Shown here: positions 1 through 64,000 of the stretch, piece after piece
Position numbering within the stretch: the first letter of the stretch is position 1
Layout: the number at the start of each line of letters is the position of its first letter
Program-made: the position numbers and the translations under genes
Source: Streptacidiphilus melanogenes
GTDB lineage: Bacteria > Actinomycetota > Actinomycetes > Streptomycetales > Streptomycetaceae
NCBI RefSeq assembly: GCF_000787835.1
Contig: NZ_BBPP01000019.1
Coordinates: forward strand, 12,804-76,803
Length of the DNA: 64,000 bases
Reading direction: 5' to 3'
Notes under the pieces: model-generated
What the model was told of the DNA's origin: nothing
Seen by the model: the letters and a program-made list of their open reading frames with translations, nothing else
Database searches by the model: none

Positions 1-102
1 CCCGGGACCCACCTCCCCCCGGTCCCGCAGCAGGCCCCGCCCCGCCCGCCGTACGTCGACTCGGCGGCGGAGGAGCTGGACGTGCCGGACTTCCTGAAGT
101 GA
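1..102 (+). CDS. ftsZ: Cell division protein FtsZ, C-terminal tail (partial)
   Basis: Only the last 33 codons are in the window; the reading frame is open from base 1 and stops at TGA 100-102. The tail is proline-rich and ends in EELDVPDFLK, which is the conserved C-terminal peptide of actinobacterial FtsZ. In this family the peptide binds partners such as SepF, which is encoded less than 2 kb downstream. The following genes (pgeF, YggS-type, sepF, yggT, divIVA) are the usual continuation of the actinobacterial dcw cluster. The GTPase domain lies outside the window, so the call rests on the tail motif and synteny. Confidence 0.9.
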   Translation, partial: PGTHLPPVPQQAPPRPPYVDSAAEELDVPDFLK

Positions 103-124
103 TGTCGTTGCTGTAGTCGCACCT

Positions 125-219
125 CCAGGGGCGCGAGCAACCACCCGCTGCGGATGGCCCTGCTCGTTCGGCGAATCGCCGCACACGGTGGCCTGTCGCG
201 CAGTTCCTCGCGCCCCTGG
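125..219. repeat. Long inverted repeat between ftsZ and pgeF
   Basis: CCAGGGGCGCGAG at 125-137 and its exact complement CTCGCGCCCCTGG at 207-219 form 13-bp arms around a loop of about 69 bases. The right arm is part of a 22-base dispersed element (198-219) that recurs at 4185-4206. The structure may end ftsZ transcription or may be a repeat remnant; the sequence alone does not decide. Confidence 0.6.
198..219 (+). repeat. Dispersed intergenic repeat, copy 1
   Basis: The element begins GCGCAGTTCCTCGCGCCCCT and differs from the copy at 4185-4206 at one base in 22. Elements of this type are scattered through intergenic DNA of Streptomyces genomes. Its function is unknown. Confidence 0.6.
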
Positions 220-228
220 GCTGTGCCA

Positions 229-234
229 TAGGCT
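229..234 (+). promoter_or_regulatory. -10-like TAGGCT before pgeF
   Basis: TAGGCT lies 6 bases upstream of the pgeF ATG, at the distance expected if transcription starts at the start codon. There is no Shine-Dalgarno sequence. A good -35 was not found. Confidence 0.5.
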
Positions 235-240
235 GATCCC

Positions 241-972
241 ATGATCGGCCAGCGGATTGACCTGGGGCATGGAGTCCACGTCGCCTTCACCGACCGGTGG
301 GGCGGGGTGAGTGCGGAGCCCTACGCCGAGTTGAATCTCGGGGGCGCGGTGGGCGACGACCCGCTCGCGGTCCGGGAGAACCGGAAGCTCGCAGCGAACG
401 CGCTCGGGATCGACCCGGCGGACGTGGTCTGGATGAACCAGGTCCACGGCGCCGAAGGCTTCATCGCGGGTGGGCGCCAGGCGGACGGCGAGGCGCCGAG
501 CGTCGACGCCGTGGCGACCCGGGTGCCCGGACTCGCTCTCGCGGTGCTCACCGCGGACTGCGCGCCGATCCTCCTCGCCGACCCCGAGGCCGGCGTCATC
601 GGCGCCGCGCACGTCGGGCGGCCGGGGCTCGCCAAGGGGGTCGCCGACACCGTCGTCGCGCTGATGCGCGAACTCGGAGCCACCCGCATCGAGGCGACAA
701 TCGGGCCGAGCGTGTGCGGACGGTGCTACGAGGTGCCGGCGGCGCTCCGGGCCGAGGTGGCCGCCGGGACGCCGGAGGCGTACGCCGAGACCAGCCGGGG
801 GACGCCGGCCCTCGACATCCCCGCCGGGGTCCGCGCCCAACTTGCCCTTCGCGGGGTGACCGTGCGCAGGGACCAGCACATCTGCACCCTCGAGTCCGAG
901 GACCACTTCTCCTACCGGCGGGCGTCGCGGACCGGGCGCCTGGCGAGCTACGTCTGGCTGGATTCCAAGTGA
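241..972 (+). CDS. pgeF: Peptidoglycan editing factor PgeF / YfiH-family multicopper-like hydrolase
   Basis: This 243-residue protein belongs to the YfiH/PgeF family (laccase-domain or polyphenol oxidase family in older annotation). Members act in the cytoplasm; E. coli PgeF removes wrongly incorporated L-Ser from muropeptide precursors, and other members show purine nucleoside or adenosine deaminase activity. The expected metal-site residues are visible: His69 in MNQVHGAEG, Cys107 in TADCAP and His124 in AAHVGRPG, followed by IGPSVCGRCYEV at 154-165. Length is normal for the family. It sits directly after ftsZ and overlaps the next gene by 4 bases, which fits a role in wall growth. The start is likely leaderless because TAGGCT precedes the ATG by 6 bases. 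Confidence 0.92.
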   Translation: MIGQRIDLGHGVHVAFTDRWGGVSAEPYAELNLGGAVGDDPLAVRENRKLAANALGIDPADVVWMNQVHGAEGFIAGGRQADGEAPSVDAVATRVPGLALAVLTADCAPILLADPEAGVIGAAHVGRPGLAKGVADTVVALMRELGATRIEATIGPSVCGRCYEVPAALRAEVAAGTPEAYAETSRGTPALDIPAGVRAQLALRGVTVRRDQHICTLESEDHFSYRRASRTGRLASYVWLDSK

Positions 973-1724
973 CAAATCTGACATCAGCGGAGCGTCTGGG
1001 CTTTTCGGATCGCCTGGCTGAACTCCGGACAAACCTCGCCGCAGTGGAGGCGCGCATCGGCGCGGCCTGCGCGGCCGCCGGGCGCCGGCGCGAGGAGGTC
1101 ACCCTGGTGGTGGTCACGAAGACCTACCCGGCCTCCGACACCCGGCTGCTGGCCGAACTCGGGGTGACCGACGTCGCCGAGAACCGCGATCAGGATGCGG
1201 CGCCAAAAGCGGAGGAATGCCGGGATCTGCCACTTGCTTGGCATTTCGTCGGTCAATTGCAGACCAACAAAGTCCGTTCCGTTCTCCGGTACGCCGACCG
1301 TGTGCATTCCGTGGACCGGCCCAGGCTTGTCGACGCCCTCTCCGCGGAAGTGGTCAAATCCGGACGGGCCGACCTCGGCTGCCTGATCCAGGTCGGGCTG
1401 GAGTCGGAGACGCCGGAGGGCGCCCATCGGGGCGGGGTCGCGCCGAGTGAGGTCGAGGCGCTGGCGGAGGCCGTAGCGTCCGCTCCTGGCCTGCGACTTG
1501 ACGGTCTGATGGCGGTGGCGCCGCTGGTGGGGCCGTTCGCAGGCGACGCACGCCGTGCCTTCGGCCGTCTCGCGGAAATCGCATCCCGCGTACGCGAGAC
1601 CCATCCTGCTGCCACGATGGTCTCTGCCGGGATGTCAGGAGACCTGGAAGAAGCCATTGCTGCGGGTGCGACACACGTACGCATCGGTACGGCGGTACTG
1701 GGTGCGCGGCCGACGCTCCGGTAA
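969..1724 (+). CDS. YggS/ProSC-family PLP homeostasis protein
   Basis: This 251-residue cytoplasmic protein is of the YggS/YlmE/ProSC family, which binds pyridoxal 5-phosphate in a single TIM-barrel domain and helps control the cell's PLP and amino-acid pools. The PLP-binding lysine is Lys51 in [11 protein letters not shown], and the C-terminal [12 protein letters not shown] and [11 protein letters not shown] motifs form the phosphate-binding end. GTG 969 was chosen because it overlaps the pgeF stop by 4 bases (GTGA) and gives the usual family length; the frame is open further upstream only as a shadow of pgeF. Its place between pgeF and sepF is the standard actinobacterial arrangement. Confidence 0.9.
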
Positions 1725-1852
1725 CGTCACCGGTTAGAAGATCAGACCGGAGAACAAATCCGGACATTCCAGAAACTCTCCGGGCGACCGGAGGGGAACC
1801 GTGGATCGTAGTACCTCCCGGACCGATCCACCACAGAGCGGAGGACAGGAGT

Positions 1853-2452
1853 ATGGCCGGCGCAATGCGCAAGATGGCGGTCTACCTCGGTCTCGTGGAG
1901 GACGATGGCTACGACGCCCAGGGCTACGACCCGGACGACGACTACGACCACGAGCCCGAGCCGCTGAGGACCGGACAGACCGAGGAGGTCCGTCGTCCGG
2001 CCGCGCCCGTGGCCGCCCCGGTCGCCGCCGCTCCGGTGGCCGCCTCGGCGGTCGTCGCCCCGATGCGGGCGCCCGAACCGCGCATCGCGCCAGTGGCGTC
2101 CATCACACCCGAACGTCGTCTCGTCGAGAAGAGCGCCCCGGTGATCACGTCCAAGACCGCGTCGGAGCGGGAGCCGTACCGCATCACCACGCTGCATCCG
2201 CGAACCTACAACGAGGCCCGTACCATCGGGGAACACTTCCGCGAGAACACCCCTGTGATCATGAATCTCACGGAGATGGACGACACGGACGCCAAGCGCC
2301 TCGTAGACTTCGCGGCTGGACTCGTCTTCGGGCTTCACGGCAGCATCGAGCGCGTGACGCAGAAGGTGTTCCTGCTGTCTCCTGCTAACGTCGATGTAAC
2401 GGCGGAGGACAAGGCACGGATCGCCGAAGGCGGGTTCTTCAACCAGAGCTGA
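1853..2452 (+). CDS. sepF: Cell division protein SepF
   Basis: SepF is a cytoplasmic, membrane-tethered partner of FtsZ that anchors and bundles FtsZ filaments at the septum. The 199-residue product starts with a short amphipathic segment ([17 protein letters not shown]) that fits membrane binding, followed by an acidic and Ala/Pro-rich linker to about residue 105. The SepF fold spans about 110-190 and includes [12 protein letters not shown] and IMNLTEMDD. The ATG at 1853 has a strong ribosome site (GGAGGACAGGAG) just upstream. The gene lies 128 bases after the YggS-type gene and 27 bases before yggT, in the conserved division cluster. Confidence 0.95.
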
Positions 2453-2479
2453 CAGGCATGAAGGGCGAGGGGAGACACG

Positions 2480-2764
2480 GTGAGCGTTGTATGGCAGGTG
2501 CTGTACATCGTGCTGATGTGTTTCTTCGTCCTGCTCCTGGCCCGCATGGTGATGGACTGGGTCCAGTTCTTCGCTCGCGACTGGCGGCCAGGGCGGGCCA
2601 TGGTCGTCCTGCTCGAGAGCATCTACACCGTCACGGATCCGCCGCTCAAGTTGTTGCGGCGGTGGATCCCTCCGGTGCGGATCGGGGGAGCGGCCCTCGA
2701 TCTTGCCTTCATGCTGCTGATCATCATTGTGTTGATCTTGATCCAGGTCGTGGGGGCGCTGTGA
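2480..2764 (+). CDS. YggT-family integral membrane protein
   Basis: This 94-residue protein has two hydrophobic segments (about 5-25 and 71-92) around a short loop containing PGRAMVVLLESIYTVTDPPL, which is the typical YggT (CCB3/YggT) pattern. Members are found beside sepF in most actinobacteria and are thought to act in membrane or division processes, though the biochemical role is not settled. The GTG at 2480 has GGGGAG upstream and follows the sepF stop by 27 bases, so it is probably read on the same transcript. Confidence 0.85.
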   Translation: MSVVWQVLYIVLMCFFVLLLARMVMDWVQFFARDWRPGRAMVVLLESIYTVTDPPLKLLRRWIPPVRIGGAALDLAFMLLIIIVLILIQVVGAL

Positions 2765-2810
2765 CCGACGCAGACGCCCGGCTGTCCGACGATCACGTTG
2801 AGGTGAAGAA

Positions 2811-4061
2811 ATGGCATTGACCCCCGAGGACGTTCGGAACAAGCAGTTCACGACCGTCCGCCTCCGCGAAGGCTATGACGAGGACGAGGTCGACGCCTTC
2901 CTCGACGAGGTGGAAGGCGAGCTGACCCGCCTCCTGCGCGAGAACGAGGACCTGCGCGCCAAGCTGGCCGCGGCGACCCGTGCCGCCGCCCAGGCGCAGA
3001 ACCAGCAGAACATGCGCAAGGAGCTGCCCGGCCCGCAGGACGGTCCGCAGCAGCAGCGCCCCGGCGCGCCCGTGCCCGCTGCCATATCCGGCCCGCCGGT
3101 TCCGCAGCAGGGGATGCCCCAGCAGGGCATGCCGCCGCAGGGGATGCCGCAGCCCGGTATGCCGCAGGGCATGCAGCCCGGCATGCAGGGCATGCAGCCC
3201 GGTATGCCGCAGCAGGGCATGCCGCCGCACATGCAGCAGCAGATGGGCGGTCACCCCGGTCAGCCCGCGCTCCCCGGCCCCGGTGGCCCGGGCGGCCCGC
3301 AGCTGCAGCCGGCTCCGCAGATGGGCGGCCCCATGGGCGGCCACACCATGGGCGGCGGTCTCGCCCCCATGCAGCAGCCGCAGCCGATGATGCCGCAGCA
3401 GCAGAACAACGACTCCGCTGCGCGCGTCCTCGCCCTGGCCCAGCAGACCGCCGACCAGGCGATCGCCGAGGCCCGTTCCGAGGCCAACAAGATCGTCGGC
3501 GAGGCCCGCAGCCGCGCCGAGGGTCTGGAGCGCGACGCCCGCGCCAAGGCGGACGCGCTGGAGCGGGACGCCCAGGAGAAGCACCGCGTCGCGATGGGCT
3601 CCCTGGAGTCCGCGCGTGCCACGCTGGAGCGCAAGGTCGAGGACCTGCGGGCGTTCGAGCGTGAGTACCGCACGCGTCTGAAGTCCTACCTGGAGACGCA
3701 GCTGCGCCAGTTGGAGTCCCAGGCGGACGACAGCCTCGCGCCGCCGCGGACCCCGGCCACGGCCTCGCTCCCGCCGGCTGCTCCCCTGCCCCAGCCCGCG
3801 ATGAGCCCGGTCGGCGCCTCCCCGATGAGTGCGGGTGGCCCCTCCTTCGGTGGCAACCAGACGTTCGGTGGCCAGCAGTCCTTCGGCGGCGGCCAGAACG
3901 GCCCGTCGTTCGGCGGCAACGCGTTCCAGCCGGCCGGCGGCCAGCCGACGCCTCCGGCGGCGATGACGCAGCCGATGGCCGCGGTCCGTCCGCAGCCCCC
4001 GCTGCAGCAGGCGCCCCAGCCGATGCGCGGGTTCCTGATCGACCAGGACGACGAGAACTAG
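2811..4061 (+). CDS. divIVA: Polar growth protein DivIVA
   Basis: DivIVA marks the hyphal tip and directs polar wall growth in streptomycetes. The 416-residue protein has the conserved N-terminal domain (ALTPEDVRNKQFTTVRLREGYDEDEVDAFLDEV begins at residue 2, shown here only by its ends ALTPEDVRNKQF and EDEVDAFLDEV). A long Pro/Gln/Gly/Met-rich spacer follows (about 68-198), with many GMPQ-type repeats. A charged coiled coil rich in Ala, Glu and Arg covers about 200-300, and a Gly/Ser/Phe-rich low-complexity tail ends in GFLIDQDDEN. The start ATG is preceded by GAGGTGAAGAA. A strong terminator follows at 4081-4118, closing the division cluster. Confidence 0.95.
   Translation: MALTPEDVRNKQFTTVRLREGYDEDEVDAFLDEVEGELTRLLRENEDLRAKLAAATRAAAQAQNQQNMRKELPGPQDGPQQQRPGAPVPAAISGPPVPQQGMPQQGMPPQGMPQPGMPQGMQPGMQGMQPGMPQQGMPPHMQQQMGGHPGQPALPGPGGPGGPQLQPAPQMGGPMGGHTMGGGLAPMQQPQPMMPQQQNNDSAARVLALAQQTADQAIAEARSEANKIVGEARSRAEGLERDARAKADALERDAQEKHRVAMGSLESARATLERKVEDLRAFEREYRTRLKSYLETQLRQLESQADDSLAPPRTPATASLPPAAPLPQPAMSPVGASPMSAGGPSFGGNQTFGGQQSFGGGQNGPSFGGNAFQPAGGQPTPPAAMTQPMAAVRPQPPLQQAPQPMRGFLIDQDDEN
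3112..3250 (+). repeat. GMPQ-type repeat tract inside divIVA
   Basis: The DNA repeats units related to CAGGGCATGCCGCAG and encodes runs of GMPQQ, GMPPQ, GMPQP and GMQPG in the spacer between the two DivIVA structural regions. The tract is in frame. Such tracts tend to change length between strains by slippage or recombination. Confidence 0.8.
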
Positions 4062-4080
4062 AGTCTCGCCGACCAGCGGA

Positions 4081-4118
4081 AGGCCCCTGGACCGGGAAAC
4101 CGGTGCAGGGGCCTTTGC
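4081..4118 (+). terminator. Terminator after divIVA
   Basis: AGGCCCCTG (4081-4089) pairs with CAGGGGCCT (4106-4114), and inside it ACCGG and CCGGT pair around a GAAA loop (4091-4104). A short T-containing run, TTTGCCTTT, follows. It lies 19 bases after the divIVA stop. Confidence 0.85.
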
Positions 4119-4163
4119 CTTTCCGCTCCACCCTGTGCGGGCGGACGGTCCTGGTTCGGCGCT

Positions 4164-4742
4164 CTACCTCGTGCCTGGTCGGGCGCGCAGTTCCCCGCGC
4201 CCCTGGTGGAAAACCACCACGCCTGCCAAGCCGTCCACGTCAAGGACGGCCGAACCGTCGGTGACGAGTACCGCGTCGAGGGGGCCGAGGCGGGCGCCGT
4301 CCAGCGTGGCGCTGCCCTCGAAGACGATCGCGAGAGTGGTGCCGGTCAGCGGGGTCGGGTCCGTCACGAACGTGACGTCCGCGGAGACCAGGCCGCGGCG
4401 GGTCATCACGTTGAAGTCGACCAGCGGGCCGCCGAGGAGGCGGCACCCCGTCGTCGCGTCGCCGGAGAAGGCGAACGGCCGGAACCGCTCCGCGACGACG
4501 GTCAGGGCGCCGTCGACGGTGAGGGCCATGCCCTCGCCCTGGACGACGGAGATGACGCGGTCGATGCCCTCGAAGGTCGAGAACGGCCCGCCGGAGGCGA
4601 CGTCGGCGAGGGAGACCCGCCAGTCGAAGTCCGCGGTGCCCGCCCCTGACGGCGACGACGCGACCTCGCGGGTCACGCCGCCGCCGTTCTTCCAGGGACT
4701 GGCCACACGGTCGGCCGCGCGCAGTACCTGAAGAGTCGTCAT
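4164..4742 (-). CDS. hutD: HutD-family protein
   Basis: The 192-residue product matches the HutD family, a double-stranded beta-helix (cupin-like) protein often associated with histidine utilisation; its exact role is not established, although a regulatory part in urocanate or histidine catabolism has been proposed. Family features seen are the N-terminal PWKNGGGVTREV near residue 16, FDWRVSLADVASGGPFSTFEGIDRV (around 41-65, given by its ends FDWRVSL and FEGIDRV) and FNVMTRRG. The ATG at 4742 is 2 bases after the ileS stop, so translation is probably coupled to ileS. The last codons (QGRGELRARP) are made by a dispersed repeat element, so the native end may have been altered. No other hut gene is nearby. 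Confidence 0.85.
   Translation of the reverse strand: MTTLQVLRAADRVASPWKNGGGVTREVASSPSGAGTADFDWRVSLADVASGGPFSTFEGIDRVISVVQGEGMALTVDGALTVVAERFRPFAFSGDATTGCRLLGGPLVDFNVMTRRGLVSADVTFVTDPTPLTGTTLAIVFEGSATLDGARLGPLDAVLVTDGSAVLDVDGLAGVVVFHQGRGELRARPGTR
4185..4206 (+). repeat. Dispersed intergenic repeat, copy 2, inside the 3' end of hutD
   Basis: This copy begins GCGCAGTTCCCCGCGCCCCT and matches 198-219 at 21 of 22 bases. It lies within the last codons of hutD on the opposite strand and encodes the GRGELRA part of that protein's C-terminus. Confidence 0.65.
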
Positions 4743-4744
4743 CC

Positions 4745-7888
<3,144 letters not shown>

Positions 7889-7890
7889 GA

Positions 7891-8174
7891 TTCCTCCGGC
7901 GGAACTGCGAAACAGCTGTCTCCGACGGAGGGACGAGGCGACGTGCGCCCCGCGGTACCACCCTCCTTGGCCGCACGTACGGGCATGCGGCCCCCTCATT
8001 GGGGTCAGCGGCCGGTTCTACTCCACCTGGCCGACGGCCCGGTGTTTCCTCCGACGGCTCCGGGGTGATCTTCCCGCTGCGCACGCCCCCGGGCTTCCAC
8101 CGTCCCCGGGTCTCTCCTGGCTGCGTTCGGCGGTACTCGTCCCCATCCACGCCTTGCTGCGGAAGAAGTCTATA
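7891..8174 (-). promoter_or_regulatory. T-box riboswitch leader of ileS
   Basis: On the minus strand the leader carries AGGGTGGTACCGCGG (complement of 7950-7964), an exact T-box sequence that pairs its TGG bulge with the acceptor end of uncharged tRNA. A likely specifier codon ATC for isoleucine lies in GAAGATCACC (complement of 8067-8069). The Shine-Dalgarno GGAGGAA (complement of 7891-7897) follows within 60 bases of the T-box and no U-tract terminator is present, so control is probably at translation start, as described for actinobacterial ileS T-boxes. A -10-like TATAGACT lies at 8174-8167. The 5' limit is estimated. Confidence 0.88.
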
Positions 8175-8546
8175 GGGATCGCCGCCGTGATTGCGCGCCC
8201 CATACACGCGCGCCCCCGCGCGCCCCCTGTGAGGTGACGCGCCGGTAACGGACACACCGGGCGATTATCGCGTCACGTTCTGGGCACAACTCCTTTCGTC
8301 CAGTCGTCCTACATGCTGCAGAACCACGCGGCCCGGGCAACCGCACTGGTGCAGCCAGGCGAGTGGAAAGGCGTACTCCGGTATGTCCCGTTGTGGTGGC
8401 ATTCGCCACGGTTTATCGTTCCGGCACCGACAGAAGGCCGGTCAGTCATGCACGAAGGGGTCGAGGGAATGGCGGACAAGGCAAGCAGCCGAGCTGGCGG
8501 GACACGCCGCGCCGGAGTGTCCGTGGGCGACCCGGGGGAGAGCATC
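8175..8546. other. Divergent intergenic region between ileS leader and dksA-like gene
   Basis: No gene is supported here. The segment has an 11-base palindrome GCGATTATCGC (8261-8271) inside a wider pair of arms TGACGCG (8235-8241) and CGCGTCA (8269-8275), and a small hairpin GTGGC/GCCAC (8396-8409). TTTATC at 8412-8417 could be a -10 for the plus-strand gene. Two in-frame ATG codons (8448 and 8469) could extend that gene into this segment. Confidence 0.4.
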
Positions 8547-9011
8547 GTGACGCGCAACAAGACCACCGCCGCCACCCGGACGACGCACCAGGCCACGGGC
8601 GCGCGTCTGGACCCGGCCGCGCTCCCGGTCCGCCCCGGCGAGGACCCGTGGACGGCCGAGGAGGTGATGGAGCTCCAGTCCGAGCTCACCGCCGAGGCGG
8701 CCGAGCTGAGGGCCGAGATCCACACGGCCGAGGAGGCCGTCAGCGGCCTGATGCGGGACTCCGGCGACGGCGCGGGCGACGACCAGGTCGACGCCGGCAC
8801 CAAGAACATCTCGCGCGAGCACGAGCTGTCGCTGGCCGCCAACGCCCGCGACATGCTCGCCCAGACCGAGCGCGCGCTGCTGCGCATGGCCGGACCGCAG
8901 TTCGGGCTCTGCGAGTCCTGCGGCAAGGCGATCGGCAAGGCGCGCGTGCAGGCCTTCCCGCGTGCCACTCTCTGCGTCGAGTGCAAGCAGAAGCAGGAAC
9001 GCCGCTACTGA
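8547..9011 (+). CDS. TraR/DksA-family zinc-finger protein
   Basis: The product (154 residues from GTG 8547) ends in a C4 zinc finger, CESCGKAI then CVECKQ, about residues 122-146, preceded by a helical coiled-coil region rich in Glu and Ala. This is the TraR/DksA (DnaK-suppressor) family, whose members bind RNA polymerase or act as small regulators; the actinobacterial members next to ileS are not well characterised. GTG 8547 was chosen because GGGGGAG lies 6 bases upstream. In-frame ATG codons at 8448 and 8469 would give up to 187 residues, so the start is not certain. A strong hairpin follows the stop. Confidence 0.85.
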   Translation: MTRNKTTAATRTTHQATGARLDPAALPVRPGEDPWTAEEVMELQSELTAEAAELRAEIHTAEEAVSGLMRDSGDGAGDDQVDAGTKNISREHELSLAANARDMLAQTERALLRMAGPQFGLCESCGKAIGKARVQAFPRATLCVECKQKQERRY

Positions 9012-9020
9012 GCGGTAAGG

Positions 9021-9062
9021 CGCCGTCCCCGGGTGCGGCCCCACACCGCGCCCGGGGCGTCG
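9021..9062 (+). terminator. Hairpin after the dksA-like gene
   Basis: CGCCGTCCCCGGGTGCGG pairs with CCGCGCCCGGGGCGTCG with only a few mismatches around a CCCCACA loop. It lies 10 bases after the stop and in front of lspA. There is no U-tract, which is common for terminators in this group. Confidence 0.7.
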
Positions 9063-9063
9063 C

Positions 9064-9699
9064 GTGCCGTACCCTCGACGGCGACAGCCCAACCGATACG
9101 GTCACGCGGAGCGCATCATCAGTACCCAGGGTCACCAGAACGCCGAGGCTGCCGCTCCCGCCTCGGGCGAGGACGAGACGGTCGAGACGGTGGAGCCGAC
9201 GCCGGTCGTGAAGAAGCGCCGTATCGGCGTCCTGCTGAGCGTCGCGCTGCTCGCCTACCTGCTCGACCTCGGCAGCAAGCTGCTGGTCGTGTCCCAGCTG
9301 GAGCACAAGGACGCCATCCGGCTGATCGGCGACTGGGTCCAGCTCACCGTCATCCGCAACCCCGGCGCGGCCTTCGGCATGGGCGCGGCGCTGACCGTGG
9401 TGTTCACGCTCATCGCGACCACCGTCATCGTCGTGATCATCCGGCTGTCGCGACGCCTCTACAGCCTGCCCTGGGCGATCGCGCTCGGCCTGCTGCTCGG
9501 CGGCGCCTTCGGGAACCTGACCGACCGCATCGTCCGCTCGCCGGGCCTGTTCCGCGGCGCGGTCGTCGACTTCATCTCGGTCAAGCACTTCGCGGTCTTC
9601 AACCTGGCCGACTCGGCGATCGTCTGCGGCGGCATCCTGGTGGTGCTCCTCTCCTTCCTGGGCACCAACCCGGACGGCACGGTCCACCGCGACAAGTGA
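9064..9699 (+). CDS. lspA: Lipoprotein signal peptidase (signal peptidase II)
   Basis: LspA is a membrane aspartyl protease that cuts the signal peptide of prolipoproteins. The catalytic motifs are GNLTDRI and FNLADSAIV, each with its aspartate, and the conserved NPGAAFG is also present. Four membrane segments cover the region from about residue 58 on. The N-terminal 50 residues are acidic and non-membrane, as in other streptomycete LspA proteins, which share an AERII-type segment. The only upstream in-frame start is GTG 9064; no ATG, GTG, TTG or CTG occurs again until GTG 9190, so the true start is uncertain. A terminator hairpin lies at 9743-9774. Confidence 0.92.
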
Positions 9700-9742
9700 G
9701 CGGCCGCAGGCGACGCCCGCACCGACGGGCATGAGCAGGTAG

Positions 9743-9774
9743 GAAGGGGCGTCCGGCTCGGCCGGGCGCCCTTC
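9743..9774 (+). terminator. Terminator after lspA
   Basis: GAAGGGGCGTCCGGC and GCCGGGCGCCCTTC form a near-perfect stem around TCG, with one bulged base. It ends 44 bases past the lspA stop. Confidence 0.75.
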
Positions 9775-9784
9775 GTCGATACGG

Positions 9785-9790
9785 CATACT
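9785..9790 (+). promoter_or_regulatory. -10-like CATACT before rluD
   Basis: CATACT ends 7 bases before GTG 9798. That spacing suits a leaderless transcript and supports GTG 9798 over GTG 9792 as the rluD start. Confidence 0.45.
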
Positions 9791-9797
9791 CGTGACG

Positions 9798-10736
9798 GTG
9801 AGCACCGTTCCCCAGATCCGCGCCCTGCCCGTGCCCGACGGCCTCGAGGGCGAGCGTGTCGACGCCGCGATCGCCCGCATGTTCGGCTTCTCCCGCACGA
9901 AGGCTGCCGAGTTGGCCGCCGAGGGCAAGGTCACCGTGGACGGTGCCGAGGTCGGCAAGTCCGAGCGGGTCACCGCCGGGGCCTGGCTGGAGGTCGAGAT
10001 CCCCGCCCCGCCGGCGCCGGTGCAGGTCGTCGCCGAGAAGATCGACGACATGAAGATCGTCTACGACGACGAGCACTTCGTCCTCGTCGACAAGCCGGTG
10101 GGCGTCGCCGCGCACCCGAGCCCGGGCTGGACCGGCCCCACCGTCATCGGCGGCCTCGCCGGGGCCGGCTACCGCATCTCCACCTCCGGCGCCGCCGAGC
10201 GCCAGGGCGTGGTGCACCGCCTGGACGTCGGCACCTCCGGCCTGATGGTCGTCGCCAAGTCCGAGCAGGCCTACACCTCGCTCAAGCAGCAGTTCCGCGA
10301 CCGGGTCCCGGAGAAGCGCTACAACGCCCTGGTCCAGGGCCACCCGGATCCGCTGTCCGGCACCGTCGACGCCCCGATCGACCGTCACCCCAGCCACGAC
10401 TGGAAGTGGGCCGTGGTCGCGGGCGGCAAGCCGTCCGTCACCCACTACGACCTGATCGAGGCCTACCGCGCGGCCTCGCTGCTGGACATCAAGCTGGAGA
10501 CGGGCCGTACCCACCAGATCCGCGTCCACATGTCGGCGCTGCGCCACCCCTGCGTCGGCGACACCACCTACGGTGCCGACCCGACGCTGGCCAAGCGCCT
10601 CGGCCTGACCCGCCAGTGGCTGCACGCCGTCTCGCTCGGCTTCGAGCACCCGGCGACGGGGGAGTGGGTCGAGTTCCGCAGCGAGTACCCGGCCGACCTG
10701 GCCCGCGCTCTGGAGATCATCAGTGCCGAGAGCTGA
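9798..10736 (+). CDS. rluD: RluA/RluD-family rRNA pseudouridine synthase
   Basis: The 312-residue enzyme converts uridines of 23S rRNA to pseudouridine. An N-terminal S4 RNA-binding domain spans about 15-75 ([20 protein letters not shown]), and the catalytic aspartate is Asp143 in [15 protein letters not shown]. The motifs [13 protein letters not shown] and [11 protein letters not shown] are typical of the family. GTG 9798 gives [15 protein letters not shown], like other streptomycete members; GTG 9792 would add two residues. The gene follows lspA, as in many actinobacteria, and overlaps the GNAT gene by 14 bases. Confidence 0.93.
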
Positions 10737-11202
10737 GGCCCCCGGCGGCGTGACCATCGCCGTCGCCACCGAGGCGGACATGGCGGACGTCCGCGCCGTG
10801 CGGCACGAGGTCTTCGTCGTGGAGCAGCGGGTCCCCGTCGAGCTGGAGTACGACGAGCTGGACGCGACCAGCGTCCACGTGCTCGCCCGCGCCGAGGACG
10901 GGACGCCGCTCGGCACCGGCCGCCTCATCCACGGCCCGCAGGCGCTGGCCGCGACCGGCTGCGAGGGCCGTGTGCTGCTCGGTCGCCTGGCGGTCCGTCA
11001 GCCCGCGCGCGGCACCGGGCTGGGGGCCGCGCTGGTGCGCGAGATCGAGGCCGCGGGGCGCGAACACGGCGGGGTGGAACTGGAACTGCACGCCCAGGTG
11101 CAGGCGCTCGGCTTCTACGAACGGCTGGGTTATGTCGCTTTTGGAGAGGAATACCCTGACGCGGGTATTCCGCACCGGAGCATGGTGAAGCGTCTGGCAT
11201 GA
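10723..11202 (+). CDS. GNAT-family N-acetyltransferase
   Basis: The 159-residue protein has the single-domain GNAT fold. The acetyl-CoA-binding motif appears as [24 protein letters not shown] (residues about 84-107, quoted by its key part [10 protein letters not shown]). The C-terminal [21 protein letters not shown] is typical of the YjcF/ElaA branch. The substrate is not known. GTG 10723 was chosen because GGAG lies 8-12 bases before it and because overlap with rluD suggests coupling; GTG 10750 is an alternative. The antiporter gene begins 7 bases after the stop. Confidence 0.85.
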
Positions 11203-11209
11203 TGCTTAT

Positions 11210-12799
11210 GTGGCGCAGCTGACCCTTCTCTTCACGGTTTTCCTCTGCGCCATCATCACCACCCCGCTCGCCGAGCGGATCCGGGTCCCGCAGCCCGTGC
11301 TGATGACCGTGATCGGCATCGTGCTGGCGCTGCTGCCCTTCGTGCCGAACATCAGCATCGAGCCGGAACTGATCCTGCCGCTCGTGCTGCCGCCGCTCAT
11401 CTACGCCTCCGCGCAGCGCTCCACGGCCCGCTACTACCGTCAGAACGCGCGCGTCATCCTGCTGCTGGCGGTGGCTCTGGTGCTGCTCACCACCGCAGCG
11501 GTCGCGGGCGCCATGCACTGGATCACCCCGGCCATGCCGTTGGCCGCCGCCGTCGCGCTCGGCGCGCTGATCTCCCCGCCCGACCCGATCGCTGCGGCCG
11601 CGGTCGCGCAGAGCGTCGGCCTGCCGCGGCGCCTGCTCGGCATCCTGGAGACCGAGGGGCTGTTCAACGACGTCACCGCGCTGGTCGTCTACGCGCTCGC
11701 CATCGACGCCGTGGTGACGGGTCACTTCTCCACCGCGCACGCGGCGCTGCGGCTGCTGCTGTCGGCGGTGCTGGCCCTCGTCTTCGGCATCGGCATCGGC
11801 TGGCTCAGCGGCAAGCTGATGGCGCTGCTCAGTGACGCCACCCTCCAGGTCGGCCTCAGCCTGCTGGTCCCGTTCGCGGCGTACGTGCTCGCCGACCAGC
11901 TGCACGGCTCCGGGGTGCTGGCGGTGCTGGTCTGCGCCCTGTGGATCAACGACCGGGCGGTCGGCGCGGACGACGTCGCCTTCCGGCTGGTCGGCTCCGC
12001 GTTCTGGGACGTGGTCGAGCTGCTCATCTCCGGCATGGCCTTCGGCCTGATCGGCCTGGAGTGGTCCACCGTGCTGCACGAGGCCGGCCGCACCTGGCCC
12101 TCGATGATCGGGGACGCGGCCCTGGTCATCGTCGTCGTGGTCGGGGTCCGCTTCCTGTGGCTGTTGCCCGGTTCGTGGTTCGCCGCCTGGCTGGACCGGC
12201 GCCTCGGCCGCCGCGAGGACGTGACGCCGCTCGGCTGGCGGGAGTCGGTGGTGCTGTGGTGGGCGGGGATGCGCGGCGTGGCGTCGGTGGCGCTGGCGCT
12301 GGCCATCCCCTTCACCGTGGACGGCGGCGGCGCCTTCCCGCTGCGGTACGAGGTCGTCTTCATCGCCTTCTCCGTCGTCATCTTCACGCTGGTGGTACAG
12401 GGCATGACGCTGCCGCTGGTGGTGCGCTGGGCGGGCCTGAGCCGGGACCAGAGCGCCGAGGACCACGAGGAACGCCGCCTGTGGTACCGGGCCTCCCGGG
12501 CCGGACTGATGCGGCTCAAGGAGATGGCCGCGAACGAGGAGCTGCCCGAGGAGCTGGTCGACCGGCTCAAGCAGCGTCAGGTCGACCGGCTGGCCCGCAG
12601 CCGCCCCGACCTCTACGACGAGCAGCAGCGCGAGGAGTGGAAGAAGCGGGTCAAGGTCGTCAAGACCCTGCGCCGGGTCGAGGGCGAGATGCTCGCGGCC
12701 TCCCGCGAGGAGATGCAGACCGCGCGGATCGAGCCGGGCGCCGATCCGGAGCTGGTCGACCGCGTGATCCGCACGCTGGACCTGCGCAGCGAACGTTGA
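11210..12799 (+). CDS. Na+/H+ antiporter, CPA1 family
   Basis: The 529-residue protein has about 12 membrane segments (residues 1-410) and a charged, cytoplasmic helical tail (about 415-529). CPA1 motifs are visible: SPPDPIAAAAV with the ion-site aspartate, and ETEGLFNDVTALVVY with the Asn-Asp pair. Such carriers exchange cytoplasmic Na+ (or K+) for protons and help with pH and salt stress. The GTG 11210 start has no clear Shine-Dalgarno; CATGAT 6 bases upstream could be a -10 for a leaderless mRNA, or the gene may be read through from the GNAT gene. The AnsP-like permease gene starts 22 bases downstream. Confidence 0.9.
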   Translation: MAQLTLLFTVFLCAIITTPLAERIRVPQPVLMTVIGIVLALLPFVPNISIEPELILPLVLPPLIYASAQRSTARYYRQNARVILLLAVALVLLTTAAVAGAMHWITPAMPLAAAVALGALISPPDPIAAAAVAQSVGLPRRLLGILETEGLFNDVTALVVYALAIDAVVTGHFSTAHAALRLLLSAVLALVFGIGIGWLSGKLMALLSDATLQVGLSLLVPFAAYVLADQLHGSGVLAVLVCALWINDRAVGADDVAFRLVGSAFWDVVELLISGMAFGLIGLEWSTVLHEAGRTWPSMIGDAALVIVVVVGVRFLWLLPGSWFAAWLDRRLGRREDVTPLGWRESVVLWWAGMRGVASVALALAIPFTVDGGGAFPLRYEVVFIAFSVVIFTLVVQGMTLPLVVRWAGLSRDQSAEDHEERRLWYRASRAGLMRLKEMAANEELPEELVDRLKQRQVDRLARSRPDLYDEQQREEWKKRVKVVKTLRRVEGEMLAASREEMQTARIEPGADPELVDRVIRTLDLRSER

Positions 12800-12821
12800 A
12801 TCCCTGTCACGAAAGGCACGT

Positions 12822-14249
12822 GTGAGCACCGACCCGCGGACGACGTCCGACATCGCAGCGCAGCAGTCCGACGTCGCACTCGACGACTCCGGGGACGCCG
12901 GCTATGCCAAGACCCTGGCGCCCCGTCATATCAGCATGATCGCCATCGGCGGGGCGATCGGCACCGGCCTCTTCCTGGGCGCCGGCGGCAACCTGGCCAA
13001 GGCCGGGCCGTCGCTGGCCATCTCCTACGCGGTCGCCGGCGTCTTCGCCTTCTTCGTGGTGCGGGCGCTGGGCGAGCTGGTGCTGCACCGTCCCTCGTCG
13101 GGCTCGTTCGTCTCCTACGCGCGCGAGTTCCTGGGGGAGAAGGGCGCGTACGTCGCGGGCTGGATGTACGTGCTGAACTGGTCGACCACCGGCATGGCCG
13201 ACATCACCGCCGTCGCCCTCTACGTGCACTACTGGTCGGTCTTCTCGTCGGTCCCGCAGTGGGTGCTGGCGCTGGTCGCGCTGGCGGTGGTGCTGTCGAT
13301 CAACCTGATCTCGGTGCGGCTCTTCGGGGAGATGGAGTTCTGGTTCGCGATCATCAAGGTCGCCGCGATCGTGCTGTTCCTCGTCGTCGGCATCGTGCTG
13401 CTGGGGACCCAGCACCAGATCGCCGGACAGACCCCCGGTCTGCACATGATCAGCGACAACGGCGGCTGGTTCCCGCGTGGTGTGCTGCAGATGATCGTCG
13501 TGCTGCAGAGTGTGGTCTTCGCCTATGCCGCGATCGAGATGGTCGGCGTCACCGCGGGTGAGACGGCGGACCCGGCCAAGATCGTCCCGAGGGCGATCAA
13601 CTCGATCTCCTGGCGCATCCTGGTCTTCTACGTCGGCTCGATCATCATGCTGGTGCTGCTGCTGCCGTGGACCGCGTACTCGGCCGGCGAGAGCCCGTTC
13701 GTCACCGTCTTCTCCAAGCTGGGCGTCCCGGGCATCGGCGGCATCATGAACGCGGTCGTGCTGACCGCCGCCATGTCCAGCCTCAACTCCGGCCTCTACT
13801 CGACCGGCCGGATTCTGCGCTCGCTGGCCGCGGCCGGCTCGGCGCCCTCCTTCACCGGGCGCATGAGCCGCACCCAGGTCCCCTACGGCGGCATCCTGCT
13901 GACCGCGACGGCGGCGCTGATCGGCGTCGCGCTCAACGCCTGGCTTCCTGGCGAGGCCTTCGAGATCGTCGTCAACATCGCCTCGCTGGGCGTCATCTCG
14001 ACCTGGATCATGATCATGGTCTGCCACGCCCTCTTCGTCCGCAGGGCGCGTGCAGGGCACGCCGAGCGCCCCAGCTACCGTCTGGGCTTCTCGCCGTGGA
14101 TCGAGCTGCTGACGATCGCGTTCCTGCTCTTCGTCGTGGTCGAGATGGGCGTCTCCGGCGGCACGGTCGGCCGCTGGACGGTCCTGCTGATCGTCCCGAT
14201 CGCCGCGGCCCTCACGACCGGCTGGTACGCGATCCGGCGCCGCGCCTGA
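12822..14249 (+). CDS. Amino-acid permease, AnsP (L-asparagine permease)-like
   Basis: This 475-residue carrier of the APC superfamily (amino acid transporter family) has 12 predicted membrane helices. The N-terminal signature HISMIAIGGAIGTGLFLGAG starts near residue 31 and is followed by ALGELVLHRPSSGSFVSYAR. The pattern is closest to actinobacterial L-asparagine permeases (AnsP), but GABA or aromatic amino-acid permeases share it, so the substrate is inferred. It is 22 bases after the antiporter on the same strand and convergent with an Lrp-type regulator gene whose stop lies 40 bases away. Confidence 0.87.
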   Translation: MSTDPRTTSDIAAQQSDVALDDSGDAGYAKTLAPRHISMIAIGGAIGTGLFLGAGGNLAKAGPSLAISYAVAGVFAFFVVRALGELVLHRPSSGSFVSYAREFLGEKGAYVAGWMYVLNWSTTGMADITAVALYVHYWSVFSSVPQWVLALVALAVVLSINLISVRLFGEMEFWFAIIKVAAIVLFLVVGIVLLGTQHQIAGQTPGLHMISDNGGWFPRGVLQMIVVLQSVVFAYAAIEMVGVTAGETADPAKIVPRAINSISWRILVFYVGSIIMLVLLLPWTAYSAGESPFVTVFSKLGVPGIGGIMNAVVLTAAMSSLNSGLYSTGRILRSLAAAGSAPSFTGRMSRTQVPYGGILLTATAALIGVALNAWLPGEAFEIVVNIASLGVISTWIMIMVCHALFVRRARAGHAERPSYRLGFSPWIELLTIAFLLFVVVEMGVSGGTVGRWTVLLIVPIAAALTTGWYAIRRRA

Positions 14250-14260
14250 CGCCGACGCGA

Positions 14261-14287
14261 CTGACGGGCCTGACGCGCCTGACGCGA
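14261..14287 (+). repeat. Short 9-bp tandem repeat between convergent genes
   Basis: Three units, CTGACGGGC, CTGACGCGC and CTGACGCGA, lie in tandem between the permease and Lrp stops. No hairpin terminator is evident in the gap. Confidence 0.6.
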
Positions 14288-14289
14288 GG

Positions 14290-14772
14290 TCACTCCACCG
14301 CAGCCGGTCGGGAGGGGGCCGGCTGCGGGAAGACCCGGGTGTGCTTGACACTGCCGAAGGCGAACTCGGACTCGATGGAGGCGATGCCTGGGATCGCGTG
14401 CAGGCGCGTGCGGACCAGGCGTTCGTAGGCCTGGAGGTCCTCCACCACGATGCGGAGCAGGTAGTCGGTGCTGCCCGCCATCAGGTAGCAGTCCTGGATG
14501 TGGTCGATCCGTTGGACGTGCTCCTCGAAGGCCTCCACGCTGGCCGCGTTGTGCCGCTCCAGCCCGACCCGCACGAAGGCGGTGACCGGCAGGCCGAAGA
14601 CGGACTGGTCCACCAGGGCCGTGTAGCCCTCGATCACCCCCGCCTCCTCGAGCCGGCGCACCCGGCGCAGGCAGGGCGAGGGGGAGAGCCGGACGCGGTC
14701 GGCCAGCTCCTGGTTGGTCAGTCGGCCGTCCTGTTGCAGCTCGCGGATGATCGACCGGTCGACGGCGTCCAT
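14290..14772 (-). CDS. Lrp/AsnC-family transcriptional regulator
   Basis: The 160-residue protein has an N-terminal winged helix-turn-helix (DRSIIRELQQDGRLTNQELA, then SPCLRRVRRLEEAGVI) and a C-terminal RAM ligand-binding domain (about 70-150). Such proteins sense amino acids and often regulate a neighbouring transporter gene. The ATG at 14772 has AGGAGG upstream; the frame continues 27 codons further but without family similarity. It is divergent from the EamA exporter gene, and small palindromes lie in the gap. This suggests that it controls the exporter, its own gene, or both. Confidence 0.92.
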   Translation of the reverse strand: MDAVDRSIIRELQQDGRLTNQELADRVRLSPSPCLRRVRRLEEAGVIEGYTALVDQSVFGLPVTAFVRVGLERHNAASVEAFEEHVQRIDHIQDCYLMAGSTDYLLRIVVEDLQAYERLVRTRLHAIPGIASIESEFAFGSVKHTRVFPQPAPSRPAAVE

Positions 14773-14824
14773 GGTTGTCCTGCCTCCTGTGTGGCTGATC
14801 GTGGCAGATTCTGCCTCTTGAGTG

Positions 14825-14836
14825 GTCTCTGGAGAC
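14825..14836. promoter_or_regulatory. Small palindrome in the Lrp/EamA gap
   Basis: GTCTC-TG-GAGAC is a perfect 5-bp inverted repeat 53 bases upstream of the Lrp ATG. GCAAT (14844-14848) and ATTGC (14874-14878) form a wider pair next to it. These are candidate Lrp operator sites. Confidence 0.35.
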
Positions 14837-14920
14837 ATTTTTAGCAATCGCATGCCGCGCCTGTCGCCATAGCATTGCGGGCGTTCCCGCCGTTTCGGCA
14901 GCCAGTGGAGTCACGCCGCC

Positions 14921-15901
14921 ATGCCCCCGATGCCCGCCACGCCCCTGACGACCGTGCCCGCCGTCGAGCAGGCGGCGACCGCCGAGTCCTCGGCCCGCCG
15001 CCCGGTCGGTCGGCGGCTGGCCGACCCCCTCGGTGTCGCCGCGCTGGTGGCGACGGTGTGCCTGTGGAGTGCGTTCGCGCTCAGCGACCGGGCGCTCGCC
15101 TCCTCCTCGCTGCGCCCGGCGGATGCGGCGCTGATCCGCTTCGGGCTCCCGGCGCTGGCGCTGGCCCCGGCGCTCTGGCGTCGGCGCGGGCAGTTCACCC
15201 GCGCGGCGGGCCTGCGCTGGGCGCCCGCACTGAAGATCGTCCTCGGGGGCGGCGTCCCCTTCTATCTGGCCGCGACCTACGGTGGCGCGCTCACCTCGGC
15301 GGCGTTCGTCGGCGCGCTGGTGCCGGGGATGGTCCCGCTCTTCGTCGCCGCCCTGGCGGTCCGCGCCGGCCGGGTGCCGCGCGGGCTGCAGGGCGCGGGC
15401 CTCGGCCTGATCGGTCTGGGCGCACTCGCCCTGGTCGGGCCCGATGTGGCGGGCGTCGGCGGGCACACCCTCGCCGGGGTCGGCCTGCTGCTGCTGGCCA
15501 GCGGGCTCTGGGCGGTCTACACCGTCGGCTTGCGCGAGATCTCGCTCGACCCCGTCGCGTCCATGGGGCTGCTCTGCGTCCCCACCTTCGCCGTCATCGC
15601 CCTGCTGGCCCTGTTCGGCGTGCTGCCCAGCACGCTGCTCACCCACGCCGCGCCGCGCGACGTGCTGGTCTTCCTCCTCGTCCAAGGCGTCGGCACCGGC
15701 ATCTGCTCCGGCCTCTTCTACGCCACGGCCATCCGCCGCCTCGGCCCCGAACGCTGCACCACCGTCGGCAGCCTCAGCCCCGTCCTCACGGCCGCAGCCG
15801 CCGTGCCGCTGCTCGGGGAGCGGTTGACTCTCCCCGTCCTGGCCGGCACCGCGCTCGTCGCGGCGGGCGTGATGCTGGCCAATCGACGCGCCGTCAGGTG
15901 A
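14921..15901 (+). CDS. EamA/DMT-family transporter (putative amino-acid or metabolite exporter)
   Basis: The 326-residue protein has ten predicted membrane segments in two EamA repeats (about 38-170 and 185-322), the pattern of drug/metabolite transporters such as RhaT/YdcZ-type exporters. The ATG at 14921 has GTGGAG upstream. The divergent Lrp regulator suggests an amino-acid-like substrate, but no residue identifies it. The 3' end overlaps the convergent Uma2 gene by 8 bases. Confidence 0.85.
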   Translation: MPPMPATPLTTVPAVEQAATAESSARRPVGRRLADPLGVAALVATVCLWSAFALSDRALASSSLRPADAALIRFGLPALALAPALWRRRGQFTRAAGLRWAPALKIVLGGGVPFYLAATYGGALTSAAFVGALVPGMVPLFVAALAVRAGRVPRGLQGAGLGLIGLGALALVGPDVAGVGGHTLAGVGLLLLASGLWAVYTVGLREISLDPVASMGLLCVPTFAVIALLALFGVLPSTLLTHAAPRDVLVFLLVQGVGTGICSGLFYATAIRRLGPERCTTVGSLSPVLTAAAAVPLLGERLTLPVLAGTALVAAGVMLANRRAVR

Positions 15902-16460
15902 AGAGCGTCGTGTCGAGCGTGAAGCCGAAGGGCGCGGGCAGGTCGAGCGGCTTCCCGAAGCTCGCGCGGGTGGCGGTCTGGTAGTCGCCCTTCTCCGGGT
16001 CGGCGAACAGGGTGACCTTGCCCTCGCTGCGGTCGACCAACAGGTAGCAGGGGATACCTGCCTTGGCGTAGCCGAGGCGTTTGGCCTCACGGTCCTTGTC
16101 GGGGCGCGACGACGTGACCTCCAGCACCAGCAGCACGCCCGCAGGCTCGGCCCAGGGCTCGGCCTCCATGAAGCCTCCGGCCGCGATCACCGTGGCATCC
16201 GGGATGAACCGGCCTCCAGGAACACGGAGGCCCTTGGTCTGAAGGACGTCGACGTCGAGACCAGCGTGTCGGTAAAGCTGCTTCGCCACCACGCTGATGA
16301 GAGTCTCGTGGGCGCCGTCCGGTGGTGGGGTCACGATGATCTCGCCCTCGATCAGCTGAGCCCGAAAGCCATCCGGGACGGACAGGTCCAGAAACGCCTC
16401 AAGCAGGCCGTCGCTGTCCGAGGTGACAGCAGGTCGTTCCGCGGCGGTCATCAGCGCCAT
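15894..16460 (-). CDS. Uma2-family (DUF820) restriction-endonuclease-like protein
   Basis: The 188-residue protein has the Uma2/DUF820 pattern: GEIIVTPPPDGAHE, IPDATVI and LLVLEVTSSRPDKDREAKRLGYAKAGIPCYLLVD. The spaced Asp, Glu and Lys of these motifs are those of a PD-(D/E)XK nuclease fold. The family is large in actinobacteria and cyanobacteria and its role is unknown. The ATG at 16460 follows GGGGGGAAGG. It is 132 bases downstream of the MscS gene and may share its transcript. Confidence 0.87.
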   Translation of the reverse strand: MALMTAAERPAVTSDSDGLLEAFLDLSVPDGFRAQLIEGEIIVTPPPDGAHETLISVVAKQLYRHAGLDVDVLQTKGLRVPGGRFIPDATVIAAGGFMEAEPWAEPAGVLLVLEVTSSRPDKDREAKRLGYAKAGIPCYLLVDRSEGKVTLFADPEKGDYQTATRASFGKPLDLPAPFGFTLDTTLFT

Positions 16461-16592
16461 GCCTTCCCCCCGATCGGTCGGTCCGTTGCGCTGCTTCGTA
16501 CAGCAAGGAAGCTAGCCCCCGGCACTGACAGGTCGAGGTGATCGGTGGAGGTCTCACCCGAAAGTGTGCCCCGGTCTTGCGGGCCTGTCCCC

Positions 16593-17618
16593 TTACCCCG
16601 CCGTCCGGACGCGCGGGAGGGCCTCGGGGTGGTGATCGCGGAGCCAGGCCAGGAGGTGTTCGCGGGTCGCGCACTTGAGGATGAAGGCGTCGTCGGGGTT
16701 ACGCGTGGTCATGGTCGCGCGGATCACGATCGCGGACGGGGTGGTGTCGAAGACGACCAGGCCCCAGTCACGGCCGTCCCACTCCTTGCTGTCGAGCAGC
16801 AGTCGGTGGAACTGCTCGCGGAGCTCGGGGACCGGCGTGGTGTGGTCGAGGTGGAGCAGGATCCAGCCGGTGGTATGCGGGTCGGCGCGGGTCCAATTCT
16901 CGAAGGGCCGGCTGACGAAGTAGGAGACGGGGACGACGAGCCGGCGCTGGTCCCAGAGGCGCACGACGAGGTAGGAGAGGGTGATCTCCTCCACCGTGCC
17001 CTGCTGCTGCTCGACCACCACGATGTCGCCAATGCGGACCAGGTCGCCGAAGGCGATGACCAGGCCGGAGAAGAAGTTGCCCAGGGTGCTCTGTGCGGCG
17101 ATGCCCGCGACGATGCCGATGAGCCCGGCCGAGGCCAGCAGCGAGGCGCCGACGGCGCGCATCTCCGAGAAGGTGAGCAGCATCGCGCCGACGGTGACCA
17201 GGATCACCAGGGCGCTGGCCGTCCGCCGCAGCAGGCTGATCTGGGTCCGGACCCGCTGGACCCGGGAGGGGTCGTCGGCGACCTCCTGGTAGCGGGAGAA
17301 GAAGGCCGTCAGCACGGCCGCGACGACCCGCTCGGCCAGCCAGCCGACGGAGGCGATCAGGGCCAGCAGCAGGCCGTGCCGGACGTCGCCCGCATGCCGG
17401 TCGAAGAGCTGCGCGAGCGGCGCGTTGGCCAGCAGCAGGGCGAGGCAGACCACGAACTGCAGGGGGATGCGACACCGCCGCAGCATCGGCCAGACGGTCG
17501 TCTCGGGGTGCCGCGCGGCGACGCGCTGCAGCGCCTTGTCGACCAGCCAGCCGATGAGCAGGGTCAGGCCGATGGTCAGCGCGAGGGCGATCAGCTGGCC
17601 GATCACGTTCCACGACAT
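16593..17618 (-). CDS. MscS-family mechanosensitive channel
   Basis: The 341-residue membrane protein has four to five N-terminal membrane helices and the MscS pore helix and beta domain. The pore region is GASLLASAGLIGIVAGIAAQ followed by STLGNFFSGLVIAF, near residues 157-190, and the beta domain has GDIVVVEQQQGTVEEITLSY. Small-conductance channels of this family release solutes during osmotic downshift. The gene is divergent from dnaE. TATGAT at 17677-17672 on the minus strand is a possible -10. Confidence 0.9.
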   Translation of the reverse strand: MSWNVIGQLIALALTIGLTLLIGWLVDKALQRVAARHPETTVWPMLRRCRIPLQFVVCLALLLANAPLAQLFDRHAGDVRHGLLLALIASVGWLAERVVAAVLTAFFSRYQEVADDPSRVQRVRTQISLLRRTASALVILVTVGAMLLTFSEMRAVGASLLASAGLIGIVAGIAAQSTLGNFFSGLVIAFGDLVRIGDIVVVEQQQGTVEEITLSYLVVRLWDQRRLVVPVSYFVSRPFENWTRADPHTTGWILLHLDHTTPVPELREQFHRLLLDSKEWDGRDWGLVVFDTTPSAIVIRATMTTRNPDDAFILKCATREHLLAWLRDHHPEALPRVRTAG

Positions 17619-17694
17619 GCGGGGCTTCGGACCTGTCTCGATATGTCTGCTTAGCCGGAAATCCTCCCGGCATCATAGGGTCCCGCGTGCTGCT

Positions 17695-17723
17695 TTGCCT
17701 TCGGGCTCACGGGTCCCTAGGGT
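17695..17723 (+). promoter_or_regulatory. Promoter of dnaE
   Basis: TTGCCT (17695-17700) and TAGGGT (17718-17723) are spaced by 17 bases, close to the streptomycete vegetative consensus. Transcription would begin near 17730, giving a leader of about 40 bases that includes GAGGAG (17752-17757). Confidence 0.6.
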
Positions 17724-17768
17724 TGTTCTCTACCCCAGTCGCCGCCCTCGTGAGGAGTGCCGTCCGCC

Positions 17769-21326
<3,558 letters not shown>

Positions 21327-21329
21327 GCG

Positions 21330-22238
21330 TCAGGCGGTGGTCCGGCGCACGAGGCTGAACCCTCCCTGGCCCGCGCGCCGGACCTCCGCTGTTCCCGTGC
21401 CGCCGAAGTGGGCCGGGATGACCAGTTCGTGCTGGTCCGCCGCGCGCTCCAGGATGCGGCGGCGGCTGGCCTGCGCCTTTGCCGGGTCGAGGCAGAAGCA
21501 GCTGTTGTGGGTGGGGTCGAGGATCTGGACCGGGCTGTGCAGGAGGTCGCCGACGAAGACCGCGCGGTCGTCGCCCGAGGCGAGCCGGAGCACGGAGGAG
21601 CCTGGGCTGTGGCCCGGGGCGGGCTCCAGGGTGAGGTGTTCGTCGATGCGGTGGGCGTCCTGCCACAGCGTCAGCAGTCCGGCCCGGTGGACCGGCGCGA
21701 TGCTGTCCTCGTAGAGCAGCCGGTCGTCCTCCCGGCGCCCGCCGGCGTAGCCGCCCGCGGGGCCGAAGAAGGCGTCGTCCGCGGCGGGCAGCAGGTACTG
21801 CGCGTTGGGGAAGGTCGGCACCCACTCCCCGTCGACGTCATGGGTGTTCCAGCCGACGTGGTCGGCGTGGAGGTGGGTGTTCACCACGACGTCCACCTCC
21901 TCCGGCCGGACGTCCGCCTCGGCCAGCCGGGCGAGGAAGTCGCCCTCACGGCGGTGGAACAACGGGGAGCCGGGGCGTTCCCTGCCGTTGCCGACACCGG
22001 CGTCCACCAGGACCGTCCGTCCGGCGCTGCGCAGCACCCACGTCTGGAGGGTGCCGACGGCCTGGTCGGTGTCCGGCAGCCAGTGGTCGGGGGCCAGCCA
22101 GTCGGCGTTCTCGCGCCACTCCTCCTCCGTTGACTCCGGGACCAGTTGGCGGGCGGGAAGGAACGCGCCCTGCCACTCGACGACACGGAGGATCTCGACC
22201 TCGCCCAGCTTCGTGCCGGGTATGCGCTCACTGTTCAT
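21330..22238 (-). CDS. Metallo-beta-lactamase-fold hydrolase
   Basis: This 302-residue cytoplasmic protein has the metal motif HLHADH at 122-127 (in VVNTHLHADHVGW), GHSPGS, VFVGDLLH and a late IPAHFGG histidine. These are the ligands of a binuclear metal site. The family includes lactonases, glyoxalase II-like enzymes and phosphodiesterases; the substrate is not known. The ATG at 22238 gives MNSERIPGTKLGEV; the frame is open 12 codons upstream without similarity. It is divergent from an AraC-type regulator, suggesting local control, and its stop is 3 bases from the convergent dnaE stop. Confidence 0.87.
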   Translation of the reverse strand: MNSERIPGTKLGEVEILRVVEWQGAFLPARQLVPESTEEEWRENADWLAPDHWLPDTDQAVGTLQTWVLRSAGRTVLVDAGVGNGRERPGSPLFHRREGDFLARLAEADVRPEEVDVVVNTHLHADHVGWNTHDVDGEWVPTFPNAQYLLPAADDAFFGPAGGYAGGRREDDRLLYEDSIAPVHRAGLLTLWQDAHRIDEHLTLEPAPGHSPGSSVLRLASGDDRAVFVGDLLHSPVQILDPTHNSCFCLDPAKAQASRRRILERAADQHELVIPAHFGGTGTAEVRRAGQGGFSLVRRTTA

Positions 22239-22261
22239 GCCCTTGACGCTAGGGCGCCCGG

Positions 22262-22319
22262 TTGAGCCTCTCAATGCGTGACTGGCTTAATCGGATACGC
22301 AGGACGCTCAAGGCTGAGC
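22262..22319. promoter_or_regulatory. Two small inverted repeats between hydrolase and AraC genes
   Basis: TTGAG-CCT-CTCAA (22262-22274) and GCTCA-AGGC-TGAGC (22306-22319) have perfect 5-bp arms. They share the CTCAA half. They lie between the divergent starts and are candidate operators for the AraC-type regulator. Confidence 0.4.
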
Positions 22320-22328
22320 GCAGGCGCG

Positions 22329-22334
22329 TAGGCT
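22329..22334 (+). promoter_or_regulatory. -10-like TAGGCT before the AraC-type gene
   Basis: TAGGCT ends 6 bases before ATG 22341 and no Shine-Dalgarno is present, so the mRNA is probably leaderless. Confidence 0.5.
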
Positions 22335-22340
22335 GGGCGT

Positions 22341-23312
22341 ATGGACGTGGTGAGCGACGCGATCTCCACCGTGCGCATCGGCCGGCCCTCCTCCAACCGG
22401 GTCCGGGTCGGCGGGAGTTGGTGCACGCGGCTGGCGCCCTACGACGGCGCGGGATTCCACGTGGTGCTGGAGGGCGGCTGTCGGCTGCTCACCGAAGACG
22501 GCCGGACGATCGTGCTGGGGGCCGGCGACGCGGTGCTGCTGCCCCACGGCGCGGGGCACGTGCTGGCGGACTCCGACGCGGACGCGGCCCGCGCCCAGCG
22601 GGCGGTGCCGTTCGAGGAGTGGGCCGAGCGGCGCGTTCCCCGGGTGCCGCGGCCCGGCCCCGGCGAGGTGGAGCTGCTGTGCGGCAAGTACCGGCTGGAC
22701 CGCAGTCGCGTCCATCCGCTGCTGGCCGAGCTGCCGCAGGTGGTCCACCTGCCCCACCGGGTCGGCAGCCACCCCGAACTGCGCTCCGCGATCGACCTGC
22801 TGGGCCGCGAGCTGGACGAGCGCAGGCCGGGAGGGTGTGTCGCGCTGCCGAGCCTGCTGGACCTGCTGCTCGTCTACATGATCCGCGCGTGGCTCGAGGA
22901 GGGCACGGGCGGCGCCTGGCCTGCCGTGCTGGAGGACCCGGTGGTCTCGGCGGCCCTGCGGGCGCTGCACTCGGACCCGGCCGCGCCGTGGACCAACGAG
23001 CAACTCGCCGATGAGGCGGGCGTGTCACGCCCGACGCTGGCCCGCCGGTTCTCCGCGCTCGTCGGCCGGCCGCCGATGGCCTACCTCACCTGGTGGCGGC
23101 TCACCCTGGCCGCGGCGCTGCTGCGGGAGACCGCGGACCCCCTCGGCAGCGTCGCCCGTCAGGTCGGATACGGCACCCCGTACGCCCTCTCGCACGCGTT
23201 CCTGCGCGAGTTCGGTGTGACGCCCGGCCGCTACCGCGCACTCGGCGCGGCCGCCGCGGTGGGGGACGGCGGTGACGTCACTCGCGCTCTTCCTGCGGCT
23301 CCTTCGGCGTGA
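22341..23312 (+). CDS. AraC-family transcriptional regulator (cupin N-terminal type)
   Basis: The 323-residue protein has an N-terminal cupin-like sensing domain (about 20-140; AraC_binding_2/cupin_6 type, with GGCRLLTEDGRTIVLGAGDAVLLPHGAGH, cited by GAGDAVLLPHGAGH) and a C-terminal AraC double helix-turn-helix (about 215-305) with WTNEQLADEAGVSRPTLARRF and FGVTPGRYR. It is divergent from the metallo-beta-lactamase-fold hydrolase, which may be its target. Its 3' end overlaps the convergent DUF2567 gene by 35 bases. Confidence 0.9.
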   Translation: MDVVSDAISTVRIGRPSSNRVRVGGSWCTRLAPYDGAGFHVVLEGGCRLLTEDGRTIVLGAGDAVLLPHGAGHVLADSDADAARAQRAVPFEEWAERRVPRVPRPGPGEVELLCGKYRLDRSRVHPLLAELPQVVHLPHRVGSHPELRSAIDLLGRELDERRPGGCVALPSLLDLLLVYMIRAWLEEGTGGAWPAVLEDPVVSAALRALHSDPAAPWTNEQLADEAGVSRPTLARRFSALVGRPPMAYLTWWRLTLAAALLRETADPLGSVARQVGYGTPYALSHAFLREFGVTPGRYRALGAAAAVGDGGDVTRALPAAPSA

Positions 23313-23907
23313 ACAGGGCTGTGGCCGCCAGGAAGGTCAGCAGCGCCGCCATCGGCCAGGCGACGATGGCCGTCTTCGCGCCGAGGGCGAGGGGGCGGGA
23401 GAAGTCCTTGTTCGTCGGGACCGAGGCCGCCAGCTTGAGCAGGTCCTGCTGGCCCATGTTCACGGCCAGCTGCCAGGCGACCCACCCCGCCGCGAGACCG
23501 CCGAGGGTGAGACCGATCGGGACCGCGAGGCCCGCGCCGCGGCGGCGGGTGAGGACGTAGGCGAGGGCGGCCGCGAGGATGCCGAAGCAGCCGCCGATGA
23601 GGGCGAAATAGCCGTCCGCGGCGATCTGCTGCTCGCCCTCGGGGTCGCGCAGGTAGACCGCGGTGCCGTCGGAGTACAGCGGGACACGGGGCGCGACCGC
23701 GTGCCACAGCAGGCCGAAGAGGAGACCGGCGACCGCCGAACCGACCACCAGGGCGAGGCCGATGAGGATCTCGCGGCGGTGGTCGGGGCGCGGCCGCGCG
23801 GCGTCGGCCGCATCGTCCGGGGCCTCCCAGTGCGGGCCGTCCCCGGGCGGGGCCGGAGGTGCGGACGGCTGGCGGCTGGGGCCCTCGGGGGTGTTGGGTG
23901 CGGTCAC
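23278..23907 (-). CDS. DUF2567-like membrane protein
   Basis: The 209-residue protein has a Pro/Asp-rich cytoplasmic N-terminus (about 1-45) and four membrane segments. LYSDGTAVYLRDPEGEQQIAADGYFA lies in the loop after the first segment (key part LRDPEGEQQIAADGYF). This is the pattern of the actinobacterial DUF2567 family, of unknown function. The GTG at 23907 starts MTAPNTPEGPSR and is 59 bases after the permease stop, so it is the last gene of an ABC exporter operon. No Shine-Dalgarno is clear, so the start is moderately sure. Confidence 0.75.
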   Translation of the reverse strand: MTAPNTPEGPSRQPSAPPAPPGDGPHWEAPDDAADAARPRPDHRREILIGLALVVGSAVAGLLFGLLWHAVAPRVPLYSDGTAVYLRDPEGEQQIAADGYFALIGGCFGILAAALAYVLTRRRGAGLAVPIGLTLGGLAAGWVAWQLAVNMGQQDLLKLAASVPTNKDFSRPLALGAKTAIVAWPMAALLTFLAATALFTPKEPQEERE

Positions 23908-23966
23908 CGGGACATGGTCGCACGTCCGTCCGGCGGCCGCGCGGACGGACCCGCACCCGGCGACGG

Positions 23967-24776
23967 TCAGGCGCGCGTCGCGGCCTTGCGGTAGGCCCAG
24001 GTGGACAGCGCGAGCGAGAGCACGCCCACCGCCGCGCAGACGGCGAGGTCCGCCACGACGACCGCCCAGTCGGGCCGGGCGGTGAAGGTGCGGGCGAAGG
24101 CCTCGACGCCGTAGGTCGACGGCAGCAGGTCGCGCAGCCAGCGGATCGCCGTCGGCATGTGGCTCGCCGGCAGGACGCCGAGCAGCAGCGCGGCCGACAT
24201 GCCGAGCTGGCCCAGCAGCGTCGCGATCTCCTGTCTCGGCGCCAGCAGGCCGAGCGCCGCGCCGACCCCGGCCAGCGCCGCGCCCGCGAGCGGGATCACC
24301 GCCAGCACGATCCACACGTGCACCCACGGGAGTTGGAACATCGCGCAGCCAACGGCCGCCGTCACCAGCGTTCCCGGCACGGTGAACGACGCGTACGCCG
24401 CCGCCGTGCCCAGCACCACGGACGCGGCGGGGACGGGCAGCGTCGCGTAGTGGTCGAGTCCGCCGGTGGCCCGCAGCTTGCCGAAGTACTGGGCGAACAG
24501 GTTCAGCGCGACGAACGCGACGACCAGCACCGCGGACCCGGCGACCACGTCGCGTGCGGCCTCGGTGTCGTGGGCGCCGACCACGCCGCGCATCATGATC
24601 AGGATGCCGAGCGACTGGAACGTCGCCACGAACATCAGCGGGATCCGGGCCACCCTGGCCCGGGAGAGCTGGGCCCGGTAGACCGCGCCGAGGGAGGGCA
24701 GCAGCGCCGCGCGCGGCGCGGGCTCGAACGGCTCCAGCGCCTCGAAGGTCCGGACGGTCTCGAAGGGAACGCTCAC
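23967..24776 (-). CDS. ABC-2 type transporter permease
   Basis: The 269-residue protein has six membrane segments in the ABC-2 permease layout, with a conserved loop FAQYFGKLRATGGLDHYATLPV (quoted by GKLRATGGLDHYATLPV). The GTG at 24776 overlaps the ATPase stop by 4 bases (GTGA), so the two subunits are made together. It probably forms an exporter with the ATPase; the cargo is unknown. Confidence 0.88.
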   Translation of the reverse strand: MSVPFETVRTFEALEPFEPAPRAALLPSLGAVYRAQLSRARVARIPLMFVATFQSLGILIMMRGVVGAHDTEAARDVVAGSAVLVVAFVALNLFAQYFGKLRATGGLDHYATLPVPAASVVLGTAAAYASFTVPGTLVTAAVGCAMFQLPWVHVWIVLAVIPLAGAALAGVGAALGLLAPRQEIATLLGQLGMSAALLLGVLPASHMPTAIRWLRDLLPSTYGVEAFARTFTARPDWAVVVADLAVCAAVGVLSLALSTWAYRKAATRA

Positions 24777-25798
24777 TTCTCCAGTCCCTCGTGTCTGCCG
24801 CCGAGCAGCAGGTAGACGTCCTCCAGGCTGGGCGTGGAGAGCGAGAAGTCGTCCAGCGCCGCGAACGCGGGGCCGCCGGTCACCTGGGCGACCAGCTCGC
24901 GGGCCTCGTCCGGGTCGGCGCGCACGGTCCAGCGGCGGCCGTTGACGGCGGCGCGGTCGGCCAGCGCGGCGACCAGCGGCAGTCCCGTCGGGGCCTCCTC
25001 GCGCCAGACCAGGTCCAGCCGGACGGAGCCGTCGACCATCGCCTTGAGACCGCCGGGGGTGTCGCAGGCGATGATCCGGCCCTCGTCGACGACCGCGACC
25101 CGGTCCAGCACCGTCTCCGCCTCGATGACGTTGTGGGTGACCAGCAGCACCGTCGCGCCCTGCTCGCGGCGACGCCGGTCGACGGCGGACCAGACGGCGC
25201 GGCGCGCGACCGGGTCCATCCCCGTCGTGGGCTCGTCCAGCACCAGCAGCGGACGGGGGCCGGCCAGCGCCGCAGCGAAGCAGGCGAGGCGGCGCTGACC
25301 GCCGGAGAGCTTGGCCAGCGGACGGGCGGCGATCGGGCCGAGCGCCAGCTCGTCGATCACCTCGGCGGTGACGGCGCGGGCCGCGGCGGTCGGCAGACCG
25401 CGCAGGCGTGCGGTGGTCTCGACGGCGAGGCGGACCGTCAGCTCGTCCAGCGCCGTCGACTCCTGGCCGAGGTAGGCGAGCAGGCGGGCGGCCAGGTCCG
25501 GGCGGCGGACGATGTCGTGGCCGAGGATCTCGATGCTGCCGGAGTCCGGTCGAAGCAAGCCGGTCAGCTGGCGGACCAGGGTGGACTTGCCGGCGCCGTT
25601 CGGGCCGAGGAGGCCGAAGACCTCGCCGCGGGCGATCTCCAGTGAGATGCCGTCGTTGGCCCGCACCTGCGTGGCCTTGTCGCCCCGGCCGACGCGGTAG
25701 GTCTTCACCACGTCGCGCACGGCACAGCAGACGGCGGTCGCGGGCGTGGCCCTCGCCGCCTGCGGTTCTGCTGCCACCGTGTTCACGTGCTCCCTCAC
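24773..25798 (-). CDS. ABC transporter ATP-binding protein (exporter type)
   Basis: The 341-residue ATPase has Walker A GPNGAGKS (65-72), Q-loop YLGQES, signature LSGGQRR, Walker B LLVLDEPTTGMDP and the H-loop VTHN. About 80 residues follow the core, as in CcmA/DrrA-type drug and polysaccharide exporters. The GTG at 25798 is used; GTG 25786 (MNTVAAEP) is an alternative with GGGAG close upstream. It is the first gene of an operon with the permease and the DUF2567-like gene. Confidence 0.9.
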   Translation of the reverse strand: MREHVNTVAAEPQAARATPATAVCCAVRDVVKTYRVGRGDKATQVRANDGISLEIARGEVFGLLGPNGAGKSTLVRQLTGLLRPDSGSIEILGHDIVRRPDLAARLLAYLGQESTALDELTVRLAVETTARLRGLPTAAARAVTAEVIDELALGPIAARPLAKLSGGQRRLACFAAALAGPRPLLVLDEPTTGMDPVARRAVWSAVDRRRREQGATVLLVTHNVIEAETVLDRVAVVDEGRIIACDTPGGLKAMVDGSVRLDLVWREEAPTGLPLVAALADRAAVNGRRWTVRADPDEARELVAQVTGGPAFAALDDFSLSTPSLEDVYLLLGGRHEGLEK

Positions 25799-25937
25799 CG
25801 TCCGGGCGCGCTCGGGGAGACCCGGACCGCGTAGAGCCTACGCCGCCCGGGGGGCCCGGTGTCGCCGGGGGCCGGACGGCACGCCTCCGGCGTCGGGGAC
25901 AATGGGTCCGGTCGACGCCTGATCGAGGATGAGGAAG

Positions 25938-26696
25938 ATGCGCAGACGGTCCGTGCTCCTGCTGGTCTCCGTGGTCGCCGCGGTGGGCGGCATCGTGCTG
26001 CCCTCGATCGGGGAGCAGCAGTCCAGCGGTTCCACCCGGATCACCCACGTCGTGGTGAACGCCGGCAAGCCCGTGGTGCTCTGGAGCAAGGAGAGCGCGA
26101 CGGTCAGCTTCGCGATCACCGCCGAGGACAAGTCGGGCATCAAGTCGGTCGACAAGATCGGCGTCTGGGGCAGCAACTACGGCGTGCTGCGCCCGAGCGC
26201 CGCGCCGTGCGTGGCGAAGACCAAGACCGTCTCGGTCTGCACCGGTTCCTTCACGGTGAGCCTGGCCAACCACGACGTCTACGACAACATGGCGGGCCGG
26301 TGGTACATCCAGGCCACCGCGACCGCCAACGACGGGGACCGCTTCGAGTCCGACACGGCCGGGAAGTTCTTCATCAAGAAGGCCGGCTACGCGACCCTGA
26401 CCGGTACCCAGTCCACCGCCGCCCCCGGCACGCTGCTGGACATCGAGGGGCAGCTGATGCAGCCCAACTGGAAGTCCTGGCTGTGGGTGTGGGACCCGCA
26501 CCAGCCCGTCCAGCTGCGGTTCAAGCCGGCGGGCAGCTCGGCCTGGCGGATAGTCGCGCGCACCACGACGGACTCGCGCGGTTTCATGCGCGCCGAGACC
26601 AAGGCCACCACGACGGGCACCTACGCCTGGTACTTCGCGGGCAAGGACTGGTCGGTGCCGGTGACCAGTGCGGCGGCGCAGGTCAGCGTCCAGTGA
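25938..26696 (+). CDS. Secreted beta-domain protein (DUF5707-like), function unknown
   Basis: The 252-residue product begins with a signal peptide (MRRRSVLLLVSVVAAVGGIV then a small-residue region), so it is exported. The mature part has repeated beta-rich Ig-like segments (ITHVVVNAGKPVVLWSK; FKPAGSSAWRIVARTTTDSRG, cited by its first half) resembling secreted streptomycete proteins annotated as DUF5707 or calcium-binding; that link is tentative. Two cysteines (about 92 and 101) could form a disulfide. ATG 25938 was chosen because GAGGA lies 8 bases upstream; ATG 25929 is also in frame. Confidence 0.7.
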   Translation: MRRRSVLLLVSVVAAVGGIVLPSIGEQQSSGSTRITHVVVNAGKPVVLWSKESATVSFAITAEDKSGIKSVDKIGVWGSNYGVLRPSAAPCVAKTKTVSVCTGSFTVSLANHDVYDNMAGRWYIQATATANDGDRFESDTAGKFFIKKAGYATLTGTQSTAAPGTLLDIEGQLMQPNWKSWLWVWDPHQPVQLRFKPAGSSAWRIVARTTTDSRGFMRAETKATTTGTYAWYFAGKDWSVPVTSAAAQVSVQ

Positions 26697-26711
26697 TCGG
26701 CGCCGACCCGA

Positions 26712-27206
26712 TCAGCGCCTGCTGATCGGCGCGACGACGGCCCCGGTCAGCGCCGCCAGGTCCTGCGGGGCCAGCTCGACCTCCAGGCCGCGGCGCCCGG
26801 CCGAGACGAAGACGGTCGGGTGCTCCAGGGCGGAGGCGTCCAGCACGGTCGGCAGCGCCTTGCGCTGGCCGAGCGGAGAGATGCCGCCGCGCACGTAGCC
26901 GCTGCTGCGTTCGGCCGCGGCCGGATCGGCCATCGCGGCGCGCTTGCCGCCGAGCGCCGCGGCCAGCGCCTTGAGGTCCAACTGGCCGGCGACGGGCACG
27001 ACGCCGACCACGAGCGCCCCGTCCACCTCGGCCACCAGCGTCTTGAACACCCGCTCCGGCGCCACGCCCATCGCCTGCGCGGCCTCGCCCCCGTACGACT
27101 CGGCGGCGGGGTCGTGCGCGTAGTCGTGCACCCCGAAGGTGACCCCGGCCCGCTCCAGGACGACGGTCGCGGGCGTGCCCTGGCCGCCCTTGCTCTTCTT
27201 CGCCAC
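26712..27206 (-). CDS. ybaK: Cys-tRNA(Pro)/Cys-tRNA deacylase YbaK
   Basis: The 164-residue protein is a free-standing editing domain that hydrolyses mischarged Cys-tRNA(Pro) in the cytoplasm. Family motifs are GEAAQAMGVAPERVFKTLV, GKRAAMADPAAAER, TGYVRGGISPLGQRK (here SGYVRGGISPLGQRK) and VFVSAGRRGLEVEL. GTG 27206 was selected because AGGAG sits 9 bases upstream; GTG 27212 adds two residues. It lies 60 bases after the Lon-N-domain gene on the same strand, so the two may be cotranscribed. Confidence 0.9.
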   Translation of the reverse strand: MAKKSKGGQGTPATVVLERAGVTFGVHDYAHDPAAESYGGEAAQAMGVAPERVFKTLVAEVDGALVVGVVPVAGQLDLKALAAALGGKRAAMADPAAAERSSGYVRGGISPLGQRKALPTVLDASALEHPTVFVSAGRRGLEVELAPQDLAALTGAVVAPISRR

Positions 27207-27230
27207 GTGCACGCGCTCCTGGTTCGGCCG

Positions 27231-27280
27231 GTTCAGGCTGGTCGGGGCTGGTCGGGGCTGGTCGGGCTAGTTCGGGCTGA
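27231..27280 (-). repeat. Decamer tandem repeat spanning the end of the Lon-N gene
   Basis: Five related decamers (GTTCAGGCTG, GTCGGGGCTG twice, GTCGGGCTAG, TTCGGGCTGA) lie in tandem. The stop codon of the Lon-N-domain gene (27267-27269) falls inside the array. Confidence 0.65.
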
Positions 27281-27977
27281 AAGCCTGGCGGGTCAGTTCC
27301 ACGGCCGGGAGGGAGGGGAGCTTGGCCAGGACCGCGGCCTCGCGGCGCAGCAGGCGGAGCTCCGCGCGGAGCCGGTCGCTGGCGGAGCCGGCCGCGAGCA
27401 GCCGCTGCTTGTCGCCGGTGTCCAGCACGGACGCCGCCGCGACCAGGTAGGAGAGGATGTTCGGGTCGTCCGGCAGCTCCCGCTCGCCGGCGACGGTGGT
27501 CTCCTGCGCGCCGGCGAGACGCTTGCGGTAGGTGCGGAAGACCCGTTCCACCCCGGCGGCCAGGACCTTCGCCTCGGGCCCGGTCTCCTCGGGGACGTCC
27601 TCGACCTCGGCGGTCAGGTAGGGGCCCGTCGCGTCGATGGACAGGACCCGGAAACGCGTCGTGCCGGTGGCGATCAGCTCGTAGCGGCCGTCGCGGTGCG
27701 ACTGCAGCTGGGCGATCTCCGCGACGCAGCCGATCTCGAACAGCGCCCGGTGCGGGTCCGGCCCGAGCCCGGCCAGCGCCGGGGAGGCGGCGTCGACTCC
27801 GGTCGGCGCGACCTCGCGGCCGTCGCGGATCGCGACGACACCGAAGCGGTGCGGCTCCGGCTGGGCGGTCAGGTCGGCCATCAGCCGGCGGTAGCGCTCC
27901 TCGAACACGTGGAGGGGGAGCACCAGCCCCGGGTAGAGCACCGAGCCCAGCGGGAAGAGGGGGAGCCGTTCCGTCAC
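27267..27977 (-). CDS. Lon N-terminal-domain protein (LON peptidase substrate-binding domain only)
   Basis: The 236-residue protein consists of the Lon N-terminal (PUA-like) domain with no ATPase or protease part. It starts with TERLPLFPLGSVLYPGLVLPLHVFEERYR (first part PLFPLGSVLYPGLVLPLHVF) and continues with ELIATGTTRFRVLSI. Such single-domain proteins are common in actinobacteria; their job is unknown, although substrate recognition has been suggested. GTG 27977 has a -10-like TACGCT 8 bases upstream (27991-27986), so the gene may be leaderless; TTG 27986 is another start in frame. It is divergent from the his cluster. Confidence 0.88.
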   Translation of the reverse strand: MTERLPLFPLGSVLYPGLVLPLHVFEERYRRLMADLTAQPEPHRFGVVAIRDGREVAPTGVDAASPALAGLGPDPHRALFEIGCVAEIAQLQSHRDGRYELIATGTTRFRVLSIDATGPYLTAEVEDVPEETGPEAKVLAAGVERVFRTYRKRLAGAQETTVAGERELPDDPNILSYLVAAASVLDTGDKQRLLAAGSASDRLRAELRLLRREAAVLAKLPSLPAVELTRQAFSPN

Positions 27978-28027
27978 AGTGCGCAAGCGTAAGGGCTACC
28001 GGCGGGTCGCCGTGCCGCGGCTTCGGT

Positions 28028-28130
28028 GCCCGTACCGGGTCGCGCTCGGGGCAGCTCGCCGGTACGGGCGTCCGGGGGTCTCCGGTTCGGGGACCGGAGA
28101 CCTCATCCACGCTGCCCCCGTCGCGGGGGC
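28028..28130. ncRNA. Candidate structured RNA or regulatory element: three consecutive hairpins
   Basis: Three perfect stems lie in a row: GCCCGTACCGG/CCGGTACGGGC (28028-28038 and 28059-28069), GGTCTCCGGT/ACCGGAGACC (28077-28086 and 28093-28102) and GCCCCCG/CGGGGGC (28114-28120 and 28124-28130). Neither flanking gene ends here, because both are transcribed away from the region, so ordinary gene-end terminators are not expected. A small RNA gene, a cis-acting structure or a repeat relic are all possible. The strand is undetermined and no known RNA family was recognised. Confidence 0.35.
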
Positions 28131-28238
28131 CCGGCGAGCCCGGCGCGGCCGAACGTGTCGTCGGTCACGATGCGGTGCGCTCCCGGGCCGTCACGGGCGG
28201 TCCCGGGATGATGATGTCACCGCGAGTCTCAGGACACG

Positions 28239-28253
28239 TATCAGAGAGTGATA
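28239..28253. promoter_or_regulatory. Palindrome upstream of hisD
   Basis: TATCA-GAGAG-TGATA is a perfect 5-bp inverted repeat about 45 bases upstream of the hisD start and upstream of the predicted -10. It could bind a repressor or activator of the his cluster. Confidence 0.4.
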
Positions 28254-28282
28254 TGCATCGGCAGTCTTTTCCCACGCCTCAC

Positions 28283-28288
28283 TAGACT
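28283..28288 (+). promoter_or_regulatory. -10-like TAGACT of hisD
   Basis: TAGACT ends 7 bases before GTG 28296. A weak -35 (TCGGCA, 28258-28263) lies 19 bases upstream. The arrangement suggests a leaderless his transcript. Confidence 0.5.
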
Positions 28289-28295
28289 TGACAGC

Positions 28296-29603
28296 GTGAT
28301 TTCTCGAATCGACCTCCGCAGCTCCACCGAGGACCCGCGCGCCGTGCTGCCGCGCGCCGAGCTCGATGTCGAGGCCGCCCTGGAAAAGGTGCGGCCGATC
28401 TGCGAGGACGTCCACCATCGTGGCGTCGAGGCGCTGATCGAGATCACGGAGCGCTTCGACGGGGTTCGGCCGACCGACATCCGCGTGCCCAAGGCGACGA
28501 TCACCGCCGCACTGGAGACGCTGGACCCCGCCGTCCGGGCCGCGCTGGAGGAGTCGATCCGCCGCGCCCGCCTGGTGCACCGCGAGCAGCGCCGTACCGA
28601 CCACACCACCCAGGTGGTGCCCGGCGGCACCGTCACCGAGCGCTGGGTGCCGGTCGAGCGCGTCGGCCTCTACGTGCCGGGCGGCCTGGCCGTCTACCCG
28701 TCCTCGGTCGTCATGAACGTCGTCCCGGCCCAGGAGGCCGGGGTCGCTTCCCTCGCCGTGACCTCCCCGCCGCAGAAGGAGTTCGGCGGTCTGCCGCACC
28801 CGACGATCCTGGCGGCGTGCGCGCTGCTCGGCGTCGACGAGGTGTACGCCGTCGGCGGCGCCCAGGCGATCGCGATGTTCGCCTACGGCGCGGGCGAGTG
28901 CCGTCCGGTCAACCTGGTCACCGGCCCCGGCAACATCTGGGTCGCCGCGGCCAAGCGGCTGCTCAAGGGCCGGATCGGCATCGACGCCGAGGCCGGGCCG
29001 ACGGAGATCGCGATCCTGGCGGACGCCACTGCGGACCCGCGTCACGTCGCCGCCGACATGATCAGCCAGGCCGAGCACGACCCGATGGCCGCCGCCGTGC
29101 TGGTCACCGACTCCGCTGCGCTGGCCGAGGCCGTCGAGGCCGAGCTGCCCGCGCAGGTCGAGGCGACCAAGCACAGCGAGCGGATCACCACCGCGCTGGC
29201 CGGTCCGCAGTCCGGGATCGTGCTGGTGCGCGACCTGGAGCAGGGGCTCGAGGTCGTCAACGCCTACGCGGCCGAGCACCTGGAGATCCAGACCGCCGAC
29301 GCCGAGGCGGTCGCCGCGCGCGTGGTCAACGCGGGCGCGGTCTTCGTCGGCCCGTTCGCGCCCGTGTCGCTCGGCGACTACGCGGCCGGGTCCAACCACG
29401 TCCTGCCCACCGGCGGCTGCGCCTGCCACTCCTCGGGGCTCTCCGTCCAGTCCTTCCTGCGCGGCATCCATGTGGTCAGCTACGACCGCGACGCCCTGGC
29501 CGAGGTGGCCGGGCACGTGGTCACGCTCGCCAACGCGGAGGACCTGCCGGGCCATGGCGATGCCATTCGTGCCCGCTTCGACTGGACGGTGCCCAATCAG
29601 TGA
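28296..29603 (+). CDS. hisD: Histidinol dehydrogenase
   Basis: HisD oxidises L-histidinol to L-histidine with two NAD+, the last two steps of the pathway. The 435-residue protein has the typical [51 protein letters not shown] and [11 protein letters not shown] motifs, and SQAEHDP carries a zinc/catalytic histidine. GTG 28296 gives [10 protein letters not shown], as in other streptomycete HisD proteins; a longer frame to 28248 has no support. No Shine-Dalgarno is present and TAGACT precedes the start by 7 bases. hisC overlaps the 3' end by 4 bases. Confidence 0.96.
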
Positions 29604-30721
29604 GTGACGTCAAGAACATCGAGAACATCGACGACCTGCCCATCCGCGACGAGCTCAAGGGCAAGTCGCCCTACGGCGCGCCGCAGCTGCACGTGCCGGT
29701 CCTGCTCAACACCAACGAGAACCCGTACTCCCTGCCCGAGGACCTCGTCGCCCGTATCGCCGAGCGCGTCGCGGAGGCAGCCCGGGACCTCAACCGCTAC
29801 CCCGACCGCGACGCGGTCGAGCTGCGCACGCAGCTGGCGGCGTACCTGTCCACCTCCACCGGGCAGGCGGTGACCAGGGAGCAGGTCTGGGCGGCCAACG
29901 GCTCCAACGAGATCATCCAGCAGCTGATGCAGACCTTCGGCGGCTCAGGGCGCACCGCGCTCGGCTTCTCGCCGACGTACCAGATGCACGATCTGATCTC
30001 GCGCGGCACCGGCACCCGCTGGATCGAGGGTCCCCGCCGCGCCGACTTCACCATCGACGTCGAGGCCGCCGAGGCCACGCTGCACACCGAGCGTCCGGAC
30101 GTGCTCTTCGTCTGCTCGCCCAACAACCCGACCGGCACGGCCGTGGAGCGCGAGACGGTGGTCCGCCTCTACGACGCCGCGCAGGCGGTCAAGCCGACGC
30201 TGGTCATCGTCGACGAGGCCTACGTCGAGTTCTCGCACCGGCCCTCGCTGTTGGAACTGCTGGACGGCCGCCCGCTCATGGTCGTCACCCGGACCATGTC
30301 CAAGGCCTTCGGCGCGGCCGGTCTGCGGCTGGGCTATTTCGCCGCCACACCGGCCGTCGTCGACGCCGTGCAGCTGGTCCGGCTCCCGTACCACCTCTCC
30401 TCGGTGACGCAGGCGACGGCGCTGGCCGCGCTGGAGTTCACCGACGTCCTGCTCGGCTACGTGGACAAGCTCAAGGCCGAGCGCGACCGCATCGTCACCG
30501 AGCTGCGCGCGATGGGTCTGGAGGTCACCGACTCCGACGCCAACTTCGTGCAGTTCGGCCGCTTCGAGGACACCGACGCGATCTGGCAGGCGATCCTGGC
30601 CCAGGGCGTGCTGGTGCGCGACAACGGCGTGCCCGGACGGCTCCGGGTCACCGCGGGCACCCCCGCCGAGAACGACGCCTTCCTCGACGCCGTCCGTACA
30701 GTCCTCAAGGAGAACCGCTAA
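29600..30721 (+). CDS. hisC: Histidinol-phosphate aminotransferase
   Basis: HisC is a PLP-dependent class I/II aminotransferase that converts imidazole-acetol phosphate and glutamate to histidinol phosphate. The 373-residue protein has [12 protein letters not shown] at the N-terminus, [18 protein letters not shown] and the PLP lysine Lys235 in [14 protein letters not shown]. The GTG at 29600 overlaps the hisD stop (GTGA), so translation is coupled. hisB begins 2 bases after the stop. Confidence 0.96.
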
Positions 30722-30723
30722 CC

Positions 30724-31332
30724 ATGTCCCGCAGCGACCAGCACCGTGTGGGCCGCGTCGAGCGCACCACCAAGGAGACCTCCGTCAAGGTCGAGATAGA
30801 CCTGGACGGCACCGGAAAGACCGACATCGCAACCGGCGTCGGCTTCTACGACCACATGCTCGACCAGCTCGGCCGCCACGGCTTCTTCGACCTCACCGTG
30901 AAGACCGACGGCGACCTGCACATCGACACCCACCACACCATCGAGGACACCTCCCTCGCGCTGGGCGCCGCCTTCCGGCAGGCGCTGGGCGACAAGGTGG
31001 GCATCCGCCGCTTCGCCGACGCCTCGGTCCCGCTGGACGAGTCGCTCGCGCAGGTGACTGTGGACCTCTCCGGCCGCCCGTACCTGGTGCACACCGAGCC
31101 CGAGGGCATGGCGCCGATGATCGGCTCCTACGACACCACGATGACCCGGCACATCCTGGAGTCCTTCGTGGCCCAGGCGCAGATCGCCCTGCACGTCCAC
31201 GTACCGTATGGGCGTAACGCCCACCACATCGTCGAGGCACAGTTCAAGGCGCTGGCGCGCGCTCTGCGCTACGCCTCCGAGCTGGATCCGCGCGCGGCGG
31301 GCATCATCCCGTCGACCAAGGGCGCACTGTGA
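30724..31332 (+). CDS. hisB: Imidazoleglycerol-phosphate dehydratase
   Basis: HisB dehydrates imidazole-glycerol phosphate to imidazole-acetol phosphate. The 202-residue form is the single-function enzyme without a histidinol-phosphatase domain. Manganese ligands are seen in GVGFYDHMLDQLGRHG, DTHHTIEDT and GRNAHHIVEAQFKAL. The 3' end overlaps a 50-residue membrane-protein gene by 4 bases. Confidence 0.96.
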   Translation: MSRSDQHRVGRVERTTKETSVKVEIDLDGTGKTDIATGVGFYDHMLDQLGRHGFFDLTVKTDGDLHIDTHHTIEDTSLALGAAFRQALGDKVGIRRFADASVPLDESLAQVTVDLSGRPYLVHTEPEGMAPMIGSYDTTMTRHILESFVAQAQIALHVHVPYGRNAHHIVEAQFKALARALRYASELDPRAAGIIPSTKGAL

Positions 31333-31481
31333 GCGGCACCTCCTTCGTTCTGATCTTCCTCGGCCTGTTCCTCGCCGGCGGCGCGTACTCGTTCTGGAGG
31401 CAGAAGCTTCCGAAGGGCGTGATCGTGCTGCTCGCGATCTGCGGCGTGATGAGCCTCGCCGCGGGCCTGCTCCGCATCTGA
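31329..31481 (+). CDS. Small two-helix membrane protein inside the his operon
   Basis: This 50-residue protein starts at GTG 31329, which overlaps the hisB stop by 4 bases (GTGA), and ends at TGA 31479-31481. Its sequence begins [20 protein letters not shown] and has two hydrophobic helices (about 4-22 and 31-48) around a basic turn, [10 protein letters not shown]. Third-position G+C is high and the overlap is typical of a real operon gene. hisH follows after 19 bases. Similar small membrane proteins occupy this place in other streptomycetes. The function is unknown; no histidine-pathway role can be read from the sequence. Confidence 0.8.
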
Positions 31482-31500
31482 CCCGGAAGGGACGTACGAC

Positions 31501-32136
31501 ATGACCGCCAAGAGCGTGGTCGTCCTCGACTACGGCTCCGGCAACGTCCGCTCCGCGCAGCGTGCCCTCGAGCGCGTCGGCGCGGAGGCCGTCATCAGCT
31601 CCGACTTCACCGAGGCGCTGAACGCCGACGGGCTGCTCGTGCCCGGCGTGGGCGCGTTCGCCGCCTGCATGGAGGGCCTGAAGGCCGTCAAGGGCGACCG
31701 GCTGATCGGCCGCCGTCTGGCCGGCGGCCGTCCGGTGCTGGGGATCTGCGTCGGCATGCAGATCCTCTTCGCCCACGGTGTCGAGCACGGCGTCGAGACC
31801 GAGGGCTGCGACGAGTGGCCCGGCACGGTCGAGCCGCTGCGCGCGCCCGTCGTGCCGCACATGGGCTGGAACACCGTCGACCCGGCGGAGGGCTCCGTGC
31901 TCTTCGCCGACCTGCCGGCGGACGCCCGCTACTACTTCGTGCACTCCTACGGCGTCCGCCGCTGGGAGATGGACCCGATCGAGCAGCTGCGCCCGCCCAA
32001 GGTGACCTGGGCCGAGCACGGCGAGCCGTTCGTCGCCGCGGTGGAGAACGGCCCGCTCTCCGCCACGCAGTTCCACCCCGAGAAGTCCGGCGACGCCGGC
32101 GCCGCCCTCCTCAAGAACTGGATCGACACGCTGTGA
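31501..32136 (+). CDS. hisH: Imidazole glycerol phosphate synthase, glutaminase subunit
   Basis: HisH releases ammonia from glutamine and passes it to HisF. The 211-residue class I amidotransferase has the nucleophile Cys83 in [17 protein letters not shown] at the N-terminus, and the catalytic His-Glu pair in FHPEKSG near residue 194. GGAAGGG lies upstream of the ATG. priA overlaps the 3' end by 4 bases. Its partner hisF lies two genes downstream. Confidence 0.96.
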
Positions 32137-32870
32137 GCACCTCCTCCACCGAGAAGCTGGTCCTCCTCCCCGCCGTCGACGTCCGCGACGGCCAGGCCGT
32201 GCGCCTGGTCAAGGGCGCCTCGGGCTCGGAGACCTCCTACGGCGAGCCGCTGGCGGCCGCGCTGGCGTGGCAGAACGCGGGCGCGGAGTGGATCCACCTG
32301 GTCGACCTCGACGCCGCGTTCGGCACCGGCGACAACCGCGAGCTGCTCGCGGAGGTCACCGGCCGACTGGACGTCAAGGTCGAGCTGTCCGGCGGCATCC
32401 GCGACGACGAATCGCTGCGCGCCGCGCTCGCCACCGGCTGCGCGCGCGTCAACCTCGGCACCGCGGCGCTGGAGTCCCCGGAGTGGGTCGCCAAGGTCAT
32501 CGCCGAGTACGGCGACCGGATCGCGGTCGGCCTGGACGTCGTCGGCACCACGCTGCGCGGCCGCGGCTGGACCAGCGAGGGCGGCGACCTGTACGAGGCG
32601 CTGGCGCGTCTCGACGCCGAGGGCTGCACGCGCTACGTCGTCACCGACGTGGACAAGGACGGCACGCTCACCGGCCCCAACCTCCAGCTGCTGCGCAACG
32701 TCTGCGCCGCCACCGACCGGGCGGTCGTCGCCTCCGGCGGCGTGTCCTCGCTGCAGGACCTGCGTGACATCGCGACGCTGGTGCCCGAAGGTGTGGAGGG
32801 GGCCATCGTGGGCAAGGCCCTCTACGCGCAGGCGTTCACGCTCGAAGAGGCTCTCGCAGCAGTGTCCTGA
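32133..32870 (+). CDS. priA: Bifunctional phosphoribosyl isomerase PriA (HisA/TrpF)
   Basis: In actinobacteria this beta/alpha-barrel enzyme isomerises both ProFAR (histidine path) and phosphoribosyl anthranilate (tryptophan path). The 245-residue protein has catalytic Asp16 (PAVDVRDG) and Asp172 ([12 protein letters not shown]). R142-G-R-G-W146 in [14 protein letters not shown] matches the arginine/tryptophan loop that marks PriA and switches between substrates. No trpF gene is present in the window, although trpC, trpM, trpB, trpA and trpE are. The GTG start overlaps hisH by 4 bases. Confidence 0.93.
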
Positions 32871-32889
32871 CACCGATGGAGGTCGCGGG

Positions 32890-33294
32890 ATGACGCAGGA
32901 TCGGCGGCACGTGGGCGGGTACTCCCCCTGGGAGGACCAGTACGGCTTCGCACGTGCCGTCGCCATAGGGGACTTCGTCTTCGTCTCCGGCTGCACCGCC
33001 TGGGACGACGGCTCGGTCCGGTTCGAGGGGTCCCCCTACGACCAGACCGTGGCCGCCCTGGGCGTCGCCCTCGACGCGCTTTCCCGCTTCGGCCTGGGCA
33101 AGGCGGACGTGGTCCGCACCCGGCTCTACGTCACCCACGCGCGCGACACCGACGAGGTCGGCCGGGCTCACCGGGACATCCTGGGCGAGGTCCGGCCGGC
33201 CTGCACGATGGTCGTCATCAACGCCCTCGTCGACTCGAGAATGAGCGTCGAGGTCGAGGTCGACGCGTACAAGAAGAATATGGAGCTTCCCTGA
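32890..33294 (+). CDS. RidA-family (YjgF/UK114) protein
   Basis: The 134-residue protein is of the Rid family, whose best-known members deaminate reactive enamine/imine intermediates made by PLP enzymes. Motifs include [31 protein letters not shown] and the conserved arginine region [12 protein letters not shown] and RPACTMVVI. The ATG at 32890 follows GGAGG. It lies 19 bases after priA and its stop overlaps hisF by one base (TGATG), so it is part of the his transcript. Confidence 0.9.
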
Positions 33295-34067
33295 TGACCC
33301 TCGCGGTCCGCGTGATCCCCTGCCTCGACGTCGACGCCGGGCGGGTGGTCAAGGGCGTCAACTTCCAGAACCTGCGCGACGCCGGCGACCCGGTCGAGCT
33401 GGCCAAGCTCTACGACGCCCAGGGCGCCGACGAACTGACCTTCCTGGACATCACCGCCTCCTCCGGCGACCGGGAGACGACCTACGACATCGTGCGCCGC
33501 ACCGCCGAGCAGGTCTTCATCCCGCTGACCGTGGGCGGCGGCGTGCGCACCGTCGACGACGTCGACAAACTGCTGCGCGCGGGCGCGGACAAGGTCGGCG
33601 TCAACACCGCGGCGATCGCCCGCCCGGAGCTCATCCGCGAGATCGCGCGCCGCTTCGGCCGCCAGGTGCTGGTGCTGTCGGTGGACGCGCGGCGGGTGGG
33701 GGAGGGCACGGAGACGGCGTCCGGCTTCGAGGTGACCACGCACGGCGGGCGCACCGGCACCGGCATCGACGCGGTGGAGTGGGCCACCCGCGCCGCCGAG
33801 CTGGGCGCGGGCGAGATCCTGCTGAACTCCATGGACGCCGACGGCACCAAGGACGGCTACGACCTGGAGATGATCACCGCCGTGCGCAAGGCGGTCTCCG
33901 TCCCGGTCATCGCCAGCGGCGGCGCCGGCAAGGTCGCCGACTTCGCCCCGGCTGTCGGCGCGGGCGCGGACGCGGTGCTGGCCGCGAGCGTCTTCCACTT
34001 CGGCGATCTGACGATCGCTGAGGTGAAGCAGTCCCTGCACGAGGCCGGGCACCCGGTCCGGCTCTGA
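33294..34067 (+). CDS. hisF: Imidazole glycerol phosphate synthase, cyclase subunit
   Basis: HisF is the barrel subunit that makes imidazole-glycerol phosphate and AICAR with ammonia from HisH. The 257-residue protein has catalytic Asp12 in [15 protein letters not shown] and the second aspartate in [15 protein letters not shown]. Other barrel phosphate motifs ([21 protein letters not shown]) are present. It starts within the ridA stop (TGATG) and is the last his gene of the cluster. No clear terminator follows. Confidence 0.96.
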
Positions 34068-34106
34068 GGCGGCATCAGGAGCGACCACCGAACGGCCGTG
34101 TCCGAA

Positions 34107-34137
34107 TTGCGGGACCCGATGGTAGCGCTCTGATACT
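34107..34137 (+). promoter_or_regulatory. Promoter of the MMPL gene
   Basis: TTGCGG (34107-34112) and GATACT (34132-34137) are spaced by 19 bases, and GATACT ends 6 bases before GTG 34144. The mRNA would be leaderless. Confidence 0.45.
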
Positions 34138-34143
34138 GAACAG

Positions 34144-36399
34144 GTGCGAAAAGGAATCCTGCAGCGACTCGGCGAATGGTGCGCACGCCACGCGATCATC
34201 GTGATCGTGGTGTGGCTGGCGGTCCTGGGCGTGCTCCACGGACTGCAGAACAGTTTCGGCGGCACCTATTCGGACGACTTCAACCTCCCCGACGCCCAGT
34301 CGCAGAAGGGCGCCAACGTCCTCCAGGCGAACGCCCCGAGCATCGGCGGCACCAGCTCGACGGTGGTGATGCAGGACGCGAAGCCGCTGACGGACTTCAC
34401 CACCCAGATGAACCAGGTGGTCGCCAACCTGCAGAAGCTCGACCACGTGCTGTCCGTGCAGAACCCGCTGCCGCAGCCGAACTCCTCGGGCGGGACGACC
34501 CAGACCGGCGCGCTGTCCAAGGACGGCACGATCGGGTACATCACCGTCCGCTTCGACGAGAACCCCACCGCGCTGGGCAGCGACTACCTCAACAGCGTCG
34601 ACGCCGCGGTCCAGCCGCTGCGCTCGGCGGGCGTGGACGTCGAGTACGGCGGACCGCTCGGCGAGGCGGCCAGACCTCACGCCAAGGACCTGACCAGTGA
34701 GGCCATCGGCTTCGCGGTGGCGATCGTCGTCCTGGTCATCGGCTTCGGCAGCCTGATCGCGGCCGGCCTGCCCCTGGTGACGGCGCTGATCAGCGTGATC
34801 GTCGGCCTCAGCTGTCTCAGTCTGCTCGCGGCCGCCATCGACTTCGCCAGCGTCTCGCCGACCCTGGCGACCATGATCGGGCTCGGCGTGGGCATCGACT
34901 ACGCGCTGTTCCTGATCACCCGCTACCGACAGTTGATCATGGACCGGGTGGAGCCCCACGTCGCGGCGGGCATCGCCGTCACCACCAGCGGACGCGCGGT
35001 CCTGGTCTCCGGCTGCACCGTCATCGTGGCCCTGGCGGGCCTCTACGTGTCGGGCCTCAGCTTCATCGGGCGCCTCGGCGTGGCGGCCGCGGTCACGGTG
35101 ATCACCGCCGTGGCCGGCGCGCTCACCCTGGTCCCGGCTCTGGCCGGGCTGATCGGGCGTCAGATTGACCGGTTCTGCTTGAAGACGCCGGTGGCCGAGG
35201 GCGGCCCGGTGGCCGGCGACGACGCCGGGGCGAAGGCGGAGAAGGCCGAGGAGGAGCAGCACGGTTTCTGGCACCGCTACGCCAAGCGGGTCGAACGCCG
35301 CCCGTGGTGGTTCCTGGCCAGCGGCGTGGTGGTGCTCGGCATCCTGGCGATCCCGCTGTTCTCGATGCGGCTCGACCACATCGACGACGGCGCCGACCCG
35401 ACCACCTTCACCGACCGCCGCGCCTTCGACCTGATCAGCCAGGGCTTCGGTCCCGGCGCCAACGGGCCGTTCACCCTCGTGATCGACCAGACCAACGTGC
35501 CGTCGAGCCAGCGCTCCACGTTGCTCGCCAACCTGCAGAAGTCACTCACGGGCGTCCCGAACGCGGCCAGCATCAGCCCGCTCCAGCCCACCAGCAACGG
35601 CAACGTGCTGACCGGAACAGCGCTGTCGACCCAGCGGCCGCAGGCCGCGGACACCACGCACCTGTTCAACCACCTCAAGGACGTCTCGCTGCCGCAGGGC
35701 GCCTCGGGGACGGCGGCCACGACCTACGTGACCGGGGTGACCGCGGCCCAGCAGGACTTCACCGAGATCATCAGCTCCCGGCTGGCGCTGATCATCGTGG
35801 TCGTGGTCTGTCTCGCCTTCCTGATCATCCTCGCGGTCTTCCGGGGCCTGCTGGTCGCGGTCAAGGCGGCTGTGCTGAACCTGTTCTCGATCGGCGCCTC
35901 CTACGGCGTCGTCGTCGCGGTCTTCCAGTGGGGGTGGGGCGGGACCGCCCTGGGCGTCTCCGGGAAGGTGCCGATCGAGAGCTACGTGCCGATGATGATG
36001 TTCGCGATCATCTTCGGGCTGAGCATGGACTACGAGATCTTCCTGCTGTCCCGGGTCCACGAGGCGTGGATCCGGACCAAGCGGGCCGAGGACAGCGTCG
36101 CCTACGGTCTGGAGATCACCGCCCGTGTGATCACCTGCGCGGCGCTGATCATGTTCAGCGTCTTCGCGGCCTTCATCCTGAGTGACAACATCGTGGTCAA
36201 GATGCTGGGGCTGGGCCTCGCCGTCAGCGTCCTGGTGGACGCCACCGTCGTCCGGCTGCTGCTGGTCCCGGCCGTGATGACGCTGCTCGGGCGGCACGCC
36301 TGGTGGGTGCCCCGGTGGCTGGACCGGATCCTGCCCCACCTCGACACCGAGGGCGAGGCGGCGCTCCACCAGGCGACGCAGCAGATGTCGCAGAAGTAG
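34144..36399 (+). CDS. MMPL-family (RND superfamily) transporter
   Basis: The 751-residue membrane protein has a first helix near 17-33, a large periplasmic-type loop, five helices (about 185-345), a cytoplasmic stretch, another single helix near 390 and five helices at the end. This is the two-half RND layout of MMPL proteins. Motifs include GLGVGIDYALFLITRYRQ in the first half and FGLSMDYEIFLLSRVHE in the second half, with the Asp-Tyr pairs that carry protons. Such proteins export lipids, siderophores or drugs; the cargo here is unknown. It is convergent with the lipase gene. Confidence 0.92.
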   Translation: MRKGILQRLGEWCARHAIIVIVVWLAVLGVLHGLQNSFGGTYSDDFNLPDAQSQKGANVLQANAPSIGGTSSTVVMQDAKPLTDFTTQMNQVVANLQKLDHVLSVQNPLPQPNSSGGTTQTGALSKDGTIGYITVRFDENPTALGSDYLNSVDAAVQPLRSAGVDVEYGGPLGEAARPHAKDLTSEAIGFAVAIVVLVIGFGSLIAAGLPLVTALISVIVGLSCLSLLAAAIDFASVSPTLATMIGLGVGIDYALFLITRYRQLIMDRVEPHVAAGIAVTTSGRAVLVSGCTVIVALAGLYVSGLSFIGRLGVAAAVTVITAVAGALTLVPALAGLIGRQIDRFCLKTPVAEGGPVAGDDAGAKAEKAEEEQHGFWHRYAKRVERRPWWFLASGVVVLGILAIPLFSMRLDHIDDGADPTTFTDRRAFDLISQGFGPGANGPFTLVIDQTNVPSSQRSTLLANLQKSLTGVPNAASISPLQPTSNGNVLTGTALSTQRPQAADTTHLFNHLKDVSLPQGASGTAATTYVTGVTAAQQDFTEIISSRLALIIVVVVCLAFLIILAVFRGLLVAVKAAVLNLFSIGASYGVVVAVFQWGWGGTALGVSGKVPIESYVPMMMFAIIFGLSMDYEIFLLSRVHEAWIRTKRAEDSVAYGLEITARVITCAALIMFSVFAAFILSDNIVVKMLGLGLAVSVLVDATVVRLLLVPAVMTLLGRHAWWVPRWLDRILPHLDTEGEAALHQATQQMSQK

Positions 36400-36420
36400 C
36401 CGCCGTCGCGGTCGCGGCGG
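36400..36420. terminator. Possible terminator between MMPL and lipase genes
   Basis: CCGCCG and CGGCGG (36400-36405 and 36415-36420) form a stem around a 9-base loop in the 32-bp gap between the convergent genes. Confidence 0.4.
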
Positions 36421-36431
36421 CCGGACAGGGC

Positions 36432-37379
36432 CTAGCCGATCACGGGCCCGGTCACCGGCAGCACGATCTGGCACGGGATCGGCTGCGGGTGGGCCGGGTC
36501 CAGGGCGTTGAGCACGTCGGTCAGGGCGACCGGGTCGTAGGCGATCTCCAGGTGGTCGGACTGGTCGAGTGCGCACTGGTCCTGGACGGTGATGTCGGTG
36601 ACGTTCGGGGCGGCCGGGAGGAAGGCGCTGGTGTAGGGCGTCACCACCTCGTCGTCCTTGGTCGTGATGACGGTGTACTGGATGCCCGGCACGGTCTCGC
36701 CGCCGGCGTTCAGCGCGGTGAGGAAGGACGAGCCGACCTCCTGCTCCACGCAGGCGTCGCAGGGACCCGACAGGAACGCGTTGCCCGGCTCCAACGCGCC
36801 GAGCCTGCTCGCCAGTTCGGTGATGCCGTCGAGCGTGGTGCCGTTGTTGCTCGGGGAGAGCGCGACGAGCTTGGCCACCTTGTCCGCGCCGCCCAGGTTC
36901 TTGATGTAGTAACGCGGCATCATGCCGCCCTGGGAGTGGCCGACCAGGTCGACCTTGGCGGCGCCGGTCGCGGCGCGCACCCGATCGACGAACGAGGCGA
37001 GCACGGCGGCGCCGCCCTCGACGGAGTTCAGGCCCTGGACGGGGGAGGAGGCGGACGGGCCGCCGTAGTCGAAGGTGTAGACGCAGTAGCCGTTGTCGGC
37101 GAGCAGGGGTGCGGCGCCGCCCCAGTTGTCGTTGCCGTTCTCCAGCGTGCCGTGCACCAGGACCACGGGCTCGGGGTGGGCGGCCGAGGGCCGGCAGCTC
37201 CAGTCGTCGGCTCCGGCCGGCGCACTGCCGGGGAAGAAGAAACCGGCGGTGAACCCGGTGTCGAAGTGGAAGTTCACGGGATACCAGGCGGCGGCAGCGG
37301 GCTGCGCCGCGAACGCGGCGATTCCGATGAGGGCTGCCGTCGTCATGCCCAGGGTGGTGTTTCTGGTTCTGCTGCGCAT
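36432..37379 (-). CDS. Secreted lipase (Lipase_2/alpha-beta hydrolase)
   Basis: The 315-residue protein has a signal peptide (basic start, hydrophobic 11-24, cleavage probably after QPAAAA near residue 31). The catalytic set is Ser149 in VGHSQGG, Asp242 or Asp243 in TKDDEVVTP, and His276 in DQSDHLEIA. VLVHGTLENGNDNW near 74-87 forms the oxyanion region, and six cysteines suggest disulfides. It resembles secreted triacylglycerol lipases of streptomycetes. The ATG at 37379 has GGAG 8 bases upstream. A PucR-type regulator is divergent from it. Confidence 0.88.
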   Translation of the reverse strand: MRSRTRNTTLGMTTAALIGIAAFAAQPAAAAWYPVNFHFDTGFTAGFFFPGSAPAGADDWSCRPSAAHPEPVVLVHGTLENGNDNWGGAAPLLADNGYCVYTFDYGGPSASSPVQGLNSVEGGAAVLASFVDRVRAATGAAKVDLVGHSQGGMMPRYYIKNLGGADKVAKLVALSPSNNGTTLDGITELASRLGALEPGNAFLSGPCDACVEQEVGSSFLTALNAGGETVPGIQYTVITTKDDEVVTPYTSAFLPAAPNVTDITVQDQCALDQSDHLEIAYDPVALTDVLNALDPAHPQPIPCQIVLPVTGPVIG

Positions 37380-37519
37380 CGTTGACTCCGTCCCGGTCCG
37401 GTATTGCGTGGGGGATTTCGGCGGTGATGGTGGGGCGGATCCACGGGCCGGGTCAAGAAGAAAAACAGTGCGAAGGCGAATCGTGCACCCAGGTGTGCGC
37501 AACTCGTCGCGCGCGCGTC

Positions 37520-37546
37520 GGAAACACTCACGAAACCTAGCGAAAC
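37520..37546. promoter_or_regulatory. Three phased GAAAC repeats between lipase and PucR genes
   Basis: GGAAAC (37520-37525), CGAAAC (37531-37536) and CGAAAC (37541-37546) are spaced 11 and 10 bases apart, about one helical turn each. They lie in the divergent promoter region and may bind a regulator. The spacing resembles direct-repeat boxes such as those of PhoP or GlnR, but the match to either is poor. Confidence 0.4.
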
Positions 37547-37563
37547 GCGCATGTCCACGGCTA

Positions 37564-37592
37564 TTGACCAGCCGGTAACATCGCCGCATACT
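37564..37592 (+). promoter_or_regulatory. Promoter of the PucR-type gene
   Basis: TTGACC (37564-37569) and CATACT (37587-37592) are spaced by 17 bases. TATTGACCAG (37562-37571) is repeated as TACTGACCAG (37589-37598), which places one half in each promoter element. Confidence 0.6.
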
Positions 37593-37633
37593 GACCAGTA
37601 ACGTCGGCGGGGGGGCAACGAGGGAGCAGGCTT

Positions 37634-38833
37634 TTGAGCGGCCCGTGGAGCGCCCTGCCCAGAGGGCTCGCGGCAGAACTGCGCAGGGAGCAGCAGACGA
37701 TCGCCGTGGAAATCATCGGGGAGATCAGGAAGCAGGTCCCGGAATTCTCCCGGCCGCTCGCCGGGCAATTCGGCGCGGGAATCCAGCACGGAGTCGAGAC
37801 CGCGCTCGCGGAATTCACCGAACTGATCGAGGGTGCGCGGAGCGAGAATCCGGAACGCATGCGCGTGTACCGCGCGCTCGGCCGCGGCGAGCTCGCCGAG
37901 GGCCGCAGCCTCGACGCGCTGCAGGCCGCCTACCGGCTCGGCGCCCGCGTCGCCTGGCGCCGCTACGCGCGCGTGGCCCGACGGGTCGGGCTCGGCACCG
38001 AACAGCTGGTGGTGCTGGCGGAGGCGATCTTCGCCCATATCGACGAGCTGGCCGCCGCCTCCGTCCAGGGCTACGCCCGCGCCCAGGCCGACGAGGCCGG
38101 GGCGCTCGGACGTTCCCGCTCGCACCTGCTGACCCTGCTGGCCCGCGGCGGCGCCCGCGCCGAACTCGAGACCGCCGCCGACCTCGCCGACTGGCCGCTG
38201 CCCTGGGAGCTGTGCGCCGTCGCGCTCGCTCCGGAGGCCGCCTCGCGGCCGTCGGGCGGCCGAAGACCGGGCCTGCCCGATCTGGTGCTTGCCGAACTGC
38301 ACGGCCCGGAGCCGTGGTTGGTGATACCCGAACCCGATCTCTACCTACGCGACGGCCAGGTCCGCGCCCTGCTGGAGGCGCGCGGCGCGGTCATCGGCCC
38401 GACCGTCCCGCCCGAGCAGGCCGGCGACTCGCTGCGCTGGGCCCGCACCCTGCGTGCCCGCCCGCCCCGCACGGCCGAGGGCCCGGTCGACGGCGAGACC
38501 CACCTCGCCGCACTGCTGCTGCTCGCCGACCCGGCCCTGGTCCGCCTGATCGCCGCACGAAGACTGCGCCCGCTGGACGAACTGACGCCCAAGCAGCGCC
38601 GCCGCCTCGGTGACACCCTGCTCGCCTGGCTGCAGTCCGACCGCGGCAGCGCGCCGGATGTGGCCGCGCGGCTCGGCATCCACCCGCAGACCGCGCGCCA
38701 GCGCCTCCACCAGGTGCAGCGCATCTTCGGCCCCGCGCTCGCCGACGCCGACGTCCGCTTCGAGCTCGAGATCGCGCTCCGCGCCCGCGACGGCGAGTGG
38801 GACGGCCCTGGGGAAAGCCGTGGGGAAGGCTGA
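37634..38833 (+). CDS. PucR-type helix-turn-helix transcriptional regulator
   Basis: The 399-residue protein has an N-terminal alpha-helical sensing region (about 10-165, with RVYRALGRGELAEGRSLDALQAAYR cited by its core GRSLDALQAAYRLGARVAW) and a C-terminal PucR helix-turn-helix (about 310-385: LGDTLLAWLQSDRGSAPDVAARLGIHPQTARQRL, core DVAARLGIHPQTARQRL). Such regulators often control adjacent catabolic or lipid genes. The start is TTG 37634 with GAGGGAG 9-12 bases upstream. It is divergent from the lipase and convergent with the TIGR03085 gene. Confidence 0.87.
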   Translation: MSGPWSALPRGLAAELRREQQTIAVEIIGEIRKQVPEFSRPLAGQFGAGIQHGVETALAEFTELIEGARSENPERMRVYRALGRGELAEGRSLDALQAAYRLGARVAWRRYARVARRVGLGTEQLVVLAEAIFAHIDELAAASVQGYARAQADEAGALGRSRSHLLTLLARGGARAELETAADLADWPLPWELCAVALAPEAASRPSGGRRPGLPDLVLAELHGPEPWLVIPEPDLYLRDGQVRALLEARGAVIGPTVPPEQAGDSLRWARTLRARPPRTAEGPVDGETHLAALLLLADPALVRLIAARRLRPLDELTPKQRRRLGDTLLAWLQSDRGSAPDVAARLGIHPQTARQRLHQVQRIFGPALADADVRFELEIALRARDGEWDGPGESRGEG

Positions 38834-38842
38834 AGACCTGCT

Positions 38843-39475
38843 TCAGATACCGAACTTCGCCTCGCGCACCTGCGCGACGGCGTCCTGCGGTCCGTCGTAC
38901 TCGACGTGCGCCTCGGCCTGACGTCCCATCATGAACAGCAGCAGCTCGCCAGGTTCTCCGGTCACCGTGACGACCGGCGCGCCCTTGCGGGCCACCGCGG
39001 TCTGCCCGTCGGGTCGTCGCAGCACCAGGCCGACCGGCGACCGCCGGCCGTTCAGGCGGGCCGATGCCGCCAGCCGCTTCCACAGGTACTCGCTCAGCTC
39101 CTCGTCCAGCACCCGTGGCGACCAGCCCGGTTGGGCGCGCCGCACGTCCTCGCCGTGGACGAAGAACTCCACGGTGTTCCCCGCGTCCTCCGCGCCGGGC
39201 AGTCGGAACGGCGAATAGGCGGGCGGCCCCACCCGGATCGCCTCGACCAGCTCCGGGTAGGGCTTGGCCGCGTACTCCGCCTGCACCCGTTCCAGCCGCG
39301 CAGCCAGCGGCTTGATCAGGATGCCACCGGCGGCGTCCGGACGCCGTTCCCGGACGACCACGTGCGCGGCGAGGTCCGTGGTCCGCCAGCCCTCACAGAG
39401 CGTGGGCGCGTCCGGTCCGACGCCCTCCAGCAGATCAGCCAGCAACAGGCGCTCACGCCGCCCCAGATTCGACAT
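38843..39475 (-). CDS. TIGR03085-family protein (maleylpyruvate isomerase/DinB-like fold)
   Basis: The 210-residue protein matches the actinobacterial TIGR03085 family: ERLLLADLLEGVGPDAPTLCEGW, TTDLAAHVVVRERRPDA with a metal-type histidine, NTVEFFVHGEDVRRAQPGW and a C-terminal LLLFMMGRQ. The fold is that of mycothiol-dependent maleylpyruvate isomerase/DinB proteins. Its reaction is unknown. The ATG at 39475 is used. It is divergent from the CAP-domain gene. Confidence 0.87.
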   Translation of the reverse strand: MSNLGRRERLLLADLLEGVGPDAPTLCEGWRTTDLAAHVVVRERRPDAAGGILIKPLAARLERVQAEYAAKPYPELVEAIRVGPPAYSPFRLPGAEDAGNTVEFFVHGEDVRRAQPGWSPRVLDEELSEYLWKRLAASARLNGRRSPVGLVLRRPDGQTAVARKGAPVVTVTGEPGELLLFMMGRQAEAHVEYDGPQDAVAQVREAKFGI

Positions 39476-39624
39476 GAACCAAGCCTAGAGCGATCCTCCG
39501 GCGATGGGGCGGTTCGGGCATCGGGCGGCTGTCGCGGATTCGATCGTCATTTTGTGTGACCTGTCGCCGCGGTGACGAGTCTCCGATGTGACAGGCCGAA
39601 ACCGGACCGACGACGGAGGCACGC

Positions 39625-40542
39625 ATGGACTGGCAGATGGACGAGCGGGGACCCGAGACGACCGAGTGGCGGGCGCCCGGGCCGCGCACCGGTCGCCGGG
39701 CGGAGCAGGGACGCGCGGCGCACGCCGGGAGCCGGCACCGCAAACGGTCGCGCTGGTCCTTCACCCCGCTGGTGATCGCCGCCGCCGTCGTCGGGTCGGG
39801 CGCGGTCGGGGCGGTCGCGCTGTACCCGGCGGCGTCCCACAGCCCGGTCGACAACCCGCAGGCCGCCCCCGCGGTGAGCGCGGCCGCGGTCGACTCGGCC
39901 GTCGGCACGTCCCCGGCGGCGCCGGGCGCCGGGGCGGCGTCGCCGTCCGCGTCGCCGACGCCGTCGGTCCGGCCGACCCCGAAGCACAGCCCCAAGCCGA
40001 GCCCGAAGGCGAGCTCCGGGTCGAGCCGGTCCACGGGGGCGCCGAACCCGGGTCCGTCCAGTCCGCAGACGCCCGCCGGGGGTGGCGGCTCCGGCCCGGT
40101 CGCCTCGGGCCCCGGCTCCTCCTACGCCGTCCAGCAGGTGCTCGCGGTGATCAACGAGGCCCGTGCCCAGGCCGGTCTGCCCGCCTACACCCTCACCAGC
40201 GGCCTCACCTCCAGCGCCGGAGCGCACAACGCGGTGATGATGGGCGGCTGCGGCCTCTCCCACCAGTGCCCCGGCGAGGCCGACCTCGGCACGCGGATCA
40301 CGAACGCCGGCGTGCACTGGGGCGCGTGCGGCGAGAACATCGGCGAGGGCGGCCCCATGGCGGACACCGACGCGGCGATAGCCCAGATGGCCGTCGGCCT
40401 CACCCGGAGCATGCTGGCGGAGCAGCCGCCGAACGACGGCCACCGCCGCAACATCCTGAGCAGCTCGTTCCGCCACATCGGCATCGTGGTGCAGCGGACC
40501 GCCTCGGGCACGGTCTACATGACGCAGGACTTCTCGGACTGA
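39625..40542 (+). CDS. Membrane-anchored CAP-domain (SCP/PR-1) protein
   Basis: The 305-residue protein has a basic cytoplasmic start, one membrane helix (about 47-67), a long Pro/Ser/Ala linker (to about 160), and a CAP domain at the C-terminus. Motifs include VINEARAQAGLPAYTL, AHNAVMMGGCGLSHQCPGE, WGACGENIGEG and GHRRNILSSSFRHIGI. CAP proteins are extracellular; bacterial members are linked to spore or wall biology but their reaction is not established. The gene is convergent with the chitinase gene and both share a strong terminator. Confidence 0.88.
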   Translation: MDWQMDERGPETTEWRAPGPRTGRRAEQGRAAHAGSRHRKRSRWSFTPLVIAAAVVGSGAVGAVALYPAASHSPVDNPQAAPAVSAAAVDSAVGTSPAAPGAGAASPSASPTPSVRPTPKHSPKPSPKASSGSSRSTGAPNPGPSSPQTPAGGGGSGPVASGPGSSYAVQQVLAVINEARAQAGLPAYTLTSGLTSSAGAHNAVMMGGCGLSHQCPGEADLGTRITNAGVHWGACGENIGEGGPMADTDAAIAQMAVGLTRSMLAEQPPNDGHRRNILSSSFRHIGIVVQRTASGTVYMTQDFSD

Positions 40543-40550
40543 ACGCGATG

Positions 40551-40588
40551 CGCCGGTGCCCGGCCGCCGAAGCGGCCGGGCACCGGCG
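40551..40588. terminator. Bidirectional terminator between CAP and chitinase genes
   Basis: CGCCGGTGCCCGGCCGC (40551-40567) and its exact complement (40572-40588) form a 17-bp stem around a CGAA loop. It lies in the 61-bp gap between two convergent genes and can serve both. Confidence 0.85.
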
Positions 40589-40603
40589 TGACCCTGCAGC
40601 CCG

Positions 40604-42319
40604 CTAGCCGACCGAGAAGTCGTCCGCGTACACGTTGCCCTGGCCGTACCAGCCGTGGACGTAGACGGTGACCGCGCCGCTGGAGCCGGTGGTGAAGGAG
40701 ACCGTCAGCTGGTTCCAACTACTCCTGTTGGACCAGGTACTGGCGCTCGCGCCACCGCTGACGCCGACGTAGGCGTACGGGCCCTGGACCCAACCGGTCA
40801 GCGTGTAGCTGTGGTTGGGCTGGAGGGTGACGCTCTGGTCGCACTCGCCGGTGGTGCTGGACGAGGGGGTGACCTGGAGCGCGTGGCTGCCCGAGTGGAC
40901 GGGGGAGGAGACCACGGCGCTGCCGGACTGGCAGGTCCACGGGCTGAGGCTGCCACTCTCGAAGCCGGTGTTGGTCAGCGAGCCGCCGCCACCACCGCCG
41001 CCACCACCGCCGGAGGAGGTGACGGTGAGCGAGTAGGTCGCGGTGTGGCTGCCCGAGGCGGCCGTGCCGGTCACGGTGATCGGGTAGGTGCCCGCGGCCA
41101 CCGAGGAGCCGACGGTGGCCGTCAAGGTGGAGCTGCCGCCGGAGGTGACGGAGCTCGGGCTGAACGAGACGCTGACGCCGGACGGCGCGCCGGAGGCGGC
41201 GAGGGCCACGCTCTCGGCGCTGCCCGCGGTCACGGCCGTGGCGACGGACGCGCTCGCGCTGCCACCCTGGGCGACGGACGCGGAGCCGGGCGAGAGGGAC
41301 AGCGAGAAGTCACTGCTGCTGCCGCCACCGCCGCCGCCCGAGCTGCCCTCGTACGGCACGAAGGCGTCGGTGAAGGCGAGGCTGCTCTGGCTGATCTCGC
41401 TGCAGGTGGACAGCGAGTTGGCACTGCCGCTGCACGCCTGGTCGCGGTCGACGGACCAGAAGGCCAGCCGGCCCACACCGTGCTGCGCGGCGAAGTTCTC
41501 CACCGTCTGCGCGTCGGCGAGGGTGAAGGTCGAGCCGTCGTCGTTCTTGCCGATCATCGGCGTGATGCCGAGGTTGGCGTAGGTGTAGCTCGGGTCCACG
41601 GACTGCATCTGCGCGAGCGTGGCCTGCGCGGCGGAGACCGCACCCTGGCCCATCTCGGTGCTGCTGCCCGCGTAGTAGTCCATGGTCATGATGTTGACCA
41701 CGTCGATCTTGATCCCGGCGTTCTTCGCCGCCTTGAGGATGTTGACGCCGTCGCCGGTCAGGCCGCTCGCCAGCACCGGCAGCGTCATGGAGAACTGAAG
41801 GCCCGGGTTGGACGCCTTGAGGTCCTTCATGGCCTGCATCTGGCGGGCCGCAGAGGCGGTGTCGGCGACGGCCGCGCCCTCGACGTCGAAGTCGAGCTGG
41901 TTGACGCCGTAGTCGTTGATGATGGCCTGGTAGCCGGCGTCGATGCTGCTCTGGGTGGTGCAGGTCCAGGCGAGCGGTTCGCCGCTGGCGCCGCCGGAGG
42001 AGATGATCACCGAGGCGCCCTCGGACTTCGCCTTGGCGATCTCCGGGTCGGTGTAGGAGTCGGCGCCGATGGGCAGGGTGTCGCCCCAGATCTGGTTGCA
42101 GCCCTCGCCGAGCACGAAGGCGGCGGTGTAGGCCTTGAGGTGGTGACCGGTGACCGCCGTGTCGAGCATGCCCTCCTGGCCGTTCGACATGTCGACGTAC
42201 GGTGCCACGGAGTAGACGCTCGTCGCGGCGGAGCTGCTGGTGGGGGCCAGCACGCCGACCGCTCCGGCGGTGGCGAGCGCGAGCGCGCACGCTGAGCCGG
42301 TGAGTCTCGCCAAGCGCAT
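40604..42319 (-). CDS. Secreted GH18 chitinase with Ig-like and carbohydrate-binding domains
   Basis: The 571-residue protein has a signal peptide (1-31), a GH18 barrel (about 35-310), an Ig-like domain (about 337-430) and a C-terminal carbohydrate-binding-type domain (about 442-571). The catalytic motif is QLDFDVEG with Asp143, Asp145 and the acid Glu147; the first aspartate of the usual DxxDxDxE motif is Asn140 here. Ser/Gly linkers with runs of six and ten glycines separate the domains. GH18 enzymes of this kind cut chitin outside the cell. The ATG at 42319 has GAAGGGATC upstream. A DasR-like site lies about 100 bases upstream. Confidence 0.88.
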
Positions 42320-42417
42320 GACAGTGATCCCTTCGGGGATGCCCCAAGGGTGCGGGGGTGTGGGGGAGTCCGTGCGTCCAGGCCTGGCGGGTCTACGAAA
42401 CAGCGTTCATGAGTCCG

Positions 42418-42436
42418 CGTCAATAGGACTAGACCA
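42418..42436 (-). promoter_or_regulatory. DasR-like site and -35 of the chitinase gene
   Basis: GGACTAGACCA (42426-42436 on the plus strand) matches the core of the DasR-responsive element (GGTCTAGACCA) at 10 of 11 bases; over the full 16-base element 11 match. On the minus strand a -35-like TTGACG (42423-42418) directly follows. DasR represses chitin and GlcNAc genes in streptomycetes. Confidence 0.45.
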
Positions 42437-42448
42437 ACTCTCCCTCGC

Positions 42449-43006
42449 TCAGTGCCGGAGCGGCGCTGTCAGCTTCCGTGAACCTTGGTAACTTCCGCCG
42501 GAAAGCGCGCAGGTGACGGTGTGTCGCCCACCCTTGTACTCGGCCAGGCTCGGATAGAGCTGGTAGTACTGGAGCTCCGTCACGCTCTGCTTCTTGAAGG
42601 CGGCGGCGTTCAGCGGCTCGCACAGCTCCAGCGACTTCTGCAGGATCGCCGGGTAGTCGGCCAGACCGTCCGGCAGCGTGGTGAGTTGGGTGACCTCCGC
42701 GTCGTGCGGGTCGGTGCAGGAGCGCTTGGCCAGCAGCTTGAGCTGCTTGGAGAACGCCGGCGAGTCGAAGCAGTCGCCCGGCTGCAGCGAGATGTAGGCG
42801 AAGGTGTTCGGCAGCGTCGGCGAGGGCGACGGCGAGGGGGCGGCCTTCGACGGGGACGGCGACGACTTCGCCTGCGGCGTCGGGGCCGGTTTCGAGCGCA
42901 GCGCGAAGACCAGGACCAGCGCCATCGCCGCGAGCACCGCCACCAGCGTCGCGGCCAGGCCGAAACGAGACCCGCGCAGCCTGCCCAACCCCCCAGAGAG
43001 CCCCAT
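42449..43006 (-). CDS. Septum-formation-family (Septum_form) membrane protein
   Basis: The 185-residue protein has a short N-terminal basic part, one membrane helix (about 17-37), a Pro/Ser/Lys linker, and an extracellular domain with four cysteines: [39 protein letters not shown] and [10 protein letters not shown]. This matches the actinobacterial Septum_form family, whose members are membrane or lipoprotein domains of unclear function. The ATG at 43006 gives [12 protein letters not shown]; no clear Shine-Dalgarno is present. It is divergent from hisI. Confidence 0.78.
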
Positions 43007-43071
43007 GAGGCCAGCATGCCGTCTGCAGACGTGTCCGCGACAGAGTGCGTCACTGTGGTTGCATTGGTCGT

Positions 43072-43449
43072 ATGTCCGCCACACCCGCCGCGCCGAACAC
43101 CACCGAGCTCGACCCGGCGATCGCCGCCCGCCTCAAGCGCGACGCCCACGGGCTGGTCCCCGCCGTCGCCCAGCAGTACGACACGGGCGAGGTGCTGATG
43201 ATGGGCTGGATGGACGACGAGGCGCTGCATCGCACCCTCACCACCGGACGCTGCACCTACTGGAGCCGCAGCCGCTCCGAGTACTGGGTCAAGGGCGACA
43301 CCTCCGGCCACGTCCAGCTGGTCAAGTCCGTGGCCCTGGACTGCGACGGGGACACGGTCCTGGTCAAGGTCGACCAGCTCGGCGCGGCCTGCCACACCGG
43401 CGACCGCACCTGCTTCGACGCCGGCACGCTCCCGGTCACCGGCGGCTGA
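43072..43449 (+). CDS. hisI: Phosphoribosyl-AMP cyclohydrolase
   Basis: HisI opens the purine ring of phosphoribosyl-AMP, the third step of histidine synthesis. The 125-residue form is the single-function enzyme without the HisE part. Zinc and active-site residues are seen in [20 protein letters not shown] and DRTCF, and [22 protein letters not shown] is the substrate-binding region (core [17 protein letters not shown]). The ATG at 43072 has no Shine-Dalgarno. It stands apart from the main his cluster, 44 bases before trpE. Confidence 0.95.
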
Positions 43450-43479
43450 GGCGTTCCGCCCGGGCCGATGCCCAGCCGC

Positions 43480-43485
43480 TAGGCT
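43480..43485 (+). promoter_or_regulatory. -10-like TAGGCT of trpE
   Basis: TAGGCT ends 8 bases before ATG 43494 and only 44 bases separate hisI from trpE. There is no room for a leader peptide or attenuator if transcription starts here. Confidence 0.5.
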
Positions 43486-43493
43486 TCCTGGGC

Positions 43494-45080
43494 ATGACCA
43501 GCGGCAGCGTCACCCCCGACCTCGACACCTTCCGCAAGCTCGCCGTGGACCGCCGGGTGATCCCGGTGACCCGGCGGCTGCTGGCCGACGGGGACACGCC
43601 CGTCGGCGTCTACCGCAAGCTCGCGGGGGAGCGGCCGAACACCTTCCTGCTGGAGAGCGCCGAGCAGGGCCGCCACTGGTCGCGCTACTCCTTCGTCGGT
43701 GTCCGCAGCAGCGCCCAGCTCACCGTCGACGCCGAGGGCGACGCCCGCTGGCTCGGCACCCCGCCCGTCGGCGTGCCCACCACGGGCGACCCGCTCCAGG
43801 TGCTGCGTGCCACCATCGAGGCCCTGCGCGGCCCGCGCGACCTGCACGCGGGCGGCGAGCTGCCGCCGTTCACCGGCGGCCTGGTCGGCTACCTCGGCTA
43901 CGACATCGTCCGGCGCCTGGAGCGGCTGCCCGAGATCGCCCCGGATGACCTGAGGCTGCCCGAGCTCACCATGCTCTTCGCCGACGACGTCGCCGTCCTC
44001 GACCACACCGACGGAACGGTGCTGCTGATCGCCAACGCGGTCAACCGCGACGACCAGCCCACCGGCGTCGACGCCGCCTGGGCCGACGCCGTGGCCCGGC
44101 TCGACCGGATGACCGACGACCTGGCCCGGCCGACCGAGGCCGGAGCCGCCGTGCTCACCCCCGTCGCCGCCGTGGACGCGGTCTCTCCGTTCGGCGGCGC
44201 GCCCTACCGGGCCGCCGTCGAGGCGGTGAAGGAGAAGATCCGGGCCGGCGAGGCCTTCCAGGTGGTCCCCTCGCAACGCTTCGAGGTCGACTGCCCGGCG
44301 AGCGCGCTGGACGTCTACCGGGTGCTGCGCACCACCAACCCCAGCCCCTACATGTACCTGTTCCGCTTCGGCGCCCCCGGCCCGGACGCGGAGCCGTTCG
44401 ACGTCGTCGGCTCCAGCCCCGAGGCGCTGGTCAAGGTCGAGGACGGCGAGGCGATGGTGCACCCCATCGCCGGCACCCGCCCGCGCGGCGCCACGCCCGA
44501 GCGCGACGCGGAGCTCGCCGCCGAGCTGCTCGCGGACCCGAAGGAGCGCGCCGAGCACCTGATGCTGGTCGACCTGGGCCGCAACGACCTCGGCCGGGTC
44601 TGCGCGCCGGGCAGCGTCGAGGTGGTCGACTTCATGACCGTCGAGCGCTACAGCCACGTCATGCACATCGTCTCCACCGTCACCGGCCGGGTCGCCCAGG
44701 GCCGCACCGCCTTCGACGTGCTGACCGCCTGCTTCCCCGCCGGAACGCTGTCCGGGGCGCCCAAGCCGCGTGCGATGCAGATCATCGAGGAGCTGGAGCC
44801 CACCCGCCGCGGCCTGTACGGCGGCTGCGTCGGCTACTTCGACTTCGCCGGCGACTCCGACACGGCCATCGCCATCCGCACCGCGCTGATCCGCGAAGGA
44901 AGGGCCTACGTCCAGGCGGGCGCGGGCGTCGTCGCCGACTCCGACCCCGAGAGCGAGGACACGGAGTGCCGCAACAAGGCAGCCGCCGTGCTCCGCGCCG
45001 TCGCCGCCGCGGCGACCCTGCGTCCGGCGGCGACCCTGCGTCCGGGCGACGCGGCGGCGCAGGGCACACTGGAGCGGTGA
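43494..45080 (+). CDS. trpE: Anthranilate synthase component I
   Basis: TrpE converts chorismate and ammonia to anthranilate, the first committed step to tryptophan. The 528-residue protein has the tryptophan feedback site [20 protein letters not shown] near residues 46-65, and the chorismate-binding core with [52 protein letters not shown] and YGGCVGYF. No TrpG is encoded in the window. The ATG at 43494 has no Shine-Dalgarno and a -10-like element 8 bases upstream. The Trp-associated membrane gene overlaps its stop by 4 bases. Confidence 0.96.
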
Positions 45081-45799
45081 GCCCCGAGCAGACCGCAGCA
45101 GCGCAGACCGCAGCAGAGCAGACCGCCGACGAGCCCGCCGCCGACGGGCAGATCGCGGAGCAGCCGCCCGCGGCCGCCGCCGCGGGCACGTCGTGGCGTC
45201 GCACGCTCGCGGTGACGCTGCTGCTCTCGGTGGTGGGGGCGACGCTGCTGCTGGTCGCGGCCGGTCAGACCTGGGTCTCCGGCACCGTCCAGGCCCAGGG
45301 CGCGACCAGGGCCGTCACCGCCCACGGCAGCGAGGTCAGCGGCGTCCCGAGCGCGATGGCGCTGGTCGCCCTCGCCTCGGTGGTCGCCGTGTTCGCGGTG
45401 CGCGGCAAGGCGCGCCGGGTGCTGGGCGGCCTGGTGGCGCTGGCCGGCGCGGGCGCGGTCTTCGCCGCGACGTCCGCGCTCGGCTCGGAGACCGGTGCCC
45501 TGGACGACAAGGCGGCCCGCTCGGTCGGCCTCACCGAGGTCGCGGTCGGCTCCGTGACGCACTCGGCCTGGCCGTGGTTCGCCGCGCTCGGCGGCGTGCT
45601 CGTCGTGGCGGCGGGGGCGCTCACCGTGCTGTGCGGCGGCGCCTGGCCGGGCATGTCGGCCCGCTACGACGCCCCGGCCGGCAAGCGGTCCGCCGCCGGG
45701 CCGCGCCGTGGTGCGCCGACGTCGGCGCCCGCCTCGCAGGCGACCCCGGCCGACCTGTGGAAGGCCCTGGACCGGGGCGAGGACCCCACTGCGAGCTGA
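45077..45799 (+). CDS. Trp biosynthesis-associated membrane protein (TIGR02234 family)
   Basis: The 240-residue protein has an Ala/Glu-rich N-terminus (about 1-37), four membrane helices (about 42-185) and a polar tail. WVSG near residue 68 and [14 protein letters not shown] are typical of the TIGR02234 family, found beside tryptophan genes in actinobacteria. The function is unknown. GTG 45077 overlaps the trpE stop (GTGA) and has GGAG upstream, so it is cotranslated with trpE. Confidence 0.85.
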
Positions 45800-45871
45800 G
45801 CTCGCCGATACGGGACAATGGAGTGGAAGAACTCTCCCCGGGCGGGAGAGTCCCAGATCTAGGAGCAGTTA

Positions 45872-46120
45872 ATGTCGGCAAACGCCCACGGACACACCGT
45901 CGCCGCCTGGACCGGTGTCACCGTCTCCTTCGTCGGTTTCATGCTGGCCGCCGTGGCGATGGTCTACTCGGTTCCGGTCCTCGTCATCATCGGCCTGGTC
46001 GTGGCCGCCGCCGGCGCCGTCGTCGGCAAGCTGATGTCGGCCGCCGGCTTCGGCAAGAAGCCGTCCGACCACGCGCTGCCGACCGCCAAGGACACGGTCT
46101 CCACCAGCGTCTCGGCCTGA
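45872..46120 (+). CDS. HGxxPAAW-family small membrane protein
   Basis: The 82-residue protein has two membrane helices (about 17-33 and 36-57) and starts with SANAHGHTVAAWTGV, a variant of the HGxxPAAW motif that names the family. The proline of the motif is replaced by valine here. It is always found near trp genes in streptomycetes, and its role is unknown. The ATG at 45872 has TAGGAG 6-11 bases upstream. Confidence 0.8.
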   Translation: MSANAHGHTVAAWTGVTVSFVGFMLAAVAMVYSVPVLVIIGLVVAAAGAVVGKLMSAAGFGKKPSDHALPTAKDTVSTSVSA

Positions 46121-46226
46121 TCCCGGCGCTCCTTCTCGCGGCTGCTCGCGGCTCTGCGGCCATGCGCTCGCGGAGAGTTCTTCCGACACGGCGGCGCGCC
46201 CTTCCGGGACGCCGCCTGTTCGGTAC

Positions 46227-46232
46227 CAGAAT
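46227..46232 (+). promoter_or_regulatory. -10-like CAGAAT before the DUF2752 gene
   Basis: CAGAAT ends 6 bases before GTG 46239, consistent with a leaderless start. Confidence 0.4.
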
Positions 46233-46238
46233 CGGGTC

Positions 46239-46679
46239 GTGACAGCCGCCCCAGGCTCCCGCGACGCCGTCAGCGCCCCCGGTGCCACGGCGTCGGCCCG
46301 CGTCCCGCTCGGACTGCTCGGCCTCGGCGCGGCGGCGACGGCCTATGTCGGCGCCGTGGACCCGAACCGGCCAGGCCACTACCTCACCTGCCCGTTCCTG
46401 GCGCTGACCGGCTGGTGGTGCCCCGGCTGCGGGGGACTGCGGGCCGTCCACGCCCTGACCCGCGGGGACCTCGGCGCCGCCCTGCACGACAACGTGCTCG
46501 TGGTCGCCCTGTGCGGTTTCACCGCCGGTTTCTGGGGCCTGTGGGCGCTCCGCGCCCTGCGCGGACGCCCGCGTCCGGCCCTGCGCCTGGGCCGTCCGTG
46601 GCTGCTGGCGGCGGCCGTCCTCGTCCTCGCGTTCACTCTTGTGCGCAACCTTCCCACCGGGGCTTTTCTGGCTCCGTAA
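46239..46679 (+). CDS. DUF2752-family membrane protein
   Basis: The 146-residue protein has three membrane helices and the DUF2752 motif [20 protein letters not shown] (residues about 50-69), followed by [15 protein letters not shown]. The function is unknown; the CPGCGG motif is the family mark. It stands between the HGxxPAAW gene and trpC, the usual position in streptomycetes. Confidence 0.85.
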
Positions 46680-46837
46680 GGCCCCTCGGGCTGTCCGGGG
46701 AGCGAGACCGGCGGCCTCTCGATTCAGGTTCCACGCGGCCGGACGGATACCATCGATCCAGGTCATCGACAGACAGGCTTCCGAGAGACGCCGGATTGTG
46801 CGAGACCACCAACCGACCCGACGAATGGGGGCCCCGA

Positions 46838-47644
46838 GTGACCGTGCTCGACGAGATCATCGCCGGAGTCCGTGAGGACCTCGCCGAGCGTCAGGCCCGG
46901 GTCTCGCTCGACGAGCTCAAAGAGCTCGCGGCCAAGGCCCCCGAGGCCAAGGACGGCGTGGCCGCGCTCGGCGGCGAGGGCGTCTCGGTCATCTGCGAGG
47001 TCAAGCGCTCCAGCCCGTCCAAGGGCGCGCTGGCGGCGATCGCCGACCCCGCTGCCCTGGCCCGCGACTACGCTGCCGGAGGCGCCGCCGCGATCTCCGT
47101 CCTGACCGAGCAGCGCCGTTTCGGCGGCTCGCTGGCCGACCTCAAGGCGGTCCGTGCGGCGGTCGACACCCCGCTGCTGCGCAAGGACTTCATCGTCACC
47201 TCGTACCAGCTCTGGGAGGCCCGCGCCTACGGCGCCGACCTGGCCCTGCTGATCGTCGCGGCGCTGGACCAGGAGGCCCTGGTCTCCCTGATCGAGCGGG
47301 CTGAGTCCATCGGCCTCACCCCGCTGGTCGAGGTCCACGACGAGGAGGAGATCGCCCGCGCGGTCGACGCCGGCGCGCGGATCATCGGCGTGAACGCCCG
47401 CAACCTGAAGACCCTCGAGGTCGACCGCAACACCTTCGCCAACGTGGCCCACGCGATCCCGTCGCACATCGTGAAGGTCGCCGAGTCGGGCGTGCGCGGC
47501 CCCCACGACCTGATCGCCTACGCCAACGACGGCGCGAACGCGGTCCTGGTCGGTGAGTCCCTGGTCACGGGCAAGGACCCGAAGGCCGCCGTCGCCGACC
47601 TCGTCGCCGCGGGCGCCCACCCGGCCCTGCGGCACGGCCGGTAG
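46838..47644 (+). CDS. trpC: Indole-3-glycerol phosphate synthase
   Basis: TrpC closes the indole ring, making indole-3-glycerol phosphate from CdRP. The 268-residue barrel protein has the catalytic [10 protein letters not shown], the lysine in [12 protein letters not shown] and [15 protein letters not shown] 46838 was chosen because it gives [14 protein letters not shown] at the usual N-terminus; a longer open frame upstream has no similarity. GGGG lies 7 bases upstream. A -10-like TACCAT near 46748 suggests an mRNA leader of roughly 80 bases without tryptophan codons. Confidence 0.96.
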
Positions 47645-47671
47645 TCACACATCACGCCCCACGCGCCACGC

Positions 47672-47677
47672 TAGGAT
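47672..47677 (+). promoter_or_regulatory. -10-like TAGGAT before trpM
   Basis: TAGGAT ends 7 bases before GTG 47685 and no Shine-Dalgarno precedes that GTG. It suggests a separate, leaderless start of the trpM-B-A segment. Confidence 0.5.
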
Positions 47678-47684
47678 CGGACAC

Positions 47685-47867
47685 GTGACCTTCGACGCCC
47701 TCCACCAGCCCGGCTACGCCGGTCTGCAGCGCGGCTGCAAGCCGCGCGGGTGTCGCGCGCCCGCTCGACGGGTCCTCGGACGCCGCGTGCGGTACGTGAT
47801 CGGCTCCGAGCCGGGCCAGGTTCCCGGGCGGCGATGGCAGCGCACGCGCAGCGCCGCGCACCGCTGA
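47685..47867 (+). CDS. trpM: TrpM, small protein of the trp cluster
   Basis: The 60-residue basic protein begins MTFDALHQPGYAGLQRGCKP and has two cysteines in GCKPRGC. It occupies the position of the small trpX/trpM gene described between trpC and trpB in S. coelicolor, where the product affects tryptophan synthesis and differentiation. The start GTG 47685 has a perfect -10-like TAGGAT 7 bases upstream. It lies 40 bases after trpC and 91 bases before trpB. No domain is recognised, so the identification rests on position, size and general character. Confidence 0.75.
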   Translation: MTFDALHQPGYAGLQRGCKPRGCRAPARRVLGRRVRYVIGSEPGQVPGRRWQRTRSAAHR

Positions 47868-47958
47868 GACGATGGTCTGACCGGACGATCGCCTCGGTAC
47901 GGGTGCGCCGCTTCGCGTACGCCTGCCCACGTCCGTTCACATCCCTGAGGGAACACCC

Positions 47959-49209
47959 ATGTCCGACGTGACATCCGTCCCCGACGCGCGCGGCTACTTC
48001 GGCGCGTTCGGTGGTCGCTTCATCCCGGAGGCGCTCGTCGCCGCCGTCGAGCAGGTCGCCGACGAGTACGAGAAGGCCAAGGCCGACCCGGCGTTCGCGG
48101 CCGAGCTGAACACCCTGCTCAAGGACTACACGGGCCGCCCGAGCCCGCTCAGCGACGTCCGCCGCTTCTCCGCGGAGGCCGGCGGCGCCCGGATCCTGCT
48201 CAAGCGCGAGGACCTCAACCACACCGGCTCGCACAAGATCAACAACGTGCTGGGCCAGGCGCTGCTCACCCGGCGCATGGGCAAGACCCGCCTGATCGCC
48301 GAGACCGGCGCGGGCCAGCACGGTGTCGCGACCGCGACCGCCGCCGCGCTCTTCGGCATGGACTGCACCATCTACATGGGCGAGGTCGACACCCAGCGCC
48401 AGGCGCTGAACGTCGCCCGGATGCGCATGCTCGGCGCCGAGGTCGTGCCGGTGAAGTCCGGCAGCCGCACCCTGAAGGACGCCATCAACGAGGCGTTCCG
48501 CGACTGGGTGGCCAACGTCGACTCCACCCACTACCTCTTCGGCACCGTAGCCGGGCCGCACCCGTTCCCGATGATGGTCCGCGACTTCCACCGCGTCATC
48601 GGCCAGGAGGCCCGCGCGCAGGTGCTGGAGCGCACCGGCAAGCTGCCGGACGCCGTCGTCGCGTGCGTCGGCGGCGGGTCCAACGCGATGGGCGTGTTCT
48701 ACGACTTCATCCCGGACGCCGACGTGCGCCTGGTCGGCATCGAGGCGGCCGGCGAGGGCGTGGAGACGCCGAGGCACGCGGCCACGCTCACCAAGGGCGA
48801 CCCGGGCGTGCTGCACGGCTCGCGCACCTACGTGCTGCAGGACGAGGACGGGCAGACGATCGAGTCGCACTCGATCTCCGCCGGTCTGGACTATCCGGGC
48901 GTCGGCCCCGAGCACGCGTACCTGAAGGACTCCGGCCGCGCCGAGTACCGGCCGTGCACGGACGCGGACGCGATGAACGCGCTGCGGCTGCTCTCCCGCA
49001 CGGAGGGCATCATCCCGGCCATCGAGTCCTCGCACGCGCTGGCCGGCGCCCTGGAGCTGGGCCGTGAGCTCGGCCCGGACGCCGTCATCCTGGTGAACCT
49101 CTCCGGTCGCGGGGACAAGGACATGCACACCGCCGCCCAGTACTTCGGGCTGCTGGACGACGACGCGACCTCCGACGACCAGACCGACGCTGCTGGTGGT
49201 GCCAAGTGA
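47959..49209 (+). CDS. trpB: Tryptophan synthase beta chain
   Basis: TrpB condenses indole and serine to tryptophan using PLP. The 416-residue protein has the PLP lysine Lys93 in [35 protein letters not shown] and the C-terminal [16 protein letters not shown] lies upstream of ATG 47959. The trpA start overlaps the stop by 4 bases, as expected for a complex made in equal amounts. Confidence 0.97.
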
Positions 49210-50015
49210 CGAACGCCCTGCTGGACCAGACGCTCGCCGCCGCGAAGGCTGAGAACCGCGCGGCCCTGATCGGCTACCTGCCGGCCGGCTTCCCGACCAT
49301 CGCGGGCGCCGCACAGGCGGTGCAGGCGCTGATCGACGGTGGCGCGGACGTCGTCGAGATCGGCCTGCCGCACAGCGACCCGGTGCTGGACGGGGCGACC
49401 ATCCAGACCGCCGACGACATCGCGCTGCGGGGCGGCGTGCGGACCAAGGACGTGCTGGAGACCATCCGCACCGTCACCGCCGCCAACCCGACCGTCCCGG
49501 TGCTCTGCATGACGTACTGGAACCCGGTCGACCGGTACGGGCAGGCGCGCTTCGCCGCCGACCTGGCGGCGGCCGGCGGCGCGGGCTGCATTCTGCCGGA
49601 CCTGCCCGTCGAGGAGGCCGACGAGTGGCTCGCCGCGGCCGCCGAGCAGGGCCTGGCGACGGTCTTCGTCGTGGCGCCGTCCAGCCGTGACGAGCGGCTG
49701 GCGGTCATCACCGCCAAGGGCACCGGCTTCGTCTACGCGGCGGCCGTCATGGGCGTGACCGGCACCCGCACCCAGGTCGGCGAGCTGGCCGAGGACCTGG
49801 TCGCACGCACCCGGGCCACCACCGAGCTGCCCGTCTGCGTGGGCCTCGGCGTCTCCAACGCCGTGCAGGCGGCGGAGGTGGCCGCCTTCGCGGACGGCGT
49901 GATCGTCGGCTCGGCCTTCGTCCAGCGGATCCTCGACGCGGCCTCGCCGGAGGCGGGCTACGCGGCGGTCCGCGAGCTCACCGCAGAGCTCGCGCAGGGC
50001 GTGCGCAAGCGCTGA
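49206..50015 (+). CDS. trpA: Tryptophan synthase alpha chain
   Basis: TrpA cleaves indole-3-glycerol phosphate and passes indole to TrpB. The 269-residue barrel has catalytic Glu51 (GADVVEIG) and Asp58 ([10 protein letters not shown]), and [12 protein letters not shown] and [11 protein letters not shown] form the phosphate sites. The GTG 49206 start overlaps trpB by 4 bases. A strong UUCG-loop terminator lies at 50041-50073. Confidence 0.96.
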
Positions 50016-50040
50016 GGCGCACTCGGAAAGGCTTCTTGCG

Positions 50041-50073
50041 AGGGGGCGTGGACTTCGGTCCGCGCCCCCTTCG
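50041..50073 (+). terminator. Terminator after trpA
   Basis: AGGGGGCGTGGAC and GTCCGCGCCCCCT pair around a TTCG loop, with one T-G pair. It ends the trp transcript about 25 bases past the trpA stop. Confidence 0.85.
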
Positions 50074-50564
50074 TGCTGCCGGGTGTGCACGCGCGGCTGG
50101 GGTCGGTGCAGCGCGAACTGATCGCCCGTCAGTAGCCGCGTGTCCACCACGCGCTCGCGTCCTCACCCGGCGAACGCGTGCCCGACTCCGGTGCCGTGGC
50201 CGCGGTCGCCACAGGGCGCGCATCGCTCCCCCACGAGGGCGTTCACCCGGCGCACGAGGGCGTTCACCCGACGATCGCCCGTCGGCCCGGGCTGCGCGCG
50301 TACCCGGACCGGAGCCGACGGCGTTCGGCTGCGGGGTGCGCGCGCTCTACTGGAAGCCGTGGGTCGGCAACCGGCAAGGTCGGCCTGTCGGCGCATCCGA
50401 AGCTGCTTGACGACCCGTCCGCGCTCCGGCGCCAGGTCCGGCGCCATGTGGAGAATGCTGCGAATCGCGGAGAATGACGCATGCCCGTTAAGGAACATAA
50501 GGCAGGATTGCTCCCAAATGACCGGTCCGGGCGAGGAGCGCCCGGAGCAGGGAGGGGGACCGCC
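50074..50564. other. Long region between trpA and the MauE-like gene without a supported gene
   Basis: Several short frames cross this segment on both strands, but none has a recognisable product or a Shine-Dalgarno. It holds a 21-bp tandem repeat (50232-50273) and, at about 50484-50522, an A/T-richer stretch that may contain the promoter of the downstream gene. A 99-residue plus-strand frame (50178-50477) with a HEGVHPA repeat is the best candidate for a gene, at low confidence. Confidence 0.4.
50232..50273 (+). repeat. 21-bp tandem repeat, two copies
   Basis: CACGAGGGCGTTCACCCG (50232-50249) is repeated exactly at 50253-50270; the full unit is 21 bp and differs at one base. Because 21 is a multiple of three it would give a seven-residue repeat in any frame. 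Confidence 0.75.
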
Positions 50565-51014
50565 GTGGCGGCCTGGATCGGCACGGCCGTGCGCATCGGC
50601 CTGGCGATCGTGTGGGCCTGGGCGGGGCTGGCGAAGATCTCCGATCCGCAGGCGGCGGCGCAGGCCGTGCGGGTCTACCGGATCCTGCCTGAGACGCTGG
50701 TCAAGCCGTTCGGCTATGGCCTGCCGTTCCTCGAGCTCGCGGTTGCGCTGCTGCTCCTGGTCGGCCTCGGGACGCGGATCGCCGCGATCGTCTCGGGGCT
50801 GCTGCTGCTCGTCTACATCGCCTCGATCGCCTCGGTCTGGGCCCGCGGGATCTCCATCGACTGCGGCTGCTTCGGCGGCGGCGGCGCGGTGGCCGCCTCG
50901 CAGACCCAGTACTGGCAGGAGATCCTCCGCGACTGCGGCTTCCTGCTGCTGTCGGGCTGGCTGATCCTGCGCCCGAAGACGCGGCTGTCGCTCGACGGCT
51001 GGCTGGCCGCATGA
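50565..51014 (+). CDS. MauE/DoxX-family redox membrane protein
   Basis: The 149-residue protein has four membrane helices and the MauE mark DCGCFGGGG in a loop near residue 104. MauE/DoxX proteins are membrane partners in disulfide chemistry of exported proteins, like a reduced VKOR/DsbB. GTG 50565 was chosen because GGAGGGGG lies 6 bases upstream and because the base composition upstream looks like a promoter; ATG 50481 is an alternative adding 28 residues. The DsbA-like gene is 58 bases downstream, so the two probably work as a pair. Confidence 0.85.
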   Translation: MAAWIGTAVRIGLAIVWAWAGLAKISDPQAAAQAVRVYRILPETLVKPFGYGLPFLELAVALLLLVGLGTRIAAIVSGLLLLVYIASIASVWARGISIDCGCFGGGGAVAASQTQYWQEILRDCGFLLLSGWLILRPKTRLSLDGWLAA

Positions 51015-51072
51015 CCCGACGGCCGGGGCGGATCCCGGCCGATGTCAACAGTCCGACAGAACAGAAGATCTG

Positions 51073-51951
51073 ATGAGCACTAAGAACGAGGTCGGCAAGC
51101 GCAGCGCGCGCGAGCGCATGCAGGAGGAGCGCGCCAGGGAAGAGGCCGCGGCCCGCAAGAAGCGCCAACTCGCTGTCATTGTCACCACCCTGGTCGTCAT
51201 CGCGGCGGCGGTCGTGATCGGCATCGTGGTGCAGAACGGCCGCTCCAGCAGCTACAGCGCCGCCACCGACGCGCCCGGCGGGACCGTCGGCAACACCAGG
51301 CTGCTGATCCCCGTGGGCGGGACCGCCGCGCCGAGCACGGTCACCATCTACGAGGACCCGCGCTGCCCGGCCTGCGAGCAGTTCGAGACCGCCATGAAGA
51401 CCACCATCAACCAGCTGCTGGCTCAGGGCAAGATCCAGATCCAGTACCACATCGCCTCGTTCATCGACCGCCACGACAGCGGCAAGGGGTCGAAGAACGC
51501 CGCGAACGCGCTGGCCTGTGCCCAGAACGTCGGCCGCTTCCACGACTACCACGACGTCCTCTACGCCAACCAGCCGCAGGAGACGGACGACGCCTGGGCG
51601 GACAGGTCCATCCTGATCAGCCTGGCCAAGCAGGTGCCAGGCCTCGATTCGCCGAGCTTCGAAGCCTGCGTCAACAACAACACCTACGGCAGCTGGGTGA
51701 CGGCGGTCCAGTCGGACTTCGACAAGTCGGGCTACAACTCGACACCGACGGTGCTGCTCAACGGCACCCCGGCGTACCCGACCTACAACAGCAAGGACAT
51801 CTCGCCGGCCAACTTCACCACGTGGGTGGACAACGCCAACAAGGGCAAGCCGCTCGCGACGATGCCCTCCGCCAGTGCCGAGGCGCTGGCCTCGCCCACG
51901 GCCCACAACAACCCGCCCGCGTCCGGGGCTGCGAGCGCCGGGCACTCCTGA
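51073..51951 (+). CDS. DsbA/thioredoxin-like membrane-anchored oxidoreductase
   Basis: The 292-residue protein has a charged N-terminus (1-31), one membrane helix (about 33-54) and a DsbA-like thioredoxin domain outside. The active site is CPAC at 98-101 in YEDPRCPACEQFE, and the cis-proline is in NSTPTVLLNG. A Ser/Ala/Pro tail follows. It would form or isomerise disulfides in exported proteins, with the MauE-like protein as likely electron partner. The ATG at 51073 has AGAAG upstream. A terminator lies at 51975-52023. Confidence 0.9.
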   Translation: MSTKNEVGKRSARERMQEERAREEAAARKKRQLAVIVTTLVVIAAAVVIGIVVQNGRSSSYSAATDAPGGTVGNTRLLIPVGGTAAPSTVTIYEDPRCPACEQFETAMKTTINQLLAQGKIQIQYHIASFIDRHDSGKGSKNAANALACAQNVGRFHDYHDVLYANQPQETDDAWADRSILISLAKQVPGLDSPSFEACVNNNTYGSWVTAVQSDFDKSGYNSTPTVLLNGTPAYPTYNSKDISPANFTTWVDNANKGKPLATMPSASAEALASPTAHNNPPASGAASAGHS

Positions 51952-51974
51952 CCCGAGACCCGAGGCGCTCCCTG

Positions 51975-52023
51975 CGGGGCTGATCCGGCCGCCCGGCCGT
52001 CTACCGGGCCCGGATCAGCCCCG
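51975..52023. terminator. Bidirectional terminator at the end of dsbA-like and response regulator genes
   Basis: CGGGGCTGATCCGG (51975-51988) and its exact complement (52010-52023) form a 14-bp stem. The right arm is part of the last codons (GLIR) of the minus-strand response regulator, so the coding and terminator functions overlap. Confidence 0.7.
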
Positions 52024-52645
52024 TCTGCATGGCCGCGGCGATCGCCGAGGTGCGGCTGTCGACACCCAACTTGTCGTAGATGTGCACGAGATGGGTCTTC
52101 ACCGTGGCCTCGCTGATGAAGAGCCGCTTGGAGATCTGCCGGTTGGGCAGGCCCTCGGCGAGCAGCTCCAGGATCTCCAGCTCACGCGGCGACAGCACCG
52201 GCCGCCCGGGGCGGGAGCGGCCCAGCAGCCGGGCCGCGACGGGTGGCGCCAGCACCGTGTCGCCCTTGGCCGCAGCGCGGATCGCCGAGGCCAGCTCCTC
52301 CGGCGGGGCGTCCTTGAGCAGGTAGCCCGTCGCACCGGCCTCGACGGCGGAGAGGATGTCCGCGTCCGTGTTGTAGGTGGTGAGGATCAGCACCGCCGGG
52401 GCGTCGGGCAGCGCGGTGATCCGCCGGGTGGCCTCCACGCCGTGCATGCCGGAACCCATCTGCAGGTCCATCAGCACCACGTCGGGGCGGGGACGGCCCT
52501 CGGCCGCGAGGTGCTCCAGCAGGCGCAGCGCCTCGGCGCCGTCGGCGGCCTCACCGACCGGCTCCAGCTCGGGCAGTTCCTCCAGTAGGGCCCGCAGGCC
52601 GCGCCGGACGACTGGGTGGTCGTCGACCAGGACGACGGTGATCAC
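52001..52645 (-). CDS. NarL/LuxR-type response regulator
   Basis: The 214-residue protein has a receiver domain (1-120; acidic pair in LVDDHPVV, phospho-acceptor Asp60 in DVVLMDLQM, Lys in LLKDA) and a LuxR-type helix-turn-helix (about 150-210; LSPRELEILELLAEGLPNRQ, EATVKTHLVHIY). The GTG at 52645 overlaps the histidine kinase stop by 4 bases. The pair is divergent from a MacB-type ABC transporter, which is the likely target. Confidence 0.93.
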   Translation of the reverse strand: MITVVLVDDHPVVRRGLRALLEELPELEPVGEAADGAEALRLLEHLAAEGRPRPDVVLMDLQMGSGMHGVEATRRITALPDAPAVLILTTYNTDADILSAVEAGATGYLLKDAPPEELASAIRAAAKGDTVLAPPVAARLLGRSRPGRPVLSPRELEILELLAEGLPNRQISKRLFISEATVKTHLVHIYDKLGVDSRTSAIAAAMQTGLIRAR

Positions 52646-53997
52646 GAGGCGCGCTCCACCGGGTGGGGCCGGACGGGCGTGGGCGGCCCGGCGGGCCCGG
52701 CGGGCGTGGGAGCCGCCGCGGTCGGGGCCTGGACGGGGTCCTGGACCGGGGCTCGGACCGGGGCTTGGACGGGGGCGCTGTCGACGGCGGAAGCGGGGAC
52801 CGACGGGCCGTGCAGCGGAATGGCGGCGGCGACGGCCGTGCCCTCGCCCGGAGCGGACTCGATCGTCAACGTGCCGCCGAGCTCGGCGATCCGCTCTCGC
52901 ATGCCGTGCAGGCCGAAGCGCGGCCCGCCCGACGCACCCGCCGTACCCGCCGCAGCCTCGGGCGCGTCGGGAGCGAAGCCGACGCCGTCGTCGAAGACGT
53001 CGAGGGTCACCTGGTCGTCGAGGTAGGCGAGGGTGACCGCGGCCCGCTCGGCGCGGGCGTGGCGCTGCACGTTCGCCAGCGCCTCCTGGGTGAGCCGCAG
53101 CAGGGCCACCTCCGTCTCGACCGGCAGCGGGTAGGGCTCTCCATCGACCTGGAAGGCGACCCGGGGGACGGGGCCGCAGCCGGCGGTGACCCGGCGCAGC
53201 GCCTCCGGCAGCGTGGCGTCCTGGAGCGACGGCGGGGTCAGTGCGGCCACGAAGCGGCGTGCCTCGGTCAGGTTCTCCCCGGCGGTGGCGCCGATCTCGC
53301 GCACCCGCTCGGCCGCCGAGTCCGCCCCCGCGGGCAGCGCCGACTCCGCCGAGCGGGCCAGCAGCACGATGGAGGACAGCCCCTGGGCGAGCGTGTCGTG
53401 GATCTCCCGGGCCAGCCGGGCGCGCTCCGCCAGGCGGCCGGCCTCGCGCTGCGACTCGGCCAGCTCGTCCCGGGTGCGGACCAGGTCGTCGATCAGGGCC
53501 TGACGACGGCGGCTCTCCCGGTACAGGCCCGCGTAGCCGTAGGCGGTGAGCACCGCGACCGCGGCGCCCGCGCACGGCCCTATCACCTTGGCCGCTGTCA
53601 GCCCGCCGGAGGTGGTGGCCTGGGCCGCGATGACCACGCCGGTCAGCAGCGCGACCGAGGGCAGCGACCAGCGCGGCGGCAGCAGGTGCAGGTAGAGGAA
53701 GTAGAGCGGGAAGGCCACGTATCCGGCGCCGGGGGACTCCGCAGCCAGGGCCACCCACAGGACGGTGACGGCCGCCAGCCAGAGCACGGCGTCCCGCCGG
53801 GTGGACTCCGGCCGGGCGAAGAACCCGCCGAAGGCGTAGGTGGCGCCGAGCGCCGCGCCCAGCACCCAGGACGTGACGCCGCCGCCGACGCAGCCGATGA
53901 CCAGCAGCACGTAGAACATGGCATGCAGGGCGACCCGCATCACCCGGAGGGCGGGCATCCGCGCCGGGTCGTGCTGTGTGGGGAGAGTGCTGGTCAC
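52642..53997 (-). CDS. NarX/DesK-type sensor histidine kinase
   Basis: The 451-residue membrane kinase has about six N-terminal helices (20-155), a HisKA_3 dimerisation domain with His200 in LAREIHDTLAQGLSS, and an HATPase domain with LTQEALANVQRHA and DDGVGFAP. The C-terminus carries a Pro/Ala/Val-rich tail with PVQAP-type repeats. GTG 53997 was chosen because a -10-like TAGGGT lies 7 bases upstream and no Shine-Dalgarno is present; the frame is open 25 codons further. It is divergent from the ABC permease. Confidence 0.9.
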   Translation of the reverse strand: MTSTLPTQHDPARMPALRVMRVALHAMFYVLLVIGCVGGGVTSWVLGAALGATYAFGGFFARPESTRRDAVLWLAAVTVLWVALAAESPGAGYVAFPLYFLYLHLLPPRWSLPSVALLTGVVIAAQATTSGGLTAAKVIGPCAGAAVAVLTAYGYAGLYRESRRRQALIDDLVRTRDELAESQREAGRLAERARLAREIHDTLAQGLSSIVLLARSAESALPAGADSAAERVREIGATAGENLTEARRFVAALTPPSLQDATLPEALRRVTAGCGPVPRVAFQVDGEPYPLPVETEVALLRLTQEALANVQRHARAERAAVTLAYLDDQVTLDVFDDGVGFAPDAPEAAAGTAGASGGPRFGLHGMRERIAELGGTLTIESAPGEGTAVAAAIPLHGPSVPASAVDSAPVQAPVRAPVQDPVQAPTAAAPTPAGPAGPPTPVRPHPVERAS

Positions 53998-54004
53998 GGC
54001 ATCG

Positions 54005-54010
54005 ACCCTA
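54005..54010 (-). promoter_or_regulatory. -10-like TAGGGT before the histidine kinase
   Basis: TAGGGT on the minus strand (complement of ACCCTA) ends 7 bases before GTG 53997 and suggests a leaderless mRNA. Confidence 0.45.
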
Positions 54011-54155
54011 CGTCCCGGTACAGACGTCCGGAGCCGCCCGGCCATCAACCTTTCGGTTGATTCGGAACCCATCCTCTCCCTGATGGAACACTTCCTTTCG
54101 CGGACGAGTGTGGAGGACGACAGATGGTCCGTCCCCGTTTCCGAGGAGTCTCCCC

Positions 54156-55229
54156 GTGTTCGTCGCCCTGCGTGACATCCGCTTCGCCAAGGGGCGCTTC
54201 GCCCTGATGGGTGCGGTCGTCACGCTCATCACCACGCTGGTGGTCTTCCTGTACGGCCTCACCGGCGGCCTCGCCTCGGCCGCCTCGTCCTCGATCGCGC
54301 AGCTGCCGGCGAAGGACGTCGTCTTCGGCGCTCCGCAGGGCGCCGCTCCCGAGGTGTCGTTCAGCAACAGCGGGGTCAGCCCCCAGCAGGAGCAGGCCTT
54401 CGCCGACGCACCGGGCATCGGCAGGGTCGAGTCCTTCGGCGTGGCCATGTCCCGGCTCACCGGCGACAGCGGCGCCACCTCGGTCAGCGTGTTCGGAGCG
54501 CCGGCGGATCTGCTGCCGCCCGTCGTCTCGGGCGCGGCCCCGCAGGCCGGGCAGGTTGCGGTCGGTCAGAAGGTCGCGGATGACAGCAAGCTGCACGTCG
54601 GGGCCGAGGTGTCCGTGGGCGGCCGGACGCTGACCGTCTCGGCGATCACCGCGGACCGCTCCTACGCCCACGCGCCCAGCGTCTGGACCACCTCCGCCAC
54701 CTGGGCCGAGGTCACCGGCGCCAGGCAGCCCAACGCCCTTGCGGTCGACCCGGGTTCCGCCGACCTTGCCGCGCTCGACAAGGCGCAGAACACCGAGACG
54801 GTCTCCCGCGACGCGGCCCTCGCCGGGATCGACGGGTACGCGGCCGAGCAGGGCAGCCTGCAGATGATCCAGGGCTTTCTCTTCGCCGTCAGCGCGCTCG
54901 TCGTCGGGGCCTTCTTCACGGTGTGGACGGTGCAGCGCAAGGCCGACATCGCAGTGCTGAAGGCCGTCGGCGCGTCCAGCGGCTACCTGATCCGCGACGC
55001 TCTGGCCCAGGCCGTGGCCATGTTGGCGGCCGGAGCCTTGACCGGGGCCCTGATCGGCTTCGCGGGCGGCGCGGTGCTCGGCGGCAGCGGCATGCCGTTC
55101 ACCCTCGGCGCGGCGACGGTGGCCGTCCCGGTCGTCGTCATGGTCCTGCTGGGCCTCGCCGGCGCGGCCCTCGCCGTCCGTCGCATCACCTCCGTCGACC
55201 CGCTGACCGCGCTGGGAGCCAACCGATGA
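54156..55229 (+). CDS. MacB/FtsX-type ABC transporter permease
   Basis: The 357-residue protein has a first helix (about 16-38), a large extracellular domain, and three C-terminal helices (about 245-345) with the FtsX motif VQRKADIAVLKAVGASSGYL. Such permeases couple ATP use to mechanical work at the membrane and often act in peptide or antibiotic defence. The GTG 54156 start has GAGGAG 7 bases upstream. The ATPase gene overlaps its stop by 4 bases (ATGA). The divergent two-component pair suggests induction by an external signal. Confidence 0.87.
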   Translation: MFVALRDIRFAKGRFALMGAVVTLITTLVVFLYGLTGGLASAASSSIAQLPAKDVVFGAPQGAAPEVSFSNSGVSPQQEQAFADAPGIGRVESFGVAMSRLTGDSGATSVSVFGAPADLLPPVVSGAAPQAGQVAVGQKVADDSKLHVGAEVSVGGRTLTVSAITADRSYAHAPSVWTTSATWAEVTGARQPNALAVDPGSADLAALDKAQNTETVSRDAALAGIDGYAAEQGSLQMIQGFLFAVSALVVGAFFTVWTVQRKADIAVLKAVGASSGYLIRDALAQAVAMLAAGALTGALIGFAGGAVLGGSGMPFTLGAATVAVPVVVMVLLGLAGAALAVRRITSVDPLTALGANR

Positions 55230-55909
55230 GCCTGCTCCTCTCCGAAGTCGTCCTCACCTACCCCGACGGAGACCGTCGCCTGACCGCGCTGGACGGAGTC
55301 TCCCTGGAGGTCGCTCCCGGCGAGTTCACCGCCGTCGTCGGCCCTTCCGGTTCCGGGAAGTCCAGCCTGCTCGCCGTGGCGGCCACGCTGCTGACGCCCG
55401 ATTCGGGCCGGGTCCTGATCGGCGGCCAGGACGCCGCCGCGCTGAACGACAAGCAACGGACGGCGCTGCGGCGGGACCGCATCGGGATCGTTTTCCAGCA
55501 GTCCAACCTGCTGGCCTCGCTCACGGCGGTGGAGCAGCTCCAGGCCGTCGCGCACCTGCGCGGTGAGAAGCCGCGCGCGGTGGCCTCGCGGGCCGAGAGC
55601 CTGCTCGCCTCGGTCGGCCTCACCGACGGCAAGCAGCACCGCCGTCCGCACCAGCTCTCCGGCGGCGAGCGCCAGCGCGTCAACATCGCCCGGGCGTTGT
55701 TCGCGGAGCCGTCGGTCCTGCTGGTGGACGAGCCCACCTCCGCCCTCGACCACGAGCGCGGCGAGCAGATCGTCGGCCTGCTGGCGCGGATCACCCGCGA
55801 GCACGGCACGGCGACGGTGATGGTCACCCACGACAAGGCGCAGCTCACGGCGGCGGACCGGGTGTTGGAGATGGTCGACGGGCGGCTGGCGGAGGCGGTC
55901 GCCGCGTAG
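55226..55909 (+). CDS. MacB/LolD-type ABC transporter ATP-binding protein
   Basis: The 227-residue ATPase has Walker A GPSGSGKS (39-46), Q-loop FQQSN, signature LSGGERQR, Walker B VLLVDEPTSALD and VTHD. The short single-domain form matches the MacB/LolD/BceA group that pairs with FtsX-type permeases. It overlaps the permease gene by 4 bases and is followed 7 bases later by an iron-box-like palindrome for the next gene. Confidence 0.92.
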   Translation: MSLLLSEVVLTYPDGDRRLTALDGVSLEVAPGEFTAVVGPSGSGKSSLLAVAATLLTPDSGRVLIGGQDAAALNDKQRTALRRDRIGIVFQQSNLLASLTAVEQLQAVAHLRGEKPRAVASRAESLLASVGLTDGKQHRRPHQLSGGERQRVNIARALFAEPSVLLVDEPTSALDHERGEQIVGLLARITREHGTATVMVTHDKAQLTAADRVLEMVDGRLAEAVAA

Positions 55910-55916
55910 TGCCGTC

Positions 55917-55935
55917 TTAGGCAAGGAATGCCTAA
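55917..55935. promoter_or_regulatory. Iron-box-like palindrome 1 before the VIT1-type gene
   Basis: TTAGGCAAGGAATGCCTAA has perfect 7-bp arms (TTAGGCA and TGCCTAA) around AGGAA and agrees with the DmdR/IdeR iron-box consensus at 13 of 19 bases, including both TTAGG and CCTAA ends. It lies about 80 bases upstream of the VIT1-type start. Confidence 0.6.
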
Positions 55936-55957
55936 CTTCGCAGGTCAGCGCCCTGGT

Positions 55958-55973
55958 AAGGCAGTCCTGCCTT
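55958..55973. promoter_or_regulatory. Iron-box-like palindrome 2 before the VIT1-type gene
   Basis: AAGGCAG-TC-CTGCCTT is a perfect palindrome with 7-bp arms and shares AGGCA/TGCCT with palindrome 1. It lies about 40 bases upstream of the gene start, where it could overlap the -35 region. Confidence 0.5.
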
Positions 55974-56011
55974 GCTGGAAACGAAACCGCGGAAGCGTTA
56001 ACTTCCTCGGC

Positions 56012-56749
56012 GTGACCACGATGACGATGAGCGCCCAGGACATAGCCGAGACCGCCGAGGCCTACAAGCACGACCACCGTGACGTGAACGGCGGTTGGCT
56101 CCGCCCGGCGGTCTTCGGCGCGATGGACGGCCTGGTGTCCAACTTCGCGCTCATGTCCGGTGTCGTCGGCGGCAGCGCGAACCACAGCGTGATCGTGCTG
56201 ACGGGCCTCGCCGGGCTTGCGGCGGGCGCGTTCTCCATGGCCGCGGGGGAGTACACCTCGGTCGCCTCGCAGGGCGAGATGGTCCAGGCGGAGCTGGCGC
56301 TGGAGCGGCGTGAGCTCGAGCGCAACCCGCAAGAGGAGCTGGCCGAGCTGGCGCAGCTGTACGTCGAGCGCGGAGTCGAGCCGAAGCTGGCCTTCGAGGT
56401 GGCCCAGCAGCTCAGCGCGGACCCGGAGCGAGCGCTCGAGGTGCACGCCCGCGAGGAGCTGGGCATCGATCCGGACGACCTGCCGTCGCCGCTGGTCGCC
56501 GCGGTCTCCTCGTTCACCGCCTTTGCGCTGGGCGCGCTGCTCCCGCTGCTGCCGTATCTCCTCGGCGCCACCTCGCTGCTGCCGGCGGTGGCCGTCGCGG
56601 CGGTGGGCCTGTTCGCGGCCGGCGCGGTGGTCAGCAAGGTGACGGCGCGCAGCTGGTGGTTCTCGGGCCTGCGCCAGCTGGTGCTGGGCGGGGCCGCGGC
56701 GGGAGTGACCTTCCTGCTCGGCCACCTGATCGGCGGACACATCGGCTGA
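56012..56749 (+). CDS. VIT1/CCC1-family metal (iron/manganese) transporter
   Basis: The 245-residue protein has five membrane helices and the VIT1 pattern: LRPAVFGAMDGLVSNFALMSG, AAGAFSMAAGEYTSVASQ, a charged cytoplasmic helical region (about 95-160) and VAAVSSFTAFALGALLPLLP. The family moves Fe2+ or Mn2+ out of the cytosol, into vacuoles in plants or across the membrane in bacteria. GTG 56012 gives MTTMTMSAQDIAE; a longer frame to 55928 passes through the regulatory palindromes and is unlikely. TTAACT 8 bases upstream may be a -10. Two iron-box-like palindromes suggest control by iron. Confidence 0.88.
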   Translation: MTTMTMSAQDIAETAEAYKHDHRDVNGGWLRPAVFGAMDGLVSNFALMSGVVGGSANHSVIVLTGLAGLAAGAFSMAAGEYTSVASQGEMVQAELALERRELERNPQEELAELAQLYVERGVEPKLAFEVAQQLSADPERALEVHAREELGIDPDDLPSPLVAAVSSFTAFALGALLPLLPYLLGATSLLPAVAVAAVGLFAAGAVVSKVTARSWWFSGLRQLVLGGAAAGVTFLLGHLIGGHIG

Positions 56750-57003
56750 CCGCCGCCCTCGCCCTCCAGCCCTGTGGGTCACGTCTACCTCATGCGCCTG
56801 ACCAGGCACGAGGTGGTGTTACTCACACAGTGCAATTGCATGAACCCCCTGTTTCGCGAGCGCGGCGATCGGGCAGACTTGCGAGGACGTCCTAAGACCC
56901 CGGACCCGGGGTCGAGGCGGACGTACTCCCACGGGATGTCCTTCACTACGGCCTCCACCCACGGCCGCACGCAGCTGGCTCGTCCACATGATGGACTGAA
57001 AAA

Positions 57004-57016
57004 TCCACTGAGTGGA
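57004..57016. promoter_or_regulatory. Palindrome TCCACT-G-AGTGGA before gltB
   Basis: The 13-base sequence has perfect 6-bp arms and is enclosed by a wider perfect inverted repeat, CATGATG and CATCATG. TGGA/TCCA half-sites occur three times within 25 bases. A regulator of gltBD may bind here. Confidence 0.45.
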
Positions 57017-57030
57017 ACTCGGGGCATCAT

Positions 57031-57046
57031 GTAACCTGCACGACAC
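57031..57046 (+). promoter_or_regulatory. GlnR-like box before gltB
   Basis: GTAAC-CTGCAC-GACAC fits the actinobacterial GlnR element (gTnAc, six bases, GaAAc) with one mismatch. GlnR controls nitrogen genes in streptomycetes. Only one a/b pair is present, while strong GlnR targets usually have two. Confidence 0.4.
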
Positions 57047-57124
57047 GCAATCGCTAAGGGCCAGCGTCGTCCCGGATGCGCATGTGAATTGACCTCCATG
57101 CCGATCACGACGACGGGAGAGCCA

Positions 57125-61706
<4,582 letters not shown>

Positions 61707-61714
<8 letters not shown>

Positions 61715-63188
61715 CCCGAAGGGCTTCCTCACCACGCCCAAGCAGCTCGCCGAGCGCCGTCCGGTCGCCGACCGCGTCCGCGACTGGAACGAGGTCTACG
61801 TCGAGCGGTCGCTGCTGCCCATCATCAGCAAGCAGGCCGGCCGCTGCATGGACTGCGGCATCCCGTTCTGCCACAACGGCTGCCCGCTCGGGAACCTCAT
61901 CCCCGAGTGGAACGACCTGGCCTGGCGCGACGACTGGAAGGGCGCCAGCGAGCGCCTGCACGCGACCAACAACTTCCCGGAGTTCACCGGTCGCCTCTGC
62001 CCGGCCCCGTGCGAGTCGGCGTGCGTCCTCGGCATCAACCAGGACCCGGTGACCATCAAGAACGTCGAGGTCACCATCATCGACAAGGCCTGGGACAACG
62101 GCGGCGTCACGCCGCAGGCCCCGGACCGCCTCTCGGGCAAGACCGTCGCGGTCATCGGCTCCGGCCCCTCGGGCCTGGCCGCCGCCCAGCAGCTGACCCG
62201 CGCCGGGCACACCGTGGTGGTGTACGAGCGCGCCGACCGCGTCGGCGGCCTGCTGCGCTACGGCATCCCCGAGTTCAAGATGGAGAAGCGCCACGTCAAC
62301 CGCCGCGTCGAGCAGATGCGCGCGGAGGGCACCCGGTTCCGCACCGGCGTCGAGGTGGGCGTCGACATCACCGGCCGTCAGCTGCGCGAGCGCTTCGACG
62401 CGGTGGTCATCGCCGCCGGCGCGACCACGGCCCGCGACCTGAACGTGCCGGGCCGCGAGCTGCACGGCATCCACCAGGCCATGGAGTACCTGCCGCTGGC
62501 CAACAAGGTGCAGGAGGGCGACTACGTCGACTCGCCGATCAGCGCCGCGGGCAAGCACGTCGTGGTCATCGGCGGCGGCGACACCGGCGCCGACTGCGTC
62601 GGCACCGCGCACCGTCAGGGCGCGGCGTCCGTGACCCAGCTGGAGATCATGCCGCGTCCGGGCGACGACCGTCCGACCGGCCAGCCCTGGCCGACCATGC
62701 CGATGGTCTTCAAGGTCACCTCGGCCCACGAGGAGGGCGGTGAGCGGATCTACTCCGTCAACACCACCCACTTCAGCGGGTCCGCCCCCGAAGAGGGACA
62801 GGCAGTGGGCAACGTCCAGCAGCTCCACCTGGTTGAGGTAGTGTTCACCGAGGGCCGCTTCGAGCCGGTCCCCGGCACCGAGCGGGCCATTCCGGCCCAG
62901 CTGGTCACCCTGGCCATGGGCTTCACGGGCACCGACGTGAAGAACGGCCTGGTCGAGCAGCTCGGTGTGGACCTTGACGCGCGAGGCAACGTCGCCCGCG
63001 ACAGTCGATTCGCCACCAACGTCGATGGCGTCTACGTGGCCGGTGACGCCGGCCGCGGCCAGTCGCTGATCGTCTGGGCCATCGCCGAAGGCCGCTCCGC
63101 GGCCAAGGCGGTCGACTCCTACCTCTCGGGCCGCGCCTCCACGCTGCCCTCCCCGATCCGCCCGACGGACCGCCCGCTGACGGTCTGA
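61707..63188 (+). CDS. gltD: Glutamate synthase (NADPH) small subunit
   Basis: GltD takes electrons from NADPH through FAD and iron-sulfur clusters to GltB. The 493-residue protein has cluster cysteines 47, 50, 55 and 59 in [13 protein letters not shown], a second set in [10 protein letters not shown], the FAD site [15 protein letters not shown] and the NADPH site [11 protein letters not shown]. The C-terminal [17 protein letters not shown] closes the FAD domain. It starts 8 bases inside gltB, so the two are translated together. A hairpin follows the stop. Confidence 0.96.
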
Positions 63189-63249
63189 CGAGCAAGTACG
63201 TCCGCGTGGCCTGCAACGGCGCCGGATCGCACGCGGCGAACCAAGAAAG

Positions 63250-63295
63250 CGGCACCCGCCCCCTGTCCCCGACCAAGTTCGGGGGGCTGGTGCCG
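63250..63295. terminator. Terminator between gltD and the last gene
   Basis: CGGCACC (63250-63256) pairs with GGTGCCG (63289-63295), and inside it CCCCGA pairs with TCGGGG. It lies in the gap between convergent genes and is followed by TTGTT. Confidence 0.65.
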
Positions 63296-63315
63296 TTGTT
63301 CGTCTCCGGCGGGGC

Positions 63316-64000
63316 CTACCCCATGGCCGCCTCCGGCTGCCCGTTCGCGACATCGAGCACCGTGCGGCCGTCCAGGACGTCGCCGAGGTGCACCTGGAGC
63401 CGGACCAGGCGCTCGTCGGCTGCGCAGACGGTGCCCGGCGACGTTGGTGCGGGCTTGTCGGTCGCGCCGACCACCACGACGTCCTTGGTCTCGTAGACCA
63501 GGCCGGTCGGCGGCAGCTTGCCGCAGCCGGTGGCCGCGCCGAGGGTGAGGGTGCGGCCGTCGGCGGAGACCGAGATCAAGGAGGCGCCCTGGTAGCCGGG
63601 CAGCGTCGGGGGCGGCGTGGGCTCCTGGCCGGGGGCCGAACCCAGGGACGCCTCGGGCCTGACCGCCGCGAACACGAACTCGCCCTGGTAGCCCTTGATC
63701 TGGAAGGCCCAGGCGGGCACGGTCGCCTCGCCCTGGCTGGTCCGCACGCGCTCGGTGGTGGCGCGGATGCCCGTGACCGTGAGCCAGGCCGGACAGCTCG
63801 CGGTCGGGCAGTGCCCGAGGCTCTCGGTGTGCAGCGCCTTGTCGGCGCCGAGAGCCGGCAGGGTGCGGGTGGTGCCGTGGTCGAAGCGCACGGTCTGCGT
63901 GGCCGGTCCGTACGGCAGGGGGACGGTCACATGGAACTGTCCGGCCTCGTAGGCGGCCTTGTCCGCCCCCGAGTGGAAGACACCCGCAGGCTCGTGCGTG
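63316..64000 (-). CDS. Hypothetical protein, partial (5' end outside the window)
   Basis: The frame is open from the window edge to TAG at 63318-63316, giving at least 228 residues. The codons upstream of the internal GTG 63930 read THEPAGVFHSGADKAAYEAG and keep high third-position G+C, so that GTG is not the real start. Visible features are a beta-rich pattern, cysteines in GHCPTASCP, a Pro-rich stretch (EPTPPPTLPG) and a second beta-rich part. It looks like an exported or membrane-anchored domain, but the N-terminus needed to tell is missing. No family was recognised. Confidence 0.7.
   Translation of the reverse strand, partial: THEPAGVFHSGADKAAYEAGQFHVTVPLPYGPATQTVRFDHGTTRTLPALGADKALHTESLGHCPTASCPAWLTVTGIRATTERVRTSQGEATVPAWAFQIKGYQGEFVFAAVRPEASLGSAPGQEPTPPPTLPGYQGASLISVSADGRTLTLGAATGCGKLPPTGLVYETKDVVVVGATDKPAPTSPGTVCAADERLVRLQVHLGDVLDGRTVLDVANGQPEAAMG

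Follow-up and report, generated by a model that had tools for sequence, protein, structure and literature searches.

The 6C RNA is an actinobacterial small RNA with C-rich loops on its hairpins, a short and GC-rich molecule that contains two of them. The RNA that we predict upstream of lonN (the gene for a LON substrate-binding-domain protein) resembles it in being short and GC-rich, with two hairpins and an exposed C-rich loop, but it has no Rfam match, an unrelated sequence and a narrow distribution. A second parallel is offered by the terminators of Streptomyces: Term-seq studies report that these frequently do without a U tract and form long, stable stems (PMC8269248, PMC12207403). The conserved hairpin of our locus, designated H1, has the long GC-rich stem of such U-less (I-shaped) terminators, and in related genomes the very same arms are found behind stop codons. 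H1 differs from these terminators in that no coding gene ends at it, its loop is longer, conserved and equipped with an inner stem, and lonN's own promoter comes after it in the direction of lonN. Attenuator-type 5′ leaders share with the element the succession of a promoter, a hairpin and a same-strand gene, with possible termination before the gene. Unlike such leaders, the predicted RNA shows no leader peptide or competing antiterminator, and lonN is provided with a promoter of its own. The sequences that seem complementary to the H1 loop fall in the promoter predicted for this RNA and not in the RNA itself, and neither Peterkaempfera nor the third carrier genus (g3, one genome) has kept them. 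The kind of element is known, and the family formed by the second hairpin, H2, together with H1 appears to be undescribed.

Three hairpins between lonN and hisD

The window (the whole stretch of 64,000 nucleotides that was analysed) contains the divergent genes lonN and hisD. For the gap between them, a first-pass annotation had described three perfect hairpins with stems of 11, 10 and 7 bp within 103 nt. Direct checking of the window letters places all three inverted repeats at 28028–28130, and the domains PF02190 and PF00815 agree with its calls of a Lon-N-domain gene and hisD on either side. Its description of both genes as leaderless is plausible, as each start codon has a −10-like hexamer close to it. 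The features of the locus are:

27267–27977, minus strand: lonN, LON substrate-binding-domain protein (PF02190, LON_substr_bdg), GTG start at 27977
27986–27991, minus strand: −10-like hexamer of lonN, TACGCT (TAATCT or TACTCT in relatives), conserved across H1-bearing Streptacidiphilus
28028–28102, minus strand: predicted transcript of ~75 nt, deduced from the P1 boxes and H1
28028–28069, minus strand: H1, the conserved hairpin GCCCGTACCGG-CGAGCTGCCCCGAGCGCGAC-CCGGTACGGGC, with a perfect 11-bp stem (28028–28038/28059–28069) and a 20-nt loop, which holds an inner 3-bp stem (GCT/AGC) and a GCCCCG loop
28077–28102, minus strand: H2, 5′ hairpin of the predicted RNA, with a perfect 10-bp stem (28077–28086/28093–28102) and a 6-nt loop, its pairing kept in five close relatives only
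28109–28114, minus strand: P1 −10-like box CAGCGT, identical in seven Streptacidiphilus (CAGGGT in Peterkaempfera and g3)
28114–28130, no strand assigned: H3, with a perfect 7-bp stem (28114–28120/28124–28130) and a 3-nt loop, within the P1 spacer, in a stretch of 58% identity
28132–28137, minus strand: P1 −35-like box TCGCCG (TCGC[C/T]G; TGGCGG or TGGCCC in other genera)
28296–29603, plus strand: hisD (PF00815, Histidinol_dh), GTG start, with a −10 (TAGACT) at 28283–28288

Each stem size alone is unremarkable for 64 kb of the window's composition, as shuffled sequence of that length yields ~172 stems of at least 7 bp, 3.5 of at least 10 bp and 1.0 of at least 11 bp. The trio within 103 nt was met in none of 20 whole-window shuffles (a count made post hoc), and on each strand the fold of the 121-nt segment is better than that of every one of 200 dinucleotide shuffles (z ~ −3.4). 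Compared with 4227 Rfam models, the window has no match at the gathering (curated) cut-off; a permissive search of the segment gives a snoRNA match only (E 4.2), which we judge to be chance.

Conservation and distribution of H1

Orthologues of the lonN–hisD gap were compared in 14 genomes of the same genus, together with lonN upstream regions from 60 further family genomes (48 read; 12 left out because automatic orientation was impossible). H1 is carried by 7 of the 14 Streptacidiphilus, all three Peterkaempfera and the single g3 genome; carriers with names are Streptacidiphilus neutrinimicus, S. pinicola, S. anmyonensis, S. fuscans, S. jiangxiensis, S. sp. ASG 303 and Peterkaempfera griseoplana. 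The P. griseoplana record agrees in sequence with genome G044, and the group of that genome (g11), which also includes the ASG 303 match G023, is accordingly taken to be Peterkaempfera. With up to 3 mismatches allowed, no H1 is found in the remainder of the 298 family genomes; it is missing from half of the Streptacidiphilus and from every Streptomyces-like genus in the sample. On a tree of the lonN protein this pattern needs three changes, and is compatible with one gain and two losses.

Among the seven Streptacidiphilus, identity to the window is 97% in the −35 box, 58% in the spacer/H3 stretch, 100% in the −10 box, 78% in H2 and 98% in H1 (arms and 20-nt loop alike); between H1 and the lonN −10 it is 60%. 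Across all 11 carriers, 33 columns of the aligned H1 are invariant, including most of the apical GCTGCC.CGAGCG, and the H1 fold is recovered in every genome (−29.9 kcal/mol for 46 nt in the window, z −4.2). The comparative signal thus separates the three hairpins, which are evidently not one unit, as the first-pass annotation had presented them, and it points to H1 as the real signal. H3, which overlaps the predicted promoter spacer, is judged incidental because its stretch is so little conserved. The stem conservation that the annotation had named as a test therefore holds for H1, for H2 in near relatives only, and not for H3. The compensatory changes that it had also proposed to look for are absent from H1 across the carriers, because the stem hardly varies.

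In the arms of H2, three pairs vary unbroken, becoming or staying G-U on a minus-strand RNA (A-C on the plus strand), and the outermost pair is lost in three relatives. Hairpins of other sequence occupy the H2 position in two genomes (G009 and G004) and only small ones do so in Peterkaempfera, while no hairpin folds there in g3.

H1 has one copy per carrier genome (the window genome measures 8.77 Mb in 107 contigs), always at lonN, and no copy was found in phage and plasmid collections. We therefore reject a mobile or repeated element, and with it the earlier suggestion of a repeat relic. A class-wide covariance-model search gives just two weak matches outside the family (~35 bits), which look like chance or terminator-type matches. 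Pattern matches in Nonomuraea and Actinoplanes lack the outer stem. Inspection of the matches in Streptomyces-like genomes (32–40 bits, versus 78 for H1) shows that most of them are hairpins at gene ends which share the H1 arms, while two or more look like chance. A search with the H1 model ahead of lonN in other genera returns nothing convincing (best 20.5 bits, E 0.028, at L036, a locus around hisD rather than lonN).

Two loci may hold related features. The lonN–hisD gap of G003 (L020), a member of a Streptacidiphilus clade without the full element, contains CCGTACCGtctgcCCGGTACTG, a possible decayed H1. Upstream of lonN in G133 (L131, group g14), CAGCGTGG runs straight into a 10-bp hairpin (TGGCACCACC/GGTGGTGCCA) that is unrelated; the layout may be the same one built from another sequence.

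Promoter-like boxes upstream of H1

The two P1 boxes are exactly 17 nt apart in 11 of 11 genomes, while the sequence of their spacer drifts without a change in length. Positions of maximal information in the P1 block across these genomes are solely A2 and T6 of the −10 and T1 of the −35. The −35 is weak against TTGACA, and a standard scan with a simple sigma-70 model calls neither a promoter nor a terminator. From CAG[C/G]GT to H1 on the minus strand, the distance is 11–64 nt across the 11 genomes, with just 11 nt in g3.

Two pseudoknots or alternative folds of the H1 loop were considered and rejected: pairing of GGGGCAGC (plus strand) with GCTGCCCC at 28112–28119, and of CTCGCCGG with CCGGCGAG at 28131–28138. 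Both partners lie in a P1 box, outside the predicted RNA. The GGGGCAGC/GCTGCCCC complementarity is lost in G004 (L015) and in g3/Peterkaempfera, and the conservation is therefore better explained by the promoter.

Some 40 nt upstream of the P1 −10, at 28148–28162, a further block, which reads GGCCGAACGTGTC on the plus and GACACGTTCGGCC on the minus strand, is kept in most Streptacidiphilus carriers and g3; it is a possible activator or regulator site.

Linkage to lonN

H1 lies upstream of lonN in all 11 carriers, 45–165 nt before the start codon. Streptacidiphilus and g3 have hisD as the gene beyond it. None of the three Peterkaempfera genomes has hisD alongside: in one, a divergent ORF sits beside a regulator-like ORF, and in the other two the 3′ end of a different gene occupies the place. 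Since H1 stays by lonN in Peterkaempfera while hisD is elsewhere, the element goes with the lonN side and not with the his cluster. These genomes speak against the first-pass proposal of a his-cluster element, whether antisense or cis-acting, and we reject that reading. A coding reading is likewise rejected, as the sole plus-strand ORF starting at H1 (28026–28211) lacks a start codon in G002 and Peterkaempfera.

A −10 of the type TACGCT/TAATCT/TACTCT stands a few nucleotides before the GTG of lonN in genomes with and without H1 (e.g. g14), so the lonN promoter does not need H1.

On the hisD side, a dyad at 28239–28253 (TATCA-GAGAG-TGATA), ~45 nt upstream of the hisD start, looks like a his-cluster operator; it is kept in Streptacidiphilus carriers, and a related form, GTATCACGGA[CG]TGAAATG, occurs in many other family genomes.

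Stem arms at gene ends

The arms CCGTACCGG/CCGGTACGG also occur, with short or unrelated loops, at another 27 places in genomes of the family. A simple ORF call puts 23 of these no more than 100 nt downstream of a stop codon, and 19 no more than 40 nt, mostly between convergent genes, a placement that fits the U-poor terminators of Streptomyces (PMC8269248, PMC12207403). H1 is a stable GC-rich stem-loop and so has this property of U-less intrinsic terminators; the minus-strand bases past it are not U-rich. In the carrier genomes examined, no coding gene ends directly at H1. In H1, a stem of the terminator type thus comes together with a loop that is conserved and a promoter-like element of its own.

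Elsewhere in the window, at 40551–40588, a perfect 17-bp hairpin with a 4-nt loop follows a stop codon by 8 nt, ahead of a convergent gene, and is a typical U-less bidirectional terminator.

A candidate short RNA and its alternatives

The reading that we favour, and to which we give about an even chance, is that the minus strand of the segment encodes a short, structured RNA, which comprises H2 and then H1 and ends at the terminator-type H1. It is supported because constraint falls exactly on the −35, the −10 and H1 (97%, 100% and 98%) as against 58% in the spacer. The folding z-score of the predicted RNA ranges from −2.3 to −5.4 over all 11 genomes. Further support comes from the constant box spacing, the persistence of H1 in three genera beside changing neighbours, the minus-strand G-U pairs of H2, the gene-end placement of the same arms at other loci, and the gain-and-loss pattern on the lonN tree. 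From this arrangement we infer transcription, its ends, termination at H1 and a mode of action as follows. RNA polymerase would start from P1 (−35 at 28137–28132, −10 at 28114–28109), probably near 28102 (7 nt past the −10), and the RNA would end at or just past H1. The resulting ~75 nt would fold into H2 and then H1, where transcription would mostly stop at a U-less stem of the type used at gene ends in the family. The product would be a two-hairpin small RNA, or essentially a single hairpin in the third genus, whose conserved C-rich apical loop GCUGCCCCGAGC probably acts through base pairing or protein binding. Read-through past H1 would enter lonN, so that a variant in which the element works as a lonN attenuator stays close to this model. 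The best reading of the comparative evidence is thus a lineage-restricted small RNA gene or an attenuated lonN leader, unrelated to his regulation. The earlier proposal of a small RNA gene would accordingly be right for H2 and H1 on the minus strand, with H3 left outside the unit.

Between a small RNA acting in trans and a terminated leader acting in cis, the constant link to lonN speaks for cis, while the lack of conservation from H1 to lonN, together with the separate promoter of lonN, points to an independent unit. Several points weigh against the favoured reading. The H1 stem offers no covariation, the minus-strand bases past it are not U-rich, the standard scan calls neither terminator nor promoter, and many of the sampled relatives lack the element. 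The short gap from the −10 to H1 in g3 counts against two hairpins, as the RNA there would be little more than one, and constant linkage to lonN would be equally expected of a lonN leader or an operator. More tentatively, and at somewhat less than an even chance, we propose a new small regulatory RNA family of ~45–105 nt in part of Streptacidiphilus, Peterkaempfera and one related genus, in which the invariant C-rich loop of a terminator-like hairpin would be the working part, controlling lonN or distant mRNAs. If transcribed, the segment would give an RNA family that is absent from Rfam and adjoins a widespread gene, in an acid-tolerant actinomycete group for which our literature search found no small-RNA literature. 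The locus also shows that a hairpin of gene-end type can stay almost unchanged, its loop as well, at a distance from where any coding gene ends; in GC-rich genomes, where U tracts are missing, such a hairpin can help to recognise short RNA genes.

The first alternative, which we regard as unlikely yet the most serious, is that H1 lies in a full-length 5′ leader of a lonN mRNA from P1, where it would terminate nothing and would stabilise the 5′ end or regulate lonN, with the leaderless promoter giving a second transcript. H1 and P1 do stay by lonN in 11 of 11 genomes while the other neighbour changes, and in g3 H1 would sit near the 5′ end of the RNA. Yet the stretch from H1 to lonN is conserved neither in sequence (60%) nor in length (45–165 nt), lonN has a −10 to itself whether or not H1 is present, and the same arms elsewhere are placed like terminators.

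Less probable is a DNA operator, in which H1 would be a 42-bp dyad for a regulator of lonN, acting upstream of the lonN promoter. Its position upstream of the lonN −10 would suit this role, and arms that hardly vary are expected of a protein-binding dyad no less than of an RNA stem. The operator retains some probability because an invariant stem cannot show covariation, and becomes less likely because the 20-bp spacer, which forms an inner stem-loop, is as conserved as the arms and boxes lie upstream. Moreover, the distance from H1 to lonN varies by 120 nt, each genome has one such site only, and a promoter reading through H1 would be left unexplained.

Slightly less probable again is a mere terminator or insulator that blocks antisense transcription between two divergent genes. 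H1 shares its arms with the gene-end hairpins of the family and resembles the 17-bp U-less hairpin at 40551–40588, but a mere terminator needs no invariant loop, and the P1 boxes would go unexplained.

That all three hairpins arose by chance from a GC content of 75% is very improbable: single stems of such size are expected in shuffled 64 kb, and this is probably the right account of H3, but it is refuted for H1, which is nearly unchanged over three genera in an otherwise drifting gap.
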